Shown piece by piece: positions 1 through 64,000 of a stretch of 64,000 nt of DNA; position 1 is the first letter of the stretch, and each line of letters starts with the position of its first letter. The position numbers and the translations under genes are program-made. Source of the DNA: a virus; the IMG/VR virus record IMGVR_UViG_3300043395_003277, positions 1-64,000 of that record. One strand, given 5' to 3'. The notes beneath the pieces are model-generated. The model was not told the DNA's origin. It saw only the letters and a program-made list of their open reading frames with translations, and did not search any database.

Positions 1-202
1 CTTCCCGAATGCGTTGTGCAGCACCGGGTTCCGGAGGCTTTGGGGCGCCTACAGGTGTTGCACCAGCAGCAGCCGTTTGTTCACCATAATAGGCACGAGG
101 ATCCATGCCAGCTTGCATTAATTGTTGCGGCGTCAGCGGCGGAGCAAAAGGCCTAGAGCCAGTAGGTAATCCTGGAATATTGCCAAACTGCGGCATTAAC
201 AT
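1..202 (-). CDS. Partial proline/alanine-rich virion-type protein
   Basis: An open minus-strand frame starts at the ATG complementary to 200-202 (a second in-frame ATG lies at 194-196) and runs off the left edge, so only about 67 N-terminal residues are visible. They are rich in Pro, Gly, Ala and Gln (PQFGNIPGLPTGSRPF, then PPLTPQQLMQAGMDPRAYYG). No domain is recognised. It lies upstream-to-downstream in line with five other minus-strand genes of similar low-complexity style, so a virion component is an inference only. Confidence 0.6.
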   Translation of the reverse strand, partial: MLMPQFGNIPGLPTGSRPFAPPLTPQQLMQAGMDPRAYYGEQTAAAGATPVGAPKPPEPGAAQRIRE

Positions 203-234
203 ATGTATGGAAGTCTGGTATTAAATAGATTCTA

Positions 235-1197
235 TCACTGCATCATTTCATACTGAGCAGTTGTTGGCATGGTTTGTTCTGTTGCTCTTGATGCTAATAC
301 AGAGTTAGCCAAATTACCTGCAATAACACCAGCACCAGAACCCAGTGCCGCTCCAGCAAGGCCGCGACGGAATGCATTCTTAACAGTTGGTGCAGTACGA
401 ATGGCTACCGCTGCACCTGCAATACCGCCAGCCGCTGTTGTAACAGAAGGAATAGTAACTGGATAACCAAGGATTCGAGCTTCTGGTACACCTTGCAAGT
501 TCTCAGGTGTTGCTTTAACGAGACCCATGAACCCATGGTCTTGGTAGTAATTACGCAAATAATTACCGTAACGTTCCGGTGTTAAAGACGGAATATCTTC
601 TTTGGCTGTTTCGTAATTTAACGGACGGCCAGTGCGCCCCAGGAAGAAACGCTCAAACAATTCAGGAACAGGCTGTGAAGTTTGACGGCGATCTTCTGAA
701 CCTTCTTCTGCATATCCTTGAGCAAAACCTTTAGGTCGAAACATCTCCCCTGGGTTCAAGATGTCATATGCGCCAGTTAACGCAGTTGCGGGCAGTGCAA
801 CACCAGCGCCAACAATTAGACCTGTTTTAGTAGGACCAAGTTCTTTATATGCCTTTTCACCAATTGCAGCTTTAGCGCCTTCTTCCAACCATGCGAGGGG
901 GTGGTTATAACGCCAATAAATACCACGCGTACCGTCATTCGTAAGATCGGTCAAAAGACGAGTGCCAAAAGCACCCATTGCCTCGACGGGTGTTTCTTTA
1001 ATAGATACACCCAAGCGACGCAGCTCGTCATGGTAACGCCCACGCAAACCTGGGATGCTTTTAAGAATTGTTGGATTACGTTCAACGTCCTGTTTAATGC
1101 CTGCAGGTAAGTTTGGATCAAACTCAGAAGCAAGTTTTGTCGCTTCTGCACTTTTACGCGCACCCGTTGCAAGTTTGTTGAGAAATTGCTGGAACAT
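235..1197 (-). CDS. Hypothetical phage protein with Gly/Ala hydrophobic segments
   Basis: A 320-residue frame. The N-terminal half is charged and helical. Two Gly/Ala-rich hydrophobic stretches lie near residues 125-145 and 255-300 (for example TTAAGGIAGAAVAIRT and GLAGAALGSGAGVIAGNLAN), which could insert in a membrane or pack as glycine-zipper helices. The gene starts 1 base after the stop of the 1199-1738 gene, so the two are cotranscribed. I do not recognise the family. Glycine-zipper helices are common in phage proteins that enter the cell envelope during DNA ejection, which makes an internal or ejected virion protein a reasonable guess. Confidence 0.65.
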   Translation of the reverse strand: MFQQFLNKLATGARKSAEATKLASEFDPNLPAGIKQDVERNPTILKSIPGLRGRYHDELRRLGVSIKETPVEAMGAFGTRLLTDLTNDGTRGIYWRYNHPLAWLEEGAKAAIGEKAYKELGPTKTGLIVGAGVALPATALTGAYDILNPGEMFRPKGFAQGYAEEGSEDRRQTSQPVPELFERFFLGRTGRPLNYETAKEDIPSLTPERYGNYLRNYYQDHGFMGLVKATPENLQGVPEARILGYPVTIPSVTTAAGGIAGAAVAIRTAPTVKNAFRRGLAGAALGSGAGVIAGNLANSVLASRATEQTMPTTAQYEMMQ

Positions 1198-1198
1198 A

Positions 1199-1738
1199 TT
1201 ACAGACGGGGTGAGATGACTCCAGAGAGTAAAGCCTGATCTTCTGGGCTTAAATACTGAGTCCAGTTGCCACGTTGATTAAGCAGTTGCTCGAATTGACT
1301 GGCATCTGGCAGCCCTGCCATTTGGAATTGAGTGCCAGGGGAAACAAGCTGTGCTTGAAGCGGAGCATTATTGACAAGTGCTCGTTGTTCAATTTGTTGT
1401 TGAACTTGTGGTGTTTGTGTGTATTGGTTTCCGTACAACATATTGGCAGTCAACATAGTACCGCCAAGTGAACCCGCTATATTTGCTCCCGCTTCTAAAC
1501 CACCCCTTACGGTTTCTGGCTTCATGCCAAGAACTGGATTTTTGATGCGCGAACCCAATGCTTTTGCCGCCAGTACTGCTGGGACGCTGCCAGCAATATC
1601 GCCTAAGCCGTACGCAACGGCGGCGGTCGGGCCTTCCAGAAGACCAAACCCTGCGGACAATAAAGTGCCAGGCGCAACTTCTGCTGCAGTTTTTGGCAAG
1701 TTACGGCCAACAAAATTTAGAAGACGTTGGAATGCCAC
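1199..1738 (-). CDS. Hypothetical small hydrophobic virion-type protein
   Basis: A 179-residue frame dominated by Gly/Ala helices in the first 120 residues (GTLLSAGFGLLEGPTAAVAYG, split here by eye, and GGLEAGANIAGSLGGTMLTAN), followed by a Gln-rich tail with repeated QQ/PQVQQQ. The layout resembles its downstream neighbour at 235-1197: glycine-rich helices plus a polar end. No catalytic motif is visible and I cannot name a family. Its position in a minus-strand run of structural-looking genes suggests a virion or ejection role. Confidence 0.65.
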   Translation of the reverse strand: MAFQRLLNFVGRNLPKTAAEVAPGTLLSAGFGLLEGPTAAVAYGLGDIAGSVPAVLAAKALGSRIKNPVLGMKPETVRGGLEAGANIAGSLGGTMLTANMLYGNQYTQTPQVQQQIEQRALVNNAPLQAQLVSPGTQFQMAGLPDASQFEQLLNQRGNWTQYLSPEDQALLSGVISPRL

Positions 1739-1783
1739 TTATATACTCGTTCTCTTTTTATTATAAAGTGTGGGTATTAAACC

Positions 1784-2377
1784 TTAAGCAGACTTTACTT
1801 CTGGCGCAGAGCGATAATCTGATTTTTCAGAAGGACCATCTGTGGTTTTTTCTTCTGGTTTTGAAGAAATAAGTTGTGAAACAGATTTGTTACCTTCCAG
1901 TTCATTCTTGGCTCTATTTTCAGCAGCTGCCATGATATAACCATTCGGATCCGGATTTGTTAATCGTGGCATTGGATTAGAAACCCGATCATCAGGACTA
2001 AGTGTTGGACTTAAGTTATAGGCATCCATCCACATAGGGTTGTAGCCAGGTTGTTCTTCTGGACGCAGGCGCGTCAGCGGTCGACCAGTATTGAAATCAT
2101 ATTTATCTCTACGAGTAAACCGACCAATATTTGCAAATACTTCGTATTCTTCCGGTTGATCACCAACAAAGTTAAGGCTGGGATTAAGCCTTAACTTGCG
2201 CGTTTGAATTTTTCGCAGAAGGTCTGAAGTCTCAAACCTACTTGGCATCCAAGGCGCAGCGCCTGTCGATGCTTTTGCCGAAAAGAGATCGTCAAAATTA
2301 AGTTGTTTTTTCTGCGCAAAGACATCTTTTGAGTAGTCGATATAACGACCAAGGTCTAAGCGATAATCTTTGGCCAT
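1784..2377 (-). CDS. Hypothetical protein
   Basis: A 197-residue soluble frame with many charged and aromatic residues and a disordered Ser/Lys/Glu-rich C-terminus. Its ATG overlaps the stop of the gene at 2377-2601 by one base, so translation is probably coupled. No known domain is seen. The PxxxNPMWMDAYNLSPTLSP segment in the middle is proline-rich and suggests an extended structural connector rather than an enzyme. Confidence 0.65.
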   Translation of the reverse strand: MAKDYRLDLGRYIDYSKDVFAQKKQLNFDDLFSAKASTGAAPWMPSRFETSDLLRKIQTRKLRLNPSLNFVGDQPEEYEVFANIGRFTRRDKYDFNTGRPLTRLRPEEQPGYNPMWMDAYNLSPTLSPDDRVSNPMPRLTNPDPNGYIMAAAENRAKNELEGNKSVSQLISSKPEEKTTDGPSEKSDYRSAPEVKSA

Positions 2378-2601
2378 CAGCTTTCAGGTTTGTTGTCTTT
2401 CTTCTTTTTTAACCCTACCAGTGTTTTGCGAAGCCGTGCTTGTTTTACCGTTTTTTCGTCATACTTTTCTGGATTAGACAAAACATTCTCCTGCAGCTGA
2501 GCAGAAGTAATACCTTTACGCCGAGCTTTAGCTGTGAAGGCACCCTCCTTCATCTCCATGCCCTGAATCCATTTTTTGTCTTTCTTTTTTTCTTCAGCCA
2601 T
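2377..2601 (-). CDS. Small lysine-rich hypothetical protein
   Basis: A 74-residue basic frame (MAEEKKKDKKWIQGMEMKEG at the start, LKKKKDNKPES at the end). The middle (AKARRKGITSAQLQENVLSN) resembles short basic phage proteins of unknown function. It begins directly after the 541-residue gene upstream and overlaps the next gene by one base. Nucleic-acid binding is plausible from charge alone. Confidence 0.65.
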   Translation of the reverse strand: MAEEKKKDKKWIQGMEMKEGAFTAKARRKGITSAQLQENVLSNPEKYDEKTVKQARLRKTLVGLKKKKDNKPES

Positions 2602-2602
2602 G

Positions 2603-4228
2603 TCAGATAGAACCCCTTAAAGTCTGGACGTATTCGATAAGTTTTTGTTGTGCAACTTCTTTGGGATAGCTCTGCATGATTCTTGTCATATCACGAGAAA
2701 CATCGACAGAGCGGCGAGCTGCAAGTTGTTGCTGCATTGCTTTTGCTTGCGCAGGCGGTGCAGATTCACTAATACGAATTATATCCGCATCAGATAAACC
2801 GGAGAACGGATTACGTTTTTGTTGGCCGCGTGAGACGGCGGTAGGTTTACGATATGCCGCTTCAGAGTATTCGCCAGTAACTTTGCTTTGCGCTCCAGGT
2901 ACATACGCCGGCTCAATGCCGTAAACACCAATTCCAGGCGTTACTTCATTTGCCTCTGGACGAATACGATCCAGAGCGGAATACATGATTTCTTGTTTGG
3001 AAGGACCCGTCTCACCTTCTGGTAATGAATATGATTTACCCGCTGTTGCTTGCGATAACCACTCTGGAACATAACCACCTGTTGCCCTCTGACTACCAGG
3101 TACATCTGGGCCGAGTTCCGGGGGAATGTTTGCGGCGGTGGGCGATAACTGCCGTGGGCGATCTTCTGTCGTAAAGATTTGATAGCTGGGGGATGCACCA
3201 CGAATAGCACCTCCGGCAGCAGTTTTAGTAATCCGTGCTTCTGGCCCAATGTTTAAAGCAGTGCGTTCTGGAATGGGACCAAGAGCCTCTTCTTCGCTTA
3301 AAGCCATTAAACGATTAAAAGCATCCATCTGACCTTCGGTCATCTGAACGCGAAGCTCACCGCGTGTAGGGCCGTAACCTCGATTGATATTGTTTAAGCG
3401 TTGGCTAATAAAACTTGATGTAGCTTCCTCAACTTTTTCTTGGTCAGTCAAACGTTGTAACTGAAGATTCTCACGGTTAATGATTTGGTTTGTACCAGAT
3501 TCAACCGCGTTATTAAATTGGTTAAGATTGAGTGGTTTAGAAGCATTTTGAATAGAAGTTAAAGTATTTAGTCCAAGAGATAATTGTTCAGGTGCAATAG
3601 AAAGAGATCGAGAGGGTGCTTGATATTGCAGCTCGCCAGTAACAATATCTCCAGTTGTAACCCCTGGGTAACGCACACCCATCAAAGTTGGCTTAATATT
3701 TGGAATCTCCAGCTGATAAGGCATGCTGCGTTGTTGAGCAGCTTGAAGAAGATTTTGTGTTGCAGCTTGACGCCGTGCTTCGGCAACGTCACGACTAATA
3801 AATTCTTTTGGATCAGGTCTAAATGCTTGATATTCTTCATCAACCGCTACGGAAGGCGGCATTTTACTAGGAGCGGGTTGTGATGCTCCAGGGATAGTGG
3901 CAGCAGAAGCTTGGCGTACTGCTTCAACATTACCCAAATCAACTTGGCGTACTCCAGCGGTAGCAGAACGGCCCGTAGCTTTAGGGATCTGTCGCCCACG
4001 ACCAAGTAATCTGGCAGCACCAAACCCCAAACCAGCTAACGCACCCACAGCGGCTGCTGCAGTACCAAGAGCAGCCAGTGGGTTTGACTCTTGTTGGGAA
4101 GATTTTAATTGATTGCGGCGAAATTCAAGTACCTCTGGAGCTAACTGAGCCCTTTCTTCTGGATCTTCTGGTATTGAAACACCGGTGGCACGGCTATAAG
4201 CATAAAAGTCAGCTGGTGCTAAAGCCAT
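2603..4228 (-). CDS. Large hypothetical virion-type protein
   Basis: A 541-residue frame and the first gene of the minus-strand run. Residues about 49-76 are hydrophobic and Gly/Ala-rich (LAALGTAAAAVGALAGLGFG) and could cross a membrane. The rest is rich in Gln, Pro, Ser and Arg with no recognised catalytic motif. The C-terminus is helical (SAPPAQAKAMQQQLAARRSV). I do not recognise it. The shape matches other large low-complexity phage virion proteins such as that at 57122-59944. Confidence 0.65.
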   Translation of the reverse strand: MALAPADFYAYSRATGVSIPEDPEERAQLAPEVLEFRRNQLKSSQQESNPLAALGTAAAAVGALAGLGFGAARLLGRGRQIPKATGRSATAGVRQVDLGNVEAVRQASAATIPGASQPAPSKMPPSVAVDEEYQAFRPDPKEFISRDVAEARRQAATQNLLQAAQQRSMPYQLEIPNIKPTLMGVRYPGVTTGDIVTGELQYQAPSRSLSIAPEQLSLGLNTLTSIQNASKPLNLNQFNNAVESGTNQIINRENLQLQRLTDQEKVEEATSSFISQRLNNINRGYGPTRGELRVQMTEGQMDAFNRLMALSEEEALGPIPERTALNIGPEARITKTAAGGAIRGASPSYQIFTTEDRPRQLSPTAANIPPELGPDVPGSQRATGGYVPEWLSQATAGKSYSLPEGETGPSKQEIMYSALDRIRPEANEVTPGIGVYGIEPAYVPGAQSKVTGEYSEAAYRKPTAVSRGQQKRNPFSGLSDADIIRISESAPPAQAKAMQQQLAARRSVDVSRDMTRIMQSYPKEVAQQKLIEYVQTLRGSI

Positions 4229-4307
4229 TTGATACCTTATTTGTAATTCTGCTTGCTATTTGCATTCTAAACGTAAAAAACCAGGAGAAAAATAAATACA
4301 GTAGACT

Positions 4308-4333
4308 GTTATCAGCAAAAGTGCTTTGATAAC
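4308..4333 (+). promoter_or_regulatory. Leader hairpin before the 70-residue gene
   Basis: GTTATCA at 4308-4314 pairs with TGATAAC at 4327-4333, with GCA/TGC able to extend the stem inside. The ATG of the following gene is at 4340, only 6 bases beyond, with no Shine-Dalgarno sequence between. The hairpin is therefore in position to influence initiation. Confidence 0.5.
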
Positions 4334-4339
4334 GGCAAA

Positions 4340-4552
4340 ATGGATCCTAAGAACCGGTTGGAAAGAGGCATTGCTCTAACCGCAATTGCAGACAAAGCCG
4401 AAGAAATGGAAAAAAAGGGTGTTGATAACCTTACAGTCACCAATTTTATTATTGGCGCACGCGATAAACTAAATCAAGAGCGTCCTGATTTGGAAAAAAG
4501 GGCAAAAGCTGCGACTGCAGCCGTGAAATGGGCTAGAACAAATATTGATTAA
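4340..4552 (+). CDS. Small helical hypothetical protein
   Basis: A 70-residue highly charged protein predicted to be mostly helix (MDPKNRLERGIALTAIADKA and later NFIIGARDKLNQERPDLEKR). It is a single-gene unit, with a leader hairpin at 4308-4333 upstream and a strong terminator at 4579-4603 downstream, and it is divergent from the minus-strand gene at 4228. Function is unknown. Confidence 0.7.
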   Translation: MDPKNRLERGIALTAIADKAEEMEKKGVDNLTVTNFIIGARDKLNQERPDLEKRAKAATAAVKWARTNID

Positions 4553-4578
4553 GATCAAAAACTTAAAATTTGATAAAC

Positions 4579-4603
4579 GCCAGGGATAAAACCCTGGCTT
4601 TTT
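4579..4603 (+). terminator. Rho-independent terminator
   Basis: GCCAGGG (4579-4585), loop ATAAAA, CCCTGGC (4592-4598) followed by TTTTTG. It lies 27 bases after the stop of the 4340-4552 gene and isolates it from the early region. Confidence 0.85.
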
Positions 4604-4983
4604 GTTTAAAAATTAGGGCAAAACCCTAGATATACCGACACTTTTGTCAAAAAAACCGGCCTCATATAGCACCCAAAAAGGAAAATAAAATTTCTGGGCC
4701 TTCTCCAGACCCCTACGCGACACGTAATGTGTATAGAAAAAAAGAAAGGGGGTGATGGTCAAGGAAAGGATAGGGTGGGGTATAGTGGTGCGAATTTTGG
4801 ATAAATTATTGAGAATGATTATCAACAAGACGCGCAATTAACACGTAAATACATAACGATATCGTTATATGATCATATTATTATGTTGCGTATAGGACTC
4901 TGCTGCTCCGCCCTCTCCCCTTTGCCAGACAGGACAGTCACTCAACAGGAACTTAGATATCAATTGTGATTACATTGACTCAT
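4604..4983. other. Non-coding segment with a perfect 16-bp palindrome
   Basis: About 380 bases with no convincing gene. A minus frame at 4613-4837 lacks start signals and neighbours. ATAACGATATCGTTAT at 4853-4868 is a perfect palindrome. Its right half, ATATCGTTATAT (4859-4870), recurs at 8620-8631 next to a sigma70-like promoter. The AT-rich stretch 4845-4885 is the likely promoter and operator region for the early gene cluster that begins at 5040. Confidence 0.5.
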
Positions 4984-5003
4984 CGTCGAGCTGGACGTTA
5001 AAC
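4984..5003 (+). promoter_or_regulatory. Hairpin-TTAAAC leader element, copy 1
   Basis: CGTC (4984-4987), loop GAGCTG, GACG (4994-4997), then TTAAAC (4998-5003). It is one of seven copies in the window (others at 7576, 10845, 18025, 20937, 22030, 25920). It lies 36 bases before the ATG at 5040, separated by a CA-rich leader with repeated CAACTCAAC. Confidence 0.65.
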
Positions 5004-5039
5004 GTAGCAACTTCAACTCAACACCAACTCAACTGAATC

Positions 5040-5225
5040 ATGATTAAAGCTCAACTGTTTATCTTTGTTTTGTTCACTGCCATTACTGCTGGCGCAGCCA
5101 GTCAAGTCGGTATACATCTACTTGATAAAGCAACTGCTCGTCAGTGCCAGGCTAACGATTGGCCTGAAGAACTTGATCGCACTCACAAGGACTGGTGCGT
5201 AGACAACGGCTACAAGATTAACTGA
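5040..5225 (+). CDS. Small membrane or exported protein, CVD type
   Basis: A 61-residue protein with a hydrophobic N-terminal helix (residues 5-22, FIFVLFTAITAGAASQ) and a polar C-terminal domain with two cysteines (RQCQAND and DWCVDNGY). It resembles its downstream neighbour at 5295-5492 in length, order of helix and cysteines, and the final CVD. The leader has no Shine-Dalgarno but carries CAACTCAACACCAACTCAAC. The two cysteines could form a disulfide outside the cytoplasm. Function is unknown. Confidence 0.65.
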   Translation: MIKAQLFIFVLFTAITAGAASQVGIHLLDKATARQCQANDWPEELDRTHKDWCVDNGYKIN

Positions 5226-5226
5226 C

Positions 5227-5272
5227 TCCTGCTCTGGGGACTACGGTCCCCTCAACAGGACTCAACATCCTG
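5227..5272 (+). promoter_or_regulatory. Bistable intercistronic RNA module, copy 1
   Basis: It starts 2 bases after a stop codon. TCCTG (5227-5231), inner hairpin GGGGAC-TACG-GTCCCC (5236-5251), CAGGA (5256-5260), CTCAACA, TCCTG (5268-5272). The central CAGGA can pair with either TCCTG, giving two mutually exclusive folds. The same design recurs at 5494, 5803 and 6315. Confidence 0.65.
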
Positions 5273-5294
5273 TATACATTATTACTACCACATC

Positions 5295-5492
5295 ATGGAC
5301 AAAGCATTCACTCAAGCTTGCATTGCAATGATCATGGGCACTGGCATTGGCATGCTGTTGTCTGTTGGCGGGCAGAAGATGCTTAACCAACATGCACTCA
5401 AGACATGTCCAAGTAAGTCAGGGCACCAACTTGTAATGCTCACCAGCTTTATTGGTGATGCATTCTATTGCGTTGATAAGCGTTACCTTTGA
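5295..5492 (+). CDS. Small membrane or exported protein, CVD type (paralogue)
   Basis: A 65-residue protein with an N-terminal hydrophobic helix (AMIMGTGIGMLLSVGGQ) and two cysteines in the polar part (KTCPSKS and FYCVDKRYL). Its arrangement parallels the 5040-5225 product, so the two look like tandem, strongly diverged paralogues. It is preceded by bistable module copy 1 and followed by copy 2. No function is recognised. Confidence 0.6.
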   Translation: MDKAFTQACIAMIMGTGIGMLLSVGGQKMLNQHALKTCPSKSGHQLVMLTSFIGDAFYCVDKRYL

Positions 5493-5493
5493 C

Positions 5494-5539
5494 TCCTGCT
5501 CTGGGGCCACTTGGCCCCTCAACAGGACTCAACATCCTG
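5494..5539 (+). promoter_or_regulatory. Bistable intercistronic RNA module, copy 2
   Basis: TCCTG (5494-5498), inner hairpin GGGGCC-ACTT-GGCCCC (5503-5518), CAGGA (5523-5527), CTCAACA, TCCTG (5535-5539). The inner stem differs from copy 1 at several paired positions while still pairing perfectly, which supports an RNA structure. Confidence 0.65.
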
Positions 5540-5561
5540 TATTCACCAGCTCATCACAATC

Positions 5562-5801
5562 ATGTTCATTTATCAACCTTGCGAAGAAGCATGTGATCGC
5601 ATTGTCTGGTACGGTGGTGAATCAACTCAACTTCACTACGAAGTGTTCACCGAACGAAGCGAGTGGATCGAACTATCAGTTCGTACACTTGGCGGCGGTA
5701 TACCCATAGGTGTCGGTGCACTTCATGCAGAGATGGTTGATTACTACAACGACTGCAATGCAGGTATCACAATGCTTGCTGATGCATTTATGGAGGACTG
5801 A
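5562..5801 (+). CDS. Small acidic hypothetical protein
   Basis: 79 residues from the ATG at 5562. A longer reading from TTG at 5511 would run through the hairpin of module copy 2, so I prefer the ATG, which follows a CA-rich leader. It contains RTLGGGIPIGVG and several cysteines. No family is recognised. Module copy 3 follows its stop by one base. Confidence 0.6.
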   Translation: MFIYQPCEEACDRIVWYGGESTQLHYEVFTERSEWIELSVRTLGGGIPIGVGALHAEMVDYYNDCNAGITMLADAFMED

Positions 5802-5802
5802 C

Positions 5803-5854
5803 TTCTGCACTTTCCCATCCGCAAGGATGGGTTACTGCAGGACTCAACATCCTG
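5803..5854 (+). promoter_or_regulatory. Bistable intercistronic RNA module, copy 3
   Basis: TTCTGCA (5803-5809) can pair with TGCAGGA (5836-5842) around the inner hairpin CCCATCC-GCAA-GGATGGG (5814-5831, GNRA tetraloop). Alternatively CAGGA (5838-5842) pairs with TCCTG (5850-5854). The inner stem is unrelated in sequence to copies 1 and 2 but occupies the same place. Confidence 0.65.
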
Positions 5855-5879
5855 TACACATTCAACTCAACTCAGCACC

Positions 5880-6308
5880 ATGACATTCACACCTGCTACT
5901 GACACTGCTGAACTCAAGCAGTACGCAGACTCGCAACAAGTCCAGTTCTCTGGACGCATTGCGTTTATTAAGCAGTACACCAACGAAGCAGACAACTCTG
6001 TATTCGTTGCTATCAAACTAATTCATAATCTGAACTCCATGGTTCAGATCACTGTTACATTTACGAATAGCAACGGCCTTAACACTGCATACTCCAACGG
6101 CAATCTCGTTGTCGGTCAAGAGTTGCGTGTCTACGGACGTATCACTGGTATTCGTACGACATACCAAGATCAAGATGGACAGCTCCAGGTGCTCAAGCGA
6201 CCCGAGCTACAGCTGACTGTAAGGGATTACGAGTTCGGTCGTAAGCCTGCAGCAAAGACTGAAGCACCGGCCAAGGTTGAGCCAACCCTGGAAGAAATCC
6301 CATTCTGA
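5880..6308 (+). CDS. OB-fold, SSB-like DNA-binding protein
   Basis: 142 residues. The body alternates beta strands (VQFSGRIAFIKQYT, VFVAIKLIHN, ELRVYGRITGIRTTY) as in an OB fold. A disordered Ala/Pro/Lys linker leads to an acidic, aromatic-ended tail EEIPF, like the IPF tip by which bacterial SSB recruits partners. A single-strand DNA-binding or related replication accessory role is inferred from this tail. A second, larger SSB lies at 20985-21791. Start is the ATG after a leader with TTCAACTCAACTCAGCACC. Confidence 0.6.
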   Translation: MTFTPATDTAELKQYADSQQVQFSGRIAFIKQYTNEADNSVFVAIKLIHNLNSMVQITVTFTNSNGLNTAYSNGNLVVGQELRVYGRITGIRTTYQDQDGQLQVLKRPELQLTVRDYEFGRKPAAKTEAPAKVEPTLEEIPF

Positions 6309-6314
6309 TCTGAT

Positions 6315-6387
6315 TCCTGCACTTAACCCTTCCGTTGATGCAACCCTGTATCAGCGGTGGGTTTTCTGCAGGATTCAACATCCTGCA
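6315..6387 (+). promoter_or_regulatory. Bistable intercistronic RNA module, copy 4
   Basis: TCCTGCA (6315-6321) can pair with TGCAGGA (6367-6373), enclosing AACCC/GGGTT and the 8-bp stem CCGTTGAT/ATCAGCGG (6332-6357). Alternatively TGCAGGA pairs with TCCTGCA at 6381-6387. The outer pairing is extended by CA/TG relative to copies 1 and 2 in both alternatives. Confidence 0.65.
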
Positions 6388-6412
6388 ATTCAATTACCCA
6401 ACATCTCAACAC

Positions 6413-6571
6413 ATGCGCAAATTCATTAACAAGATCTTCTATTCATTGGGATACGTCCCAATAGCAGAATACGAGAAGGTTTGTTACCACCGCCGTAATC
6501 TGCAACGTCTGGTACTTGATTACCAAGACGGCAAGATCAAGCCCGCTCCTAGTTTCGAAATCTACCGATGA
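6413..6571 (+). CDS. Small basic hypothetical protein
   Basis: 52 residues from the ATG at 6413, which follows a leader containing CATCTCAACAC. An upstream in-frame ATG at 6335 lies inside module copy 4 and is rejected. The protein is basic (KFINKIFYSLGYVPIAEYEK, then RRNLQRLVLDYQDGK). Its stop overlaps the next ATG by four bases. Unknown function. Confidence 0.55.
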   Translation: MRKFINKIFYSLGYVPIAEYEKVCYHRRNLQRLVLDYQDGKIKPAPSFEIYR

Positions 6572-6777
6572 AACATACCGTACGCCTCGGCAAAAACCAG
6601 TACATCAATCTGGATTCTTATGGTGAGTCTAATAAGACTCGACGGATCAACAACCTGATGGTCGCATTCCTTGCGGTACTCATCAGTGTTGTAACTGTAC
6701 CAGCCATGCTGGGCATCGACATCACATCACCTAACACCACAACTCAACATGAGCATCCACATCGCACTCGTCACTGA
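6568..6777 (+). CDS. Small single-helix membrane protein
   Basis: 69 residues with one transmembrane helix at about residues 30-50 (LMVAFLAVLISVVTVPAML), a basic N-terminus and a His/Thr-rich C-terminus. ATGA overlap with the previous gene indicates coupling. No family is recognised. Confidence 0.6.
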   Translation: MKHTVRLGKNQYINLDSYGESNKTRRINNLMVAFLAVLISVVTVPAMLGIDITSPNTTTQHEHPHRTRH

Positions 6778-6976
6778 CGCATCCGGTCGCTACGCCCACG
6801 TCTGGGGCGAAGCTCCAAGCTGGGGCAAGTTCCTTAATCAACTCGAAGACGTTGGCTGCGAGGTGATCGAGGAACAGACGGAAGACTGGGAAGACAGTAC
6901 TCAAGATGAGATTGCTGAAGACTGCCTGTCAGTCCATCAGCTGCTCAATGACACTGACTTCATACCCCACGACTAG
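6749..6976 (+). CDS. Small acidic hypothetical protein
   Basis: 75 residues, acidic (EEQTEDWEDSTQDEIAEDC), overlapping the preceding gene by 29 bases. Although the overlap is sizeable, the start is preceded by CACAACTCAAC, the leader motif used by neighbouring genes, which supports it. Unknown function. Confidence 0.55.
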   Translation: MSIHIALVTDASGRYAHVWGEAPSWGKFLNQLEDVGCEVIEEQTEDWEDSTQDEIAEDCLSVHQLLNDTDFIPHD

Positions 6977-6996
6977 TGTCCTGAATCTGAACAATA

Positions 6997-7036
6997 GCTA
7001 GTGGTGGTACTTGCCACTTGGCTTACCGCCGCTAGC
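6997..7036 (+). other. Long intercistronic hairpin
   Basis: GCTAGTGGTGG (6997-7007) pairs with CCGCCGCTAGC (7026-7036) over 11 positions with two G-U pairs. It lies 20 bases after a stop and 24 bases before the preferred ATG at 7061. It makes the alternative GTG start at 7001 unlikely because that codon is inside the stem. Confidence 0.55.
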
Positions 7037-7060
7037 CTGCATACGATTCCAATTCAACCC

Positions 7061-7486
7061 ATGGAAGCTCTCTCTCAACTCGACGTTCAATCACCTGATC
7101 ACGTCTCTGTGATTACCAGGGATGGCAAGGTCACAATCTCCGTCATCAAAGACGGAACATCAGTGACTCTTGGCTTCCCACTCAAGAACATAACCTTTGA
7201 TACAACTCCCCGTCCTCCCCTCCAACAGCCAGCGCCAAAGGTAATGGCTGTTAAGAGTGTTACCAAGACTTCAAGAGATAATGCTTCGACAGGTTATCGC
7301 TTTGCTCAGAAACTCACAGAAGATAAGGTGAAAGAACTCAAGCAAATCCTTGCAGATCCAGAGCTTATGTCCAAGTTCACAAGCAAGACCAAGGCTTATT
7401 ACGAACTTGGTCGCATCTATGGTGTCAGCCATTGTCGCATCTCACAGATTGCCAATGGTAACGGCTGGAACCACGTACAGCCTTGA
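7061..7486 (+). CDS. DNA-binding protein with C-terminal helix-turn-helix
   Basis: 141 residues from the ATG at 7061, preceded by CCAATTCAACCC. The C-terminal 55 residues (LTEDKVKELKQILADPELMS, then YYELGRIYGVSHCRISQIAN) match the short HTH seen at the ends of homing nucleases and phage regulators, where a TEEKVREIK-type helix precedes an HTH. The N-terminal part is beta-rich and unrecognised. No nuclease motif is present, so a regulator or a nuclease-derived DNA-binding protein is likely. Confidence 0.6.
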   Translation: MEALSQLDVQSPDHVSVITRDGKVTISVIKDGTSVTLGFPLKNITFDTTPRPPLQQPAPKVMAVKSVTKTSRDNASTGYRFAQKLTEDKVKELKQILADPELMSKFTSKTKAYYELGRIYGVSHCRISQIANGNGWNHVQP

Positions 7487-7575
7487 CACCGCAGTAGTAC
7501 ATAATTACTACGACTGGACCTGGACACACGCGGTGTGGATTCAATGAGATCAAAGAGTTATCTTTGTATTTCTTT

Positions 7576-7602
7576 GGATCCGCCTGCGGCGTCCTTAAAC
7601 TG
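7576..7602 (+). promoter_or_regulatory. Hairpin-TTAAACTG leader element, copy 7 (variant stem)
   Basis: GGA-tc-CGCC (7576-7584), loop TGC, GGCG-TCC (7588-7594), then TTAAACTG (7595-7602). The stem sequence differs entirely from the other six copies, yet it ends directly at TTAAACTG. The next ATG is 26 bases downstream after CAATTCAACTC. Confidence 0.55.
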
Positions 7603-7628
7603 TCCATTTACTTTATTCAATTCAACTC

Positions 7629-7820
7629 ATGAACGACCTTAATTTTATTGATGAACAACGCAGTGCTGACTTGCTGGATGCAATGGCCGACATTGCAGAC
7701 GAACAAGAGCAAGCCATGCGTGAATCACTTCAATCTGAATGGTCCCTCATCGAAGATGAAGATGGAACATTCATTGGATTTACTGTAACCAACACACATG
7801 AAGACGATGACCAAACTTAA
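7629..7820 (+). CDS. Small acidic hypothetical protein
   Basis: 63 residues, strongly acidic with many Asp/Glu (DAMADIADEQEQAMRESLQS). First gene after leader element copy 7. Unknown; the charge and size resemble DNA-mimic or inhibitor proteins, but nothing specific supports that. Confidence 0.6.
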   Translation: MNDLNFIDEQRSADLLDAMADIADEQEQAMRESLQSEWSLIEDEDGTFIGFTVTNTHEDDDQT

Positions 7821-8238
7821 TTACACACTGAAACAAGCATGGGATGACGGTGACATCATCGTCATCCTGATCACTATCATTTCAATCATCATTACGGAGT
7901 TTGCATCATGTCTTACATCTCAGAACTCAAGAAGTTCTACCCCAAAACCTACAAAGCTCGTTACGCAATCAACGCCTACGACACCCACAAGTACTTCGAA
8001 CACGAAGATCCAACGGTCATCACCATCCACGAAACCACGCTCAACTACGGTGGGCCTGAAGAAGGTGGATGGTGGTACCAAGCAGGATACCCAGTCCGAA
8101 GCCACTGTATCTTCTCCAAGAAGCAGGCGATCCAAACCTTCATCCAGTACTTCGAAGAGTACGAAATCGAAGGCCAGCCATCTCTTGGAGATTCAACAAC
8201 TTACTTCAACATCGAACTTGGTTTCTCAAACGGACTAG
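7798..8238 (+). CDS. Doubtful overlapping ORF with N-terminal membrane helix
   Basis: A 146-codon frame. The first 35 codons lie mostly in otherwise unclaimed sequence and encode a good hydrophobic helix (DIIVILITIISIIITEFASC). From 7908 onward it overlaps the better-supported gene 7908-8276 in another frame, and its Ser/Thr/Pro-rich content there looks like a frame shadow. A short membrane peptide could still be translated. Confidence 0.3.
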   Translation: MKTMTKLNYTLKQAWDDGDIIVILITIISIIITEFASCLTSQNSRSSTPKPTKLVTQSTPTTPTSTSNTKIQRSSPSTKPRSTTVGLKKVDGGTKQDTQSEATVSSPRSRRSKPSSSTSKSTKSKASHLLEIQQLTSTSNLVSQTD

Positions 8239-8276
8239 CTAAACGCTATCCTGCGGAGCGTCCACACTACTGCTGA
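7908..8276 (+). CDS. Hypothetical protein
   Basis: 122 residues with balanced composition and many aromatic residues (YGGPEEGGWWYQAGYPVRSH). A GGAG at 7893-7896 sits about 11 bases before the ATG, one of few Shine-Dalgarno-like starts in the early region. No family recognised. Confidence 0.65.
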   Translation: MSYISELKKFYPKTYKARYAINAYDTHKYFEHEDPTVITIHETTLNYGGPEEGGWWYQAGYPVRSHCIFSKKQAIQTFIQYFEEYEIEGQPSLGDSTTYFNIELGFSNGLAKRYPAERPHYC

Positions 8277-8294
8277 ATTCAAACTCAACGCAAC

Positions 8295-8609
8295 ATGCCT
8301 TACACCAAGGAACAATTGCAGCATCCACCAAGTTTACGTCTTACCGTAAACCAACGGAACATTTACATGTATTACTTGAACTTCCGTGCGAAACACGGAG
8401 ATCAAACATGTTATGTACCACCAATGCCAATGCAATCCAGTCGCCTGAAGGAATATTTCCGTGCGTTGGAAGCATTGGAGGAGAAGAAGTTGTTATCTGT
8501 GGATCGAAGCAATGTTCCTTACACCAAGTGGATCCTGAAAGATCCAGGGCAAGTATTGGATAGCACACAGAATGTGCCAATACATGCCAATACTTCAACA
8601 ACAACTTGA
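8295..8609 (+). CDS. Possible winged-helix hypothetical protein
   Basis: 104 residues. The middle (LTVNQRNIYMYYLNFRAKHG, then SRLKEYFRALEALEEKKLLS) has the helix-helix-helix-strand pattern of a small winged-helix domain, though without diagnostic residues. The leader is AACTCAACGCAAC. Its stop overlaps the TTGACG of a promoter-like sequence for the next gene. Confidence 0.5.
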   Translation: MPYTKEQLQHPPSLRLTVNQRNIYMYYLNFRAKHGDQTCYVPPMPMQSSRLKEYFRALEALEEKKLLSVDRSNVPYTKWILKDPGQVLDSTQNVPIHANTSTTT

Positions 8610-8632
8610 CGATAGCGTTATATCGTTATATC
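8606..8632 (+). promoter_or_regulatory. Promoter-like sequence with repeated CGTTATAT
   Basis: TTGACG (8606-8611) and TATATC (8627-8632), with 15 bases between, resemble a sigma70 promoter. The spacer and -10 carry CGTTATAT twice in tandem. The 12-mer ATATCGTTATAT here (8620-8631) is identical to 4859-4870, where it forms half of a palindrome. A shared operator is likely. Confidence 0.45.
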
Positions 8633-8698
8633 CCTTGAGGTATTGTCGGATAACTACTGACCTGCCAAAACAACACACACTCAACTCAACACAAATCC

Positions 8699-8965
8699 AT
8701 GGCAACAAACTACGTCAACGAGTACACAGTACTCAACAACATCCTTGCTGAACTCAAGGAGGTTACCAAGCGTGAGAACAAGCGTCATCAAATGGATCAA
8801 CATCTAACCTTCAGCATGCTTGCATTGCTGGAAGATGAGATCATTCCTCTACTTGAGAATGAACTTGATGTTGATTACGAACCAGATGAAACAGGTGAAC
8901 CACCCATGACTGCTGATGAAATGCACAGCGCAGCTTGGAAACAACACCAAGAATTACATCGATGA
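8699..8965 (+). CDS. Small acidic helical hypothetical protein
   Basis: 88 residues, helical and acidic (LLEDEIIPLLENELDVDYEP), preceded by CACTCAACTCAACACAAATCC. Its C-terminus AAWKQHQELHR is echoed in a tiny ORF that overlaps its stop. Unknown function. Confidence 0.6.
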   Translation: MATNYVNEYTVLNNILAELKEVTKRENKRHQMDQHLTFSMLALLEDEIIPLLENELDVDYEPDETGEPPMTADEMHSAAWKQHQELHR

Positions 8966-9030
8966 GTCGATGCAAATTTATTAATACAGCACTACGTGCA
9001 TGGCGTCAGCACCAAGAGCTTCACTCATAA
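8962..9030 (+). CDS. Tiny ORF repeating the upstream C-terminus
   Basis: A 22-codon frame in ATGA overlap with the previous stop. Its product ends RAWRQHQELHS, very like AAWKQHQELHR at the end of the upstream gene, so it may be a partial tandem duplication. It may or may not be translated. Confidence 0.3.
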   Translation: MSRCKFINTALRAWRQHQELHS

Positions 9031-9148
9031 CGTGAGTGGTACTACTCCAGATCTGAGTAGAAGAATCACCCCCTGCACCCCCGCAAAAGTACCAGGGGGA
9101 CATCTATATTTCTATTAATAATCCTTATGTATTACTTTTATTAATACA
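9022..9148. other. Non-coding stretch with four successive inverted repeats
   Basis: Between genes at 8965 and 9221 there are: CACTCA/TGAGTG (9022-9038), CTACTC/GAGTAG (9042-9060), CCCCCTG/CAGGGGG (9069-9099) and TGTATTA/TAATACA (9128-9148). None has a terminator-like T run. The last, AT-rich one could be an operator. The following leader ends TTCAATTCACTTCAATC before ATG 9221. Confidence 0.45.
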
Positions 9149-9220
9149 TCATTCAACCCTTTACACACCTGGTAGACTTCACCTACTTAACAAAGTACCA
9201 ACCTTCAATTCACTTCAATC

Positions 9221-9424
9221 ATGTCTGACAACATCCGTATTCCTGATTCAACTGACATGCGACGACTAGCAGCAATGCGTCTCGTTGCACAAATGAAAGA
9301 ATCAGCTGATCGAAATGGAGTTGGATTCATCGGGGGCAATAAAGCCCCCGATGGACAAAAATTTGTAATGACAAATATGGAAGATGAGGACATGCAATGT
9401 ATGCTTCCGGAGGAACTTCAGTAA
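9221..9424 (+). CDS. Small hypothetical protein
   Basis: 67 residues (DMRRLAAMRLVAQMKESADR, then GGNKAPDGQKFVMTN). Stop and next start overlap as TAATG at 9422-9426. Unknown family. Confidence 0.55.
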   Translation: MSDNIRIPDSTDMRRLAAMRLVAQMKESADRNGVGFIGGNKAPDGQKFVMTNMEDEDMQCMLPEELQ

Positions 9425-9762
9425 TGACTAATCAACATCCAATCACTCCACCACCGGAGCTGGTGAAGCAGTGGATAGAAAATTGGTATCGCAGCAAAGT
9501 TAAGCACACCGAAATCTATTCTTTCCTCGCCGCCTGTGGCGCTCAATGGGGCGCCGACCAGGAGCTGGAGGCGTGCTGTCATGAAGTCCAGAACATGTAT
9601 AGCGGTGGCAGCAGACTCCGCGCCGCCCGCCGCCCCAAGCCACCGAGCTTGAAGGAGCAGGCGCTGGAAGAGTTGAATCTCACTGCAGATCCAAATGGTG
9701 CAGAATTGTCCCGAACTCAAGTTGACCTTATCCGCCGCGCACTGGAGTCAATCAATGACTAA
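9424..9762 (+). CDS. Cyanophage-type PPSLKEQAL family protein, paralogue 1
   Basis: 112 residues from the ATG at 9424, coupled to the previous gene. It begins ITPPPELVKQWIENW, has QWGADQELEACC in the middle and ends RRPKPPSLKEQALEEL then RRALESIND. I know this pattern as a frequent small uncharacterised protein in picocyanobacterial phages and hosts. Two more copies are at 9755-10093 and 17260-17628. Function is unknown. Confidence 0.7.
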   Translation: MTNQHPITPPPELVKQWIENWYRSKVKHTEIYSFLAACGAQWGADQELEACCHEVQNMYSGGSRLRAARRPKPPSLKEQALEELNLTADPNGAELSRTQVDLIRRALESIND

Positions 9763-10093
9763 TCAACAACACCCGATCACCCCGCCGTATGAGCTGATTG
9801 AAGAGTGGATCGAACAGTTCAAAGGAGATCATCCTATCTACATTGCCACACAGGCAGCTCAATGGGGCGCAGACCAAGAGCTGGAGGCGTGCTGTGAGTG
9901 GTTTCAAGAGTTTTACAAAACTGAGTCGTGGGTCAAGCATGACTTAAAACACTTCCGCAACGCCAGGCGCCCCAAACCGCCGAGCTTAAAGCAGCAGGCG
10001 CTGATGGCAATTGACACCGCTGTTGCTGATAATCGCTTATCAGCAGATGTTGCCAACGTTGTCCGCCAAGCACTGGAGCAAATTAATGACTGA
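9755..10093 (+). CDS. Cyanophage-type PPSLKEQAL family protein, paralogue 2
   Basis: 112 residues from the ATG at 9755, overlapping the preceding paralogue by 8 bases. It shares ITPPYELIEEWIEQF, QWGADQELEACC and RRPKPPSLKQQAL with paralogue 1 and ends in QALEQIND. The first and last blocks are conserved and the middle diverges, as expected for an old tandem duplication. No function is known. Confidence 0.7.
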   Translation: MTNQQHPITPPYELIEEWIEQFKGDHPIYIATQAAQWGADQELEACCEWFQEFYKTESWVKHDLKHFRNARRPKPPSLKQQALMAIDTAVADNRLSADVANVVRQALEQIND

Positions 10094-10283
10094 CAAATCA
10101 CCAATCAATTTCGACAAGACAATTGCAGGATTTAACATCACTGAACATGGTGTTAAGTCCTACACTAAATCGGTTCAGCTAGGGCCTATCCAGTTTACGG
10201 TCAATGCCCGTAAGTCTGGATTGCTTGGATCAATTAGTATTCCAGGCACTGGCATTAGCAAACGAAACATTAAATTATTCTAA
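10086..10283 (+). CDS. DUF4236-like small protein
   Basis: 65 residues from ATG 10086, overlapping the upstream stop. The C-terminal 40 residues (TKSVQLGPIQFTVNARKSGL, then SISIPGTGISKR) follow the DUF4236 pattern of a beta hairpin with a KSG turn and a GTGIS strand. The role of DUF4236 is not known. Confidence 0.55.
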   Translation: MTDKSPINFDKTIAGFNITEHGVKSYTKSVQLGPIQFTVNARKSGLLGSISIPGTGISKRNIKLF

Positions 10284-10323
10284 AGATCTGAGCATCAACA
10301 ACTGTTGTGTAAGTCCCAGATCT
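10284..10323 (+). other. Intercistronic two-tier hairpin
   Basis: It begins on the base after the stop. AGATCTG (10284-10290) pairs with CAGATCT (10317-10323) and encloses CAAC-AACT-GTTG (10296-10307). The layout of outer stem plus inner hairpin between stop and CA-rich leader is the same as in the bistable modules, without the CAGGA tail. Confidence 0.5.
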
Positions 10324-10345
10324 ATCAACTCAACTCAACTTAACC

Positions 10346-10546
10346 ATGTACGAAACCACACTGTCACTATTTGATCGTGTCAATATTGCAAGCTGTGCAG
10401 CTGAACGTGCACGCAACAATTTGATGAACGATGATCGATTCACTGGCGAGTACCAGACTGTCAAGTGCTGGACCAACTACCGATGCTATATCGGCAAACG
10501 TATCAACGGTGAACAGTTCCATTATGTGGAACCTAATGGTATTTGA
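10346..10546 (+). CDS. Small hypothetical protein
   Basis: 66 residues ending FHYVEPNGI. The YVEPNG block recurs in the 14626-14988 product (WRYVEPNGNV), so the two may share a small domain. The leader ATCAACTCAACTCAACTTAACC is a clear example of the SD-less leader type. Unknown function. Confidence 0.55.
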   Translation: MYETTLSLFDRVNIASCAAERARNNLMNDDRFTGEYQTVKCWTNYRCYIGKRINGEQFHYVEPNGI

Positions 10547-10565
10547 TCTGACCTAACTTAACACC

Positions 10566-10835
10566 ATGACTACAACACATTGCTCAGTTCTCGCAATCGA
10601 GGACACTTTCATCCAAGGAAACAATGTCACAGTTACTGCAGTTGTTGAAGACATGCGCCTGCTTTATCGGGCGTCATATCGAGACCCTGAAGAATGGGCT
10701 CCTGCACTGTGCACAGCAAGTTTCGAATTGGATGACGATGAACAAATCCCTACTGATGAAGATGGCTTCTGCTGTTATCTGCATCACCGGGATTTGGAAT
10801 GGCAACTTGTCGACGTAAGTGATTACGACGACTGA
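10566..10835 (+). CDS. Small acidic hypothetical protein
   Basis: 89 residues, acidic (DDDEQIPTDEDGFCC), beta-rich in the first half (NVTVTAVVEDMRLLYRASY). Starts 19 bases after the previous stop with leader CCTAACTTAACACC. Element copy 2 begins 9 bases after its stop. Unknown. Confidence 0.6.
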   Translation: MTTTHCSVLAIEDTFIQGNNVTVTAVVEDMRLLYRASYRDPEEWAPALCTASFELDDDEQIPTDEDGFCCYLHHRDLEWQLVDVSDYDD

Positions 10836-10844
10836 TTAGTTGCA

Positions 10845-10868
10845 CGTCCTGAGCATGACGCTAAACTG
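10845..10868 (+). promoter_or_regulatory. Hairpin-TTAAACTG leader element, copy 2
   Basis: CGTC (10845-10848), loop CTGAGCAT, GACG (10857-10860), CTAAACTG (10861-10868). It is the only copy with C rather than T at the first position after the stem. The HNH gene ATG is at 10910. Confidence 0.65.
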
Positions 10869-10909
10869 CTCACACCACACTACGAACTTAACTCCGAACC
10901 AACCATGCA

Positions 10910-11452
10910 ATGAAACCAAATCCACTTCCACCTCTTGATTATTTGCAACAGATGTTTTATTTAGATGCAACATCTCCGAGTGGTTTGCGCTGGCGTAAAG
11001 CGCCAAGCGCTTGGACCAAAGTAAATTCTGTTGCTGGTATTCAACGCACCAAAGATCATTACTGGCGTGTTCGTTGGAAGTACCAAGGTAAAGCAATGGA
11101 TTATATGGCTCATCGCATTGTATATGCACTGCAACATGGCCTCGATCCAGGGAATATGTTTGTAGATCATATGCACAATGATAAAGACAACAACAAGCCA
11201 TTGCGATTAGCTACTAAATTGCAAAACTCACACAATCGTAATGGTCGCAAAAATACAAGCAGCATTTACAAAGGTGTTTGTTTAATTAAAGCGACTGGTC
11301 GATGGCGTGCATGCATTCGTATTGATAAACAATTCAAACACATTGGTGTGTACGCCACGCAAGAAGAAGCGGCTTTGGCTTACAACGAGGCCGCTTTGCT
11401 ACATTTTGGTGAGTTTGCTCGCCTCAATCAAATCAACTCAACCCAAAACTAA
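10910..11452 (+). CDS. HNH homing endonuclease with AP2 domain
   Basis: 180 residues. N-terminal DNA-contact region PLPPLDYLQQMFYLD and SPSGLRWR, then AHRIVYALQHG, the HNH core FVDHMHNDKDNN with LRLATKLQNSHNR, and a C-terminal AP2/ERF-like domain (YKGVCLIKATGRWRACIRID, then HIGVYATQEEAALAYNEAA). These free-standing nucleases spread by cutting unoccupied sites in related phages. ATG at 10904 gives only two codons, so 10910 is chosen. It precedes the PcfJ-like gene by 2 bases; a related nuclease at 13253 follows that gene. Confidence 0.9.
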   Translation: MKPNPLPPLDYLQQMFYLDATSPSGLRWRKAPSAWTKVNSVAGIQRTKDHYWRVRWKYQGKAMDYMAHRIVYALQHGLDPGNMFVDHMHNDKDNNKPLRLATKLQNSHNRNGRKNTSSIYKGVCLIKATGRWRACIRIDKQFKHIGVYATQEEAALAYNEAALLHFGEFARLNQINSTQN

Positions 11453-11454
11453 TC

Positions 11455-13191
11455 ATGCAATTCGCTCTTTCCTCCAACCTGCAAACTGAACTGCTTGCTT
11501 ATGACCCCAAGCTCAAGGCATTGGTAGCAGAGCAGACCAAGCTCAACAAGAAGCCTGGTGCTAAGCCCAAGTATCCACTTGGTAACATCAATGACTTGAT
11601 CCCAGCTGATGTTGTTGCACCTTCACTGCAGCAACAAGCGATTGATCACATCAACTCTCAGCTGGCACCAGAGCGTCATCAAATCTTTACACACATCAAA
11701 GGTCAAGACATCAAAGTCAGTGCAATCATCTATCACTTTGAGCAATGCTGGGTAGCAGCATGGCTGCCGCCCAAAGGTAAGGAATCTGAGTATGTCTACG
11801 GTTATACCGTGGCATACAAGAATACTACCAGCGCACTCAAAGTTGTTACACATAAGATTGCACGTCAACGAGAGCAATATCAGCTCAAGAACTATGGACG
11901 GTCCGAAGTTTATTACTACCAGAAACTTGTAACCATCAAAGACATTCAAGATGGTTTAGATACATCTGAATGGCGACTACCTGGTATTACAAATTACGGT
12001 GCTAAGCCCAGGTTTATTAGTGCAACTATTGCCAGATTTGAACAAGAGCTGCGCACAACACTTCCCACATGGGAAGACTCACGCACCAGTATGTTCGACC
12101 GCATCAAATGCAAATGCATTGGCGAAGTTGTACTAGAAACCCAACAAGTGTACAAGCGTCATCTGGAGACAACGAATAAGTTACAGACATGGCAACCATC
12201 AGCTGCAACGTATCTTGAGATGACAGAACATTATGTTAACCAAGATAGAGGATTGTATTCACAGTACAAATATAGCAATCGAATCAAACATATTATTGAT
12301 ACACCATACTTCCGCAAGTGGATTCAAGCACAATGTGATCTATCATCTGCCGCATATAACTCGGCTGATAACCAACAGCGTGGCACTATAACGCAACCGT
12401 GGCGACGCATTGGTTTATTGTTCAATGCAATCAATTCTATTCATTACATTTGGCCTGATACACCAATCGATTACTTCCAGAACAACATTGATACCATGCT
12501 CACCATGGAAATGGATCGAGCAGGGATGCACATCAGTGTTGTTTACTGGTTGCGTCAACACATGCCTGTAGCTTCTTACTTTGCCATTGCACGTAAAGCA
12601 ATGGAAGAGAAGCTGCAAAATGATTCATCACATTATATGAATATTGAATATGGCATTAAGCGTTATAACTGCTACGAATGGAATGACACCATCTCCATGC
12701 TCAGCCGTATTGCTGCAGAAAGTGAAAACGAAACGCTAACTCTTGCACCGCCACGTCGTTGGCGCATCACTGAGTTCCATGATTATGTACAAGCAGAAAC
12801 ATGGAAGATTCGTAATAAGAACGAATCACTGCCTCAAGACTTGTTCCCTGAACCCATCAAGATTCATTATAACGACAAAGCATGGTCATTGTTCCAGCCA
12901 CTCGACACTCATCAGCTAGCAGCCTGGGGTCAGGCCGTACGTAACTGCGTCGGCTCTGCCAACAGCTACGCTGAAGGCGTCCGCAAGAAGCAACACTTCA
13001 TTGTTTTGTGTCTGCTGGATGGCAAGCCGCACTTCACCATTCAACTACGTGTTGAGCATGGTGTGATGTCTGTTGACCAAATCAAGGGCTATGCCAATTC
13101 CAGCCTCAACGACAGGGATCGTGAAGAATACACAGCTGTATTCAAGGAAGCATTGCGCATCCGTGATGAGCAGCTAAGCTCTAAGAGCTGA
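11455..13191 (+). CDS. PcfJ-like protein
   Basis: 578 residues. The C-terminal part carries the PcfJ signature: RNCVGSANSYAEGV, then IVLCLLDGKPHFTIQLRVEH and VDQIKGYANSSLNDRDR. PcfJ proteins occur on conjugative plasmids and in phages; their biochemical role is unclear. The N-terminal 400 residues are helical and not recognised. The gene is flanked on both sides by HNH-AP2 nucleases and is followed by a strong terminator at 13204-13244, so it ends a transcription unit. Confidence 0.75.
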   Translation: MQFALSSNLQTELLAYDPKLKALVAEQTKLNKKPGAKPKYPLGNINDLIPADVVAPSLQQQAIDHINSQLAPERHQIFTHIKGQDIKVSAIIYHFEQCWVAAWLPPKGKESEYVYGYTVAYKNTTSALKVVTHKIARQREQYQLKNYGRSEVYYYQKLVTIKDIQDGLDTSEWRLPGITNYGAKPRFISATIARFEQELRTTLPTWEDSRTSMFDRIKCKCIGEVVLETQQVYKRHLETTNKLQTWQPSAATYLEMTEHYVNQDRGLYSQYKYSNRIKHIIDTPYFRKWIQAQCDLSSAAYNSADNQQRGTITQPWRRIGLLFNAINSIHYIWPDTPIDYFQNNIDTMLTMEMDRAGMHISVVYWLRQHMPVASYFAIARKAMEEKLQNDSSHYMNIEYGIKRYNCYEWNDTISMLSRIAAESENETLTLAPPRRWRITEFHDYVQAETWKIRNKNESLPQDLFPEPIKIHYNDKAWSLFQPLDTHQLAAWGQAVRNCVGSANSYAEGVRKKQHFIVLCLLDGKPHFTIQLRVEHGVMSVDQIKGYANSSLNDRDREEYTAVFKEALRIRDEQLSSKS

Positions 13192-13203
13192 AGCCACAGC
13201 AAG

Positions 13204-13244
13204 GGAAGGAGGCTGTCCTTGTTTTAGCCTTCTTCCTTTTTATT
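13204..13244 (+). terminator. Rho-independent terminator after the PcfJ-like gene
   Basis: GGAAGGAGGCT (13204-13214) pairs with AGCCTTCTTCC (13226-13236) with one G-U pair, followed by TTTTTATTTT. It lies 12 bases after the stop of the PcfJ-like gene and 9 bases before the next HNH gene. Confidence 0.85.
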
Positions 13245-13252
13245 TTATTAAA

Positions 13253-13795
13253 ATGCGAAAACCACTTCCTCTTCCGGATTTAGAATTTTTAAATACTATT
13301 TTAAAGATTGATCCAACAAGTCCTTCTGGTCTTAGATGGAAAACAAATAGAAGAACTCATATTAAACCAGGAGATATTGCTGGTACTAATGATGGCAAAA
13401 AAGGTTGGTATGTCTATATAACTTTTAATTCGAATAGTAAACGTTATAAAACACATAGAATTGTGTATTTTATGGTAACTAAAACTGATCCAGGAGAATA
13501 CGATGTTGATCACATTGATGGAAATACCAGTAATAATCATATTGATAATTTAAGATTGGCTACGCGTTCTCAAAACTCAAGTAATAGGAACAAAGGCAAG
13601 AATAATTCATCTGGATTTAAAGGCGTCTATCAATTTAGGAATTCTTCAAAATGGTTTGCGCAAATTATGTGTAATTACAAAACAATTTATTTAGGAACTT
13701 TTACAACAAAAGAAGAAGCCGTAAATGCTTATAATGAGGCTTCAATTAGATTACATAAAGAGTTTAGTCGTCATAAAAAGAATTATGACAAATGA
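13253..13795 (+). CDS. HNH homing endonuclease with AP2 domain
   Basis: 180 residues and a clear paralogue of 10910-11452: KPLPLPDLEFLNTILKID, SPSGLRWK, HRIVYFMVTK, core YDVDHIDGNTSNNHIDNLRL, SSGFKGVYQFRNSSKWFAQI and YLGTFTTKEEAVNAYNEAS. The coding sequence is visibly more AT-rich than neighbouring genes, which suggests recent arrival. It sits directly after a terminator, so it needs its own promoter or readthrough, and it overlaps the next gene by 11 bases. Confidence 0.9.
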   Translation: MRKPLPLPDLEFLNTILKIDPTSPSGLRWKTNRRTHIKPGDIAGTNDGKKGWYVYITFNSNSKRYKTHRIVYFMVTKTDPGEYDVDHIDGNTSNNHIDNLRLATRSQNSSNRNKGKNNSSGFKGVYQFRNSSKWFAQIMCNYKTIYLGTFTTKEEAVNAYNEASIRLHKEFSRHKKNYDK

Positions 13796-14024
13796 GTTGT
13801 CAGCTAAAAGTTTTAGTTACACTGATGAACAACTGCTTGCCATGGCAATGGCAAACATTGGTGAATACATCCATGACAATTCACCGCAGTACATTCTAAT
13901 AGAAGATGATCCTCGTAATGAGGATGATTACGATACATGGGAGGTAGGAATGGAACCTATACCAGGTGATCAAACCTGGAAGTCAACTGCTATTGATGTT
14001 GAATCATCTGAAGTCAATGACTGA
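13785..14024 (+). CDS. Small acidic hypothetical protein
   Basis: 79 residues from the ATG at 13785 inside the end of the HNH gene. Acidic (LIEDDPRNEDDYDTWEVGME). It also overlaps the following nuclease gene by 8 bases, giving a coupled trio. Unknown function. Confidence 0.55.
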   Translation: MTNELSAKSFSYTDEQLLAMAMANIGEYIHDNSPQYILIEDDPRNEDDYDTWEVGMEPIPGDQTWKSTAIDVESSEVND

Positions 14025-14457
14025 ATTCAAACCAATCCCATCTTGTCCTGGCTATCAAGTATCTGCTTGTGGCCAAATTAAAGGACCTAAGAAATTATTA
14101 AAGCTTTATCAAAACAAGAATGGTTATTTAATGTTTAAACCAGGTCGCAATAAATCTTCATACTATGTGCATAAAGCTGTAGCAGAAACTTGGAATATTA
14201 AAGGATCTGGTTCCTGGATCAATCACATTGATCATAACAAAACCAACAATCAAGTTTTTAATCTTGAGTGGTGTACAGCTAAACACAATCATGATGAGTG
14301 TGTAAAGTTTTTAGGTAAACATCCATCCCAAAAACTTACACCTGAAGACTATGAACTTGTATTTCAAATGTATACAGAAGGTTTTAGTCAACGTGATATA
14401 GCCAATTCAATTGGTTGTACCCAGACTCACGTTTGGCGTATATTAAAACAGTTTTAG
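14017..14457 (+). CDS. NUMOD4-HNH homing endonuclease
   Basis: 146 residues from ATG 14017. NUMOD4-type start (FKPIPSCPGYQVSACGQIKG), HNH core (INHIDHNKTNNQVFNLEWCT, then AKHNHDECV) and a C-terminal HTH (LTPEDYELVFQMYTEGFSQR, then DIANSIGCTQTHVWRIL). This is a complete member of the free-standing HNH class, of a different subfamily from the AP2 nucleases nearby. It lies 70 bases upstream of the tRNA gene. Confidence 0.85.
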   Translation: MTEFKPIPSCPGYQVSACGQIKGPKKLLKLYQNKNGYLMFKPGRNKSSYYVHKAVAETWNIKGSGSWINHIDHNKTNNQVFNLEWCTAKHNHDECVKFLGKHPSQKLTPEDYELVFQMYTEGFSQRDIANSIGCTQTHVWRILKQF

Positions 14458-14481
14458 CACTGAGCCATTACCCCATGACCA

Positions 14482-14525
14482 CACTTGGCGTCGCACATCA
14501 GTTGATGTGAGTATAAGTCCAAGTG
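14482..14525 (+). other. Hairpin immediately upstream of the tRNA
   Basis: CACTTGG (14482-14488) pairs with CCAAGTG (14519-14525); inside, CACATC-AGTT-GATGTG (14494-14509) forms a second stem. It ends one base before the tRNA begins, so it could guide 5' processing of the tRNA precursor. Confidence 0.5.
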
Positions 14526-14526
14526 A

Positions 14527-14602
14527 GCCCGAGTAGCCCAGCGGAAGAGGCAAGCGACTTAAAATCGCTCCAGCGTGAGTTCGAATCTCACCTCGGGTAC
14601 CA
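14527..14602 (+). tRNA. tRNA with anticodon UAA (Leu), short variable arm, CCA encoded
   Basis: Acceptor GCCCGAG/CTCGGGT (first pair G-U), D stem GCC/GGC, anticodon stem AGCGA/TCGCT with loop CTTAAAA giving anticodon UAA, variable loop of 5 bases (CCAGC), T arm GTGAG-TTCGAAT-CTCAC, discriminator A, CCA at 14600-14602. Leucine tRNAs normally have a long variable arm, so this is an unusual class I body with a leucine anticodon. It would read UUA codons. Confidence 0.9.
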
Positions 14603-14625
14603 ACCTACACATTCAACTCAACACC

Positions 14626-14988
14626 ATGTCTATCTTCTCCTGCTTCAAACACATCATTCCTGAGTTCCATGCATACTCAGATGATGAGCAGCGCTACAAC
14701 CTTGGCGCCACATGGACGGCACCTGACGGTCTTCGTGATTATCATAACGTTGAGCTGCGGTACGTCCATAACTCAGAGCGCCTTGCTCTCCAGGGGGACC
14801 CGCAACCCGATGGCACATGGCGCTATGTAGAACCAAACGGTAACGTCCACACCATATCAGCGGAACGCGCTAAGCAATTCATGGAACAAACCCAGTCCCA
14901 TGCGACCATCATGATGGCCATGCTTGGCAAGTTACAAGATGCTGGCGTCTTGGATGCTGCTGTGGACACCACTGCTCAACCCGCCTAG
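14626..14988 (+). CDS. Hypothetical protein
   Basis: 120 residues from ATG 14626, leader CATTCAACTCAACACC. The middle contains LQGDPQPDGTWRYVEPNGNV, sharing YVEPNG with the 10346-10546 product. The C-terminal part is helical (AERAKQFMEQTQ). Followed by a terminator at 15008. Unknown function. Confidence 0.65.
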   Translation: MSIFSCFKHIIPEFHAYSDDEQRYNLGATWTAPDGLRDYHNVELRYVHNSERLALQGDPQPDGTWRYVEPNGNVHTISAERAKQFMEQTQSHATIMMAMLGKLQDAGVLDAAVDTTAQPA

Positions 14989-15007
14989 TCTTAGTGCGCT
15001 AACACCC

Positions 15008-15034
15008 AGCCCCGGCTTTTGCTGGGGCTTTATT
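15008..15034 (+). terminator. Rho-independent terminator
   Basis: AGCCCC (15008-15013), with GGCTTTTGCT between, GGGGCT (15024-15029), then TTATT. GC/GC pairs extend the stem inside. It lies 20 bases after the stop of the 14626-14988 gene; the next ATG at 15036 follows within 2 bases. Confidence 0.8.
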
Positions 15035-15035
15035 C

Positions 15036-15371
15036 ATGCCTGAACCAATTGATTTAAATCTTATTGATCAAATCATTAGTCACATCCCACACTGGACGTG
15101 GCCTGTTGTTAAAGATGAGCTCATTGAAATCATTGTCGATTCAATGACATCTGATATCCTTGAACGCTTAACAGGTTCACCAACTGATTTTGATAAGGCA
15201 GAACAAATACTGCATTGTCATTACATCATGCCTGGCATGGAACGTGACTTGCTTATTGATTCTACAAAAATCCTTGGTATAGATTGCGTTGTCTATACTT
15301 TGGATTCCTTGAAGCTTGATACCCTTGAACAATCTACTGATACAACACCTTATTCAGTTAATCCTGATTAA
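15036..15371 (+). CDS. Hypothetical protein
   Basis: 111 residues, acidic and helical, starting directly after the terminator. Its stop overlaps the ATG of the zinc-ribbon gene (TAATG). No family recognised. Confidence 0.6.
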   Translation: MPEPIDLNLIDQIISHIPHWTWPVVKDELIEIIVDSMTSDILERLTGSPTDFDKAEQILHCHYIMPGMERDLLIDSTKILGIDCVVYTLDSLKLDTLEQSTDTTPYSVNPD

Positions 15372-15736
15372 TGGCCTTTCCAAGGGTTATTCTTCCTGAT
15401 TGTCCTGCTTGTAAACAACCTGGTCTACGTGTTATCGAAAGTCGCAAGACTGGTTTATCAACACGTAGACGTAAAGGTTGTGAATGTTGTGGACACCGCT
15501 TTACAACACATGAAGTGTCTGCTGACTTCTTTGAACAAGCCAAACAAAACCAATGGCTTGTCGAACAATTGCAGTCATTACTTGGTAACTCATCTGCAAC
15601 AACTCAGCTACCACCAATAGTCACAGCAGAATCCAAGTGTTCTGACTGCGTTCACAATCAAAACGATCTATGTGTATTTGGGTTTCCTGAATACGACACT
15701 GACGAATCATTCGATTGCAATCACTTCGAATCATGA
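15371..15736 (+). CDS. NrdR-like zinc-ribbon protein
   Basis: 121 residues. Residues 11-48 (CPACKQPGLRVIESRKT, RRRKGCECCGHRFTTHE) match the zinc ribbon of the ribonucleotide reductase repressor NrdR, with CxxC...CxxC and the RFTT/E end. The ATP-cone of NrdR is missing; instead the C-terminus has a second Cys cluster (CSDCVHNQNDLCVFGFPEY, then DCNHF). It may bind NrdR-type DNA sites without nucleotide control. It is coupled to genes on both sides and lies two genes upstream of thyX, fitting a nucleotide-metabolism context. Confidence 0.7.
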   Translation: MAFPRVILPDCPACKQPGLRVIESRKTGLSTRRRKGCECCGHRFTTHEVSADFFEQAKQNQWLVEQLQSLLGNSSATTQLPPIVTAESKCSDCVHNQNDLCVFGFPEYDTDESFDCNHFES

Positions 15737-16032
15737 CCAAACCTCAACGTAAATTCGCTATTGGTGATCGTGTTGCTGAACGTCCCAAGCATCATGGTTT
15801 ATTTGCTGTACGCAAAGAAGTACAGGATGCTATTGCTAAATACAGATCTCAACGCTATGGAACAATTGTTAATATCAAATACAAAGCAGATGCCAGTGGC
15901 CGTAAGCGTTCCTTCCTGGTGATCCAGTGGGACCATTTGACAACGCCTTGTGAACATTCACAGATGCGTATCTGTCATATGGATGATTTTGAACGTATCA
16001 TGAACGAATCCTGCGCTGCCATTGGTGAATGA
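15733..16032 (+). CDS. Hypothetical protein, beta-rich
   Basis: 99 residues from ATG 15733 in ATGA overlap with the zinc-ribbon gene. The pattern FAIGDRVAERPKH, then RYGTIVNIKYKADASGRK and FLVIQWD, suggests a small SH3-like beta barrel. It ends just before thyX. Unknown function. Confidence 0.6.
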   Translation: MTKPQRKFAIGDRVAERPKHHGLFAVRKEVQDAIAKYRSQRYGTIVNIKYKADASGRKRSFLVIQWDHLTTPCEHSQMRICHMDDFERIMNESCAAIGE

Positions 16033-16033
16033 T

Positions 16034-16678
16034 ATGACTGTTGATTTAATTTGGGCTACACCCAATGCAGAAGAATTAATTACCAAAATGGCACGGGTCA
16101 GTGCTCCAAAGAATCAAGACAATATGGAGACAGCACCACGCCTGCTCCGTTACTTGATTGAGCACTGCCACTTCTCTCCTTATGAGATGGCAAACATGTG
16201 TGTTGAAATCAACACAACACGTGCTATATCAGCACAGATCATTCGCCATCGTTCATTCAGTTTCCAGGAATTCAGTCAGCGCTACGCTGATGTCAACGAG
16301 CTGGGCTCTGCTGTTATCCCACACCTGCGTCGTCAAGACGTAAAGAACAGACAGAACAGTATCGATGACTTTCACCCAGAGGAGATCGGTAGTTTCTACC
16401 GCCGCATCAGTCAACTCTTTGAAGACTCGGAACATCTCTATCGCGAGATGGTCAGTCATGGTATCGCAAAAGAGTGCGCCAGGAACATCCTGCCGATGAG
16501 CACCCAGACTAAGATCTATATGAACGGTTCACTCCGTTCGTGGATTCATTACCTACAACTTCGTTGTGACCCAAGTACACAAATCGAACACAGACACATC
16601 GCAGAAGAAATCAAACGAATCTTCTGCCAACAATTCCCAGTCATTGCAGAAGCCGCCTTCCAATCAGAAGGCGGCTGA
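16034..16678 (+). CDS. thyX: Flavin-dependent thymidylate synthase
   Basis: 214 residues from ATG 16034. ThyX makes dTMP from dUMP using FAD, NADPH and methylene-tetrahydrofolate. The signature RHRxxxxxxxS is present (RHRSFSFQEFSQRY). Other conserved parts are ARVSAPKNQDN, FSPYEMANMCVEI and the ECARNILPMSTQTKIYMNG helix followed by RCDPSTQIEHRHIAEEI. The stop codon lies in a hairpin formed by GCCGCCTTC/GAAGGCGGC. It pairs functionally with the dCTP deaminase at 53477-54064. Confidence 0.95.
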   Translation: MTVDLIWATPNAEELITKMARVSAPKNQDNMETAPRLLRYLIEHCHFSPYEMANMCVEINTTRAISAQIIRHRSFSFQEFSQRYADVNELGSAVIPHLRRQDVKNRQNSIDDFHPEEIGSFYRRISQLFEDSEHLYREMVSHGIAKECARNILPMSTQTKIYMNGSLRSWIHYLQLRCDPSTQIEHRHIAEEIKRIFCQQFPVIAEAAFQSEGG

Positions 16679-16685
16679 TCAAACG

Positions 16686-16805
16686 TCAGACCAGCAATTC
16701 AGTCGGTTGTTTTTTTAATTCCTTGACAGCACGTTTGGACTCCACATCCTGACGTGTTTTCTTTTTCTTCTGGTTAACCAGATAAACAATCAATGCTTGA
16801 TTCAT
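16686..16805 (-). CDS. Small basic protein, 39 residues
   Basis: Minus-strand ORF with a strong Shine-Dalgarno (GGAGGT, 9 bases before the ATG) and ATGA overlap with the DUF4278-like gene upstream. Product begins MNQALIVYLVNQKKKK and is basic (DVESKRAVKELKKQ). It is convergent with thyX and too short for most gene finders. The Shine-Dalgarno stands out because plus-strand neighbours lack one. Confidence 0.6.
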   Translation of the reverse strand: MNQALIVYLVNQKKKKTRQDVESKRAVKELKKQPTELLV

Positions 16806-16954
16806 TTGATTTGACCTCCAGTGACCGATGGATCGTAGCAGATGTTACGGTATTTCAGCCGTAACCATGGGCGGTGGGCTAAGTTCCACCAGTCCCTGTC
16901 CTTTTTGACCTGCTCGTCTTTATCGTATTTGCAACCACGGTACGTTAATTGCAT
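16802..16954 (-). CDS. DUF4278-like protein, 50 residues
   Basis: Starts MQLTYRGCKYDKDEQV and ends with LKYRNICYDPSVTG, the paired LTYRG...LKYRG pattern of DUF4278, a family I know almost only from cyanobacteria and their phages. Function unknown. It forms a two-gene minus-strand unit with 16686-16805 inside an otherwise plus-strand region, so it is probably expressed separately. Confidence 0.65.
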   Translation of the reverse strand: MQLTYRGCKYDKDEQVKKDRDWWNLAHRPWLRLKYRNICYDPSVTGGQIK

Positions 16955-16985
16955 AGCATTCTGTATCTATTGATACGGAAAGTAT

Positions 16986-17267
16986 ATGTCAATTGATGTA
17001 TTTAATGTCGTTCATTGTGTAACACAAATGACTCCAATTGAATACAAACGCAATTCCAGGTTTGACTACCTAACGCAGTATGACCATCTTGCTAAGTCAG
17101 AAGACTTTGTTGAAGTGACCGAATGGCACAATGGTGAAGGTTTTGATGTGCACCTGAGTACCAGTGCAGGAGAACAGCGTATGTCATTCAGCTGGGGTGA
17201 ATATGCTGCACTGAAGACGATACTTGGCAACTGGACTGATGACAATTTGGAGGTGAAGAATGACTAA
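16986..17267 (+). CDS. Hypothetical protein
   Basis: 93 residues (IEYKRNSRFDYLTQYDHLAK, then GEGFDVHLSTSAGEQRMSFS). Starts just after GTATC-TATT-GATAC, a small hairpin, and overlaps the next gene by 8 bases. Unknown. Confidence 0.6.
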   Translation: MSIDVFNVVHCVTQMTPIEYKRNSRFDYLTQYDHLAKSEDFVEVTEWHNGEGFDVHLSTSAGEQRMSFSWGEYAALKTILGNWTDDNLEVKND

Positions 17268-17628
17268 ACAAATCAATGGTGACAAGTTGTTTGTCATTGA
17301 CCATCACCCCGCAATCCCACCTTCTGATCAACTAAAGAAGTGGGAAGATCAATGGTTTGATGAAGAAGAGCATCCTGATGTTTTATTGATCCAAGCATTC
17401 CAGGCAGGGGCTGACCAAGAACTGGAGGCGTGCTGCGTTGAAGTTTCCTTCTGGGTAACCAAAGGTATGGCAGAGAAGATTCACAAAATCCGACGCCCCA
17501 AGCCGCCGAGCTTGAAGGAGCAGGCGCATGATGCTTACTGGGCTCTTCGTCACGGCTCTGACGGAGATAGAAACGAAAGCCAAAATTGGGACACCATCCG
17601 CCGCGCACTGGAGCAACTCGATGACTGA
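17260..17628 (+). CDS. Cyanophage-type PPSLKEQAL family protein, paralogue 3
   Basis: 122 residues with AIPPSDQLKKWEDQW, QAGADQELEACC, RRPKPPSLKEQAHDAY and RRALEQLDD, matching the tandem copies at 9424 and 9755. It lies 7 kb from them, so the family has been duplicated more than once. It overlaps both neighbours by 8 bases. Function unknown. Confidence 0.7.
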   Translation: MTKQINGDKLFVIDHHPAIPPSDQLKKWEDQWFDEEEHPDVLLIQAFQAGADQELEACCVEVSFWVTKGMAEKIHKIRRPKPPSLKEQAHDAYWALRHGSDGDRNESQNWDTIRRALEQLDD

Positions 17629-17923
17629 CCCAAACACCGAAGTAATACTAAGTTCCGATTTGTTTGATGATGACCCTTGTCTTGAGAACATGTCAGCACC
17701 GGCTTTTGCTGTGTTGGACGCTTACATGACTGGATATGGGTGGCTAGATAGCCCTACGAAAAAAGATTGTCGTGGCGTCGCCGCCGCCCTGCAAGCTGCT
17801 GCGGATCAGGTGGTGCCGTCTGAAGCTTTGTACGCCAGGAGTTGTTGCGAGTTTGTGGGTGAGCAATGTCGCGCTCAACTCCTCGCCATTGCCGCCGAGC
17901 TGGAGGGTGTGACCTCACGGTGA
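17621..17923 (+). CDS. Small cyanophage/cyanobacterial hypothetical protein
   Basis: 100 residues from ATG 17621. The core FAVLDAYMTGYGW, CRGVAAALQAAADQVVP and LLAIAAELEG is a pattern I have seen in small proteins of picocyanobacterial phages. GC content is higher than in surrounding genes. It is the last gene before a 150-base non-coding stretch leading to element copy 3. Confidence 0.6.
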   Translation: MTDPNTEVILSSDLFDDDPCLENMSAPAFAVLDAYMTGYGWLDSPTKKDCRGVAAALQAAADQVVPSEALYARSCCEFVGEQCRAQLLAIAAELEGVTSR

Positions 17924-18024
17924 TCACTCCGCAAGGTCATTCACTTTCCAGCCAGGGGAAGCAGCAGAAACCCTGACTCCCTCGGGGTTGTCGCTGCTCT
18001 GCTTCGCCCCACATAATCATAGCC

Positions 18025-18048
18025 CGTCCTGAACATGACGTTAAACTG
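18025..18048 (+). promoter_or_regulatory. Hairpin-TTAAACTG leader element, copy 3
   Basis: CGTC (18025-18028), loop CTGAACAT, GACG (18037-18040), TTAAACTG (18041-18048). The ATG at 18075 follows after ACTCCAACTCAACTCAACCA. Confidence 0.7.
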
Positions 18049-18074
18049 TTTGTCACTCCAACTCAACTCAACCA

Positions 18075-18842
18075 ATGAAACTCCTCAAGTTTTCTACTGG
18101 TAACGGTAAGCTCAAAAATCGTTTGATCTTCTCACTACCAGCGGGGTATGCATGCCCTCATGCTGGTGTCTGCAAGACCTTTGCTGACCGTGTTACAGGT
18201 GCCATCACTGATCTGCCTCAGCACTCTGGTACAACTGCAGATGAGTACCGCTGCTTTGCTGCTATGGCAGAGGTCCGGCCAAACGTACGAGAAGCACGTT
18301 GGCATAACTGGGATCTATTGCGTGAAACCATTCACCTCAATGGGAACCAGGCTGTGCTACTGCGTGACCTGATCGACATGTCACTTAGCATGCAACCACC
18401 CAAGAAGCTGATACGCATCCATGAGTCGGGTGATTTCTGGACTGAGAACTACATGCGTGCATGGGCAATGGTTGCAGCGCAGCGGCCACAACAACAGTTC
18501 TATGCCTACACCAAATCTCTAGGCATGTGGTTAAATCTTAAAGATCAGATGCCATCCAACTTTTATCTCACTGCATCGCACGGCGGTACACTCGACTACT
18601 TGATTCCCAAATATCCCAATGTGTTCCAGCGTGTTGCTTACGTTGTGTACACAGAAGAACAAGCAGTGGAACGTGGTCTTGAAATTGACCATGACGACAG
18701 CCACTGCTTAGGAGACAAGCCTTTTGCGCTGCTGGTTCACGGTTCTCAACGTGCCGGTAGCGAGGCTTCTAAAGCCCTATCTCAACGCAAGAAGGATGGG
18801 GGATTTGTTGGATATGGCAAATCAATTCAGAAAACATTCTGA
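18075..18842 (+). CDS. Gene product 88 (Gp88) family protein
   Basis: 255 residues. The start LKFSTGNGKLKNRLIFSLPA, followed by CPHAGVCKTFAD and YRCFAAMAEVRPNVREARW, then IRIHESGDFWTENYMRAWAM, matches the mycobacteriophage Gp88 family, sometimes labelled rolling-circle replication-like. The conserved Cys and His suggest a metal site. Biochemical function is not established. It opens the replication cluster that contains the DNA polymerase. Confidence 0.7.
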   Translation: MKLLKFSTGNGKLKNRLIFSLPAGYACPHAGVCKTFADRVTGAITDLPQHSGTTADEYRCFAAMAEVRPNVREARWHNWDLLRETIHLNGNQAVLLRDLIDMSLSMQPPKKLIRIHESGDFWTENYMRAWAMVAAQRPQQQFYAYTKSLGMWLNLKDQMPSNFYLTASHGGTLDYLIPKYPNVFQRVAYVVYTEEQAVERGLEIDHDDSHCLGDKPFALLVHGSQRAGSEASKALSQRKKDGGFVGYGKSIQKTF

Positions 18843-18897
18843 ATTCCTTGCTTCTATTGCTAGATCCGATATCATCTGACAGTCATATTTGTTTTCT

Positions 18898-19131
18898 ATG
18901 AGCTACGTCATTGTTACCTGGAAACTTGGGGCACCTCATGCCGTAAGTGCATGCAGTAAGACTAATTCTTTTCGCCTTGTTCCGTTAGACTCTGACGTAG
19001 CTCTTACCAAGATTTTTTCTCATCCCTATCGTGCGGGTGCGCAACAAATCTTGAATTGGATTAACAAGAATGACCATCAACTCGCCTGTCAAGAACTCGA
19101 CGTTTTCGATGAAGCCCAGTTCCGCCACTGA
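18898..19131 (+). CDS. Small hypothetical protein
   Basis: 77 residues from ATG 18898 (SYVIVTWKLGAPHAVSACSK). Overlaps the polymerase gene start by 62 bases. No family recognised. Confidence 0.5.
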   Translation: MSYVIVTWKLGAPHAVSACSKTNSFRLVPLDSDVALTKIFSHPYRAGAQQILNWINKNDHQLACQELDVFDEAQFRH

Positions 19132-20929
19132 AACTTGGCTTGTATTCGATTGTGAAACGGATGGGTTGTATGACAAGGCTAGTGTTATTCATTGTTTAGT
19201 CATCTATGACATCAATAGACAACAAACTTTTACTTATGGGCCTGATTGCATTGCTGATGCTATTGCTCATCTGGCAACCGCTGATGTACTCATTGGCCAT
19301 AACATAATTTTCTACGACATTCCAGTTCTACAAAAGCTGCATTCATTTGACTGCAAATCACGTATTGTTGACACTCTTGTATGCACACGTTTGATTTGGC
19401 CAAAGGAGCAACTCTATGATTGGGACGAAGAACAACATACGCAGGTTCCGCCGAACCTACGTGGATCCGCATCGCTTAAGGCCTGGGGATGGCGCTTGGC
19501 CTCAAATAAAATTAACTTCAAAGACTTCTCCGAGTATTCGCAAGAGATGCTCGACTACTGTGTCCAAGATGTTGTCGTTACTACCAAGCTTTGGCAACTT
19601 ATCTCAACGCAAAACTATCCACAATCAGCACTCAAGCTGGAGCATGACTTTGCCCTGGCGATTAACCGACAGATTAGAACAGGCTTTCCTTTTGATATGG
19701 ATGCATGTCTTGATCTTGTGGATGGTCTCAGAACAAAACAACAAGAACTCGAAGCTAATCTAAAAGAAATCTTTCCGCCTATTAAAGAAGAAACAATATT
19801 TATTCCAAAGGTTAATAACGCTAAAAGAGGCTACGTTAAAGGTCAGCCATTTACCAAAGTCACATACCAAGAATTTAATCCAGGCTCTCGCGATCAAATT
19901 GTGCAACGCCTTAAAGAAAAATACGGATGGAATCCAGAAACAACTACTGATAAGGGCAATCCAGTTCTTAATGATGACGTATTGGAAGCTTTGCCATATC
20001 CAGAGGCAAAGCCTTTGGCTGAATATATGCTGGTCAAAAAACGTCTTGGCCAGATAACTGATGGACGTAACGCCTGGACAAACTTGTACAACAATGACAC
20101 CAGCTGTATCCACGGGGATGTTGTTACTAACGGTTGCATTACTGGGCGCTGTGCACACCGGAATCCAAACATGGGCCAAGTACCAGCGGCTTACTCTCCC
20201 TATGGAAAGGAGTGTCGCAGTTTGTTCTCTGCTCCTCACGGCTGGAACCTCGTTGGTGTTGACGCTAAAGCACTTGAATTACGTTGCCTCGCTGGATATC
20301 TTGCCCTATGGGACCACGGGGAATACGCTTCTCTGGTAACAGATGATGAAGTTGATATCCATGAATACAACCGTCAGCAGTTTGGTGTGCCCACCAGGGA
20401 CATCAGTAAGCGTTTGCTGTATGGAATGTTGTACGGATGTGGTGCAATTAAAGCCGGTACAATCATTGATCCGAATGAAAAAAATGAAGTTGTTCTGAAA
20501 AGATTAGGAAGTAGCGCCATCAATTCATTCATGCGCGGTGTGCCAGCACTGCGTGAATTGAAAGAAAAACTTAGTGCAAACCTATCAGAACGTGGCGTGT
20601 TATTTGGTTTGGATAAACGCATTCTTTATTGCCGTTCAGATTTCAAGGCACTCAATGTTTTATTGCAATCAGCTGGCGCAATCATCATGAAACAAGTGGT
20701 TGTTAACTTACATAACAACATGCAGTCAACTGGTCTTATCTATGGTGTTGATTGGTTCCAGCACGCCATGGTCCATGACGAAATCCAGCTGTCCTGCAAG
20801 CCCCAGCACACTGAGCTGCTGAAGGAAAAAGCTTTGCTTTCCTTTCCCCAGGCTCAGCAATTTCTTAACTTTAAATGCGATATCGAAGGCAATGCCAAGG
20901 TTGGGCATTGCTGGTACGATACCCACTAA
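19070..20929 (+). CDS. Family A DNA polymerase with 3'-5' exonuclease
   Basis: 619 residues, T7-like length class. Exonuclease motifs: Exo I VFDCETDGL, Exo II IGHNIIFYD, Exo III YCVQDVVVT. Polymerase motifs: A GVDAKALELRCLAG, B RDISKRLLYGMLYGCG (R...K...YG) and C AMVHDEIQL. All catalytic Asp and Glu residues are visible, so the enzyme should be active and proofreading. The ATG at 19070 precedes Exo I by 25 residues; a later ATG at 19109 is possible. It lies between the Gp88-like gene and an SSB, forming the replication core. Confidence 0.95.
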   Translation: MTINSPVKNSTFSMKPSSATETWLVFDCETDGLYDKASVIHCLVIYDINRQQTFTYGPDCIADAIAHLATADVLIGHNIIFYDIPVLQKLHSFDCKSRIVDTLVCTRLIWPKEQLYDWDEEQHTQVPPNLRGSASLKAWGWRLASNKINFKDFSEYSQEMLDYCVQDVVVTTKLWQLISTQNYPQSALKLEHDFALAINRQIRTGFPFDMDACLDLVDGLRTKQQELEANLKEIFPPIKEETIFIPKVNNAKRGYVKGQPFTKVTYQEFNPGSRDQIVQRLKEKYGWNPETTTDKGNPVLNDDVLEALPYPEAKPLAEYMLVKKRLGQITDGRNAWTNLYNNDTSCIHGDVVTNGCITGRCAHRNPNMGQVPAAYSPYGKECRSLFSAPHGWNLVGVDAKALELRCLAGYLALWDHGEYASLVTDDEVDIHEYNRQQFGVPTRDISKRLLYGMLYGCGAIKAGTIIDPNEKNEVVLKRLGSSAINSFMRGVPALRELKEKLSANLSERGVLFGLDKRILYCRSDFKALNVLLQSAGAIIMKQVVVNLHNNMQSTGLIYGVDWFQHAMVHDEIQLSCKPQHTELLKEKALLSFPQAQQFLNFKCDIEGNAKVGHCWYDTH

Positions 20930-20936
20930 TCAAACT

Positions 20937-20961
20937 CGTCCTCAGGTACGACGTTAAACTG
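20937..20961 (+). promoter_or_regulatory. Hairpin-TTAAACTG leader element, copy 4
   Basis: CGTC (20937-20940), loop CTCAGGTAC, GACG (20950-20953), TTAAACTG (20954-20961). It starts 8 bases after the polymerase stop, and the SSB ATG is 24 bases downstream. Confidence 0.7.
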
Positions 20962-20984
20962 CCTTACCACCATCTACTACACAC

Positions 20985-21791
20985 ATGAACAACTTTGTTT
21001 CTGCTTATGCGCAAACCTTGGAAGAGCCAAGGGAAGTTTATATATCGGCAACCTCAACAGCAATCAGGTGTTTAGTTGGGTTGCCACCTGTTGGAAATAA
21101 AGCAGCAACACAAATCGAACTCAATGTCTACGGCAAAAACGCAGAGCGATTTGCACGTGCGCCAAAAGGAGCACACATCTACATTCACGGCGCCAAGCTA
21201 CGTCATGATCTCGAATCCAGAACGCACTCGCTCCATGGAGGATCTATTGCACCGGTTAATGACCAATTCCCAATCTTCAATGATGTCATCCTTGTTGGAC
21301 GATGCGTGAAAGATTTGGGAGATGATAATCGCGCCTTCCGTACAACCGAAGGTGGACTGATGATTTGCCAGCAAGCGCTTTCTGTCAGCACAGGTAAAAA
21401 CCAAGCTGATCTATTTAACTTTTATGCAATCAACTCAGCCACAGATAAATTAAACAACGCTGAATTGCTTTATAACTTTACACGTAAAGGTACTGGTATT
21501 ACGTTGCGTGGTCGTCTTGTTACAGATAGCTGGACTGATCAGACCACAAAAGAACGTAAGTCTCAAACCAAGATCCAACTGGTCAGCATGACGCTGGCAC
21601 CTAAGACAACATCAGGTGATACCAAACAACCACAAGCTCAACCCGTAGCAACCAATGCAGCGGAAGCGCCATCTCTTTGGAACAATCACAGTGCTCCTGT
21701 TGATCCTTGGAATGTGGCTTCTGGTGGTGGGCTTCCTGACCTCCCTGGTCATTACGGCCCTACACCTGATCTTGAAGAGCAACCTTTCTGA
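20985..21791 (+). CDS. ssb: Two-domain single-strand DNA-binding protein
   Basis: 268 residues. Residues about 92-200 follow the bacterial SSB pattern (NDVILVGRCVKDLGDDNRAF, then LRGRLVTDSW and QTKIQLVSM). Residues 15-75 look like another OB fold (IELNVYGKNAERFARAPKGA, IYIHGAKLRHD). A Pro/Asn/Gly-rich linker leads to the acidic tip EEQPF, close to the usual IPF interaction tail. It would coat single-stranded DNA and recruit replication enzymes. Its stop overlaps the next ATG. Confidence 0.8.
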   Translation: MNNFVSAYAQTLEEPREVYISATSTAIRCLVGLPPVGNKAATQIELNVYGKNAERFARAPKGAHIYIHGAKLRHDLESRTHSLHGGSIAPVNDQFPIFNDVILVGRCVKDLGDDNRAFRTTEGGLMICQQALSVSTGKNQADLFNFYAINSATDKLNNAELLYNFTRKGTGITLRGRLVTDSWTDQTTKERKSQTKIQLVSMTLAPKTTSGDTKQPQAQPVATNAAEAPSLWNNHSAPVDPWNVASGGGLPDLPGHYGPTPDLEEQPF

Positions 21792-22024
21792 TGGAACTGC
21801 GATCCTTGAGCTTCCTCTGCAAAGAGGAAGACTTCACCATCTCATTTGAGTCTCAAGGTGTTACTTCTGATGAGGTAATGCAACACTTTGTTCAGTTCAT
21901 GGTTGGCATTGGTTACACACGCGCCAGTGTTCATGACGCCATGCGGGAGATTGTTGAGGAACACGAAGATTACCTCAAGAGTTATGACGGTGCAAAAGCA
22001 GACCTCCCATTTGCAATAGAGTGA
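21791..22024 (+). CDS. Small hypothetical protein
   Basis: 77 residues, overlapping the SSB stop by one base. Helical (DEVMQHFVQFMVGIGYTRAS, then AMREIVEEHEDYLKSYDG). Context suggests a replication accessory role, without direct evidence. Confidence 0.6.
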   Translation: MELRSLSFLCKEEDFTISFESQGVTSDEVMQHFVQFMVGIGYTRASVHDAMREIVEEHEDYLKSYDGAKADLPFAIE

Positions 22025-22029
22025 TGTTA

Positions 22030-22052
22030 CGTCCTGGGATGACGTTAAACTC
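22030..22052 (+). promoter_or_regulatory. Hairpin-TTAAACT leader element, copy 5
   Basis: CGTC (22030-22033), loop CTGGGAT, GACG (22041-22044), TTAAACTC (22045-22052). The ATG at 22078 follows after 25 bases. Confidence 0.65.
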
Positions 22053-22077
22053 ATCCACTGTTCACTCTGAACAAACC

Positions 22078-23178
22078 ATGACACAAACACCGATTGATCC
22101 GCTAACTGATGAATGGATGGATAACATCCAAGCTGAAGAAATCACTCCTCCTTCTCTGAAAACTCTCAACAAAATGACTACGAAAAAAACCTCTGCTCTT
22201 GCTACACGCGGTCTGGAATCTTTCCAGATGTTCCAGTCCAAAGAATTTGTTTCGGGTTACCAGAACCTGGTCACTATTCAACCACTGAATAAGTCCAAGA
22301 CTCGTGGCTGGTTTGTCCGCAAGTCTGATCTAGATACTTGCAGTTGGTCCGCAACTGAAGATCAGTTTGCAAAAGGTTCTGTAATCTGGAACTACAAACA
22401 AACTTTTGGGATGGCTCCCAACACTTCAACAGAAGAAGGTCTTAACTTTACTGAGCCTCGTCTCCAAATTCTGTTGCGTTCTCCACTCATGGTGGAAGAA
22501 ACTACCGGTATGCGCCAAGTCATTGGCTCGTTTGATCACCCACAAGTCAAAGAACTTTTTGAGGCTGACAAGATTGCTTCTGATCTTGCCAACAGCAAAG
22601 GTGAAATGTACAAGCGTAAGTACAGCGTACGTACAAAATACTTGGTTTATATCCTGACCCAGGATAATAAACGTGCCCATAAGATCCCAATGGTGCTGAC
22701 TCTGAAGGGATTAAACGGTACCGATGTATCGGATAAGATCCGTATCTATGAAAAAGAGATGTCCAAGTGCTTGAGTAAAGCGCTGGATTCCGAGGTGCCT
22801 TTGGCATTCAACGAAAAGTTTTATGCCACTACAGTATTCTGCCCGGTACTTGCAAATGAAATGCGTGGTGCCAACAACGTTGAAATCTGCGCTATCGAAT
22901 CGTTTGACATCCCTGATTACAGCTCTCAAGAAGATGCAATTGAATCACTGAATCGTCTTTCTATTCCTGATGAAGATCGGGAATCCACATGGAAGATGCA
23001 AGAGATGTTCCAGGATTACATCAATATCCACGCAAAACAAGATGCTCAAAAGTTAAATGGTGCATATGGAATTAAAGAAGGAGTCGAAATCCTTCCTGCT
23101 TCACGCACTACAGAAACAGTAGATGTTAAATCTTTGCCCGCTCGGGATCCTCTTACTGGTGAAGATTCTGAACTTTGA
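22078..23178 (+). CDS. Hypothetical replication-region protein
   Basis: 366 residues from ATG 22078; the upstream ATG at 22021 would run through element copy 5. The segment SKTRGWFVRKSDLDTCSW resembles cyanobacterial proteins of the DUF5895 type, but I hold this weakly. No catalytic motif is obvious. The C-terminus (ETVDVKSLPARDPLTGEDSE) is acidic and disordered. It lies directly downstream of polymerase and SSB, so a role in DNA replication or recombination is inferred. Confidence 0.6.
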   Translation: MTQTPIDPLTDEWMDNIQAEEITPPSLKTLNKMTTKKTSALATRGLESFQMFQSKEFVSGYQNLVTIQPLNKSKTRGWFVRKSDLDTCSWSATEDQFAKGSVIWNYKQTFGMAPNTSTEEGLNFTEPRLQILLRSPLMVEETTGMRQVIGSFDHPQVKELFEADKIASDLANSKGEMYKRKYSVRTKYLVYILTQDNKRAHKIPMVLTLKGLNGTDVSDKIRIYEKEMSKCLSKALDSEVPLAFNEKFYATTVFCPVLANEMRGANNVEICAIESFDIPDYSSQEDAIESLNRLSIPDEDRESTWKMQEMFQDYINIHAKQDAQKLNGAYGIKEGVEILPASRTTETVDVKSLPARDPLTGEDSEL

Positions 23179-23184
23179 TTGGCA

Positions 23185-23607
23185 ATGCATCGATTTTTAT
23201 CTTTAATTGATGCAGAAGGAGGGCCAGCATCTTGCTGGCCTTTTCTTGGTTCTGCAATGGGTGCAGGTTATGGGCAAATGCCTCCGAATCCAGTAACACG
23301 TTTAGCACATCGTTGGTCTTACAACTTTTTTATCGGTCCAATTCCAAAAGGTAAAGTGGTTATGCATATTTGCGATAACCGCAAATGCTGTAATCCACTG
23401 CATTTAAAAATTGGAACCCAACAAGAAAATTTGTTGGACATGAATAAAAAACAAAGGCATGGCACCCATCCTAAAAAATGCACACCAGAACTTTTAAAAC
23501 AAATTATTACTATGAAACAACAAGGATTTACTGCAGTTCAAATTGGAAACGCTGTTGGTTACAACAAGCGTACTATTTTTCGTTTGTTAAGTGAGGCTAA
23601 GGAATAG
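23185..23607 (+). CDS. HNH endonuclease (HNH_3, I-HmuI-like zinc type) with HTH
   Basis: 140 residues from ATG 23185. The N-terminal SCWPFLGSAMGAGYGQM and AHRWSYNFFIGPIPKG lead to the core VVMHICDNRKCCNPLHLKIG, typical of HNH_3 nucleases with a CxxxxC zinc site. The C-terminus is an HTH (CTPELLKQIITMKQQGFTAV, IGNAVGYNKRTIFRLL). The codons for GPASCWP contain GGCCAGCA-TCT-TGCTGGCC followed by TTTT, a terminator-like hairpin 44 bases after the upstream stop. Confidence 0.85.
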   Translation: MHRFLSLIDAEGGPASCWPFLGSAMGAGYGQMPPNPVTRLAHRWSYNFFIGPIPKGKVVMHICDNRKCCNPLHLKIGTQQENLLDMNKKQRHGTHPKKCTPELLKQIITMKQQGFTAVQIGNAVGYNKRTIFRLLSEAKE

Positions 23608-23851
23608 GGGGATTGGCAATATCTTCCTCGTTAACAGAAACATTATTGAAGATGAACATGTCTTGAACTAATCCCCGAATTACTCCTTGCCTATTTGTTG
23701 CAATTTGTGCAAGCAAGGTCGCCATCTCTTTTAAAGTACTTATCGAATCACATTCATCAATGCTACGTTTAATTTTTTCTAACCAAAACTTATCCTCCAT
23801 GCTTGGTTCAATCTGAAATTTAGTTAACGGTACGTACTTAATTTCTTCCAT
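23597..23851 (-). CDS. Small helical hypothetical protein
   Basis: 84 residues on the minus strand, convergent with the HNH gene and overlapping it by 11 bases. The core SMEDKFWLEKIKRSIDECDS and LKEMATLLAQIATNRQGV resembles short helical proteins common in picocyanobacteria and their phages, with a layout reminiscent of the NblA-like protein at 55115. It is one of few minus-strand genes in the early region. Confidence 0.55.
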   Translation of the reverse strand: MEEIKYVPLTKFQIEPSMEDKFWLEKIKRSIDECDSISTLKEMATLLAQIATNRQGVIRGLVQDMFIFNNVSVNEEDIANPPIP

Positions 23852-23930
23852 TTGTATTTAGTTGTTACAGTTATTTTACTCACACATTTAAACTGTAATC
23901 AAACCTTCTGATTGTGTTAACAATTACAAA

Positions 23931-24128
23931 ATGAAACCAGAAGAAAAAGCTGCACTCAAAGCGGGTGGTACCACAGCTCTTGTAGCTGGTGCCATTGCCG
24001 CAACCATTGCCAATCCTGTTGCGTGGGCTGCCGTTCTTTACGGTGCTTATCGAATGGGTAAGACGGCTTACCGTGCTGCCAAGGAGCGCGATACACTGGA
24101 GAAGCAGAGGGAAAGTCATTACCTCTGA
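23931..24128 (+). CDS. Small membrane protein
   Basis: 65 residues with a hydrophobic Ala/Gly helix (GTTALVAGAIAATIANPVAW, then AAVLYGAYRMG) and a basic end. TTTAAACTG occurs at 23887-23895 upstream, but without a hairpin. Possible holin-like or envelope protein; unproven. Confidence 0.55.
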   Translation: MKPEEKAALKAGGTTALVAGAIAATIANPVAWAAVLYGAYRMGKTAYRAAKERDTLEKQRESHYL

Positions 24129-24160
24129 CTTCAATCAACTCAACTCAATTCAACACAACA

Positions 24161-25099
24161 ATGGACATTACTCTTCAGCTGACATCTGATCAATCTCTGA
24201 TCTATAACCGCACCAACATCAGACGTGCATATGAAGGATTTGATGACACCGAAATCGCTGGGATTTTTGTGCGAGATGATGATTGTCTCGTGGTGCGTCG
24301 CGATGGTACTGAGCAAAGTTATGACAGGCAATTGATAAGAAATGCTTATGTCTCTTATACACATCGCCTTAAAGACTTTTTTGCTTACCTAGGTCCAAAC
24401 TATAGGGGTCCTAGTATTTGGCACAACAATGCCTATGTCCTTTTCAAAGGATGGAACTACACCCATGTCCTCGGACACACAACCCCTAACGCTAAGCTCC
24501 AAGCAAACTGGGCAGACAAATTTATCCACCTCTCAGACCCCAATAAACTTGTCACGTTACTACAGTCTGACCAAACGGACCTGGGCTATTTGGTGGCACC
24601 AGACGGGATGCGGCTTCCGGATCGGCCGCTTGATATGGACTCTTCACTGGATTACAGCCAAGAACAAAAGCCGATGTTTGGCGAACCTTACTGCTCGTGT
24701 GGGTCGTTTCAGCGTCAGCTCGGTGCTATACAAACTCTCCAAGAAGAAATCCAGGGATATAAGCCGTGGTGTATCCACCTGACTTGGTTCAATAAATACC
24801 GTGAGCTTCTGTGCAAACGCACTGAAGTACGTAATGCTGCGCCCTCTGGAACACCAGATAAATGTGTAGCTTGGTTTTATGCACCTCCAGCAGATCATAT
24901 CAGTGATGGTCGCTTTGTGCTTTTGCATACCAAACAAGGTGCTCAAGCCCCGCTCAGTCACTGGCGTACCTACAAATCTAAAGAAGTCCTGACGCAACAT
25001 GATGCGTGGGATCTTTTCTTTAATATGCTTGAGGCCGGTTACGTTCCATTCCCTGGTACCGCACTGCCTCAATTAAAACCAGCACTTAAGAAACAATGA
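24161..25099 (+). CDS. SWIM zinc-finger protein
   Basis: 312 residues. CSCGSF...CIHLTW gives the CxC-xn-CxH pattern of a SWIM zinc finger (residues about 178-205), used for DNA or protein binding. The N-terminal region IYNRTNIRRAYEGF and a repeat-like QLIRNAYVSYTHRL suggest a small internal repeat of DNA-contact type. Leader CAATCAACTCAACTCAATTC is the longest CA-type leader in the window. No nuclease motif is seen. Confidence 0.65.
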   Translation: MDITLQLTSDQSLIYNRTNIRRAYEGFDDTEIAGIFVRDDDCLVVRRDGTEQSYDRQLIRNAYVSYTHRLKDFFAYLGPNYRGPSIWHNNAYVLFKGWNYTHVLGHTTPNAKLQANWADKFIHLSDPNKLVTLLQSDQTDLGYLVAPDGMRLPDRPLDMDSSLDYSQEQKPMFGEPYCSCGSFQRQLGAIQTLQEEIQGYKPWCIHLTWFNKYRELLCKRTEVRNAAPSGTPDKCVAWFYAPPADHISDGRFVLLHTKQGAQAPLSHWRTYKSKEVLTQHDAWDLFFNMLEAGYVPFPGTALPQLKPALKKQ

Positions 25100-25150
25100 C
25101 AACAACTCAAGAAATGCTTGAGTATACAAAAACAAATGCTTGGTGCACCA

Positions 25151-25393
25151 ATGAATAACACGCAAACCAAAACTAAAATGATTCGTTATGACTTAGAAGT
25201 TCCAGAAGAGTTCCATTGGAAACTTGTAGCATTAGGTGCTAAGCAAAAACTTCATTACGAAGATTATGCTGAACGCGTACTTCAAGAGTTTGCCGTTAAA
25301 GCCACTCAAAAAATCAACGATGATTTCAAACAATCCATCATTAACCAGTTGGGTCAGCAAGTTAAAACTCCAAGTAATGGAGGACAATCCTGA
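25151..25393 (+). CDS. Small DNA-binding-like protein
   Basis: 80 residues from ATG 25151 (ATG 25136 is also possible). The pattern MIRYDLEVPEEFHWKLVALG, then HYEDYAERVLQEFA, recalls a ribbon-helix-helix fold: a short strand followed by two helices. Overlaps the next ORF. Function unknown. Confidence 0.5.
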   Translation: MNNTQTKTKMIRYDLEVPEEFHWKLVALGAKQKLHYEDYAERVLQEFAVKATQKINDDFKQSIINQLGQQVKTPSNGGQS

Positions 25394-25541
25394 CGGCAGC
25401 TGTGACATCCACATCGAATGGGATGAAACAGATCCAGATCTTGCTCTGTGGAATTCATGGGGTGAAGAAGGACAGAAGCAATTTGTCCTTGATGCATTAA
25501 AAAACGCTTGCAACCACGCTCTTTCAACCGATGACAATTGA
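25377..25541 (+). CDS. Small acidic hypothetical protein
   Basis: 54 residues from ATG 25377 (MEDNPDGSCDIHIEWDETDP), overlapping genes on both sides by 11 to 17 bases. Upstream codons of the open frame lie in the previous gene and are rejected. Unknown. Confidence 0.5.
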   Translation: MEDNPDGSCDIHIEWDETDPDLALWNSWGEEGQKQFVLDALKNACNHALSTDDN

Positions 25542-25914
25542 TGCTTACCAACTGCCAGAAGAGCAGTACACAAAGTTCTTTGAGAAGAACGCACGTCTTG
25601 CCTGTCAGCTTTATCTAAAGCTGCACAACATTGCAACAATTGAAGGTGTTGGCAACATTGATTTCCGCACCTTAATGGAGCTTTATAACGATTGCATCTA
25701 TGCATCGAATGAAGATTGCCGTCAGTACCAAAAACAACATGATCCAGAAGTTGTTGCTAAACAACAAGAAGATCTGTTTATTTATGGATCGCCATCTAGG
25801 GAAGAGATGATGGAAGAAATTAAATCTATCAATGCCAAAGTTGAATCTATAGTTGATTACATCACAGGACTAACAGATACATTAAAGACAGGATTTACTA
25901 AAATTCAATCCTGA
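25531..25914 (+). CDS. Helical hypothetical protein
   Basis: 127 residues with a C-terminal coiled-coil-like helix (REEMMEEIKSINAKVESIVD). Its last codons form AGGATT/AATCCT, a small hairpin just before the stop, followed 6 bases later by element copy 6. Unknown. Confidence 0.6.
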   Translation: MTIDAYQLPEEQYTKFFEKNARLACQLYLKLHNIATIEGVGNIDFRTLMELYNDCIYASNEDCRQYQKQHDPEVVAKQQEDLFIYGSPSREEMMEEIKSINAKVESIVDYITGLTDTLKTGFTKIQS

Positions 25915-25919
25915 TTCAT

Positions 25920-25943
25920 AGTCCTGGTCACGACTTTAAACTG
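25920..25943 (+). promoter_or_regulatory. Hairpin-TTAAACTG leader element, copy 6 (compensatory pair)
   Basis: AGTC (25920-25923), loop CTGGTCAC, GACT (25932-25935), TTAAACTG (25936-25943). The outer C-G pair of the other copies is replaced by A-T on both sides, a compensatory change that keeps the stem. ATG at 25970 follows TTCAACTCAACTC. Confidence 0.7.
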
Positions 25944-25969
25944 ACCAATCTATATCTTCAACTCAACTC

Positions 25970-26089
25970 ATGTTTGAATCTATTCTTGGTGCTGTTGTTC
26001 CAGTGTTTAAAGATTTGCTTTGGGCAGCAGCAGGCATGCTGCTGACCTATTGCATTAACAAATTTCAATCTCATTTCAACACCATCTGA
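25970..26089 (+). CDS. Tiny membrane protein, 39 residues
   Basis: MFESILGAVVPVFKDLLWAA and then AGMLLTYCINKF: a single hydrophobic helix with a short polar tail. It follows element copy 6 and a clear CA-rich leader, which supports translation although it is below usual length cut-offs. A small membrane-active peptide is possible. Confidence 0.6.
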   Translation: MFESILGAVVPVFKDLLWAAAGMLLTYCINKFQSHFNTI

Positions 26090-26092
26090 GCC

Positions 26093-26794
26093 ATGTCCCA
26101 GATCACTTCGACTAAACTTAACGAGCTAAACATCATTAAGTTATACGAGCACTACAATGCTCTTGAAAAATCACTGCCTTTACTTACTCCTGAGTCCCAG
26201 GACTTGGCAAAAGCAGAGCTTGAAAATTGCGCCAACTTACGGTCTGAAAAAATTGATCGTATTTATTACGCCATGGCGGCGCACGAAGACGCCTTGGAGC
26301 GCATCAAAAAAGAAGGTGAGCTCATTACGCAAGCCAAGCGTCACCACGAATCCCAACTGCGGCAACTCAAAAACTTGTTAAACTGGTTGAAGCGGTCGCT
26401 ACCTTTTAATACCAATAAGATTGTTGGCCGCAACTATCAGTTCACACTTGTTAAGAAAAAGGATTTAACAGTTGAAGTCTCGTCAGATCCGGAGCTTTGG
26501 AACCCTGAAGAAAGAGAGCGTTATTGCGTTGAAGAAGAAGTCACCACAACCAAACGAACCGTGCTACGTTCTATCTCAGGAGAAGTTCTTTCAGACAGAA
26601 CAGAACCTACAACCAAAACTAAAATCCTCCCAAACCTTGATGCCATACGTAATGCCTACCAAACAGGACAACACCTTCCGGCTGGAGTCAAAGTCACTCA
26701 AGAATATGGCATCCGATCAAAACGAATCTACATTGAACCAAAAGTGGAAATACCTGCATCCGAGTATCCAGGAGAGCTTTTACCAGAAGATTGA
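26093..26794 (+). CDS. Siphovirus Gp157-like protein
   Basis: 233 residues. The N-terminal 110 residues form two long helices (IIKLYEHYNALEKSLPLL, ...AMAAHEDALERIKKEGE, ...LRQLKNLLNWLKRSLPF) like phage Gp157 proteins, often found beside SSB or recombination genes. The C-terminal half is beta-rich (LTVEVSSDPELWNPEERERY, IYIEPKVEIP). Its role is unclear in any phage. It overlaps the next gene by 89 bases. Confidence 0.6.
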   Translation: MSQITSTKLNELNIIKLYEHYNALEKSLPLLTPESQDLAKAELENCANLRSEKIDRIYYAMAAHEDALERIKKEGELITQAKRHHESQLRQLKNLLNWLKRSLPFNTNKIVGRNYQFTLVKKKDLTVEVSSDPELWNPEERERYCVEEEVTTTKRTVLRSISGEVLSDRTEPTTKTKILPNLDAIRNAYQTGQHLPAGVKVTQEYGIRSKRIYIEPKVEIPASEYPGELLPED

Positions 26795-27047
26795 TCCTCC
26801 TTTTTCCGTAGAGGATGCCAAGATCAAAATGAACTGTCACCAACATGCAGTAAAAGATTTTGATCTACAAATTGAAATGAATGATCTTGAGCTTGAAATG
26901 CTTAAAGATCAAGGTGAGATTCTTCCATATAACGAATCACGTGCTGATGATCTTGAGCAGAAAAAGCTCAAGCTTTTACTTGGTAAACGGTTTCACCAAA
27001 ATGCCATGAATGCCTATTGGTATTACTTGGCCAAAATGGCTAAATAA
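26706..27047 (+). CDS. Helical hypothetical protein
   Basis: 113 residues from ATG 26706 in a different frame from the end of the Gp157-like gene; ATG 26829 is an alternative with no such overlap. Composition is normal in the overlapping part (NQKWKYLHPSIQESFYQKID). Mostly helix (IEMNDLELEMLKDQGEILPY). Unknown. Confidence 0.55.
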   Translation: MASDQNESTLNQKWKYLHPSIQESFYQKIDPPFSVEDAKIKMNCHQHAVKDFDLQIEMNDLELEMLKDQGEILPYNESRADDLEQKKLKLLLGKRFHQNAMNAYWYYLAKMAK

Positions 27048-27082
27048 ACTGTCATACAATTAAAGAACAGCTGAGGTGTCCC

Positions 27083-27346
27083 ATGGGTGGCGATTCAATT
27101 CTTAATAAATTGATTGCTGGCTTTACCCAAGACGGGACACCTCTTACTGCTTTGCTTGGTTCAAAGCAAGAACTAGGTGTTGTTATCTTGACTGCTGCAA
27201 TGCTTTCAAATGAAAGTCTTGCTTCTCAAATGACAGCAGAAGAAATGGTTGATGGTGCTATTAACTATTACAACGTTATCCAAGAACGTCTTGGTTACTA
27301 TCAACAACACCAAGCTCATTCGCTTGAACGTCTTCTGGGAAGCTAA
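27083..27346 (+). CDS. Hypothetical protein
   Basis: 87 residues, helical, with an ordinary Shine-Dalgarno (GAGGTG, 5 bases before the ATG), unlike the early genes. This marks the end of the CA-leader region. Unknown family. Confidence 0.6.
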   Translation: MGGDSILNKLIAGFTQDGTPLTALLGSKQELGVVILTAAMLSNESLASQMTAEEMVDGAINYYNVIQERLGYYQQHQAHSLERLLGS

Positions 27347-27351
27347 TACTA

Positions 27352-27741
27352 ATGTCTTTAATTCAACGTTATCCTCAATTCTTTTCAAGTGACACTTATA
27401 TCATTGGTAACTTGGCCAATGACTATAGTGCTGCACCAAGGCACAAGCAGAATTTTTTTGATATTGCAAGGGCTGGGTCTTCTATGCCAGCACAACCAGA
27501 CTATTACTACCCAATGCGTTTTGCTGCGCCTTACACCAGCCAATCACGTTACCTGCCATTTGAAGCAGTACAACCAACCATGGGGTTTGCTGCGCCAAGA
27601 AGCACTGCTCCACAAAGACTTGCTTACCGTCTAAACACAAGTCCAAATCCATTTACTGCAGCTGAAACAATTGCAAACATTCCTGGTAAGATCCAGGCCA
27701 ATGCACTGGCTGGTCGTTTTGTTGGCTCGTTATTTAACTGA
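27352..27741 (+). CDS. Hypothetical structural-type protein
   Basis: 129 residues, rich in Pro, Ala and Tyr (SSMPAQPDYYYPMRFAAPYT), starting 5 bases after the preceding gene. Composition resembles the virion-type proteins at the left edge. Unknown. Confidence 0.55.
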   Translation: MSLIQRYPQFFSSDTYIIGNLANDYSAAPRHKQNFFDIARAGSSMPAQPDYYYPMRFAAPYTSQSRYLPFEAVQPTMGFAAPRSTAPQRLAYRLNTSPNPFTAAETIANIPGKIQANALAGRFVGSLFN

Positions 27742-27770
27742 TACACTATTGAGGTAATTAACTGTTCCCG

Positions 27771-27968
27771 ATGGAATCGGTTGTAGTGCCCAAACTTGTC
27801 GTATCATTTGCAGTGGACATCGAAGTAAACTACGATTCCTTTGGTGGTAAAACACCTCAGGATATTGCAATTGCTTTGCAAGATGAGATCGATGATCTCC
27901 TTTACGAAGCAAGTCCCTCCGTTTCTTCTGTCTACACATCTATTACTGCATTGGATTCCAATGACTGA
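27771..27968 (+). CDS. Small hypothetical protein
   Basis: 65 residues (KLVVSFAVDIEVNYDSFGGK, acidic C-terminus). A GAGGT at 27751-27755 is too far upstream to serve as a good ribosome site. Overlaps the next gene by 8 bases. Unknown. Confidence 0.55.
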   Translation: MESVVVPKLVVSFAVDIEVNYDSFGGKTPQDIAIALQDEIDDLLYEASPSVSSVYTSITALDSND

Positions 27969-28287
27969 TGACCTCGTAAAGCGGCTTAATACTGCTGGGG
28001 GTTTTGATAGCCCCTGGTTGCGAGAGCAGCTGCTTGCCTGGAGCGCCCAGGAAGAACAGAAAAAAGCTGATTTCATGGAGCACATGTATAACTGCTCCGG
28101 ACGGCAAGACAAATCCCATCCAATGCATGCTCTCTACACGGGTTTGTGGCAAGACTTCTGCATCAAAGAAGCTGGGCCTTACTGCCGCCAAGAGTGGTTT
28201 GACATGGTTGAAGCTGTTCGTCTCTTTGAACAAGGCAACCTCCAAACAGTTTCTACTGATACAAAACAAACTGTTGAACTTTCTTAA
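27961..28287 (+). CDS. Hypothetical protein
   Basis: 108 residues from ATG 27961 (NTAGGFDSPWLREQLLAWSA, then FDMVEAVRLFEQGN). Three cysteines. Followed by a terminator-like hairpin at 28314. Unknown. Confidence 0.6.
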   Translation: MTDDLVKRLNTAGGFDSPWLREQLLAWSAQEEQKKADFMEHMYNCSGRQDKSHPMHALYTGLWQDFCIKEAGPYCRQEWFDMVEAVRLFEQGNLQTVSTDTKQTVELS

Positions 28288-28313
28288 GCTTTAGAATATT
28301 CCAAAGTTGGTTT

Positions 28314-28345
28314 GGCGCATCACACTGGGATGTGCCTTTTTATTT
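28314..28345 (+). terminator. Terminator-like hairpin abutting the next start codon
   Basis: GGCGCATC (28314-28321), loop ACACTGG, GATGTGCC (28329-28336), then TTTTTATTT up to 28345. The next ATG is at 28346, with no room for a ribosome site, so it may act as an attenuator or the next gene may start later at 28367. Confidence 0.65.
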
Positions 28346-28717
28346 ATGGACATTAACGAAAAGCCAATGGAAACCATCCAGCAATGGCAGGATTGGTACC
28401 GATCACACAGAGGTCTTCCTTTGGAAAATGAAGATGTAGTCTCAAAAGACTCAGTAGAAAATCTTAATGAAACTTTTGCTGAAGCCAAACCTGAGACAGA
28501 CTTAGAAGTCGTTTACTTAAAGCAAAGGGCAAAGGGATTCTTTGCGGATACCATTGCCGAATTTCAAAATGAACTAACTGCACAAGAACTATTCCAGTCC
28601 TTTAAAGAAGCTGTCATTGAACAACATGAACTCAACAAACAACAATTCGAAAGAACCCAAGAACTCCTTGGCTACCTTCACGGGAGCAGTTGTAAAAAAG
28701 CCTGTGAAAAAAAGTAA
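28346..28717 (+). CDS. Helical hypothetical protein
   Basis: 123 residues, helical and acidic (QELFQSFKEAVIEQHELNKQ). ATG 28346 directly follows a terminator T run; ATG 28367 is an alternative. It overlaps the zinc-ribbon gene by 92 bases. Unknown. Confidence 0.55.
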   Translation: MDINEKPMETIQQWQDWYRSHRGLPLENEDVVSKDSVENLNETFAEAKPETDLEVVYLKQRAKGFFADTIAEFQNELTAQELFQSFKEAVIEQHELNKQQFERTQELLGYLHGSSCKKACEKK

Positions 28718-28931
28718 ACGTTCCTATGGCCCTTCTTGGGTTTGTTATTCTTGTGGTATTAAACACGGTGCTTGGTACCAGGATGATGGTACATACATTG
28801 GACCTACACCAAGTTGCGCTACTTGTCACCACGGTAAATGTGATGTTTGCGGAACAACAAACATTGCTGTAACTGAGCCAAGGGATTATGGTTACCTTAC
28901 GCGTAACCTTGATGGCCTTTTGCTTAAGTAG
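28626..28931 (+). CDS. Cyanophage-type zinc-ribbon protein
   Basis: 101 residues from ATG 28626. Basic, disordered N-terminus, then CYSCGIKHGAWYQDDG, CATCHHGKCDVCGTTN and AVTEPRDYGYL. The CDVCG...VTEPRDYGY block recurs, as I recall, in small proteins of marine and freshwater phages; function unknown. Last plus-strand gene of the early region, convergent with the structural genes. Confidence 0.65.
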   Translation: MNSTNNNSKEPKNSLATFTGAVVKKPVKKSKRSYGPSWVCYSCGIKHGAWYQDDGTYIGPTPSCATCHHGKCDVCGTTNIAVTEPRDYGYLTRNLDGLLLK

Positions 28932-29211
28932 CAAACACACGCACTGGTGTTACTGGCGTCACCTCATGCTGCGTCCACCCATCCGGCAGCTCACCGATGT
29001 AATTGACGTGCCAGCCCGGCAGCAGCGTGGGCGGGGTGATGACTTCGCCAGTGTCGGGGTCGTAGACGCCGCCTTCGTAAATGAGACCGATCACATCCAG
29101 CGCGTGCGTGTGACTGGCGACGATGGGGTTACCGTCAGCATCCAGCAGCCCAGCAGCATCCAGAGCAGCCGTGCCGGTTGGCTCGTCGGGGAAGCGTAGG
29201 TATCGGGTCAT
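28924..29211 (-). CDS. Cyanophage-type tail-associated hypothetical protein
   Basis: 95 residues from the ATG at 29211 (MTRYLRFPDEPTGTAALDAA, then GWHVNYIGELPDGW and VTPVRVFAT). I know similar proteins at the ends of tail-fibre operons in picocyanobacterial phages. It is GC-rich. Its ATG overlaps the stop of the HNH gene (29208-29211), which appears to have replaced the original stop of the tail gene upstream. Confidence 0.6.
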   Translation of the reverse strand: MTRYLRFPDEPTGTAALDAAGLLDADGNPIVASHTHALDVIGLIYEGGVYDPDTGEVITPPTLLPGWHVNYIGELPDGWTQHEVTPVTPVRVFAT

Positions 29212-29870
29212 TGGGTCAGGGTCTGAAGCGTGCTGTTGCTGAGGCGCTGGGGCCGACCAAGAAGAACTTCTTCGTCGGACCAACCACGCCTGATCCGTTT
29301 GTAAACTTGGGCATCTGTAAGGCCAAGTTCTGTTATCCAGTCGGCAGCTACCTGAGTCCTGCCGTTTAGCGTAAGCAGTTTGGTGTTTGACTTATTGCGG
29401 CTTTGCTCTGCGTAAGAAGCCCACCTGCAGTTGTCAGGGCTGTATCCCTTGCTGTTGTCAGCTCTTTCCAAAGTCAATCCATCTGGCGCCTCACCCATAT
29501 CAGCCACAAAGCCCTCAAAGGTTTGCCATGTTTTACACACGTTGATTCCAGCGCCTCCGTAACGCGAGTACATGGGGCAAGTTGGATTGCTTGTTCTTTG
29601 GATCATGTTTTTCCAGATCCGCATAGTCCGTGTTGGCTTGCGGCCTACGTAGCCCCCGTGCTTGGTCGCTGTCTCTGCTGCGCGTTCGGCGCGCAAGCAG
29701 CCACAGGAGCGTGTTTTGCCATTTCTCAAGAGTTGGCCAATGACCACCGTTGACTGCCCGCATTCACATCGGCACAGCCATCGAGTCTTGCCATTAGAAA
29801 AGGAATCACGCTCCAAGACGGTCAACCGTCCAAAGACTTGGCCCTGCATATCGGCTAAAGGCTTTCCCAT
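29208..29870 (-). CDS. HNH-family endonuclease inserted after tail gene
   Basis: 220 residues. N-terminal zinc ribbon (GRLTVLERDSFSNGKTRWLC, RCECG, SCGCLRAERA), central region with DGLTLERADNSKGYSPDNCR followed by WASYAEQSRNKS, and a C-terminal HTH-like ALNG/ITELGLTDAQVYKRIRRGW. The last 13 residues (QRLSNSTLQTLTQ) copy the end of the tail gene upstream (QRLPNSVLQTITQ). The nuclease therefore seems to have inserted at the 3' end of that gene, duplicating the end of the target. Confidence 0.8.
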   Translation of the reverse strand: MGKPLADMQGQVFGRLTVLERDSFSNGKTRWLCRCECGQSTVVIGQLLRNGKTRSCGCLRAERAAETATKHGGYVGRKPTRTMRIWKNMIQRTSNPTCPMYSRYGGAGINVCKTWQTFEGFVADMGEAPDGLTLERADNSKGYSPDNCRWASYAEQSRNKSNTKLLTLNGRTQVAADWITELGLTDAQVYKRIRRGWSDEEVLLGRPQRLSNSTLQTLTQ

Positions 29871-29872
29871 GA

Positions 29873-31795
29873 TTACTGCGTGATCGTCTGCAAAACGCTA
29901 TTGGGCAAGCGCTGTCCCCAATATACTAGGCGGCGGATGGTGCCAGAAAGGAACTCAGTGCCCCCTGTCGCGCCGCCAATGTTTGCCTGGTTGATACCAA
30001 TAGGCATCGCACCACTGGTGTCTGATCCAGCCGTAGACGCACCTGTAGCCCATGACGCAAAGTCGTCAAGCTTGACAGCAGCTGCATATTTCCTAGTTGT
30101 TGTCCCAACAGCGGACCCGTTGCTACCAAATTGAGCAGTTGTTGCAGCGCCAGACCTGATTGTTAATTGATCGGCAGTTGTCGCTGATGTTATTGCACGG
30201 ATGTTAAAACGATTATTAGTTGAACCATCTGTTAGGTCAATTGTTGTCCGACTGCTGGTATTCGTGGCGCTACCCGCTGGCAGCTGCGTCTCAGCAAACA
30301 CCGTCCCCTCATCCTGCCGATACCAACTAGAAAAGTTAGTTCCGGTGATACTTGCCACGTCCGCACTGCGGGTGACCGTGGCGGTGGTGGTGGGGATGTA
30401 GCTGGTGGGGAAGGCACCGGCTTCTAACTGGGCGCCCCAGATGTACATGCCGCTGGTGCCGTCGCCGGTGTAAGAAATCGTTGAACCTGCCGAAACAATG
30501 TTTAAGTCGCAAAAAATGGCAGTGTTGGTCCCGCCAAGCGTCAAAGCGTAAGAACACCTGTACCAGCCGTCTCCGACATTTTGTATTGAAGCGACACCGC
30601 CAGTGGCGCCATTCAGGCCGGTGCTTGCGCTAAATATAGTGCCATTTGACAAATTAAAAACGGCATTGCCTTGCCTGGAAAAACCAGGAGAGTCAACAAT
30701 TCCAACATAGAATCTAGTGCGCTCTTTTGCTTTTACATACACCGACAGTGTATAAGCGTTGGTATTTACAGTGCCAGACACCGTTTGGTAAACTCTGTGC
30801 TGCCCTGTTGAGGTGTCTTCGGTTAAAAGATCAGCGGTAATAGATCCATTTGGAGCGGCTATTGCATTAGCAGTTGAGCCACTGCCAAATGCAATTAGAC
30901 CTGCCTTTATCCAACTCGCATTATCAAACTCCTCACTCCGCAGCATCAGGTTCGTCCTCTGCTCCTCCACCAGCAGCCCTAGGCTTTCGCCGGTTGTGGG
31001 GTTGTGGTCGAAGCGCGGGGCTGAGTTAATCGTGCTGGTGGTGGGGATGTATTCACCGACCGTGCTGGACTGCTCTAGTTGGGCGCCCCAGAGGTAAAAG
31101 TCGGTAGTCAGTGAGACGGAGCCAAAAGTATTGAGCCAGATTTGTGGTTGAACTAACGAAAAGGGAAGACTTGAAAAACTGCAGGAAGCCACAACTCGAT
31201 ACCAGCCCCCGCCAACATTTGCGATTGAGCCAGTTTGTCCAGATGCCGTTGTACCTTCGTTTGTAACGCTGACAGTGCCGTTACTAAGATTGGCGGAAAC
31301 CCTTAAGCCGTTTGCGCTACCTTCTGTGAGGCGAACAACGACTGAGCTTTCAGTGCCTGCCTTGAGATAAATGGAAAACGTATAAGCGCCAGTCTGCGTT
31401 GCCGAAATGTTTCTTGTTAAAAACTTGTTAGCGGAGCCAGCGCTACCAGTTACTTGGTCTGCAGTAACAGCTCCCGTTGGCGCTGCAATTTGATTAGCCG
31501 TGACGGTCGCTGTATTTGCCGTAAATGCCGCAGCAGCATCTTCGCTGTTGGTAGCAAGGTTCGTCGTTGCCGTCTTGATCAGCCCGTCGCTGCCCACAAA
31601 CGTGCCGCTGCTAGCGCGGGTGAACGTCACCAGGCTCTGCCCCGTAGTGGCGTCAACTAAACTTTTGTTTTCTGCAAAACGTAAATCTAAACTTGGAACT
31701 GCTTGTGCACTACGCCACAAAGCATTTTTTACCCAAGAAGGAGCTAACGCGCCGCCAGGTGTTACTCCGGTTCGAAACGCTGCAATGCCACGCAT
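29873..31795 (-). CDS. Lectin-like tail protein with two repeated domains
   Basis: 640 residues. Two long repeats of a concanavalin-like sandwich: NLATNSEDAAAAFTAN...YTFSIYLKAG...VGGGWYRVVAS...FYLWGAQLEQSS...YIPTT and NLMLRSEEFDNASW...YTLSVYVKAK...VGDGWYRCSY...MYIWGAQLEAGA...YIPTT. A third sandwich lies at the C-terminus. Such domains in phage tail or head fibres bind surface sugars. GC content is higher than in neighbours, which suggests exchange with other phages or hosts. Its 3' end is duplicated in the HNH gene downstream. Confidence 0.8.
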   Translation of the reverse strand: MRGIAAFRTGVTPGGALAPSWVKNALWRSAQAVPSLDLRFAENKSLVDATTGQSLVTFTRASSGTFVGSDGLIKTATTNLATNSEDAAAAFTANTATVTANQIAAPTGAVTADQVTGSAGSANKFLTRNISATQTGAYTFSIYLKAGTESSVVVRLTEGSANGLRVSANLSNGTVSVTNEGTTASGQTGSIANVGGGWYRVVASCSFSSLPFSLVQPQIWLNTFGSVSLTTDFYLWGAQLEQSSTVGEYIPTTSTINSAPRFDHNPTTGESLGLLVEEQRTNLMLRSEEFDNASWIKAGLIAFGSGSTANAIAAPNGSITADLLTEDTSTGQHRVYQTVSGTVNTNAYTLSVYVKAKERTRFYVGIVDSPGFSRQGNAVFNLSNGTIFSASTGLNGATGGVASIQNVGDGWYRCSYALTLGGTNTAIFCDLNIVSAGSTISYTGDGTSGMYIWGAQLEAGAFPTSYIPTTTATVTRSADVASITGTNFSSWYRQDEGTVFAETQLPAGSATNTSSRTTIDLTDGSTNNRFNIRAITSATTADQLTIRSGAATTAQFGSNGSAVGTTTRKYAAAVKLDDFASWATGASTAGSDTSGAMPIGINQANIGGATGGTEFLSGTIRRLVYWGQRLPNSVLQTITQ

Positions 31796-32385
31796 CAGAG
31801 ACCAGCCTCAAGTGTATTGATACGAAGAGTAACAGTACTTGCGCTAACAGGTGTATAAGCCCCACGGGTTTCAATCTCTACAAATAAACTGGTACTTGCA
31901 GTGTTTAATTTAATTAGGCGTCCTGGATAATCAACTTGTGTATATAAACTACTGCCAAAATCTTGTGGGGTTGGTAAATCAACGTATCCCATGTAAGCAC
32001 TGCGCTCACCGCTTGCTAAATCAAACGGTGCATTGTCTGCAATTGCAGTAGGACTAGCATTATAAAAGTGAATGCGAAATGCTGCCATACCAGCGGGAAC
32101 AGTGCTGTCACTAAACACAAGAGACAAGCTTTGTAAGAGCACAAAACCAGCGGTTGGCCCTGCGTTTGTTAACGTAATAATTGCACTGCCGCCTGTATCA
32201 CCAACAACATCGCCAGCGGTATAAGCAGTTGTATTGCTAGGACGTGTGATAGTTGCTGTAGTTCTATATGCTTTACCATCTACAGTAAGACTGCTATTGT
32301 TATCGCTTACGGTAACAGGTTGGCCGCTAACAGTGCTTACTTTAATGACTTCGAATAACTGTGAATTCTCTTTTACTAAAGGCAT
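31795..32385 (-). CDS. Phage structural protein
   Basis: 196 residues, beta-rich with no cysteine and many Ser/Thr/Gly (VSTVSGQPVTVSDNNSSLTV, YMGYVDLPTPQDFGSSLYTQ). The N-terminal VSTVSGQPV also occurs at the start of the divergent 445-residue structural gene (VSTVSGQPIEV), so the two share a virion-binding segment. It overlaps the tail gene by one base. Confidence 0.65.
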   Translation of the reverse strand: MPLVKENSQLFEVIKVSTVSGQPVTVSDNNSSLTVDGKAYRTTATITRPSNTTAYTAGDVVGDTGGSAIITLTNAGPTAGFVLLQSLSLVFSDSTVPAGMAAFRIHFYNASPTAIADNAPFDLASGERSAYMGYVDLPTPQDFGSSLYTQVDYPGRLIKLNTASTSLFVEIETRGAYTPVSASTVTLRINTLEAGL

Positions 32386-32458
32386 GGCCTATCTCTGTTT
32401 TTTAAAATTCTAACAAAGGTTGTCGCAATTAAAATAAAAGAAATAGCCTTCTCTGGTC

Positions 32459-33796
32459 ATGGTTCTTATTAGGTATATCAACGATTACGGAGATGGCACC
32501 TCTGGTTATTTAGACTACGGTTCAGGTATTGTTGTTTCCACAGTAAGTGGACAACCAATCGAGGTTGTAACTCCGGCAACTGGTGTTGTTGCTGTTCAAG
32601 CTGGCGGTGTTGGCGCAGATGCTTTTGGGAGATTACGTTCTTCTACTCCGCTAACACTATTTGACTCAAGCCATCGTTACCGTGACAACGGTCTATGGGC
32701 AACAACCAGTGGTACTGGTGGCACAACATCTTTTAATGCAAACGCTGGACTTGTAGATCTCAACGTAACTACAACTTCTGGGTCGGAAATTGTAAGAGAA
32801 ACAACAAAAGTTTTTGCTTATCAGCCAGGTAAGTCCTTGTTGATAATGTCTACTTTTGTGATGAACGCAGCAAAAGAAAACTTACGTCAACGTATTGGCT
32901 ATTACGGCGCAAACAACGGCATCTATTTAGAAAAGAACGGGACCGCTGCTCCAGCTTTTGTTGAACGTAGCTACGTAACAGGAACCGTAACAGAAACTAG
33001 TGTTTCTCAGTCAAGCTGGAACATCGATAAACTAGATGGCACTGGTAGATCTGGATTAACACTTGATCTAACTAAAGCTCAAATCTTATTTATTGATGTT
33101 GAATGGTTGGGATTAGGCACGGTACGTGCCGGTTTTGTAATTGATGGAAAACTTATTCATTGCCATTCATTCCATCACGCAAATCTAATTACGTCTACAT
33201 ATATAACAACAGCGTCTTTACCTTTGCGTTATGAAATTAAAAACACAGGTACTACGGCAAGTAGCAGCACACTAAAACAAATTTGTTCAACCGTAATTTC
33301 TGAAGGTGGTTACGAGTTGCGTGGTAAACCGCAAGGAATTGGAACATCAATTACATCTCCTTACAGTTTGACAACTGCTGGTACGTTATATCCGGTAATT
33401 TCGTTACGTCTTAAAGCTGCTTCTCTTGATGCTATTGCCATTCTTAATGCTATATCAATCATGGCCGCAGGAGGTACTGCTAACTACACATGGCAACTAC
33501 TGGGAAACCCAACAACATCTGGTGGATCCTGGGTTAGTGCAGGAACCGAGTCTGCAATAGAATACAACTTGACAGGTACTTCTACCTCTGGTGGTAGTGT
33601 TCTTGCGCAAGGATATTTTGCCGCAACAAACCAGGCAACAAACTCTGTTGATGTTTTAAAAGAAGCTTTGTTTACGTTCCAGCTTGAACGGAATGGCTTA
33701 ACTGCAACACCGTATGAACTCTCTTTGGTTGCATCTGCAAGTGCAAACACATCTACATTGCATGCATCAATAAACTGGCAAGAAATTAGCCTTTGA
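32459..33796 (+). CDS. Conserved cyanophage structural protein
   Basis: 445 residues. Segments DAFGRLRSSTPLTLFDSSHR, VFAYQPGKSLLIMSTFVMN, LRQRIGYYGANNGIYLE, DPLDGTGxSG-like DKLDGTGRSGLTLDLTKAQI and HCHSFHHANLITSTYITTAS are, to my knowledge, conserved in a virion protein widespread in marine and freshwater phages. It is beta-rich and probably displayed on the particle. It starts divergently from the 32385 gene with a 73-base spacer. Confidence 0.75.
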   Translation: MVLIRYINDYGDGTSGYLDYGSGIVVSTVSGQPIEVVTPATGVVAVQAGGVGADAFGRLRSSTPLTLFDSSHRYRDNGLWATTSGTGGTTSFNANAGLVDLNVTTTSGSEIVRETTKVFAYQPGKSLLIMSTFVMNAAKENLRQRIGYYGANNGIYLEKNGTAAPAFVERSYVTGTVTETSVSQSSWNIDKLDGTGRSGLTLDLTKAQILFIDVEWLGLGTVRAGFVIDGKLIHCHSFHHANLITSTYITTASLPLRYEIKNTGTTASSSTLKQICSTVISEGGYELRGKPQGIGTSITSPYSLTTAGTLYPVISLRLKAASLDAIAILNAISIMAAGGTANYTWQLLGNPTTSGGSWVSAGTESAIEYNLTGTSTSGGSVLAQGYFAATNQATNSVDVLKEALFTFQLERNGLTATPYELSLVASASANTSTLHASINWQEISL

Positions 33797-33832
33797 TATT
33801 TTTTGTTAAACTAGAATTACTGACAAAAACTT

Positions 33833-34375
33833 ATGTATAGCTCCGCACCTCAAGCCATTCAGCAACCTGTTCTTGAAGCTGTTCCAGAGCCTCAGGCAAA
33901 GCCCAAAGCACCAGGTAAATCAAAGAACGGTGATGTCGGGTCCTTCATCCAGCAGTGCATCTCCCTCTGTGCTTACATCAAGGAACTTGAGACACAATCC
34001 CATCTCATTCACCTGAACTACGAGGGGGCGAACTTCCTCGGGGTGCATGCCTTCCTTCGAGATCAATACGAAGCACATCTGGAACAGTTCGATACGTTAG
34101 CTGAGTTTGTTCGCTCGATGGATTATCTCATGCCTCAGTGTAGCTGTGGCCTCAAGGATGCTGCCCCTCCCATTCAAGTGGTAACTTCTTATAAAGGAAT
34201 TGAGATGCTTGGTGTGTACTACAAAAACCTTGAAGAACTGGGCATGAAAGCCAAGAAGCTGGAACCTCTTGCGGCCAAAGTGGGTGCAATTGATATCCAA
34301 AACTACATGGCTGATCTTGTTGGTCAGGCGTTTAAAGCAGCTTGGTTTGTTAAAGCTACATTAAGGAATGGGTGA
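33833..34375 (+). CDS. Dps/ferritin-like protein
   Basis: 180 residues. After a Pro/Lys-rich N-terminal 33 residues, YIKELETQSHLIHLNYEGAN, FLGVHAFLRDQYEAHLEQFD and TLAEFVRSMDYLM follow the four-helix Dps layout, with His and Asp/Glu at positions used for the inter-subunit iron site. Dps proteins bind DNA and detoxify iron and peroxide. The basic N-terminus could contact DNA. The family match is by pattern only. It may protect phage DNA or be packaged; a structural role is the alternative. Confidence 0.6.
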   Translation: MYSSAPQAIQQPVLEAVPEPQAKPKAPGKSKNGDVGSFIQQCISLCAYIKELETQSHLIHLNYEGANFLGVHAFLRDQYEAHLEQFDTLAEFVRSMDYLMPQCSCGLKDAAPPIQVVTSYKGIEMLGVYYKNLEELGMKAKKLEPLAAKVGAIDIQNYMADLVGQAFKAAWFVKATLRNG

Positions 34376-34388
34376 AAAAACAATTGTA

Positions 34389-34459
34389 AGCCCTACTCCG
34401 GTACCTCCCCGGATTCTCTGCGTTACAAAGGCAGCGCTTCAATTTAAAGCTTGCAGGGC
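34389..34459 (-). tRNA. tRNA-Thr(UGU) with unusual T loop
   Basis: Read on the minus strand: acceptor GCCCTGC/GTAGGGC (one G-U), D arm GCTT-TAAATTG-AAGC, anticodon arm CTGCC-TTTGTAA-CGCAG (last stem pair C-C mismatched) with anticodon TGT, T arm TCCGG-GGAGGTA-CCGGA. The 7-base T loop lacks the usual TTC. No CCA is encoded. It ends 3 bases from the tRNA-Pro gene, so both are probably processed from one transcript. Confidence 0.65.
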
Positions 34460-34462
34460 GTA

Positions 34463-34538
34463 TCGGAGCGCTCAGATTTGAACTGAGATTATTCCTGTCC
34501 CCAAAACAGGTGCCATGACCAAGTTAGGCGACGCTCCG
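34463..34538 (-). tRNA. tRNA-Pro(UGG)
   Basis: Read on the minus strand: acceptor CGGAGCG/CGCTCCG (perfect), D arm with GCC/GGC stem and TTGGTCA-type loop, anticodon arm CCTGT-TTTGGGG-ACAGG with anticodon TGG, variable AATAA, T arm CTCAG-TTCAAAT-CTGAG, discriminator A. No CCA is encoded. The 5' three quarters lie inside the 3' end of the HNH ORF at 34472-34999. Confidence 0.9.
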
Positions 34539-34999
34539 AAACTGTTTACGTACTTTAACACCTTTTCTTCAATTAAAGCGCGATGTCTTGAGTGCCAAAT
34601 CCGATGGTGGTTTGGACATAAAGGTATTAAATTCAAAGGACTGTTATCTTTATTGTTTCCGTTTAAATGGTGCACCTCAATAATTAAATTAAAACCGCAA
34701 AGGCAACATTCTTTTTTGTGATATGCAAAACAAATTGTTCTGTAATTATTGCCTTGATAATTTGGATTGCATGTGCCTTTTCTAAAAAAACTGTTGTAAC
34801 AACTTGTGCTACATGTTTTTTGTTCAGGATGTTTTAAAACGCCGCACTTCGGGCAAGGCGTCCCAAAAGCTGGGTTTTGCGTGCAAGTTTTTAAATGACG
34901 AATAATAAAAGGTTTTTTAAATTCTTTTTTGCAAAAAATACAGCACACTAAAGGATCTTTGCGCCCTCGCAAAAGATTGTTTAAAGAATTTTTATGCAC
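34472..34999 (-). CDS. HNH endonuclease reading into tRNA-Pro
   Basis: 175 codons from GTG 34999. Several Cys pairs (CCIFCKKEF, CPKCGVLKHPEQKTCSTSC) precede a classic HNH core (CCLCGFNLIIEVHHLNGNNK, LNLIPLCPNHHRIWH). The last 22 codons (ASPNLVMAPVLGTGIISVQI at the end) are the tRNA-Pro gene read in frame, so the natural nuclease ends near KYVNSFG. It probably inserted right next to the tRNA. AT-rich compared with neighbours. Confidence 0.8.
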   Translation of the reverse strand: MHKNSLNNLLRGRKDPLVCCIFCKKEFKKPFIIRHLKTCTQNPAFGTPCPKCGVLKHPEQKTCSTSCYNSFFRKGTCNPNYQGNNYRTICFAYHKKECCLCGFNLIIEVHHLNGNNKDNSPLNLIPLCPNHHRIWHSRHRALIEEKVLKYVNSFGASPNLVMAPVLGTGIISVQI

Positions 35000-35100
35000 T
35001 CATATTAAAGTCTTTTAAAAGCTTAGCAATAAATATAAACCGGGGCGAGGATATCCGCCGACGATAATCTACGATGCGGCCTAGGGGATCCTTCGTTTAA

Positions 35101-35119
35101 TACAACATTCCTTGTTGTA
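35101..35119 (-). other. Small perfect hairpin 3' of a tRNA-like sequence
   Basis: TACAACA-TTCCT-TGTTGTA (7 bp). On the minus strand it lies just after the 3' end of the tRNA-like sequence at 35125-35194, where a processing or stabilising hairpin would be expected. Confidence 0.4.
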
Positions 35120-35124
35120 CCCCA

Positions 35125-35194
35125 GGGGTTGAGCTGGACTCGAACCAGCTACTGAATGTGTTATCCACGTGCCTTTCCCTTTGGCTTCCAACCC
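35125..35194 (-). pseudogene. tRNA-like sequence, probably degenerate
   Basis: On the minus strand the T arm is canonical (GCTGG-TTCGAGT-CCAGC), the acceptor pairs (GGGTTGG/TCAACCC, one G-U), and GCC-AAAGGGAAA-GGC makes a D arm. The anticodon region (CGTGGATAACACATTCA) has no proper 5-bp stem or U33, so no isotype can be assigned. It may be a decayed tRNA or the acceptor part of another tRNA-like RNA. Confidence 0.4.
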
Positions 35195-35323
35195 ATTGGG
35201 CCTCCTTCCAGGCTATCTGCCTGACGAGTAACCCCAGCCTTCGCGCTTGCCGAATGGGTCCCCGGCGCATCAGCGGCCAACTGAGCCCGATCAAAAGAGA
35301 GCGGGAACATAAACATTATACAT

Positions 35324-35351
35324 AAAAAATCCCGGTTTCTCAGGCCGGGAT
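35324..35351 (-). terminator. Rho-independent terminator of a minus-strand unit
   Basis: On the minus strand ATCCCGG-CCTGAGAAA-CCGGGAT followed by TTTTT (complement of 35324-35328). It terminates transcription from the minus-strand operon that ends with the 35446-35616 gene, after the structured segment at 35374-35433. Confidence 0.8.
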
Positions 35352-35373
35352 CTGTCTTCCTTACCGCTGACGC

Positions 35374-35433
35374 GAGCACTTCAATAAACGAAGTGTCAGG
35401 GAGTTCGACTATTTCCCTGGAGCGTTAGTGCTC
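35374..35433. ncRNA. Compact multi-stem RNA structure between gene and terminator
   Basis: Read on the plus strand: outer stem GAGCACT (35374-35380)/AGTGCTC (35427-35433), hairpin CACTTC-AATAAAC-GAAGTG (35377-35395, competing with the outer stem) and hairpin CAGGGA/TCCCTG (35397-35419). On the minus strand it lies in the 3' UTR of the 35446-35616 gene, 23 bases before the terminator. No known RNA family fits. Confidence 0.4.
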
Positions 35434-35445
35434 AGGAATACAATA

Positions 35446-35616
35446 TCATTTTTTCTTTGCTTTTTTGGCAGTCCTTGCGGATTCTTTAAAAGCCTTGGCG
35501 GTTGGTGCACCTTTTTCACCAGGTTTACGCATTTTTTCTCCGCTGCCAGCGGCAATGCGCTCACGTTTGGCATTGATATTAGCGTATAAACCAGGCTTAG
35601 ATTCCTTCTTTGCCAT
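35446..35616 (-). CDS. Conserved small basic phage protein, 56 residues
   Basis: MAKKESKPGLYANINAKRER, IAAGSGEKMRKPGEKGAPTA, KAFKESARTAKKAKKK. I know this as a very widely shared small basic protein in cyanophages and other marine phages, of unknown function, possibly DNA-binding. Last gene of the minus-strand unit ending at the 35324 terminator. Confidence 0.8.
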   Translation of the reverse strand: MAKKESKPGLYANINAKRERIAAGSGEKMRKPGEKGAPTAKAFKESARTAKKAKKK

Positions 35617-35803
35617 TGTTTTGTTTGCGTTCTTCTAATAGTTTAAGATACTTACATGGTTTTGCAGACTTAGCCCAATCTCTGGGAGGGTTTGGCATGA
35701 TCCTTTCCAGCTCCCAGAAATAACGCTCTAGTCTTTCGGCTTCGCTGGGAAGTTTAAACTTCTTTTCCTTGCGTTGCTTTGCCAAACTTTTGCATAATCT
35801 CAT
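35597..35803 (-). CDS. Small basic hypothetical protein
   Basis: 68 residues (KLPSEAERLERYFWELERIM, then KPCKYLKLLEERKQN), overlapping genes on both sides (20 and 50 bases). The compact overlapping arrangement suggests coupled translation. Unknown. Confidence 0.55.
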   Translation of the reverse strand: MRLCKSLAKQRKEKKFKLPSEAERLERYFWELERIMPNPPRDWAKSAKPCKYLKLLEERKQNNGKEGI

Positions 35804-35999
35804 CCATGCACTCTAGAGACTCCAGGCGCATCAAGATGTCTGTGATGGTGGAGATCGTGATTGGATGTTCAGCCCGCGCTGCAAACGCCAGGGCATCACG
35901 CAAATTAGCACTTGCTTGATCAATGGCATCTTTGACTTGATTAGATAAAGACATCTGGGATTGTTTGGGTGCTTTAAGTATAAAAGAAAGTGTTTCCAT
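35754..35999 (-). CDS. Small helical phage protein
   Basis: 81 residues from the ATG at 35999; an ATG at 35954 (MSLSNQVKDAIDQASANLRD) is equally possible and, to my memory, better matches homologues in other cyanophages (LAFAARAEHPITISTITDIL, RLESLECMDEIMQKFG). Unknown function. The inverted repeat at 36010-36054 lies just upstream. Confidence 0.6.
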   Translation of the reverse strand: METLSFILKAPKQSQMSLSNQVKDAIDQASANLRDALAFAARAEHPITISTITDILMRLESLECMDEIMQKFGKATQGKEV

Positions 36000-36009
36000 G
36001 GCGACTATC

Positions 36010-36054
36010 CCGTACGTATTAATTATCAATCAAAGATAAAAATAATACGTACGG
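36010..36054. promoter_or_regulatory. 12-bp inverted repeat, likely operator
   Basis: CCGTACGTATTA (36010-36021) and TAATACGTACGG (36043-36054) are perfect inverted repeats separated by 21 bases, about two helical turns. Each contains the palindrome CGTACG. They flank the probable promoter of the 35999 gene on the minus strand. Confidence 0.6.
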
Positions 36055-36078
36055 AATATACAACCTAGGGTGTACGGT

Positions 36079-36651
36079 TTACAGCTCGTACCACACCCAG
36101 CCAACTTGATATTCGTCCAGGAAGGGTTCAATACCAATCGCATCCATTAACTCATAAATCAATCGGCCTTTCCCCATTCGAACTCCATTTCTCTTGATGT
36201 TGTCATCGACAACAATCAAGGTTCCATCTTTTACCAGGTCTTTGGCAGCAAACAATTCTTTTAGATGGTGGGCCGCTGGTGCCCAATCATTTGCCCAGTT
36301 GTCAATGTTGTACGAATCCAGGTACAACAAATCGGCTTTCCCTTTGAGAGTGCTAAGAAGTTCGACAGAATCTGATTGAATAACTTCTGCATGTACAGTC
36401 GATACCCTCGCTAGCTCACAAGCTTTCTCATCAATATCAACAGAAATCAATGTGCCGCCACGGTAATGAACATAATTGTCAAAAAGAAGGGTTGAGCAAC
36501 CATCGCCACGATAGTTGTTTTCTTCTCGGTATGTGCCGGTTTCAATGATTGTGGGATTAGGGCGTTGGTCTAAATGCGCAAAGATCCTCTCGAAGCCGTG
36601 TGCGCGGGCTCCAAGATTGGACTTAACCTCAGCAAAGTACTCTTCCCACAT
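36079..36651 (-). CDS. Class I SAM-dependent methyltransferase-like protein
   Basis: 190 residues. IIETGTYREENNYRGDG takes the place of motif I, followed by LISVDIDEKACELAR (motif II acid), VIQSDSVELLSTLKGKADLL and YLDSYNIDNW (motif IV region), and LIVVDDN. The fold pattern matches Methyltransf_24-type enzymes. The substrate cannot be told; other cyanophages carry similar genes near sugar-modification genes. Confidence 0.65.
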   Translation of the reverse strand: MWEEYFAEVKSNLGARAHGFERIFAHLDQRPNPTIIETGTYREENNYRGDGCSTLLFDNYVHYRGGTLISVDIDEKACELARVSTVHAEVIQSDSVELLSTLKGKADLLYLDSYNIDNWANDWAPAAHHLKELFAAKDLVKDGTLIVVDDNIKRNGVRMGKGRLIYELMDAIGIEPFLDEYQVGWVWYEL

Positions 36652-36661
36652 GTTCGCCTAG

Positions 36662-36799
36662 TTATAAATCAACTCGAGTATAAGTGATATCCTGTTCGTC
36701 AAGCTTTTCTTCGTATTCGTCGGCTTCGATTGTTTCAATGTCTTCTACAACGGGCCAACCATCGATGTCGTAATAAAACCTGGTGAGATTACAGGACAT
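36662..36799 (-). CDS. Small acidic protein, 45 residues
   Basis: MSCNLTRFYYDIDGWPVVED, then an acidic stretch ending YTRVDL. It overlaps the end of the Hli gene by 11 bases, so it is coupled to it. Unknown function. Too short for common cut-offs but well placed. Confidence 0.55.
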   Translation of the reverse strand: MSCNLTRFYYDIDGWPVVEDIETIEADEYEEKLDEQDITYTRVDL

Positions 36800-37037
36800 G
36801 AACCAATTCCAAAATAGAAGTTTTTGTTAAGAATTCACAAAGAAAAATAATGAGGACTGCAATCATCGCGGTCCTACCATTAACGCGTTCTGCGTACCAA
36901 ATAAAATCATTTGGATGGTTTGGTGGATTCCAAAACGCCAGGTCCGGTAACCATTCCTTAATAATTGCTTGAGGTATCCAGGCCAAACAGGAGATCCAGC
37001 CCATGCACCAGTAACGTACTTTGCTAAGACCGTCCAT
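36789..37037 (-). CDS. hli: High-light-inducible (Hli) type chlorophyll-binding protein
   Basis: 82 residues. The C-terminal FIWYAERVNGRTAMIAVLII, FLCEFLTKTSILELV is the Hli helix with ExxNGRxAM, where Glu and Asn bind chlorophyll. Phage Hli proteins are thought to protect photosystems during infection. The N-terminal 45 residues contain an additional hydrophobic stretch (WCMGWISCLAWIPQAI) and a PNHPND segment, longer than the 40-60 residue phage Hli I know. The ATG overlaps the stop of a 32-residue membrane peptide upstream (TAATG). Confidence 0.85.
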   Translation of the reverse strand: MDGLSKVRYWCMGWISCLAWIPQAIIKEWLPDLAFWNPPNHPNDFIWYAERVNGRTAMIAVLIIFLCEFLTKTSILELVHVL

Positions 37038-37135
37038 TATTTGGCAGCAAAATTAAACACAAGATACACGTCGAGGAGTGTCACTGTCAACATTGCCATC
37101 AGAATGCTAGCAATCAAATACGTAAACTCCTTCAT
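37037..37135 (-). CDS. Tiny membrane protein coupled to Hli, 32 residues
   Basis: MKEFTYLIASILMAMLTVTL and LDVYLVFNFAAK: one transmembrane helix, with AAGGAG overlapping the start. Its stop overlaps the Hli ATG. The size is like the one-helix small subunits of photosystem II and cytochrome b6f, but no specific family is recognised. The coupling suggests a function with Hli. Confidence 0.6.
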   Translation of the reverse strand: MKEFTYLIASILMAMLTVTLLDVYLVFNFAAK

Positions 37136-37161
37136 TCGCACCAAAACAAAAATTGTGATAC

Positions 37162-37189
37162 CTTGAGGATAATATATAAAAACCTCAAG
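37162..37189 (+). promoter_or_regulatory. Hairpin ending at the start codon of the RecB-like gene
   Basis: CTTGAGG (37162-37168) and CCTCAAG (37183-37189) pair perfectly around an AT-rich 14-base loop. The last G is the first base of the GTG start, so folding would hide or position the start codon. Confidence 0.5.
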
Positions 37190-38043
37190 TGGTTGCTAAA
37201 ATAGATTTATCAAATCCTTGGATTAAGATCCAGGACAAGCAACCAGCTTTGATGCGGGACCTCAACAGGGCCGCAACCAGAATTACACTTAACGGCAAAA
37301 GGCATTACACCACTCCGTTACCATCTGGACCGGCGCCGTCCGTAACTACTATCATCTCAGAGACAGCTTCCGAAGCAAACAAACGGAAGCTCGAAATGTG
37401 GTCCAAAGCAAATCCAGGCGTTAAAGAAGCTGCTGCTGAACGGGGAACTGCCATCCACTACGGCATGGAACAGTACCTCAAAGGTAATAAACGGCCGGAG
37501 ATTGCAGATGATTATAAAGAATTTTGGCAAGGCATGCCATCAATTCTGGATCAATTTGAAGAAGTACTCTGGGCTGAAACCCCAGTACTTGATAAGTTTC
37601 AATTTACTGTTGGGGCTGATGACGTTGCTCGCGTTTGGGGTTGCGATCCTGATGGGCGTGCCTGGGCTGGTGCTCCCGACATTATCGGCGTGGTTAATAA
37701 TAAGCTTACTTTGGCTGATTTAAAAACCAGCGTTAAACCTTACAGTCGCAAATGGCCAAAAGACCTGGAAAAAGGTTCGCCTGAATGGCGAGATCTGCTG
37801 GGTGGTCACATGAAATTTAAAAAAACCTGCAAACAACTTGCAGCTTATGATTTAGCGATTACTCAAACGTTAGGCCTTAAGGTACAACAAGCTGCTATTC
37901 TGGTATCAACTCCAGTACGCACGCAAGTCTTTAAGATCTCCAGGAACTTCCTTAATGCTTTGCACGAAGATTGGTACAAAATTGTTGAGGAATACTATAG
38001 GCAGATCGAAGAATATGGTAGTGCTGATCCTGATTTGATTTGA
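37189..38043 (+). CDS. PD-(D/E)XK nuclease, RecB/Cas4-like
   Basis: 284 residues from GTG 37189. RGTAIHYGMEQYL (motif with catalytic-site His), AGAPDIIGVV and LTLADLKTSVKPY (G-P-D...D-L-K), and QLAAYDLAITQTL (Q...Y) are in the order found in RecB-like exonucleases. It probably processes DNA ends during replication or recombination, or degrades host DNA. It opens the plus-strand replication unit that includes the primase-helicase. Confidence 0.8.
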   Translation: MVAKIDLSNPWIKIQDKQPALMRDLNRAATRITLNGKRHYTTPLPSGPAPSVTTIISETASEANKRKLEMWSKANPGVKEAAAERGTAIHYGMEQYLKGNKRPEIADDYKEFWQGMPSILDQFEEVLWAETPVLDKFQFTVGADDVARVWGCDPDGRAWAGAPDIIGVVNNKLTLADLKTSVKPYSRKWPKDLEKGSPEWRDLLGGHMKFKKTCKQLAAYDLAITQTLGLKVQQAAILVSTPVRTQVFKISRNFLNALHEDWYKIVEEYYRQIEEYGSADPDLI

Positions 38044-38044
38044 G

Positions 38045-38212
38045 ATGGTTTGGAATCCCGAAGATCCAATCGAAAAACAAAAGCGTATTGCATGGTCTGT
38101 AGCCACTTCGACTGCTATTCAAACAAAAGAAGATCCTGTCCTTATTTACGAAAGGTTAATGAAACAACCTGTTCTCATGAATGTCTCATTGTGCGACACA
38201 AATGATACCTAA
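38045..38212 (+). CDS. Small hypothetical protein, 55 residues
   Basis: ATG at 38045, one base after the previous stop. MVWNPEDPIEKQKRIAWSVA, then IQTKEDPVLIYERLMKQPVL. Compact and well placed in the operon. Unknown. Confidence 0.55.
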   Translation: MVWNPEDPIEKQKRIAWSVATSTAIQTKEDPVLIYERLMKQPVLMNVSLCDTNDT

Positions 38213-38285
38213 AAATTTCAGGTTGCTCTAACGGCTTGTTGGTTTTCTGGCCGTAGGATAAAGAGACAATCAATACCACGCCCTC

Positions 38286-38474
38286 ATGGACATTCACGTC
38301 AACGTGGGTGAGTGGATAAATACTCTCCAAAGTCGCATGAGCAATGCGTCTGATGGGGATTGTTTTTATCTGCCCACCAGTATGCATCTCCATGCGTTTT
38401 CACTCTTAAAAGAGGGCTATTTCCCAGAGCGAGACTTTAAAGTAAAGCTTGACGATTCGACTTTTGTGAAATGA
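38286..38474 (+). CDS. Small hypothetical protein
   Basis: 62 residues (MDIHVNVGEWINTLQSRMSN, then YFPERDFKVKLDDST), in ATGA overlap with the primase-helicase gene. Unknown; the tight overlap suggests cotranslation. Confidence 0.55.
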   Translation: MDIHVNVGEWINTLQSRMSNASDGDCFYLPTSMHLHAFSLLKEGYFPERDFKVKLDDSTFVK

Positions 38475-41119
38475 ATACAAATCAATATTCCCTTAAGCCC
38501 GGCGAAATCCGTCTCGATTTCATCCCCGTTGATTGGCCTCTTACTCCACTTGGGGCCAATAAAGATCCTTACGTTATCGGCTGGCAGGCCAAGCCGTTTA
38601 GCGTTAAAGAAATAGAAGAGGAGCTGACAACTGGTAACTGTAAAGCAATCGGTGTGTTAGGTGGTCCGGTATACAATCACCCGTATGGACTTATTTGGGT
38701 TGATGTGGATGGTCCCAGTGTTTATGCACTGATTGAACAACTCTCCAACACAACTTTTGCTGAAGCACTTCCTGCCACTCTTACAGTATTCAGTGGTAAA
38801 GAGGGGCGTGAACGTCGCCTTTACAAACTTGATCGCGATTCACATAAACACCTCATCCGAAACAAATACACTTGGCATGCAGAAGAAAATAAAGAGAAGC
38901 TTGAAATCTTGTGGAAACGCCATCAAGGCGTGCTAATGGGACTGCATCCGGAAACGGATGGTTACTACACAATTGAAAAGCAAGGTTTTGAGTGGGCTCA
39001 CCAGTTGCCTGAATTTCCGGCCTGGCTACTTAACGCCATCATCAATAAAAACGTTAAACAGGGGAAACCGGCAAAAGAAACAACCAGGATGATCGGTGCC
39101 AACTTTGCCATGCAGGCAGAGATTGGTCTTGACCGTGACATTCAGGTTGCAAAAGAAGCAATGTGGGGCATGCCTCCAGATGCCGCTGATGATTACGACA
39201 TCTGGATCACGGTTGGACAATCGCTCCATTCGTTAGACGAATCCCTGCTTGATGAATGGGATAACTGGTCTAAACAATCAAAAAAGTACCGAGATGGTGA
39301 ATGCCATCGTCGTTGGCTTTCTTTTAGTCGTGGTGGTGGCAGGACTGTTGGTTCTCTCCTTCATGTAGCTCAAGAGAATGGCTGGCAGCCGTCCCAGGAG
39401 CACCGGGTACTGAACGTTGATGATGCGACACTTGAGCATGTGTCTGCATTAGTTGAAAAAATTGAAGCTGATCTAGGACTGTCTGCGATGGAAACTGTTG
39501 AAAAGACTCGCAATTCTCACACAACTGGTAGCTGGAACGCATCACGGCGCTTGAAGGCAAGCAGCAGCCAAGAGCAAGGAAAGCAAGAAGACAACCGTTC
39601 GCGTAACCCTTCATCTGATCGCGTTGCTGATACGGTGCTCACCATGTATACAGGTGATCTCAGGTACAGTCAACCCCATGGTCAGTTCTTCTTATACAAC
39701 AAACGCAAAGGGTTGTGGGAACCTTTAACAAAAATTGAGATGCTCGGTGATATCAGGGGCAAACTTAAAACTCTTGTGGAATCTGAATTCTTGCCTAAAG
39801 GATTTAGTACAAACTTGATGAATGACGTATACACCCAACTTCAATCAGAAGTACCTTTTGATGATTGGTATGACGGTGCAGACTATCTGCTGTTTACCAA
39901 TGGTGTGCTGGATGTTACGGCAAAAGAACTAATGCCGTTCGATCGAAATCTATATTTAATTCAACAAATGCCATATGAATATGACCCAGGGGCAACCTGT
40001 GAAGATATTGTTAAATGGCTGAAGCATACGCAGCACAACAACTGGAATCGCACCCAGGTGCTTAGGGCATGGCTGCGTGCAACACTGCTTGGTCGCTATG
40101 AAATTCAAAAGTTTGTTGAGATCGTAGGGCCAGGTAAATCAGGTAAATCAACTTATGCAAACCTGGCTGTTGCATTGGTTGGTAAACAAAATACATACTC
40201 AACTGATTTTGAGAACCTGGAGAAAAACAGGTTTGAAGCTGCTAGTTACATGGGTAAAAAGCTTCTGCTGTTCCAGGATGCTGATCGTTGGGGTGGTTCA
40301 GTTTCAAAACTGAAGGCAATCACGGGTAATGACTGGATTCGTTCTGAACGTAAATATCAGACTGAAAGTCAAGATCCATTTCAGTATCACGGGGTGGTCA
40401 TGATTACGGCAAATGAAGCCATCCAGTCCACTGATTACACTTCTGGTTTGGCACGTCGTCGACTTACTATTCCTTTTGATCGCCCCTTCGAGGGCGGTCA
40501 AGCAGAACAAAAAGAATTAATTAAATTTGATAACAAGGGTAATCCGCAAGGTGTATTTGCGCCACTGCTATCGGGATTGGTCAACTGGCTTCTGGACATG
40601 ACGGAAGAAGACATGCGTTCTTACCTCATGGAGACTGGTAAAAATGTCTTGTTCTTCCAGAAGTATGAGAAGACGCAGAGTCTCCGTTCTAATCCGTTGC
40701 TTGATTGGATGGATCACAAGATCGTATTTGATCCAGGTGTATCATCTCCTGTTGGTTTCTGCAAGGCTCAACCTAGCGGTGGCTCTGGTTACTACATGAA
40801 CTGGAGCGAATGGCTGTATGCAAGCTATGCAGAATTCTGCCGTAGCTGTAATGTTGGCATCATGTCGCGTGGTCGTTTTGAACCACTATTCCTGGACATC
40901 TGTAAGCACCAGCTGAAACTCAATGTCTATGGCATTAAGAGCAACCGGGGTATGCGCATCATCAATGCCGCAGTACGGGAATCAAACAAAACTAAATATG
41001 AGAATTATCCATCCATTGTTGAAGTGGCTGCCAAGCCTGATGAGTACCAACAGCTGTATGGTGCTGTGCTCACTGCGCCTACTGATGCCATAATGGATGA
41101 AAATGCTGTCGATATGTGA
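38471..41119 (+). CDS. Primase-helicase, D5/SF3 type
   Basis: 882 residues. The N-terminal 200 residues resemble a primase-polymerase domain (YGLIWVDVDGPSVYALIEQL, LTVFSGKEGRERRLY). A PriCT-type segment follows (YDIWITVGQSLHSLDESLLD, WDNWSKQSKKY). The C-terminal SF3 helicase has Walker A GPGKSGKSTYANLA, Walker B LLLFQDADRW, sensor region VVMITANEAIQSTDYTSGLA and RRRLTIPFDRPF. It would unwind DNA and lay primers for the family A polymerase at 19070. Confidence 0.85.
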   Translation: MNTNQYSLKPGEIRLDFIPVDWPLTPLGANKDPYVIGWQAKPFSVKEIEEELTTGNCKAIGVLGGPVYNHPYGLIWVDVDGPSVYALIEQLSNTTFAEALPATLTVFSGKEGRERRLYKLDRDSHKHLIRNKYTWHAEENKEKLEILWKRHQGVLMGLHPETDGYYTIEKQGFEWAHQLPEFPAWLLNAIINKNVKQGKPAKETTRMIGANFAMQAEIGLDRDIQVAKEAMWGMPPDAADDYDIWITVGQSLHSLDESLLDEWDNWSKQSKKYRDGECHRRWLSFSRGGGRTVGSLLHVAQENGWQPSQEHRVLNVDDATLEHVSALVEKIEADLGLSAMETVEKTRNSHTTGSWNASRRLKASSSQEQGKQEDNRSRNPSSDRVADTVLTMYTGDLRYSQPHGQFFLYNKRKGLWEPLTKIEMLGDIRGKLKTLVESEFLPKGFSTNLMNDVYTQLQSEVPFDDWYDGADYLLFTNGVLDVTAKELMPFDRNLYLIQQMPYEYDPGATCEDIVKWLKHTQHNNWNRTQVLRAWLRATLLGRYEIQKFVEIVGPGKSGKSTYANLAVALVGKQNTYSTDFENLEKNRFEAASYMGKKLLLFQDADRWGGSVSKLKAITGNDWIRSERKYQTESQDPFQYHGVVMITANEAIQSTDYTSGLARRRLTIPFDRPFEGGQAEQKELIKFDNKGNPQGVFAPLLSGLVNWLLDMTEEDMRSYLMETGKNVLFFQKYEKTQSLRSNPLLDWMDHKIVFDPGVSSPVGFCKAQPSGGSGYYMNWSEWLYASYAEFCRSCNVGIMSRGRFEPLFLDICKHQLKLNVYGIKSNRGMRIINAAVRESNKTKYENYPSIVEVAAKPDEYQQLYGAVLTAPTDAIMDENAVDM

Positions 41120-41469
41120 GCAATGGTCGCCACTTAATCCTTGATCTTTACGATTGCGATCGGGAAATCCTGGATGATTACGCAGAACTACAGCGGTTGC
41201 TGGAAGCTTCTCTTGTTATGGCTAAAGCAACAATTCTCCGCATCTTTGGAGAAAAGTTCCAGCCACAAGGGGTTACGCTTCTGGCACTGCTGGCTGAATC
41301 CCACGCATCTCTGCATTCATGGCCTGAGTTGGGATATTGCGCAATCGATCTCTACACATGTGGCGAAACTACGGAAACACATCGTGCTGCTGAGTTCTTA
41401 AAGAAAAAACTGCACGCAAAAACAGTAGAACAAAAAGAACTTGTACGGTCTGTAACGCCACAGAATTAG
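41116..41469 (+). CDS. speD: S-adenosylmethionine decarboxylase
   Basis: 117 residues from GTG 41116, overlapping the previous stop by four bases. The pyruvoyl-forming site ESHASLHSWPE and the DLYTCGET region with the catalytic Cys match prokaryotic SpeD. It supplies decarboxylated SAM for spermidine synthesis. SpeD is a known cyanophage auxiliary gene. Length matches the short prokaryotic class. Confidence 0.9.
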   Translation: MSNGRHLILDLYDCDREILDDYAELQRLLEASLVMAKATILRIFGEKFQPQGVTLLALLAESHASLHSWPELGYCAIDLYTCGETTETHRAAEFLKKKLHAKTVEQKELVRSVTPQN

Positions 41470-41498
41470 ATATACTAAGGCGAGCAATCACTTAATAA

Positions 41499-42779
41499 AT
41501 GACTAAAAAACCTAAGCTCCTTTGGTGTGGTGACATTGTTGCCATGACGGGTTTTGCGCGGGTAACCGAAAACGTACTGAGCCGCATCAAGGATGATTTC
41601 GATATTGTTGTCCTTGGTCATAACTGGTGGGGTGATCCAAGCCCGCTGCAGGCTGAGTATTTAATGTACCCTTCGTCCAATCGATTCCAGCAGGCGCCGT
41701 TTGGTGAAGAACGCATTCGAGAAATTATTGAAAAAGAAAAGCCGGACGTTGTTTTTACCATTAATGATATGTGGATCATTAATGAGCAATACCGTCGTAT
41801 TGAAGACCTTCACAAAGAAGGTCGGTTTAAATTTGTGGGTTATGCGCCCATGGATTCTTATGCATGGACCGGCTGCCTTGCCGAAACAGCCAACAATTGG
41901 GATGCGGTCATCTCTTATACGGAATTTGGCGCTCACGAATTTATTCGTGGTGGTATCAATAAACCAATCGCTGTCGTGCCCCATGGTGTGACTTCTGGTC
42001 AGTTCCAACCCATGGATAAGCTGGAGGCTCGTAAGCGTCTTGGGTTGGATCCAGATACTTTTATTGTGTTTAACGGTAATCGCAATCAATTCCGTAAACG
42101 GATTGATATCACCATTGATGCTTTTGCCAAGTTTGCTGTCGATAAACCTGACACTCGCCTTTACCTACACATGGGTATGAAGGACCAGGGCTGGGACATT
42201 ATGGCGGTGTTTGCTCGTGCCATGCATCGTGTGGGACTTGATCCCAACAATCGCATCATCCTTTCAACGAATACAGCGCAGCCGCCAAACGTATCTGTTG
42301 AAATGCTGAATGGCATTTATAACGCTGTTGATGTTGGCGTCAACACCTGCAAAGGAGAAGGCTGGGGTCTGGTTAACTTTGAACACGCTGCCTGTCGTGT
42401 AGCCCAGGTGGTGCCTGACCATACTTCCTGTAAGGAAATCTTTGATGGGTATGGTGAATTGATTCGTTGTGACCACGTTGATGTGGATACCAACTACTCC
42501 AGGGAGATGCCCTGTCCATCTATCGACCACCTGGCGGAGATCCTTACAGACCTCTACAACGATCGGGAACGCCTCGACCAGGTCGCTCAGAAGTGCTACG
42601 ACCGTGTGACCAGCCCGCAATACGACTGGAGTACGGTTGCTTCCCAGTTCGCTGGAATCTTTGAAGAAGTCCTGAAGGAACCTTCTCTGGTTGATACGCA
42701 AGTTGAGACTCAGGAGAAAAAGAAGAACAAGAAGAAAAAAGAACGTAAGGAGCGTCGGCTGGTAGGTGCCGTAAGCTAA
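41499..42779 (+). CDS. Glycosyltransferase, GT-B fold
   Basis: 426 residues. MTGFARVTENVLSRI (N-terminal Rossmann start), PDVVFTINDMWIINEQYRR, VVPHGVTSGQFQPMDK, FIVFNGNRNQFRKRIDITID and GEGWGLVNFEHAACRVAQVV with the GT4-type EGWG/E loop. The lysine-rich C-terminus (EKKKNKKKKERKERR) is unusual and may bind acidic membranes or nucleic acid. TATACT at 41470-41475 may be the -10 of its own promoter; a strong terminator follows. Confidence 0.8.
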   Translation: MTKKPKLLWCGDIVAMTGFARVTENVLSRIKDDFDIVVLGHNWWGDPSPLQAEYLMYPSSNRFQQAPFGEERIREIIEKEKPDVVFTINDMWIINEQYRRIEDLHKEGRFKFVGYAPMDSYAWTGCLAETANNWDAVISYTEFGAHEFIRGGINKPIAVVPHGVTSGQFQPMDKLEARKRLGLDPDTFIVFNGNRNQFRKRIDITIDAFAKFAVDKPDTRLYLHMGMKDQGWDIMAVFARAMHRVGLDPNNRIILSTNTAQPPNVSVEMLNGIYNAVDVGVNTCKGEGWGLVNFEHAACRVAQVVPDHTSCKEIFDGYGELIRCDHVDVDTNYSREMPCPSIDHLAEILTDLYNDRERLDQVAQKCYDRVTSPQYDWSTVASQFAGIFEEVLKEPSLVDTQVETQEKKKNKKKKERKERRLVGAVS

Positions 42780-42802
42780 GGCGCGATGATCGCATGGGGA
42801 AT

Positions 42803-42829
42803 AGCCTCCGCTCTGCGGGGGCTTTTTTC
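42803..42829 (+). terminator. Rho-independent terminator
   Basis: AGCCTCCGC (42803-42811), loop TCT, GCGGGGGCT (42815-42823), then TTTTT. It closes the plus-strand unit ending with the glycosyltransferase, 24 bases after its stop. Confidence 0.85.
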
Positions 42830-42840
42830 GTGCCCTTTTA

Positions 42841-43086
42841 GTCTCACCAGCACCACCTGAGACGCGTAATGGCTGCGGCATGCAGGTATCATCAGAAACT
42901 GACGCATGAAAAGTGATGATACGTCGTCTCTAAACCCCTATATGACGCAAATTACACTTTGAATGTAAAGTGTATGAAATTGCTTCACGTCGATAGAATG
43001 AGTCTCAAGTTGAGATACGTATTCTCAGGTTGATCTCATTTGAGAATCTCTGACAAATCAATACACTTTACATACAAAGTGTAATT
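42841..43086. repeat. Dense array of inverted repeats (origin or operator region)
   Basis: A non-coding region. AATTACACTTTGAATGTAAAGTG plus TAT (42950-42975) is the inverted partner of 43061-43086, 26 bp with one mismatch; each arm is itself a hairpin (ACACTTT/AAAGTGT). Between them are TCTCAA-G-TTGAGA (43003-43015) and ATTCTCA/TGAGAAT (43021-43047). Outside are GTATCATCA/TGATGATAC (42886-42922) and GTCTCA/TGAGAC (42841-42863). No gene is visible. Confidence 0.65.
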
Positions 43087-43140
43087 AGGCTCTAGTAAAA
43101 GAATAAACCATACGTATGATCAGTTTTTGGCGTTCCAGGG

Positions 43141-43506
43141 ATGCCTCGCACCTATGAGCCACTACCACCCCTCTGGTACGTGGAGGAGCATCTTGCGTTA
43201 TCTGATCGGTACCCAACGGGCTTGGAGTGGCGTCAAACCACAGGCAGGCATGGTGTTGGCGAAATGGCTGGGAAACGCATGACAGGGAAGTCTTTTTATT
43301 TGGTCTCACTTTTCTCGCGTCGATACCAAGCGCATCGCCTGGTGTACTACCTGCGTTCCGGAACTGATCCCGGTAGTGCAGATGTACTTCATGGTGATGA
43401 CAACCCGGAGAAGGACAACCGCAAGGAACTGGTCTTATTCCACAGGAAAGATCAGTCTCATACAAGACGATCTAAATACCGATCGGATTACTGTTCTTTA
43501 TTTTGA
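43141..43506 (+). CDS. Degenerate HNH-AP2 family protein without AP2
   Basis: 121 residues. The start (YEPLPPLWYVEEHLALSDRY, GLEWRQ) and HRLVYYLRSGTDPGS align with the HNH-AP2 nucleases at 10910 and 13253. The usual VDHIDGN core reads VLHGDDNPEKDN, and the AP2 domain is replaced by a short basic tail (RKDQSHTRRSKYRSDY). It may be an inactive remnant or a DNA-binding derivative. It is the first gene after the inverted-repeat array. Confidence 0.6.
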   Translation: MPRTYEPLPPLWYVEEHLALSDRYPTGLEWRQTTGRHGVGEMAGKRMTGKSFYLVSLFSRRYQAHRLVYYLRSGTDPGSADVLHGDDNPEKDNRKELVLFHRKDQSHTRRSKYRSDYCSLF

Positions 43507-43527
43507 CTTCAACTGACACTTTGTTAC

Positions 43528-44244
43528 ATGGCAAACCTTCCACAAAAAACAATCAAACTTGCCCAGACCATTCCTTCTTTTTCTCATATTCCAAATATCG
43601 ATTCTTTCTCCGATGAAGTTCTTGAACGACATGGTTACTACAAAGGATTTCCCTGCGCACATGACCATGTCATCCGTAACGCAACAGACCACTGGTGCTA
43701 TCACTGCGCTGCAAAAATACGTGACAATATCTGTGGCTTTGATGTGAACTATATGAATGCAAACTACAAACACAAATATGCTGACCTCTGGAGCAAAATA
43801 CCTGTTGGCTATCTTGAAGACTGCTGGGAGGCCCCAAAACTCACAAAGAAACGTTTGTGCATGCCTTCGTATCGTTCTGCATATGCAACGCAAAATTCAG
43901 CAAACGTCACTGTTCACAAGATTGTTTATCAATGCGCATGGGGCGATATTGGCGCTATGTTCGTAACACGCGTTTGTGGCAACAAAGATTGTTTAAATCC
44001 CCTACACTTAATCTCAAGCTGGAATAGGACGTTTCCTCCGGGTGTTATCAGTCCTTTTGACTATGAATTTAAACCAGAAAAACTGATGCAGTTTGCCAAG
44101 ATTAAAAAATCAAAAGAGTTAAAAATTCTTCGAGAACGCAGTTATAAACAGACGATTCAACATCCATTGGTGCATCGGAATTGTCCCGATTATGATGAGG
44201 AGTACAGGCAGTATTACAAAATAGAATGTCAAGACCAACCGTAG
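43528..44244 (+). CDS. HNH_3-type endonuclease-like protein
   Basis: 238 residues. The C-terminal half has HKIVYQCAWGDI and VCGNKDCLNPLHLISSWNRT, a zinc-type HNH_3 core of I-HmuI-like nucleases. The N-terminal half has Cys/His clusters (CAHDHVIRNATDHWCYHCAA). It overlaps the next structural gene by 19 bases, so it is integrated in that transcription unit rather than loosely inserted. Confidence 0.65.
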   Translation: MANLPQKTIKLAQTIPSFSHIPNIDSFSDEVLERHGYYKGFPCAHDHVIRNATDHWCYHCAAKIRDNICGFDVNYMNANYKHKYADLWSKIPVGYLEDCWEAPKLTKKRLCMPSYRSAYATQNSANVTVHKIVYQCAWGDIGAMFVTRVCGNKDCLNPLHLISSWNRTFPPGVISPFDYEFKPEKLMQFAKIKKSKELKILRERSYKQTIQHPLVHRNCPDYDEEYRQYYKIECQDQP

Positions 44245-44972
44245 TTCAATCTCAACGTACTCAAAAGAACCCATTAATGCTGGGATCTTTTAGTGCTACA
44301 GCGATTCGTTATCTACGTGGCTCTTTAGGTCCCAAGAATCAATTGGTTGGTTCTGCAGATACATGGGATCAATCTCGCGGTGGTTACGGTGGAGGTACAT
44401 ATAATCATTGGTTTAAAGTTAATATCACAACACCTGGTTGGATCATTGTTGCAAACGATTCACCCAGGCCTAACTATATCCAATTGTCTGCATATGACTT
44501 AAACCTGAAGCCGATTGAAAGCAGGGCAATTATTGATGAAGATTCAATCAAGGTGCAAAATGGAACCAGTGTCTATTATCCATATTTAAACGATATTTCT
44601 GCATCGCAAGCAAATCTGTACAACATATTTTCTTCCTTCCGATTGGACCGGGGAGATTCTCGCTATTACCCTTTGCCTGCAGGCAATTACTTGATCTGTG
44701 TTTCTAGCACCAGGAATGAACCGATTGATTACGCATTTGCTCTTGTTATTGAGTTTCCAGCAAATGAAGGCTATTTCCAGGTTGAAGACTTTGAAGGCGG
44801 TTTGTTTTTAGCAGAAGACGGAACTAGGATTCTTTTGGATCCTGCCGATCCCTTTTACTTTGATTCCAATCACGATCATTCTCTGTCAGAATGGAAGGAA
44901 GTGTGGAGCGCCTCTCACCAGGATACCGATAAATTCCCCAGTGTTTTAGTTCCTTTAGCTAACCGAGCATGA
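44226..44972 (+). CDS. Cyanophage-type structural protein
   Basis: 248 residues, beta-rich (YNHWFKVNITTPGWIIVAND, YYPLPAGNYLICVSSTRNEP). The ending EDFEGGLFLAEDGTRILLDP and DHSLSEWKEVWS recalls a virion-associated protein of cyanophages. No enzyme motif. It overlaps genes on both sides. Confidence 0.6.
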   Translation: MSRPTVVQSQRTQKNPLMLGSFSATAIRYLRGSLGPKNQLVGSADTWDQSRGGYGGGTYNHWFKVNITTPGWIIVANDSPRPNYIQLSAYDLNLKPIESRAIIDEDSIKVQNGTSVYYPYLNDISASQANLYNIFSSFRLDRGDSRYYPLPAGNYLICVSSTRNEPIDYAFALVIEFPANEGYFQVEDFEGGLFLAEDGTRILLDPADPFYFDSNHDHSLSEWKEVWSASHQDTDKFPSVLVPLANRA

Positions 44973-45085
44973 TCAAATTTATCTTAAGACTGTTCTCTCG
45001 TACGTCTTCTCATAAAAAGTTTAACTGGAACGAGTATTGCTCCAAGCATCCGCACGAATGCGGTTGTCGTATTTACGATCTTTAA
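44969..45085 (+). CDS. Small protein, 38 residues
   Basis: MIKFILRLFSRTSSHKKFNW, then NEYCSKHPHECGCRIYDL. The ending WNEYC...CRIYD resembles short cyanophage proteins I have seen next to lysis genes. ATGA overlap with the previous gene. Below usual length cut-offs. Confidence 0.55.
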   Translation: MIKFILRLFSRTSSHKKFNWNEYCSKHPHECGCRIYDL

Positions 45086-45135
45086 AGGTTTAAATATTAC
45101 GTTTAACCCTAGAATATAAGAAAAGGATAAATCCA

Positions 45136-45300
45136 ATGGCCCACTTAAATCAGTATTTTGAAGTTGCGCTTGCAATTCATGCAGCCTGCTCTGCTATTTG
45201 CGCACTTACTCCCACGCCTAAAGATGACTTGTTTGCTCGCAAACTCTACCGTCTGATTGAGATTGGCGGCTTGGTGATTGGTCGTGCCAAAGAGCGCTGA
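45136..45300 (+). CDS. Small cyanophage protein, 54 residues
   Basis: MAHLNQYFEVALAIHAACSA and ALTPTPKDDLFARKLYRLIE, ending VIGRAKER. The HAA-SA--ALTPTPKDD pattern is familiar from small conserved cyanophage genes near lysis and tail genes; role unknown, possibly holin-related. AAGGA at 45121-45125 is a fair Shine-Dalgarno. Confidence 0.65.
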   Translation: MAHLNQYFEVALAIHAACSAICALTPTPKDDLFARKLYRLIEIGGLVIGRAKER

Positions 45301-45462
45301 TTAATTAGGTAACGCTTGGAACCAAAATACGGTTCCATCATTTTTTTCTACCCATTCCCTTGTTGCGTAAGCCTGTTCTTTTGACAGGGTTACGCATTTT
45401 TTTTCGTCGCCTACTTCCCAGCAAATATTGACGCGTATATAAGGTTCTTTATACTTTTTCAT
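45301..45462 (-). CDS. Small protein next to endolysin, 53 residues
   Basis: Minus-strand ORF starting ATG 45462, just after the endolysin stop. MKKYKEPYIRVNICWEVGDE, KKCVTLSKEQAYATREWVEK, NDGTVFWFQALPN. Its C-terminus EGTVFWFQ-LPN type is known to me from cyanophages. It ends exactly where the plus-strand gene ends (convergent, abutting). Confidence 0.6.
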   Translation of the reverse strand: MKKYKEPYIRVNICWEVGDEKKCVTLSKEQAYATREWVEKNDGTVFWFQALPN

Positions 45463-45463
45463 C

Positions 45464-46489
45464 TTAATAATCCCATCTGACTTTTGGCCTTCCTGCTCTC
45501 ATGCCAATATGAACAAATCCTTTTGGAGCGCCATAACCAAGAGAGTATGGCCAATTTTTGTCACACCATTCTTGCAATGTCCAGATATTGACACCTTCAA
45601 TATAAAAATCAACTGCCCCCACATTTGGCGCTGAGTATAAATGCTCAGAATTTGTTGCGCCCCCAACGGATGCATTAATCTTTGGAGGACGGTGTGCACT
45701 TGTAATAATTACAGGTTTATTGCCAAAATATGCACGTGCTTTTTCAATAAAACCACAAAGCTCTAATGCTGCATCACATTGGTACTGTTTGTTAAAGCGA
45801 CGACCTTCTTGGTTGAGAGTTAATTCTCCATAGGAAATATGAGGAGTAATTTTATAGAAAAATGGGCTCCAGGGATTGAATTTACTGACGGGTGCTGGTG
45901 TTGGTTGTGGTACTGGTGGCTTGTTTAGCACAAGCTCTCGATCCATGATCTGCATTAGTTTTGATGCATAATCTGGATCAGTGGCATATCCTTCTACAAC
46001 AAGAAGACGTGCGCATTCATTGCGATCTTTTGCACGATTCACACCCTTGAATTGACCAAAGTCTTTATACCAACGCTCAACCAGGTAACAAACACAGGTA
46101 TAAAGATCAGGAAAATCAATAAATCCTGCTTTGATTGTGATCCACTTTCCGTTTAGAAATTCTTGTGTATTGACATTGGATCCATTTCCTTTTAATCCAA
46201 AATAGTTGTGTGTACCAGAAGTTGCCTTGCCCCAGCCTGATTCAAGCGCCCACTGTGCAGCAACAACTTCTGGAAATTTAGCTCCTGCTGCTTTGCCAGC
46301 TGATAGGACTCCGTTCCATGTATTGGTAAAAGTCTGTGTTTGAGGAGGTGTTTTTTCTTGATTACGATACTTTTTAGCAAAAAGATCCAGGTCTTCTTTT
46401 GTTATCTTTGACTGCAGCCAATTGAACGCATCGATTTGATGTGGTAATCCCTTGTAGTACTCAGCCGCCTCTACAAGCCTTATTGCCAT
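45464..46489 (-). CDS. Two-domain endolysin: glucosaminidase plus M15 peptidase
   Basis: 341 residues. Residues 55-190 form a GH73-like glucosaminidase (FPEVVAAQWALESGWGKATS with catalytic Glu, HNYFGLKG, GFIDFPDLYTCVCYLVERWY). After a Pro-rich linker (PPVPQPTPAPVS), residues 215-341 form an M15-type D-Ala-D-Ala peptidase with zinc ligands in SEHLYSAPNVGAVDF (H...D) and FVHIGM (H). The combination cuts both sugar and peptide parts of peptidoglycan. Confidence 0.85.
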   Translation of the reverse strand: MAIRLVEAAEYYKGLPHQIDAFNWLQSKITKEDLDLFAKKYRNQEKTPPQTQTFTNTWNGVLSAGKAAGAKFPEVVAAQWALESGWGKATSGTHNYFGLKGNGSNVNTQEFLNGKWITIKAGFIDFPDLYTCVCYLVERWYKDFGQFKGVNRAKDRNECARLLVVEGYATDPDYASKLMQIMDRELVLNKPPVPQPTPAPVSKFNPWSPFFYKITPHISYGELTLNQEGRRFNKQYQCDAALELCGFIEKARAYFGNKPVIITSAHRPPKINASVGGATNSEHLYSAPNVGAVDFYIEGVNIWTLQEWCDKNWPYSLGYGAPKGFVHIGMRAGRPKVRWDY

Positions 46490-46535
46490 TACTTTAGAGC
46501 TGTTGTACTAACTCTAAATCAGGTCTATTAAATGT

Positions 46536-47021
46536 TTATTGGACGGTTAATTTGTAAACTTTGTCAAGACTGCCGGCTGCCATTACGGATTCAAGTTCGG
46601 ACGTTTCTTCTGTTGTTAGTGTTAACGCAATCATTAAAAGTGTAATACACGCTTGGATTGCATTTTTGTTTGCCCTACCAGCTTTTGCATCTGATATGGC
46701 GGCAATAAATTCTGTACAACAAGTGTTCACGTTTAAGCTTTGAATTGCTTGTGCACGAATTGTTTGGTATACATTACTGATCAGAAGCGCGTCCCAAAAA
46801 GCGTAGTAATTGCATTGTGCCAACAGTTCTTCTTCTGTTGGAGTATGTTCAATTACAACTTCAATCCATTTATTTAGTTGATTGTCATATTGATAGGTTT
46901 TGCCGACTGCAAGTGCCTGCGGAACTGCAATGCAATTAGCTGGTGGTTGCCATTCTGACTGCCCATCCCACTTCGTAATGTTAATACAAACGTTGCTGCT
47001 ATCAAGGATCGAATAAATCAT
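46536..47021 (-). CDS. Tail-fibre-associated hypothetical protein
   Basis: 161 residues from the ATG at 47021 (MIYSILDSSNVCINITKWDG). The middle (KTYQYDNQLNKWIEV, then HTPTEEELLAQCNYYAFWDA) is like proteins downstream of phage tail fibres, where W and PTxEE motifs recur. Overlap or abutment with the 777-residue fibre gene suggests it modifies or assembles the fibre. Confidence 0.55.
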   Translation of the reverse strand: MIYSILDSSNVCINITKWDGQSEWQPPANCIAVPQALAVGKTYQYDNQLNKWIEVVIEHTPTEEELLAQCNYYAFWDALLISNVYQTIRAQAIQSLNVNTCCTEFIAAISDAKAGRANKNAIQACITLLMIALTLTTEETSELESVMAAGSLDKVYKLTVQ

Positions 47022-47026
47022 TTTAA

Positions 47027-49360
47027 TTACCAAGAAGTAACACGAACAAAGCCATCGGTACCGTTACCGCCAGCACCAGAGTTAAAACCGTTTGGAGAAG
47101 CTCCGCCGCCACCACCACCAGCTCCAATGCCGGAACCATTAGCGCCTGCTTCTCCGCTTGAAGCGTAAGCTGTCCATGTTAGTGCACCAGACCAAGTAAG
47201 ACCGTCTGTAGAGCCGTTGCCGATTGACGTAATGCCAGAGGATGGCGATCCTGTTACTGTTGCTGAAGCAAAGAAATCAGTACCGTTATAAACCACCCCA
47301 TCCCATCCTTGTGTTGTACCTGTAATACGTGCAGTCCATGTAATGCCATCTGTACTACTTGAAATATATCCAGAGCCAACATGGATAAACTTAGATTCAG
47401 CGTAGATAATCTGTCCACCCTTAGTAGTTGAAATAGTGCCACTTACGGTAACACCTGTAGAACTCCAAGTTGTTCCTGTGTCTGTGCTATAACGAATGGA
47501 ATTGTTATATGCCGCAACAATAGTACCTGCATTGTTTGATGCAATTCTGTAAAAAAGAAAACCAGTAGCATTGCCTCCTGATGTCCAAGTTGATGCATTA
47601 GTAGACGTATAGACTACTCCTGCGGATCCCCCTGTAGTAGTTCCGCCAGCAATCCAACGGGAACCATCGTAGATGATATCGTTAAAATTCCCTGCTGCTG
47701 TTCTTGCAGTCCAATTAACCAAGTCTGTTGATGTAACAATATAACTATTGTTCCCAACAACAACGTACGTTCCTCCGTTATAGGCTAATCTAATTGGCCC
47801 GCTAGCACCTAAATTTGTTTGTAATGTCCAATCAGAAAGATTGGTAGAAGTCCAAATTCCGTTACTAACAACATCATCTTCACTGTCGTAACCCTGAGCT
47901 AATGCAACCCACTTGGTGCCATCAAAAAGAATTGTTTTAAACTCAATGATTGACCTGGTTGCATATACTGTCCAGGTGCTTAAATTTGTGCTAGCAATCA
48001 AATAACCAGCTGAACCTTGCATGACATACGTACTATTTCCATACGCCAATGCTCTATAACCACCGTTAGCGCTTACACCACCATAAGATAAAACATTTAA
48101 CTCTCGACAAAGACCACCGCGACCTCCTGTTGCAAATAAAGACTTACCTCCGCTACGCGTATAACCAAATACAGCACTACTGGTGCCAGTAGTTGTACTT
48201 CCTCCCCCCGCGCCACCTGGTCCTCCATACAAACTAAAGCCACCTGTAACGCCAGCAAGGTTAGAATTAATATTAATCTCCGAGCCTCCTCCGGCGCCGC
48301 CGTTGTAATCGTATTGGCCGGCTGCAGAAAAAAGAGCCCACGCAAGGCCGCCTGTGGCTTGGGATGCGCCACCTCCACTAGCTCCGGCGTTCCCTCCTCC
48401 ACCTCCATTCCCTGTGATATACGTACCAAAAAGACTAGTACCGCCGGATGTTCCTGTATTACCACTGGTATCATTGACAGTTATTGCAGTTCCGCCTGCT
48501 CCGCCGGCGCCAACAGTAACGCTTACTGTTGAAGTTAATCCGGTTGCCATAAATGTTTGTTGTAAATATCCACCACCACCGCCGCCGCCGCCTGCACTAC
48601 GAGCAGTGTTGGTAGCACCTCGCCTGCCGCTTCCGCCACCACCGCCACCACCCCAAATTTCGACTAAAACATACGTAACACCAGTAGGTTTATTCCATGT
48701 TCCATTAGATGTGAACTGCTGAACATTTACCGCTGTAGTACCATTTTGCCAACTTGGAGCACCGTTTGGACCATTGCTAGTAAACACTTGGCCGCTAGTA
48801 CCATAATTTGCACCAGAAATACCAACAGCACCACTGGAATTAATACGTAGTTTTTCTGTGCCGCTTGTACTAATTGCTAACTCATTGGCAGCAGAACTAT
48901 ATAAACCTGTATCAACATCATTGCCTGCAATAATTGCTGGAGCACCGGCGGATCCTGCTCCGAGAACACGAACTTGACCAACTGAATCAACGACAACACG
49001 ACTACTACCGCCAGTACTAATACCTAATTCATCAGTACCAGCCCCATATAAACCAGGCGAAACACTTGCGCCTGTTCCAACTTGAAGCGAAGGAATTCCT
49101 GCTGTGCCAGCTGGTGATTTAACAATGGCACCAGAAACTTGAGTACTGAAATTTCCAGATGTAAAGTTTGCCGTTGTACCTGTTACTGTTACACCGGAAA
49201 TAGTTGTACCGCCACGAATAACGTCACCAGAAATTGTGCCAGTAGCAGTGACGTTTCCAGTGAAGGTAGGATTTTTAACAAGACCAGAAATCGAAATATC
49301 TTTATCCGCTCCACCGTCTGTAAAGCTGATATTGTCAACTTTGATCCTACCGTATGGCAT
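47027..49360 (-). CDS. Large tail fibre with glycine-rich tip and BNR-like repeats
   Basis: 777 residues. The N-terminus (PYGRIKVDNISFTDGGADKD) is a cyanophage fibre anchor. Residues 30-230 have VTGTTANF-type beta repeats. Residues 235-380 are very Gly-rich (EIWGGGGGGGSGRRG, GGGGGGGYLQ). Residues 420-720 contain repeats of TSTNLSTWT / TSTDLVNWTAR / TSTNASTWTSGG type, as in sialidase-like propellers. The C-terminus returns to GGGGGGASPNGFNSGAGGNG and GFVRVTSW. A receptor-binding fibre is likely. Confidence 0.75.
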   Translation of the reverse strand: MPYGRIKVDNISFTDGGADKDISISGLVKNPTFTGNVTATGTISGDVIRGGTTISGVTVTGTTANFTSGNFSTQVSGAIVKSPAGTAGIPSLQVGTGASVSPGLYGAGTDELGISTGGSSRVVVDSVGQVRVLGAGSAGAPAIIAGNDVDTGLYSSAANELAISTSGTEKLRINSSGAVGISGANYGTSGQVFTSNGPNGAPSWQNGTTAVNVQQFTSNGTWNKPTGVTYVLVEIWGGGGGGGSGRRGATNTARSAGGGGGGGGYLQQTFMATGLTSTVSVTVGAGGAGGTAITVNDTSGNTGTSGGTSLFGTYITGNGGGGGNAGASGGGASQATGGLAWALFSAAGQYDYNGGAGGGSEININSNLAGVTGGFSLYGGPGGAGGGSTTTGTSSAVFGYTRSGGKSLFATGGRGGLCRELNVLSYGGVSANGGYRALAYGNSTYVMQGSAGYLIASTNLSTWTVYATRSIIEFKTILFDGTKWVALAQGYDSEDDVVSNGIWTSTNLSDWTLQTNLGASGPIRLAYNGGTYVVVGNNSYIVTSTDLVNWTARTAAGNFNDIIYDGSRWIAGGTTTGGSAGVVYTSTNASTWTSGGNATGFLFYRIASNNAGTIVAAYNNSIRYSTDTGTTWSSTGVTVSGTISTTKGGQIIYAESKFIHVGSGYISSSTDGITWTARITGTTQGWDGVVYNGTDFFASATVTGSPSSGITSIGNGSTDGLTWSGALTWTAYASSGEAGANGSGIGAGGGGGGASPNGFNSGAGGNGTDGFVRVTSW

Positions 49361-49400
49361 TGCTGTTACTCTTTGTCTTTGTTAATTTTAACTCAAAAAA

Positions 49401-51194
49401 TTAAGCCAAAATGATCAATGGCCCCTGGATCACAAAACCAGAGGTTCCACCAGAGACCACACCAGAACAAACAATGGCAGGTGTTGCTCCAGATGGAGTT
49501 GTTACTGCAAGCGTACTTCCAGTAACACTTGTAAAAGCACCTGTTGCACCGGTGACAGTTACGCCAGAAACAACAGTGCTGAAATTACCTGTTACAAAGT
49601 TGGCAGTAGTGCCTGTAACAGTAATTCCCGTTAAAGAAGTAAAGGCGCCCGATGCACCTGTTACCGTAACAAACTGAGCAGTTGTACCGGTAACCGTTGC
49701 GCCGGACAACAGTGTTGTATAAACACCTGTAACAAAGTTGGCGGTAGTACCTGTTGTTGTTGTACCGGTTAATGATGTAAACGTACCGGTTGTAGCACTG
49801 ACGGTAATAAAACGACCGTTCGTACCTGTGATCGTGGTACCACTAAGTGTCCCAGTAACCGTAACACCAGATTGGAATTGAGCATTGCCAATGGTGTTAG
49901 TATCACCAGAGAAGGTCAGTCCTCCACCGAATACCTGGTTAACAGCGGTGAGGTTGTCGAAAACACCACTGATCGCTCGAATAATATTGCCTGTAATTGT
50001 GGCGCCAGAAAGCTGAGTCGTGTAAACGCCTGATGCAAAATTAGCCGTTGTACCAGTGACGGTGACACCTGTAATGACGGTAAAGCTGCCACTAATGCCT
50101 GTATATGTTGTGAATTGGGCTGTGGTGCCGGTTACGGTTGCACCCGTAATAACGGTAAAGCCGCCGCTGATTCCGGTATAGGTAGTAAATTGAGCCGTCG
50201 TTCCTGTTACGGTTGCACCAGAAACTCGGGTTGTAAATACACCAGAAACACCTGTTACGTTACTGAATCTTCCGGCATCTCCGGTAATAATTGCGCCAGA
50301 GACCTGGGCTGTGAAGACTCCGGTTACACCTGTTAAAGATGTAAAAACACCCGTAGCACCTGTAACTGTAGTGCCACTGATTGTTCCAGTTACCGTTAAA
50401 CCGGAGCTAATAGTACCTGAACCACCAACAACTAAGTTCCCACTGGAATTAAGCGTACCCGTTGCTGTGATATTTCCACCAGCAATGATTGCGCCAGTAA
50501 CAGTGAGATTGTTTTGTACTGACTGAGAAGTTGCCGTTAATGTGCTAAAAACACCAGTTGCACCGCTAACTGTTTGTCCTGTTACTGACGTAAAACGACC
50601 AATGTCTCCGGTGATGGTTGCACCAGACAAAGCAGTGGTAAAAACGCCAGACACACCGCTGATGTTTGCGCCTGAAATGCTCTGTCCTGTGATTGTTGTA
50701 AACCGTGCTGTTGTACCAGTGACGGTTGCACCAGATAACAACGTTGTGAAAACACCTGTTACACCGGTAACTGATTGAAAATTACCTGTTGTTGCATTGA
50801 CTGTATTGCCTGTAACCGTTGCACCAGATACAACAGAACTAAAAGTACCCGTTGCAAATTGCGCAATACCTCCGCTTGCAGTACCGGTGACCGTCAGATT
50901 GTTTTGAACAGTGACACCACTGAAGGTAGCGCTGCCACTGGCAATGATTGCATTAAATGAGCTGGTACCGGAAGCAGTTAAGTTGCCTTGGACAGTGACA
51001 TTGCCACTGAACGTAGCGTTCCCGCTGGGACTGACGTAGTAAAGATCTAAATAGTTTTTGAATTCTGTAAACGTAATTTTTTTGTTACGTAACGCTGGGT
51101 CAGCCTCAAAGACGTGAACCAGCGTCAGTACATCCGCTTCGTCAATAGAAGCGCCGTCAATTGACGGAAATTCAGTAATCTTTCTATTCGACAC
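49401..51194 (-). CDS. Tail fibre made of VTGTTAxF repeats
   Basis: 597 residues. The N-terminal 55 residues (RKITEFPSIDGASIDEADVL, KKITFTEFKNYL) form a virion-attachment domain I know from cyanophage fibres. The rest is about 25 copies of a 15-20 residue repeat of the type VSGATVTGTTAxFTTVTG, likely a trimeric beta-helical shaft. Repeats vary in length and the DNA shows direct repeats, so slippage and repeat-number change are expected. Confidence 0.8.
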   Translation of the reverse strand: MSNRKITEFPSIDGASIDEADVLTLVHVFEADPALRNKKITFTEFKNYLDLYYVSPSGNATFSGNVTVQGNLTASGTSSFNAIIASGSATFSGVTVQNNLTVTGTASGGIAQFATGTFSSVVSGATVTGNTVNATTGNFQSVTGVTGVFTTLLSGATVTGTTARFTTITGQSISGANISGVSGVFTTALSGATITGDIGRFTSVTGQTVSGATGVFSTLTATSQSVQNNLTVTGAIIAGGNITATGTLNSSGNLVVGGSGTISSGLTVTGTISGTTVTGATGVFTSLTGVTGVFTAQVSGAIITGDAGRFSNVTGVSGVFTTRVSGATVTGTTAQFTTYTGISGGFTVITGATVTGTTAQFTTYTGISGSFTVITGVTVTGTTANFASGVYTTQLSGATITGNIIRAISGVFDNLTAVNQVFGGGLTFSGDTNTIGNAQFQSGVTVTGTLSGTTITGTNGRFITVSATTGTFTSLTGTTTTGTTANFVTGVYTTLLSGATVTGTTAQFVTVTGASGAFTSLTGITVTGTTANFVTGNFSTVVSGVTVTGATGAFTSVTGSTLAVTTPSGATPAIVCSGVVSGGTSGFVIQGPLIILA

Positions 51195-51238
51195 CTATGC
51201 TAACAGCGCATTCTATCCCTTTATTATAAAGGGCTTAC

Positions 51239-51550
51239 TCACCGGAATTTTACTTCAACTTTTGGTAATGCGTTAGAAATAAAACTCCAAGACCATTGAA
51301 TTCCTGTTACAATTCCGCAAGAGAGTAAAAGGACTAACAGTAATTCTGCAACCGTCAGGTTTCTCCGCACATAAACAACTTGTGGAGGCTGGATTGCAGG
51401 GGGAGCAAAAGCGGCTGTCTGTTGCGCCAGGGCTTGTTGCATCGCAATCTCCTTTGCCCTTGCCTTTAGTTCTGCCAGTTGCTCAGGAGTGATCTGATTC
51501 ACCGGATACGGCGCAACCGGCTGACTGGGCGGCACTTGTTGTTCTTCCAT
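51239..51550 (-). CDS. Small membrane-anchored protein
   Basis: 103 residues from ATG 51550. Pro/Gln-rich N-terminus, helix with AELKARAKEIAMQQALAQQ, Pro-rich linker, and a transmembrane helix near the C-terminus (VAELLLVLLLSCGIVTGIQW). Possible spanin-like or tail-membrane protein; unproven. Confidence 0.6.
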   Translation of the reverse strand: MEEQQVPPSQPVAPYPVNQITPEQLAELKARAKEIAMQQALAQQTAAFAPPAIQPPQVVYVRRNLTVAELLLVLLLSCGIVTGIQWSWSFISNALPKVEVKFR

Positions 51551-51599
51551 GTTCTTGAACTGTTTTCTCACACATTAGCACTTCGAAAACGTTGTTGGC

Positions 51600-52025
51600 A
51601 TGCAGTACGGAATTCGAAAAGGATTTGAAGATGTTGCCTATGAACTAAAGGGCATTAAAAATGTCCTTTCGTCTCTATGGCATAGCCGGTACGCCGATGG
51701 CGAAACGGATGCACTCAACCCCGAGGCATATGCTGATGAATACATCTCCACGGAAGAATGTGGTCGGCGCCTGGGGGTATCAGATCAAACCATCCGAAAC
51801 TGGATTGCAATTGGACGAAAAGCTCCGGAAAAAGGCTGGGTTGAAGGCATTCATTATGTCAACATCTCACCTGATCACAAACGTAAGGCTTTGATTCGCA
51901 TTCCTTGGACCGCATTGATTCAGTCGTTTGCCAAAAACCGTGAGATTGAATTTAAAGATATGTCAGGAAAAGAAAACATAAATACCGAGCTTTACCAAAC
52001 AAGGACATTTGGGCGGCTGGAGTGA
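51600..52025 (+). CDS. Helix-turn-helix protein of cyanophage type
   Basis: 141 residues. YADEYISTEECGRRLGVSDQ, TIRNWIAIGRKAPEKGW and GIHYVNISPDHKRKALIRIP show a MerR/excisionase-like HTH with a winged region. I recall similar proteins upstream of replication or packaging genes in cyanophages; a small terminase-like or regulatory role is possible. It overlaps the next gene by four bases and heads a plus-strand unit ending with dcd. Confidence 0.65.
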   Translation: MQYGIRKGFEDVAYELKGIKNVLSSLWHSRYADGETDALNPEAYADEYISTEECGRRLGVSDQTIRNWIAIGRKAPEKGWVEGIHYVNISPDHKRKALIRIPWTALIQSFAKNREIEFKDMSGKENINTELYQTRTFGRLE

Positions 52026-52483
52026 TGGCACATCGCTTTCAAGGTATTGATATTTCGCAAGTTACTATTGATAACCATTGTGATTTGCTGCCAAAATCAC
52101 TGGTCAATCAAGTAGAAACCTTTCTTCCTCCAGGGGGTTCATTTGATGACGGCTGCTTGCAGCGGTATCTAGAGAACCTAAAAGCTTTTGAGGAAGAAGA
52201 CGAGAATTCCGGTATGACGTTGGCAAATCGTTTACGACTGGCCTTCAAGGACATGCAACCAGATACAATCTGCGGGAAATTTCCGCAAGCTGAGCTGCCT
52301 TTAAAGCGTAGGTTGCGTTGCGTAGCTGAGTATTTGATCAGATCTGGCGAATTTAATAAGATGAGAGATGATCAAGGCAAGCTTTTAAAAAAACGTGGGG
52401 CACTTGGCAAGCTTGTTGTCATGTACCAGCCAACGTTTAAACTACTTGAAGCATTACAAAAACAAGGATTAGTTGAACGATGA
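52022..52483 (+). CDS. Hypothetical protein
   Basis: 153 residues in ATGA overlap on both sides. Helical, charged (DLLPKSLVNQVETFLPPGGS, RLRCVAEYLIRSGEFNKMRD). Unknown; conserved operon position between an HTH gene and a Dam-like gene. Confidence 0.65.
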   Translation: MMAHRFQGIDISQVTIDNHCDLLPKSLVNQVETFLPPGGSFDDGCLQRYLENLKAFEEEDENSGMTLANRLRLAFKDMQPDTICGKFPQAELPLKRRLRCVAEYLIRSGEFNKMRDDQGKLLKKRGALGKLVVMYQPTFKLLEALQKQGLVER

Positions 52484-52869
52484 GCAGGCGCGAAAAATTG
52501 ATTGCATCCATCATTGGTCCCAAGATGGATAAAACAAAAGCAAAGATGCTTGATGCCACAGTCAAGCTTGTGCTTGGCGACATGGGCCAGCAATACTGTA
52601 GATTCTGGGAGGCTGAGGGTCCAGGCGTCATGGTGTTTCAGCCTGAAGCTGGGGAACGCTCCATGTTTTTCCTAACACTCAAAGAATTGCATGCTGCGCA
52701 AGAACAGTGCGAAAGAAATAATGACGGTGATATGGCAGAAAGCTTTAGGCGTATTTTGGGCGCAGCCCAAAAGATTGATCCAGAGGAAAAAGCTGGATAT
52801 GTTATTAACGATTCTGACGGCATCCGTTATTTTGAGGTTGACTATAACAAGGTAGATGACAGTATTTAG
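52480..52869 (+). CDS. Hypothetical protein
   Basis: 129 residues (AKMLDATVKLVLGDMGQQYC, RFWEAEGPGVMVFQPEAGER, then an acidic end). It overlaps its neighbours by 4 and 14 bases. Unknown. Confidence 0.65.
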   Translation: MSRREKLIASIIGPKMDKTKAKMLDATVKLVLGDMGQQYCRFWEAEGPGVMVFQPEAGERSMFFLTLKELHAAQEQCERNNDGDMAESFRRILGAAQKIDPEEKAGYVINDSDGIRYFEVDYNKVDDSI

Positions 52870-53443
52870 CCCTGGACTTCGCAAAGAAGATTCCGAATTA
52901 ATCACAAGCCAAGATCTTGTGACATCTGCCCATGCCCTGCTGGAAGGTATTGATTTGGATGTTGCCAGCTCTACTCTTGCCAATCAATACGTTGATGCAA
53001 AACATTTCTATACACCATTGGATGATGGCTTAAACAGCCAACAGTGGTACGGTAAGGTTTATTTATTTCCTCCCAGCGGTTGTTATTTTTGGGAGGAAAA
53101 AAACCAACGCTGGAAGATGACCAGGGCTTCTTCCAAGACGCTTACCTCATCGCACGCGGTGTGGTTTAGGAGAATGTACCGCGCGTGGATGGCCAATGAA
53201 ATTGAGCAGGGTCTTTATTTTTCCAACTGTCCTGACATGATTCGTTATGAACAAAAAATTTTTGACCTGCCCATGTGCATCCTTCGGACTGCTCCAATTT
53301 TGATGCGACGTGTCGAAAACCAAGTAAAAACACATAAAACCTGCACGTCTTTTTTGGTATACTTGCCGCCAACAAACAATACGGCAAACGCCATTGATCG
53401 ATTTGTAGACATTTACTCAGCAAAGGGTCGTGTTCTTTGCTGA
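52856..53443 (+). CDS. Dam-like DNA adenine methyltransferase family protein
   Basis: 195 residues. LDVASSTLANQYVDAKHFYT, PLDDGLNSQQWYGKVYLFPP and SGCYFW follow the phage N6-adenine methyltransferase layout (D-A-S...DGL...W-G...NPPY), but NPPY is changed to LFPPSG. Later blocks SSHAVWFRRMYRAW and QGLYFSNCPDMIRYEQ match a cyanophage-specific branch as I recall it. The altered catalytic motif raises doubt that it methylates DNA. Confidence 0.6.
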   Translation: MTVFSPGLRKEDSELITSQDLVTSAHALLEGIDLDVASSTLANQYVDAKHFYTPLDDGLNSQQWYGKVYLFPPSGCYFWEEKNQRWKMTRASSKTLTSSHAVWFRRMYRAWMANEIEQGLYFSNCPDMIRYEQKIFDLPMCILRTAPILMRRVENQVKTHKTCTSFLVYLPPTNNTANAIDRFVDIYSAKGRVLC

Positions 53444-53476
53444 TTTCTGTATACTGAAGGACGATTACAAGGGCTT

Positions 53477-54064
53477 ATGAGCGTCCTGGCAGATTGGGAA
53501 ATTCGTCAACTGGCTGAACAGGAGCAGATGATTGCTCCATTCGTTGATCATCTTGTCAACGAAGATCAGGGACGCAAGATGCTGAGCTACGGACTTAGCT
53601 CGTACGGTTACGACATCCGCCTTTCTCCTAAGCAATGCTTAATTTTTGGTCGCATTTCAGAGGGTGAGTGCGATCCCAAGGAATTTAAGCCTGAGATTCT
53701 TAAACCTGCTGATTTACTTTTCGATGAAAAAGGAGAATATTTTCTTCTGCCTCCTTATGGTTATTGTTTAGGCGTAGCCCAAGAACGTTTAAAGCTTCCG
53801 CGTGACGTAACTGTTGTTGCTGTTGGCAAATCAACTTATGCACGCTCTGGGATCTTGGTCAATATCACTCCAGCAGAGTCCGGCTGGGAAGGATATTTGA
53901 CCCTGGAAATCAGTAATTGTACGGGGTTATTTAACCGCATTTACGCCAATGAAGGCATTACACAATTACTGTTTTACCGTGGTAATCCTTGCGAAGTAAC
54001 GTACCAAGATCGTAAGGGCAAGTACCAGGGCCAGCCTAATAGTGTGGTGTTTTCCCAGGTTTAA
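53477..54064 (+). CDS. dcd: dCTP deaminase
   Basis: 195 residues. SSYGYDIRLSPKQ, VGKSTYARSGILVNITPAES and GWEGYLTLEISNCT carry the dCTP deaminase motifs including the catalytic Glu, and YQGQPN closes the C-terminal lid. It makes dUMP precursors from dCTP for ThyX. TATACT at 53450-53455 upstream may be a -10 box. Its stop overlaps the end of the convergent 54061-54435 gene by four bases. Confidence 0.9.
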   Translation: MSVLADWEIRQLAEQEQMIAPFVDHLVNEDQGRKMLSYGLSSYGYDIRLSPKQCLIFGRISEGECDPKEFKPEILKPADLLFDEKGEYFLLPPYGYCLGVAQERLKLPRDVTVVAVGKSTYARSGILVNITPAESGWEGYLTLEISNCTGLFNRIYANEGITQLLFYRGNPCEVTYQDRKGKYQGQPNSVVFSQV

Positions 54065-54435
54065 ACGAACTGCTTACCAAACTGGGACTTAGGAGTACGG
54101 GCGTAACCGACACTGCCGGTGCGCCCACCTGAATCCCCTGTGGTTGGCAGCTCAACACCATTGATGTTGGCACCAGCGCGTGGAGTACGGCCACGAATCA
54201 TGGGTTCAGCAATGCTGGCACGCTGCCTGTAGGCACCTGCTGTCCGTGCTGCACGCATAAAACGTCCTACACGCTCCTGGTTCTGGTTCAGTGAGGCAGC
54301 AGCGGGACGTTCTTCTGGTTCGACACGACGTAAATCAGTGTCATACGCCTGCTCTGGGCGCAAATCTGATATCTCAGCGCCGGAGGTACCAGCGTTGATA
54401 CGTGGGTCGTAATTGGAACTATATATGTTTGCCAT
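54061..54435 (-). CDS. Hypothetical virion-type protein
   Basis: 124 residues from ATG 54435 (MANIYSSNYDPRINAGTSGA). Arg/Gly/Pro-rich and disordered (ERVGRFMRAARTAGAYRQRA, TGDSGGRTGSVGYARTPKSQ). Composition resembles the proteins at the left edge. Unknown. Confidence 0.6.
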   Translation of the reverse strand: MANIYSSNYDPRINAGTSGAEISDLRPEQAYDTDLRRVEPEERPAAASLNQNQERVGRFMRAARTAGAYRQRASIAEPMIRGRTPRAGANINGVELPTTGDSGGRTGSVGYARTPKSQFGKQFV

Positions 54436-54474
54436 CTTATTATTGTAGAAGCAATAAATCATGCGCTAACTGTG

Positions 54475-54822
54475 ATGCATTCCGCTGCTGGATTTTTAGA
54501 TAGCTTTGTACAAGACGAAATTGATTGTCGTTGTCTGACAGAAGAGGACTTTGGTGCACCTCTTGATAACGCAGAAAATGACGTACCCTTGTACGATATG
54601 TATAACCGTGGGTTAGCTGCATGCGAACAAGGCTTGAATCGGAATCCGTTGCATCTAGAGGGGCAACGGCCCGGAATGACGGGTTACATTCCTTCGATGG
54701 AAGAAGCGCTGGAGAAGTACCCAGCTTCCTCGCCACGACCGAAGAGCTTAGTGCTGGAACTGGAGGGGCCATCGGAGAAGGAGAGACTTCTGTCGGCAAA
54801 ACGTCGTGGTTTGCTCCAGTAG
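54475..54822 (+). CDS. Acidic hypothetical protein
   Basis: 115 residues from ATG 54475 (SAAGFLDSFVQDEIDCRCLT, LYDMYNRGLAACEQGLNRNP). It overlaps the DUF3310 frame by about 200 bases. Amino-acid composition is natural over its whole length, so I regard it as real and the overlap as either dual coding or a mis-set start of the next gene. Confidence 0.55.
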   Translation: MHSAAGFLDSFVQDEIDCRCLTEEDFGAPLDNAENDVPLYDMYNRGLAACEQGLNRNPLHLEGQRPGMTGYIPSMEEALEKYPASSPRPKSLVLELEGPSEKERLLSAKRRGLLQ

Positions 54823-55127
54823 AAGCAGTGGATGAGATCCATGATTGCCCTGGAGGCGTCTGCCCTGTACCCTGGGCAGTGAAAGAGGAGCCTGTCATTT
54901 TGTCCCAGGACACGGTTAATCATCCATCGCATTACACCGATGGTGAAATCGAGTGCATTGAAGCAATTGAAGCTTCTTTAACTGCAGACGAATATCGTGG
55001 TTACCTGAAAGGCAACATACAAAAGTATGTCTGGCGCGAACGCCTTAAAGGAGGTACTGAATCACTGCGCAAAGCACAGTGGTATATTGAGCGCCTAATT
55101 CGATTAGACGAAGCTCAAAAAGGCTGA
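54621..55127 (+). CDS. DUF3310 protein
   Basis: 168 codons from ATG 54621. The C-terminal 60 residues (DTVNHPSHYTDGEIECIEAI, YLKGNIQKYVWRERLKGG, SLRKAQWYIERLI) are a clear DUF3310 domain, common in phages near replication and nucleotide genes; function unknown. The N-terminal 68 residues overlap another ORF, so translation may start later, although no nearer ATG is in frame before the domain. Confidence 0.7.
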   Translation: MRTRLESESVASRGATARNDGLHSFDGRSAGEVPSFLATTEELSAGTGGAIGEGETSVGKTSWFAPVEAVDEIHDCPGGVCPVPWAVKEEPVILSQDTVNHPSHYTDGEIECIEAIEASLTADEYRGYLKGNIQKYVWRERLKGGTESLRKAQWYIERLIRLDEAQKG

Positions 55128-55423
55128 AGGTCGTCTTCTTCATCATCGTACTCGTCGTCGTCATAAACACATGCGGCGGCGAGTTCTGCTAGTTCAATAT
55201 CTGTTGGAATATCAAATTCAATCGAAACGTTTTCGTCTTCCATCAAAGACTTGAGTGCATACCACTCCATCAATCTTTGGTGATATAAATTAAGAAGAGC
55301 GTAATACAGCTCTTCCCACGTCATCTCCTTGGCGGCAAGCTCTGCTTTGCGCATGGAAAATTGCAGCTCCAAGGGAAGCTCAAATTCCTTGGGTTCAACT
55401 GAACGTTCCATTCCGCTCTGCAT
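55115..55423 (-). CDS. NblA-like protein with acidic tail
   Basis: 102 residues. Residues 13-60 (FELPLELQFSMRKAELAAKE, TWEELYYALLNLYHQRLMEW, YALKSLM) match the two-helix NblA pattern (ExxLExQF...R...M...E...L..LY.Q.M...). NblA tags phycobilisomes for degradation and is carried by some freshwater cyanophages. The acidic extension (DDDEYDDEEDD) is not typical. The match is by eye and other short helical cyanobacterial families are possible. Confidence 0.5.
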   Translation of the reverse strand: MQSGMERSVEPKEFELPLELQFSMRKAELAAKEMTWEELYYALLNLYHQRLMEWYALKSLMEDENVSIEFDIPTDIELAELAAACVYDDDEYDDEEDDLQPF

Positions 55424-55447
55424 ATTCTCAATGCAATTATTCTAAGC

Positions 55448-56107
55448 CTAGCCGCCAAATACAAGATCTGTGTCTTCGTGGCTGTACTCGCACCAGATAT
55501 TGTCATCAATCTGGAAGTCGTTAGCAAATTGCGACAGGATGTAAGGACTGATGTTTTCTTCCAGGCGCCTGATTGCACGCACCTCATGTGGCGCAGCAGT
55601 GTAATTCCTAAAAGCTTTCAAAAGGATTTCTGTTGACGACCAAGGATTGGCATCTATTTCTGTTAAAAATAAATTGATTTCTTCTCTGCGTCGATCCAGC
55701 AAACCTCCTACAACCTTGTGGTACACATCAAAGATCCAGTGCCCCATTTCCTCTGTTGCACTGCAGAAATCTTCCCTTTCAATTGCGTCAACAATACCGC
55801 TGTAAAGAAAAGGTTCCCATCCTACCGAATGGATAAATGAAATCAAGGCCTGGCGCATGTGATCATCCAGTCCAAGATTAAGCTTTAACAGTTGAGTGTC
55901 GATTACACCCACCTCGTGGAAGAGGTATTCCAGGGCTTTTTCTCGACTACAACGTTGCCCTTGTTTGACTGGTGAGCCATCTGGGTAATATTGGGTGCCG
56001 AAACCAATAGTGTAGGGTTCGACACCCGTGGCGGGATCTGCGTACGCCTTTTCGCTAAACCCTTCGTATTTACGAATTAGGTTAATGGCATGCGTAAAAT
56101 CCGCCAT
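55448..56107 (-). CDS. T4-type lysozyme (GH24)
   Basis: 219 residues. IRKYEGFSEKAYADPATGVE, PYTIGFGTQYY contain the Glu/Asp/Thr catalytic pattern of GH24 muramidases; later LISFIHSVGWEPF and GLLDRRREEINLFL match the helical lobe. The C-terminal 60 residues are an extra domain. As the two-domain endolysin at 45464 also exists, this enzyme may be virion-associated. Confidence 0.75.
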   Translation of the reverse strand: MADFTHAINLIRKYEGFSEKAYADPATGVEPYTIGFGTQYYPDGSPVKQGQRCSREKALEYLFHEVGVIDTQLLKLNLGLDDHMRQALISFIHSVGWEPFLYSGIVDAIEREDFCSATEEMGHWIFDVYHKVVGGLLDRRREEINLFLTEIDANPWSSTEILLKAFRNYTAAPHEVRAIRRLEENISPYILSQFANDFQIDDNIWCEYSHEDTDLVFGG

Positions 56108-56179
56108 GGTAATAATAAATAGTTATCACCAATATACACAATTTTAAAAGCGACGGCCGCATTGCGATGCTACCCTGGC

Positions 56180-56193
56180 ATTGACATGTCAAT
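56180..56193. promoter_or_regulatory. Perfect 14-bp palindrome ATTGACATGTCAAT
   Basis: ATTGACATGTCAAT lies 10 bases before the HNH-AP2 ATG at 56203. It includes a TTGACA that could be a -35 box and is symmetrical, as an operator would be. Confidence 0.4.
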
Positions 56194-56202
56194 AAGCTTA
56201 CA

Positions 56203-56754
56203 ATGAAAGTCAAATCACTTCCGTCTTTTGAGGTATTATCGGAACATTTTGAACTTGCTGGTAACGATGTTGTATGGAAAAAGAACTATTTTAAAGCACG
56301 TGTCGGGAAGCGTGCAGGGTACAAACGGTCCGATGGATATGTTGAAATTAAATTTCAACATCAAAAAATGCTAGCCCATCGAGTTGCGTATGTTTTACAT
56401 AACAAAAAAGATCCTGGCGACTTTTTTATTGACCATATAGACAACAATCCGTCAAACAACAATCCAGATAATTTAAGGATTGCAACGCACTGTCAAAATC
56501 TTGTTAATTCAAGAAGACTAAGACGCAATAATACATCGGGCAAGCACGGTGTCAATAAAGCTATTGTTAATGGAATTGAATATTGGAAAGCGACAATCAG
56601 CATTGAAAACAAAAACTATTTTATTGGAGCATATGCAACAAAAGAGGCGGCAATTGCCGCCCGTGAAGTTGCCGAAAAATTCGCTTATGGAGAATTTTCA
56701 CCACTAACGGCCTTGCCCGCGCCACGGCTTTTTCCCCTTGCGCCTGGGTCTTGA
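56203..56754 (+). CDS. HNH homing endonuclease with AP2 domain
   Basis: 183 codons. DGYVEIKFQHQKMLAHRVAY, core FFIDHIDNNPSNNNPDNLRI, then SGKHGVNKAIVNGIEYWKAT and YFIGAYATKEAAIAAREVAE form HNH plus AP2. It is very AT-rich until about 56700, where composition changes. The final 17 codons are antisense to the conserved 41-residue gene at 56704-56829, so the authentic protein should end near GEFS. The gene has inserted against that gene's 3' end. Confidence 0.85.
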   Translation: MKVKSLPSFEVLSEHFELAGNDVVWKKNYFKARVGKRAGYKRSDGYVEIKFQHQKMLAHRVAYVLHNKKDPGDFFIDHIDNNPSNNNPDNLRIATHCQNLVNSRRLRRNNTSGKHGVNKAIVNGIEYWKATISIENKNYFIGAYATKEAAIAAREVAEKFAYGEFSPLTALPAPRLFPLAPGS

Positions 56755-56829
56755 ATTTGCTCCTTGTCCAATTGATGTTGTCTTGGGCTTGCCTTCGACA
56801 TGAGCAGTGTTGGATTTGGGTTTTGCCAT
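56704..56829 (-). CDS. Conserved small basic phage protein, 41 residues
   Basis: MAKPKSNTAHVEGKPKTTSI, GQGANSRPRRKGKKPWRGQG, R. The KTTSIGQG...SRPR-KG motif is a small basic protein I know from many marine phages; function unknown. Its 3' end overlaps the tail of the HNH-AP2 gene on the other strand. Confidence 0.75.
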   Translation of the reverse strand: MAKPKSNTAHVEGKPKTTSIGQGANSRPRRKGKKPWRGQGR

Positions 56830-56834
56830 AAAAG

Positions 56835-57122
56835 TTACCAGTTGTAATTACAGGCCCACCACCCAGGAGTCAGTTTGTTTTTCTTCTCCGAGCAGTTGTG
56901 CCTGGCCTTGAAGTTAGCACGTCTATCCTCGTCTTGATGCTGAAGATAATCTTGATATCCCCTGGCACCAAAACGTACTATTGCTTCCTTGCCATCTTGA
57001 CAAGCCTTGACAACATACTTGTGCTTATCCCCCTTTGGAGCACGCTGCGGCTTATTACATTCCATCTTATCCTTCTGATATCTCTTAGCAGCTTTAGCTG
57101 CTTTTTTCCTTTGTTCAGACAT
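56835..57122 (-). CDS. DUF5754-like phage protein
   Basis: 95 residues. KYVVKACQDGKEAIVRFGAR, FKARHNCSEKKNKLTPGWWA, CNYNW follow the pattern VVKA...VRFG...R..FRARH.C....K.T..YWAC of a small phage family (DUF5754 in my memory). The Cys/His could bind zinc. It lies in the run with the 940-residue virion protein, with one-base overlap. Confidence 0.65.
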   Translation of the reverse strand: MSEQRKKAAKAAKRYQKDKMECNKPQRAPKGDKHKYVVKACQDGKEAIVRFGARGYQDYLQHQDEDRRANFKARHNCSEKKNKLTPGWWACNYNW

Positions 57123-59944
57123 TAACTAAATCCTTTAAATAAAGATGTGAATTCGCCAAGGATTTTCTTTCCTGTAGTGGATTTGTAGTCCTCGTCTGTT
57201 TTATCTTCTTCAAATAGTTTAAAATAGCTAGGCGCACTTTCTTCCTCTTCTGTTGGTGCGGCTTCTTGATCAGAGAATAAATTCTCAACAGATGCCAGAC
57301 TTTCAAAGGGATCTTTACTAGTAAGACCAGCGTAGCTGCCACCAAGGGTCAGCCCGCCCGGCTTGGTGCCTTGCGTCACAAGTTCCATTTCACCTCGATC
57401 AATATCCGTCATAAAACTTCCGTAAAATTCATCTTCCGATCCTTGATAACCAGCATTTTTAAAGATCTGGTAAAGTTGCGTTTCTTCTCCTGTTCCTGTT
57501 GTAATAGGTTTTGCATCTTCTGGGCGTTCAATATATTCAACACCTAAACGTTCTTGTGTTGGCGTTAACCGTTTTTCGTTTAAGTATTGTATGGATTGAC
57601 GAATCTGCTGAGCAGCATTCGTGCGGAAAGAATTAATAATATAATTTCGTACTTCATCGACGCCAGCGTCAGTACCAGAGAGTCCTTGAGATTCAAGCAA
57701 TTTATCCCACTCAGCTTTGTCTGTTGTTGGATCAATCCCTTGCAGCATGGTATCTGCAAAGGTTTCTGGGGTAATGAAATTCATAAATGTCATGTCCCCC
57801 AGATCATTCTTCTCTGTTGCAATAGCAGGTATTAAGTTGTTGTCAATATAGTCATTTGCATCTTTAAACGTCAGAACATCTTCTGCAGCATCGAAACCAT
57901 AAGTGGTACCGCCAAGCACCTCGTAGTGTAGTTTTGCAAACTGCTGGGGGTCGTTAATATCCAATCCGTAATAATATGACCAATAAGCCCAGGTTTTTCC
58001 TGTGTCACCTACCAAGGAATTTGGATCGCTTTTGGCTGCTGCATAATCAGCGGCAATAGTTTCCTTTTGAGTTTGATATTTAGCAATCTTTGGATCATCC
58101 GGAGTGAAATTGCCAGTTGGATTAAGATAAAACTCTGGATCAAAAGCTTTGGCACTTGTGCTGTAAATCTGATTTAGATAACTGCGTGCCCTCAAATCTG
58201 CAATATCTTTCAATGCATCAAGTGCGCTTTGTGTTTGGAAAATATTCTGCTCTGCTTTTTCAACATCCATATAACTGGCAAACTCTGACATTGATTTTGA
58301 ACTATCAAAGCGTGGTACCAAGTAATCCTTAATGTATTTTTCCGCAAATTTAGCATCAAGAGTATATGTTTTTGTGGGATCTTCAATGTCCTGAAATGTT
58401 GCTCCTTCTTTATAACGTTGCGTGAGCTGCTCGTCAAACCATTTCTGCCAGTTGTAGACCGCTGTACTCCTAGAGGGCACTCCGGTAACTTTCTCTAGTG
58501 CGGATTTAAATTTATCTGCAGCACCTTCTTGTCCTCCCATCCAGCCCATCATGCCACCGGCGCTAAAATCGCCCATGATGGAATTAGTTAAATCACTGCT
58601 AAGCGAAAAAACTTCCTTAAAACCTTCTAACTGAGAGTACGTTTCAAATTGTTGTTCTTCTTGTTTTGCATTTTGCAATGCTTTAAGAGATTCCCGAAGC
58701 GTATCTAGGGTCATTGCCCCAAACATTCGTTCTTTTTCTCTTTCTGCTTCGCTGGCAAGCTGTGAAACCTTCTCGCCAAGAATGGCGCCTTCGCCTACGC
58801 CTAAAACTCTATCTCGATAAAGCTGATAATCAGCATCTGTCAGGTACTCTGTGTATTTTTGAACAAGTGCTGCGTTCTGTTCTTGATTGCCACGTGCCCC
58901 TTGGTCTTTACCAATGGTGGTGTAGTGGTAATGAGAATAAAGATTCCTATCAAAACGACCAAGGATATCAAGATCGTCTGTTTCAACAGCATTGTTAAAA
59001 CGCTGATCAGCTTGACTTCCTAAAGCGCCTGTCTGCGTGCGGTAATAAAGCGAGTCAAAGGGGCCAATCGGTGGTTGAGCACCTTCTGAGTCGTCCCAGG
59101 GCTGGAGGCGGTCTTTTAAATAGTATCCTTTGTAAGAACTTTTAGCTGCGTCAATAAAATAATCTTTTTCTTCTTCTGTTATATAACCACTATCGACGGC
59201 ATCTTCTAGTTCTTGTCGTGGAAGTCCATCGCGATTACTTAAATACTTGGGATCTTCCGGTGTTCCTGTTGCCGTCTTCTGATAATAATCTGCAACCTTA
59301 TTACTCCAATCATTTAATATTGAGTTTCTTGTATTTGTCCATTGATTATCTTTGTTATCAGCAACATATTGCTCCCTAAGTGCATCTTGCTCTTTGTTAT
59401 ATTCAACAGAAAGTTCTTCGCGTAAGCGATCTTGTTCTTGATTGTATTGAACAGCACGTTGCTCTCTAAGGGCATCTTGCTGTTGGTTATAAGCAGTTAC
59501 CTCTGCTTGAGCAGTTGTATTGTTTGTATTTAACTCAGTAATTTTTGTCCTAAGGCTGTCTTTTTGTTGTGTAGACAGTGAATCTAGGAAACCGCTATTA
59601 AATTGTTCAGATAGTTTTTTGTCGTAAGTTAATGCTTTTTCGTTCCAGCCGGATCCAGTGGGTTGCGTCCAGCTGATCTTTTTGCTTCCGTCTGCTAACG
59701 TTTTAACCCAAAACGTTGTGGTTGTTGGGTACTGTGTTGCGTAATCTGCTTGTGTTTTATATGGAAATTGATCTACAAAATCAACAGCAGTTGAATAAGG
59801 TAGTTGATCAATAAAGTCTTGAGCTGTTTTGTAAGGATAAATAACCTCTGGCTTTATAGTGCTATAAAATTCTGTATGATGCACCCCGTAATCAGTTGGC
59901 AGCGCAAAAGATTGCCAACCTGTTTTTTCATTCCATACAGCCAT
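57122..59944 (-). CDS. Large 940-residue virion-type protein with coiled coil
   Basis: Residues about 130-240 contain three tandem repeats of the type QQDALREQRAVQYNQEQDRL / REELSVEYNKEQDALREQYV, a long helical coiled coil. Near the N-terminus AQDFIDQLPYSTAVDFVDQF and QADYATQYP are short repeats. The remainder is acidic and helical, with Gln-rich segments. No enzyme motif is visible. Length and composition fit an internal or ejected virion protein or a tail-tube-associated protein. Confidence 0.7.
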   Translation of the reverse strand: MAVWNEKTGWQSFALPTDYGVHHTEFYSTIKPEVIYPYKTAQDFIDQLPYSTAVDFVDQFPYKTQADYATQYPTTTTFWVKTLADGSKKISWTQPTGSGWNEKALTYDKKLSEQFNSGFLDSLSTQQKDSLRTKITELNTNNTTAQAEVTAYNQQQDALREQRAVQYNQEQDRLREELSVEYNKEQDALREQYVADNKDNQWTNTRNSILNDWSNKVADYYQKTATGTPEDPKYLSNRDGLPRQELEDAVDSGYITEEEKDYFIDAAKSSYKGYYLKDRLQPWDDSEGAQPPIGPFDSLYYRTQTGALGSQADQRFNNAVETDDLDILGRFDRNLYSHYHYTTIGKDQGARGNQEQNAALVQKYTEYLTDADYQLYRDRVLGVGEGAILGEKVSQLASEAEREKERMFGAMTLDTLRESLKALQNAKQEEQQFETYSQLEGFKEVFSLSSDLTNSIMGDFSAGGMMGWMGGQEGAADKFKSALEKVTGVPSRSTAVYNWQKWFDEQLTQRYKEGATFQDIEDPTKTYTLDAKFAEKYIKDYLVPRFDSSKSMSEFASYMDVEKAEQNIFQTQSALDALKDIADLRARSYLNQIYSTSAKAFDPEFYLNPTGNFTPDDPKIAKYQTQKETIAADYAAAKSDPNSLVGDTGKTWAYWSYYYGLDINDPQQFAKLHYEVLGGTTYGFDAAEDVLTFKDANDYIDNNLIPAIATEKNDLGDMTFMNFITPETFADTMLQGIDPTTDKAEWDKLLESQGLSGTDAGVDEVRNYIINSFRTNAAQQIRQSIQYLNEKRLTPTQERLGVEYIERPEDAKPITTGTGEETQLYQIFKNAGYQGSEDEFYGSFMTDIDRGEMELVTQGTKPGGLTLGGSYAGLTSKDPFESLASVENLFSDQEAAPTEEEESAPSYFKLFEEDKTDEDYKSTTGKKILGEFTSLFKGFS

Positions 59945-60282
59945 TAAAAATCACCAAAGATAAAAACAGATTTTTGATTAGTCCAGGCTTCAATCCTATC
60001 AAGGTTTTCAAGTGAAAAAAACTCTTGTTTCTGGAACCAGGTCTTCATGTCTTCCGATCCCTTGTTGGCATTGCAACGCCGACAGCAAGGAAGTAAATTA
60101 TGGCGATTAGAAGATCCAGATTTAAACCGTGGGACAATATGATCCAAGCTTGTTGCTTTATCTAAGCAATATCCGCATTTATGATTCCAGGCTTCGTATA
60201 TACTTTCGCGAAATTTCTTTTTTGCCAATTTAGGAGTTAATTCAACTAGCAGGGCGAGGGGCTCATGCTCGTTGCAGTACAT
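59944..60282 (-). CDS. HNH nuclease, packaging-type
   Basis: 112 residues. CGYCLDKATSLDHIVPRFKS, GSSNRHNLLPCCRRCNANKG is a full HNH core with zinc-binding Cys pairs. LTPKLAKKKFRESIYEAWN precedes it. Small HNH proteins of this shape act with terminase in phage DNA packaging, and here it is coupled (one-base overlap) to a virion gene rather than loosely inserted, unlike the homing nucleases elsewhere. Confidence 0.8.
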   Translation of the reverse strand: MYCNEHEPLALLVELTPKLAKKKFRESIYEAWNHKCGYCLDKATSLDHIVPRFKSGSSNRHNLLPCCRRCNANKGSEDMKTWFQKQEFFSLENLDRIEAWTNQKSVFIFGDF

Positions 60283-60366
60283 ACTCTTTGATTGCCGTTA
60301 ATTTATTCTAATTTCCACACACGTATAAAGAACTGCTACTGACACATGAAGTTTAGATTAAGACTC

Positions 60367-60394
60367 TTGACGCAACACATGAGATGGGTATGCT
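60367..60394 (+). promoter_or_regulatory. Sigma70-like promoter
   Basis: TTGACG (60367-60372), 16-base spacer, TATGCT (60389-60394). Transcription would start near 60401, after the first ATG (60398) of the HTH gene, which argues for the second ATG at 60419. Confidence 0.5.
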
Positions 60395-60418
60395 GCGATG
60401 GCAAGCGTTACACGCGCC

Positions 60419-60640
60419 ATGTCACAGAGCACCGGATGGGTGTCCGTCCAAAAAGCAGAAGAGATGCTTGGGCTGGACCGCAAAACTCTCTTCAAGTACC
60501 GCGATGACGGCACCCTGAAGCTTGGTCCTCATTACGCAGCTTTTCCTGAGACCCGCTCCAGGGATGGTTACCGCTGGAACGTAAACGCAGTCAGGAAACA
60601 GCTGCGAAAGCTCGAGCGTGTTGCTGAGGTTGCTGCTTAG
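60419..60640 (+). CDS. Excisionase-like helix-turn-helix protein
   Basis: 73 residues from ATG 60419. TGWVSVQKAEEMLGLDRKTL, FKYRDDGTLKLGPHY and YRWNVNAVRKQLRKLE form a MerR/excisionase-type winged HTH. It is convergent with the integrase-like gene and overlaps it by 50 bases, an arrangement that recalls xis-int modules. Confidence 0.65.
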   Translation: MSQSTGWVSVQKAEEMLGLDRKTLFKYRDDGTLKLGPHYAAFPETRSRDGYRWNVNAVRKQLRKLERVAEVAA

Positions 60641-61019
60641 GCTTATGGTAAAAGCTTTTGCGTAAACGATGCGCCAAGATTAAGTCAGTCACATTTAATG
60701 TGACCTCTTGATATGCCATCGTTCGATACAAGGACGAACAAAGGGGACCTAAGCAGCTCTGAATGTTTCGGGGCTGCTTTTCTTTTAGTTGAAACAGTGC
60801 AACCCACTGTGGGTGTAGTGGTCGAATCGATCTTTTCTTGTCGTCAAAAAGAATACAGTCTTCTTGCCAGGTCCACTGTTTATCACGAAACTGATCTGGG
60901 GTAATTCCAAATGTGGCAACCATTCCATAAAGCCAGGCCACGGATTTGGTTGCACGTTTCGCATCGAGGTTGAAGTAGTCATCCACGATGCGCTGATCAA
61001 GCGGTGGAGCGTGTCTCAT
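60591..61019 (-). CDS. Integrase-like protein, probably catalytically dead
   Basis: 142 residues from ATG 61019. AWLYGMVATFGITPDQFRDK, SIRPLHPQWVALFQLKEKQP and LNVTDLILAHRLRKSFYHKP follow the central and box II parts of cyanobacterial tyrosine recombinases (ATYGLRP..., PLxPEWV, HxLR). The N-terminal arm is missing and the conserved catalytic Tyr region is absent or altered. It may be a remnant of an integration module or a domesticated DNA-binding protein. Confidence 0.5.
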   Translation of the reverse strand: MRHAPPLDQRIVDDYFNLDAKRATKSVAWLYGMVATFGITPDQFRDKQWTWQEDCILFDDKKRSIRPLHPQWVALFQLKEKQPRNIQSCLGPLCSSLYRTMAYQEVTLNVTDLILAHRLRKSFYHKPKQQPQQHARAFAAVS

Positions 61020-61140
61020 GATTGTAATGAATTGAAGTACACCCAACCTATCACCACAGGCGCACTGGCAGCAGGATTGAAAGGAAACCTTAACGAGTCT
61101 ATTTAGACTCACTATAAGTTTACCTTATGGGTGTTTTTAC

Positions 61141-61371
61141 TTAGTCGGTGGGTCCTACCCCGCTGGCGAAAGCGGCCCAAGCCAATCCAATCGCTTCAAT
61201 AGTCGAGGTTTCGTTGTTTTCATACGGAAGATAAACAACATCTCCGGCGTGATACGTCACTGGTGTGCCCTCGTAACTAATCGGACTAAAGCCTCGCTTT
61301 CGTACTTCTTGTTGCTCTGGGGATGGAAGTGTAGTTGTGTCTACAACATCACCAAATTTAGGCTCAGACAT
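61141..61371 (-). CDS. Small hypothetical protein
   Basis: 76 residues from ATG 61371 (MSEPKFGDVVDTTTLPSPEQ, then VTYHAGDVVYLPYENNETST). It overlaps the end of the glycosyltransferase fusion by 8 bases. Unknown. Confidence 0.6.
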   Translation of the reverse strand: MSEPKFGDVVDTTTLPSPEQQEVRKRGFSPISYEGTPVTYHAGDVVYLPYENNETSTIEAIGLAWAAFASGVGPTD

Positions 61372-62974
61372 TTTTGAATACCAAAAGATTTTGAACAAAC
61401 CAACCCATGTGATAACCCTGCATCATTTCATTGCGAAGGTCTTCGGCCAAACGCGTGTCTTCACTCAAACCTTTTGAAACAAACAGAGAACGCCAATACT
61501 CTTTTTCTTGGCAGTTGATGTGTCCAACACCGCCTTGTCCAGGTTTTGCTGCTGTCCAAATTAAAGTACCACCTGGCTCAATTAAATTATAAACAGCATC
61601 TACAATTTCATAGTTTCTGATTGATTCAATGTGTTCTGCAACTTCCAGGCAGATTACTGTATCAGCGGAATCTGTAACGCTGAATAAGTCCTGGCAATAT
61701 AAGTGTAATTTATTTTTTACACGCTCATCTATGTCATATCCAATTGCTTCAACGCCCCGCTCTCGCAAGGAGTGGACATACATTCCTGGCCCACACCCAA
61801 CATCAATAACTTTTTGTGGTTTAAGTTCAGTATGTATCCAGTGCGCAAGTCGGTCAGCAAACGGTTTTTCTTCCTCCTCTAATTCTGCGTAATCAATATT
61901 CCTTAATTGATACCAGCCCTTATCATTTAAGTTCGCAATATCTTTAAAGATCTTGTCGTATTTTTTGCCACAAGATTCCAGGCCATATCGGCTTCTTGTC
62001 ATATCTGCAACGGCATGACGATCAAGTATATCAACTTGTTCTACGGCATCCATCCAATCTTGAAGAGTGTGACAACGAAATCCCGTGACCCCATCAATGA
62101 TGGTTTCTGTAAATGCGCCATAATCTACAGCAATTAATGGCGTACCACACAACATTGCTTCTACACCACTACCTCCGAATGGCTCCGTGAAATTCGTTGG
62201 CATTAATGCAGCTTTTGCATGACGCAAGAAATGAGAACGTTCTTTACCAACTAGTGGACCTCTGTAAATAATGTTTGGATGTTCCCAGGGGGATGGGTCT
62301 CCTTGTCCTGCAATTACAACCGGGATTGAACTGCGTGCGGCAATTTCTTTAACGGTGTCCATTCCTTTGACCGAACAAATGCGCCCAAGGAAAGCAAGGT
62401 AGCCACCCTTCTCGTACCGTGGATCCCACTCATCAAGATCAAAGTAATTAGGCACCACCCATTCATAGTTTTTGCCCTGTCTGTCTTCTTTGCCCTGGTG
62501 GTAATGCATCCAGGCATATGACTCAAAGATCCGAAAACTATTCGGCATCAAAGTCGGATATCCAATCCCAGTTTCGACATGGTGATGCGTGGGGAACTTC
62601 TCCATGAGGATTTGGTGAGCATGGCCAAAGGGATGACAAATAATGTCCCCTGGCTCCAGGCGTTTACGCATCTCAACGATCAAACGTTCTTCAAATGCTT
62701 GATGCCCTTCACTACCAACAGTTGCGTCATCCCCATGAAAATCGGTTTTCTTTCGATCTCCATAGAATTTTTTGAATTCTTGCCTGGTCAAGATCGGTAC
62801 GTGTTCTGTTGCACCTGCTTCGCTACCTTCGTTACTGTATTCAATCACGTCATAACCATATGCCTGCATCATTTTAGGAAAGCGTAAAGCTTTGCCGGTA
62901 AAAGCACAGTGGGAATATTCACTGGTTGCTTGTGTATGAAAAATACCGACCAGGTGCAAGCGAGGTTTTGCCAT
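61364..62974 (-). CDS. Glycosyltransferase-methyltransferase fusion
   Basis: 536 residues. Residues 1-350 form a GT-B glycosyltransferase (YLAFLGRICSVKGMDTVKEI, VVIAGQGDPSPWEHPNIIYR, ALMPTNFTEPFGGSGVEAML, CGTPLIAVDYGAF with the GT4 E...G..E pattern). Residues 385-536 form a SAM methyltransferase (VIDVGCGPGMYVHSLRERGV, AIGYDID, VICLEVAEHIES, PGGTLIWTAAKPGQGGVGHI). One protein could add a sugar and methylate it, probably on host or virion surface glycans. Confidence 0.8.
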   Translation of the reverse strand: MAKPRLHLVGIFHTQATSEYSHCAFTGKALRFPKMMQAYGYDVIEYSNEGSEAGATEHVPILTRQEFKKFYGDRKKTDFHGDDATVGSEGHQAFEERLIVEMRKRLEPGDIICHPFGHAHQILMEKFPTHHHVETGIGYPTLMPNSFRIFESYAWMHYHQGKEDRQGKNYEWVVPNYFDLDEWDPRYEKGGYLAFLGRICSVKGMDTVKEIAARSSIPVVIAGQGDPSPWEHPNIIYRGPLVGKERSHFLRHAKAALMPTNFTEPFGGSGVEAMLCGTPLIAVDYGAFTETIIDGVTGFRCHTLQDWMDAVEQVDILDRHAVADMTRSRYGLESCGKKYDKIFKDIANLNDKGWYQLRNIDYAELEEEEKPFADRLAHWIHTELKPQKVIDVGCGPGMYVHSLRERGVEAIGYDIDERVKNKLHLYCQDLFSVTDSADTVICLEVAEHIESIRNYEIVDAVYNLIEPGGTLIWTAAKPGQGGVGHINCQEKEYWRSLFVSKGLSEDTRLAEDLRNEMMQGYHMGWFVQNLLVFKNV

Positions 62975-63037
62975 GGTTGATAAACGTTTTGACAGTATCT
63001 ATCAAGGATAGATCAAAACCAAACTAAAATACAGTCT

Positions 63038-64000
63038 TTATGCAAGTCTTGTAAGTTGCATGGTAGAACCAATTTGAAGAGTTATCGCCGAAGCGTTTAT
63101 TTCACTGGCAAATCGAATTTGGAAGTTACCCGCATTAGCGCCATTCTTAATGATGCCGCTAATGCGTGCAGTGTGGTTACTGTTGATAAGCGACACACCA
63201 GTGCCAAGAACGTTGCCTGTTGTGGTTGATCCAGCACTCGGAAACGTCGTGCGAAGCGCTGAAGCGACAGCAGTAGACGCAATTGGTACCACAACCTCAA
63301 CCATTGGAATGCAGTTAGTAGGCGATGTAAATCCTAAGTTCAAACCAGTTGTAGTTGCAGCGCTTTGGAATGTGACAAAACAATCCACTTGATACGTAGC
63401 GTTCGCAGCCAAAGAAACAACTAATTGAGTTACGTCAGCAAGTGCTGTAGAAGTGCTTTGCTGAGTTGAAGTTAAGCTGACTATCTGTGCAGAGGCGGCA
63501 GTTGGAGCAGCCCACGTTCCATCTGCTCGCAGGAAGTTTGAAGTGCCGCCACCTGATAATGGAGCCAATCCATTTAAAGTGGCGGTAAAAGTATTAAGTA
63601 ATGCAGTTGCCTCTGTTGCCGTTAAATCTTCAGGCGCTCCAGTGCCTGCTGTTTTTCTTCCTTTGAAAGTTGCAGTAGCAACTTGAGATAACATCGTATT
63701 AGTAACTGTTGCGGAATCTCCTGTAGTTACAACAGTGCCGGTTGTATCTGGAATTGTTAACGTCCTGTCAGCACTTAAGATGCCAGGCTTCAAGGTTGCC
63801 TCAAAAGAACTTGTGCCACCAGCACGGCCGGCAAGAACAATACCATCTTGCGTGGCAGTATTAGATACACGCACGGATCCAATAATATCCAGTGCATACG
63901 TTGTTGATGGGCTTGCGCCAATACCAACTTGACCAGTAGATAAAACCCAGAGCCTGTTGGTATTGTTGGTGCCAATACGAAAATCGTCAGCGCCGAGTGT
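63038..64000 (-). CDS. Partial tail-fibre or receptor-binding protein
   Basis: The frame is open to the right edge (TLGADDFRIGTNNTNRLWVL at the edge), so the 5' part is missing; at least 320 residues are visible. RVSNTATQDGIVLAGRAGGT, LSADRTLTIPDTTGTV, LNGLAPLSGGGTSNFLRADG and TWAAP are fibre repeats seen at the ends of phage tail fibres; a beta-rich C-terminal head follows. It probably binds a receptor. Confidence 0.7.
   Translation of the reverse strand, partial: TLGADDFRIGTNNTNRLWVLSTGQVGIGASPSTTYALDIIGSVRVSNTATQDGIVLAGRAGGTSSFEATLKPGILSADRTLTIPDTTGTVVTTGDSATVTNTMLSQVATATFKGRKTAGTGAPEDLTATEATALLNTFTATLNGLAPLSGGGTSNFLRADGTWAAPTAASAQIVSLTSTQQSTSTALADVTQLVVSLAANATYQVDCFVTFQSAATTTGLNLGFTSPTNCIPMVEVVVPIASTAVASALRTTFPSAGSTTTGNVLGTGVSLINSNHTARISGIIKNGANAGNFQIRFASEINASAITLQIGSTMQLTRLA

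Follow-up and report, generated by a model that had tools for sequence, protein, structure and literature searches.

Four gene junctions in a viral genome raise the question of whether a single RNA segment can be kept by evolution as the partner of two competing strands and, if so, what would choose between them. The window analysed is a stretch of 64,000 nucleotides (positions 1 to 64,000 of IMG/VR record IMGVR_UViG_3300043395_003277); the whole virus record runs to 85,449 bases. A sequence-only reading of positions 5,227 to 6,387 had proposed that, after four successive stop codons, a CAGGA segment pairs either with an upstream or with a downstream TCCTG, giving two mutually exclusive folds that act as a switch or a processing device.

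The small-gene array and its junction modules

Among 50,697 phage records, the sole match of a 597-aa protein of the window is Synechococcus phage S-EIVl, which is also the sole phage match (42.8% identity) of the 142-aa protein encoded between modules 3 and 4. As S-EIVl carries a corresponding run of small genes as well, the window is, judged from its proteins, that of an S-EIV1-like freshwater Synechococcus phage. Within an array of short genes, four modules separate five small genes on the + strand. The first gene (61 aa, 5040..5225) lies upstream of module 1, and S-EIVl has a similar protein ahead of the same region. It is followed by genes of 65 aa (5295..5492; from the ORF list and gene-family comparison) between modules 1 and 2, 79 aa (5562..5801; gene family 2) between modules 2 and 3, 142 aa (5880..6308) and, downstream of module 4, 52 aa (6413..6571). 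The last of these overlaps the next ORF (6568), and there is no module at that junction. The 142-aa product has no match in Pfam or PHROGs; its C-terminus, LEEIPF, resembles the acidic tip of SSB proteins, a resemblance only. A separate Pfam SSB is found in the window at 20985-21791. The one sigma-70-like match in 4560-7700, where 4.6 would be expected by chance, lies at 4838..4865 (+), outside all modules, and is a possible candidate promoter for the whole array. The same scan, which covered sigma-70-like promoters only, gave no match inside the modules, so that a promoter of this kind was rejected as their function.

The modules lie where they had been placed before, starting at 5223, 5490, 5799 and 6311. 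They are matched by the R1 covariance model at 5223-5274, 5490-5541, 5799-5856 and 6311-6387, with E values of 1e-17 to 7e-19 that are not independent, the model having been partly trained on these four copies. Further, the window contains five occurrences of CAGGAYTCAACATCCTG with up to three mismatches, where shuffles predict 0.35, and the four exact matches are the modules. In fold 1 a 5' arm pairs with a central arm (P1) around an inner stem (P2), whereas in fold 2 the central arm pairs with a 3' arm (P3) and P2 is kept. The upstream pairing, described earlier as closing a multi-stem structure, instead forms one long hairpin with internal mismatches, and the earlier account lacked a further element of it: the TGA pairs with a TCA just 3' of CAGGA.

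Module 1 (5223..5274, +; R1 E 5.5e-18) comprises the TGA (5223-5225), the 5' arm TCCTGCT (5227-5233), P2 GGGGAC/GTCCCC with a C(UACG)G loop (5236-5251), the central arm AACAGGA (5254-5260), the TCA that partners the TGA (5262-5264) and the 3' arm TCCTGT (5268-5273). Module 2 (5490..5541, +; R1 E 6.2e-18) has its TGA at 5490-5492, its 5' arm at 5494-5500, P2 GGGGCC/GGCCCC at 5503-5518, its central arm at 5521-5527 and its 3' arm at 5535-5540. In module 3 (5799..5856, +; R1 E 1.2e-17) the TGA (5799-5801) precedes the 5' arm TTCTGCA (5803-5809), P2 CCCATCC/GGATGGG (5814-5831), the central arm TGCAGGA (5836-5842) and the 3' arm TCCTGT (5850-5855). The jointly altered arms reported for this copy do pair, the TTCTGCA arm doing so by way of one U-G pair. 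Module 4 (6306..6387, +; R1 match 6311-6387, E 6.7e-19) has the 5' arm TCCTGCA (6315-6321), a P2 that includes CCGTTGAT/ATCAGCGG (6325-6363), the central arm TGCAGGA (6367-6373) and the 3' arm TCCTGCA (6381-6387). The inner stems of all four copies are thus those given before. The claim that each module directly follows a stop codon holds for copies 1-3 but not for copy 4, in which the TGA of the module (6311-6313) is not that of the gene; the real stop (6306-6308) lies 2 nt before it. Having three arms is in itself nothing unusual: a loose scan of the + strand of the window, which is unspecific, returned 24 sites against 8-19 in shuffles. The evidence lies in recurrence with covariation.

Conservation of two competing pairings and of the paired stop codon

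Pattern and covariance-model searches brought the number of distinct copies in related viral contigs to about 125. The CAGGAYTCAACATCCTG search gave 84 stretches of viral contigs, about 65 of which are modules by inspection and the remainder single chance matches. R1, built from 57 sequences, found matches in all 49 records searched, most of which hold 2-7 modules clustered within a few kilobases. The isolate S-EIVl has one module (R1 E 5.7e-7), a copy outside the training set that was detected by the covariance model alone. Searching relatives for the same design had been suggested as a check, and the homologous loci do carry the module: all 12 loci retrieved by the 142-aa protein alone belong to module-carrying records. 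The refuting condition set earlier, that related phages lack the paired segments at homologous junctions, thus did not hold. By BLASTN, neither the region nor the consensus module had a match in the phage records. Host or prophage origin was rejected, as the 64 scattered single matches of a 17-mer in bacterial and archaeal genomes are close to the roughly 60 expected by chance, a figure estimated from the size of the collection. Rfam 15 gave no match for 4850-6600 even at E <= 5, which discards a known riboswitch or ribozyme family, and no paper mentioning both S-EIV1 and a stem-loop was found in the literature searched. Across the whole window, Rfam at its gathering threshold reports a sole tRNA (14527-14599); ARAGORN calls tRNA-Leu(taa) at 14527-14602 (+) and tRNA-Pro(tgg) at 34462-34539 (-). 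As far as Rfam and the literature searched show, we rate the modules as an undescribed RNA family, bistable cis-acting RNAs in general being already known.

Both folds are preserved across these copies. In set A1, 92-94% of cells are paired in both folds, against 79% in shuffles; the 3' arm of this set was fixed by the search pattern, which biases the P3 figure, a bias lessened by the divergent copies recovered via the model. Fourteen different heptamers serve as the central arm (TGCAGGA, TGCAGAC, TGCAGGG, TACAGGA, AACAGGA, TGCAGGC, TGTAGTC, TGCAGCC, TGCAGGT, TGTAGGC, ACCAGGA, AGCAGGA, TGCAGTC and TGCAGAG), each complementary to both outer arms. When central arms were reassigned among the 14 classes, none of 20,000 permutations reached the observed complementarity on either side (p < 5e-5 each, not corrected for phylogeny, the classes being related sequences). 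Further, patterns naming the 5' and central arms only recovered 38 genuine modules, every one of which has a 3' arm that pairs: 20 of 20 in the GAC class and 18 of 18 in the TCCTG class (17 TCCTG, and one TCTTG through G-U). Seven other distinct hits of these patterns have no P2 and look like unrelated chance sequence. Bistable RNAs have mostly been proposed from one sequence, so that 14 covarying arms in some 125 copies make a rare comparative case. The earlier proposal that two mutually exclusive pairings are both maintained is upheld by this comparison, and their preservation suggests a device that would sense ribosomes finishing the upstream gene.

One could ask whether the repeats act as DNA, either as recombination linkers for gene shuffling or as three repeats evolving in concert by template switching, with RNA folding as a by-product. 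The genes at these junctions are indeed strongly shuffled, as this account would have it. However, the 3' arm keeps pace with the central arm even in classes whose 5' arm fails to do so (TCCTGCT-AACAGGA-TCCTGT, TCCTGAT-ACCAGGA-TCCTGG, TCCTGCA-TGCAGGC-GCCTGC and, in S-EIVl, CCCTGCA-TGCAGAG-CTCTGT), and judged from these classes it is more than a duplicate of the 5' arm. Over 61 distinct triples, wobble pairs are more frequent in the P1 core (28) than in the P3 core (10). G-U pairs far outnumber A-C pairs, their mirror on the other strand, in P1 (71 versus 14) as in P3 (43 versus 2), which indicates that selection acts on the mRNA. The sense strand also folds more stably than the other strand in 106 of 120 modules. 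Together, the G-U excess and the sense-strand stability argue against purely DNA-level structure or repeat correction, and we consider a DNA-level origin very unlikely.

The stop codon itself forms one strand of fold 1, a feature that is new here. Modules start with TGA in 111 of 121 cases, and in 99 of these 111 all three TGA bases pair with the triplet one base past the central arm. That triplet is TCA in 89 and TTA in nine of the 111, the single distinct TGT module has a compensating ACA, and the spacer pair is pyrimidine-pyrimidine in 101 of 111. The module TGA is the stop of the gene (longest open frame) in 100 of 142 modules, with the 5' arm starting one nucleotide later; most of the remaining modules have a stop within about a dozen bases upstream. 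A terminating ribosome covers roughly ten nucleotides past the stop, which puts the 5' arm inside its footprint. Comparison among copies thus demonstrates both pairings, the pairing of the stop codon, the spacing and selection on the mRNA strand at the level of sequence. With a conserved RNA structure thus joined to the stop codon itself, translation cannot terminate there without remodelling it. Ribosomes reading through or bypassing the stop into the next gene, as well as a bacterial SECIS, were rejected as explanations, as the stop-to-start distance modulo 3 is 0, 1 and 2 in 44, 39 and 56 modules and in-frame stops are many. That three of the four window copies are in frame with the next gene is a matter of chance, given the spread of frames over all modules.

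Computed folding and the proposed gating by ribosomes

An energy comparison of the two folds had been suggested as a check, and it shows that they are not equally stable: computed at 37 C, P1 is favoured in 91% of modules by a mean of 3.9 kcal/mol. In the window its lead is 3-5 kcal/mol, with P1-fold and P3-fold energies of -22.8 and -19.6 kcal/mol for module 1, -23.6 and -20.4 for module 2, -25.4 and -20.6 for module 3 and -39.3 and -34.5 for module 4 (differences of 3.2, 3.2, 4.8 and 4.8 kcal/mol). In the S-EIVl module P3 is computed to be slightly favoured. The computed barrier to direct refolding from P1 to P3 is about 10 kcal/mol. Since the folds are intrinsically unequal, reaching fold 2 would take some agent, for instance a terminating ribosome. 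In a model calculation that represents the ribosome in simplified form, by barring the stop region and the ten bases that follow from pairing, the computed probability of P3 rises from 0.21 to 0.99. The folds are best read as putative ribosome-free and ribosome-occupied states, not as an equal mixture.

On this basis we tentatively favour, as the leading though still less than even proposition, a ribosome-gated bistable junction element that probably insulates shuffled small genes from one another. The relative stabilities and the effect of blocking the stop region are computed, and gating by ribosomes in vivo and the insulating output are inferred. By default, the UGA and 5' arm would pair with the central arm and UCA, so that P1 and P2 form a long hairpin starting from the stop codon. 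A terminating ribosome would open P1 and cover the 5' arm, and the freed central arm would be captured by the 3' arm while P2 remains folded. Both states would then present a strong hairpin just past the stop and leave the G-poor, 20-31 nt leader of the next gene free. The purpose would most likely be insulation: post-termination ribosomes would be kept from running on, P3 would keep the freed central arm off the next leader, and the expression of constantly reshuffled small genes would not depend on the genes next to them. Chemla et al., as reviewed in PMC12548453, reported that structure placed directly behind a stop codon lowers translational coupling, and this effect would suit insulation between reshuffled genes. 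Against the ribosome-gated reading, some modules sit downstream of the real stop, at distances from a few nucleotides up to 36 nt, module-free junctions exist within the arrays, and the computed accessibility of the next start region hardly differs between states.

A related proposal is that upstream termination converts the RNA to P3 and that this change increases or decreases initiation on the next gene. Such a coupling switch would have the anatomy of a translation attenuator, with ribosome position choosing between two hairpins, and P3 does end 20-31 nt before the start codon (5-95% range). However, the start region is covered by neither fold. The computed accessibility of that region is nearly equal at 0.614 with free RNA, 0.634 with the ribosome and 0.625 with the ribosome in the absence of P3, so that in silico the downstream gene gains little from P3. 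The leader, which is 6% G, has an SD-like motif in 16 of 120 cases. Moreover, module sequence is independent of gene pairs, and we regard a coupling switch as improbable.

The gene neighbourhoods speak for the favoured, ribosome-gated reading. About ten families of small genes appear repeatedly, the common ones next to 3-8 different partners, and module sequence follows neither the upstream nor the downstream gene. The module was accordingly rejected as a marker of the adjacent gene, mean identity being 0.54-0.58 unless both genes are shared. Junctions after array genes comprise 51 with an overlap or very short gap, 53 with a module and 27 others, at least one of which (in contig L122) is a missed module.

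The strongest rival that remains, though an unlikely one in our estimate, is mRNA processing and end protection. An endonuclease would cut the junction, P1 and P2 would guard the 3' end of the upstream product, and P3 would do the same for the downstream product at its 5' end. The central arm would then serve two products and would not be a switch. The start of the hairpin exactly at the stop codon and the position of P3 just upstream of the next leader both fit this scheme, as do the C(UNCG)G loops, present in 27 of the 95 distinct P2 inserts; stable UNCG-type loops are known from intercistronic hairpins of phage T4. Against it, no conserved cleavage sequence was seen: the segment that links P2 to the central arm is variable (U-rich in some types, as in TTTTC, and only TC in the GGGGAC type), and the pairing of the UGA itself is left unexplained.

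Least likely of all, and highly improbable in our view, is an intrinsic terminator or transcription attenuator. Several types have a short U-rich run after P2, and module 4 alone among the four window modules is flagged as terminator-like by sequence prediction. Compared with the GC-rich hairpin and U-run of an intrinsic terminator, P2 conforms partly in some types, but P1 and P3 have no U-run after them and three of the four window modules are unflagged. Further, transcription reaches the central arm only once it has passed the U-run, too late for P1 and P3 to control termination there.

If the ribosome-gated reading holds, copies spread from junction to junction would make gene cassettes independent of their neighbours. 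More boldly, and with rather less confidence than in the gated element as such, the module may be a general-purpose RNA switch in which the stop codon acts as a helix strand and which each terminating ribosome flips, a natural ribosome-sensing insulator across a shuffling array. This would suggest how phages keep reshuffled small genes expressible and offer a natural counterpart of synthetic-biology insulators. For experiments, an isolated relative is available in S-EIVl, a phage of Synechococcus.

Related systems and other junction elements

Translation attenuators such as the erm and trp leaders have three segments, the central one pairing with either neighbour as ribosome position decides. 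The modules share these mutually exclusive pairings of one central segment, and ribosome position would set their fold likewise. Attenuators, however, mask a start site or form a terminator, and the modules do neither (accessibility 0.61-0.63 in all states); they also differ in lying at ordinary gene junctions, in several copies and with a paired stop codon. The T4 C(UUCG)G hairpins resemble the modules as very stable UNCG-loop hairpins between phage genes, and to our knowledge they have no alternative 3' arm. The attenuator principle is set out in PMC12548453.

The promoter early stem-loops (PeSLs) of T4-type phages (Arbiol et al. 2010 and Comeau et al. 2014, as cited in PMC4503421) are likewise stem-loops between shuffled small phage genes. 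As that citing paper presents them, PeSLs join an early promoter to a stem-loop that acts as a terminator. The window modules have no sigma-70-like promoter, module 4 alone is flagged as terminator-like, which gives a terminator function no general support, and the modules have conserved two-state pairing and a paired stop codon. In cluster K mycobacteriophages, the SAS/ESAS elements, with the 13-bp GGGATAGGAGCCC next to the start codon, are also repeated intergenic elements; they precede part of the phage genes and in some cases contain inverted repeats (PMC3203893). SAS is a fixed 13-bp sequence linked to translation initiation sites, in contrast to the stop-anchored modules, in which structure and not sequence is conserved. 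SAS/ESAS was rejected as an identity, as module leaders with 6% G cannot hold the 13-bp GGGATAGGAGCCC. An integron attC site was rejected as well: RYYYAAC fits (as ACTCAAC) in the TCCTG class only, by chance, and the GAC class has CCTCATC or CCTCAAG with no GTTRRRY partner.

Other structured elements occur at junctions of the same phages. A second one, with no credible match in Rfam, is found at 3495-3400 and 3790-3710 (-) of locus L087, near 1871 (+) of L112 and in about 22 other viral contigs. It has TGATCCGTCAAAGCGGGT at the stop codon, a covarying stem around GGTGCAAACCC and then CAGTTATTGCC...GGCACC. A third repeated element, at junctions in S-EIVl and one contig (L087, 1490-1435 and 790-720, -; L128, near 2062, -), reads roughly CTTGG/CCTGGG-C-RTCCA...GGTRTAAGTCC-CCAGG/CAAG. 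In the window itself, further junctions of the array at 6974-7050 and 7486-7560 hold different post-stop hairpins, GCTAGTGGTGG/CCGCCGCTAGC and CACCGC/GCGGTG, with no clear third arm.
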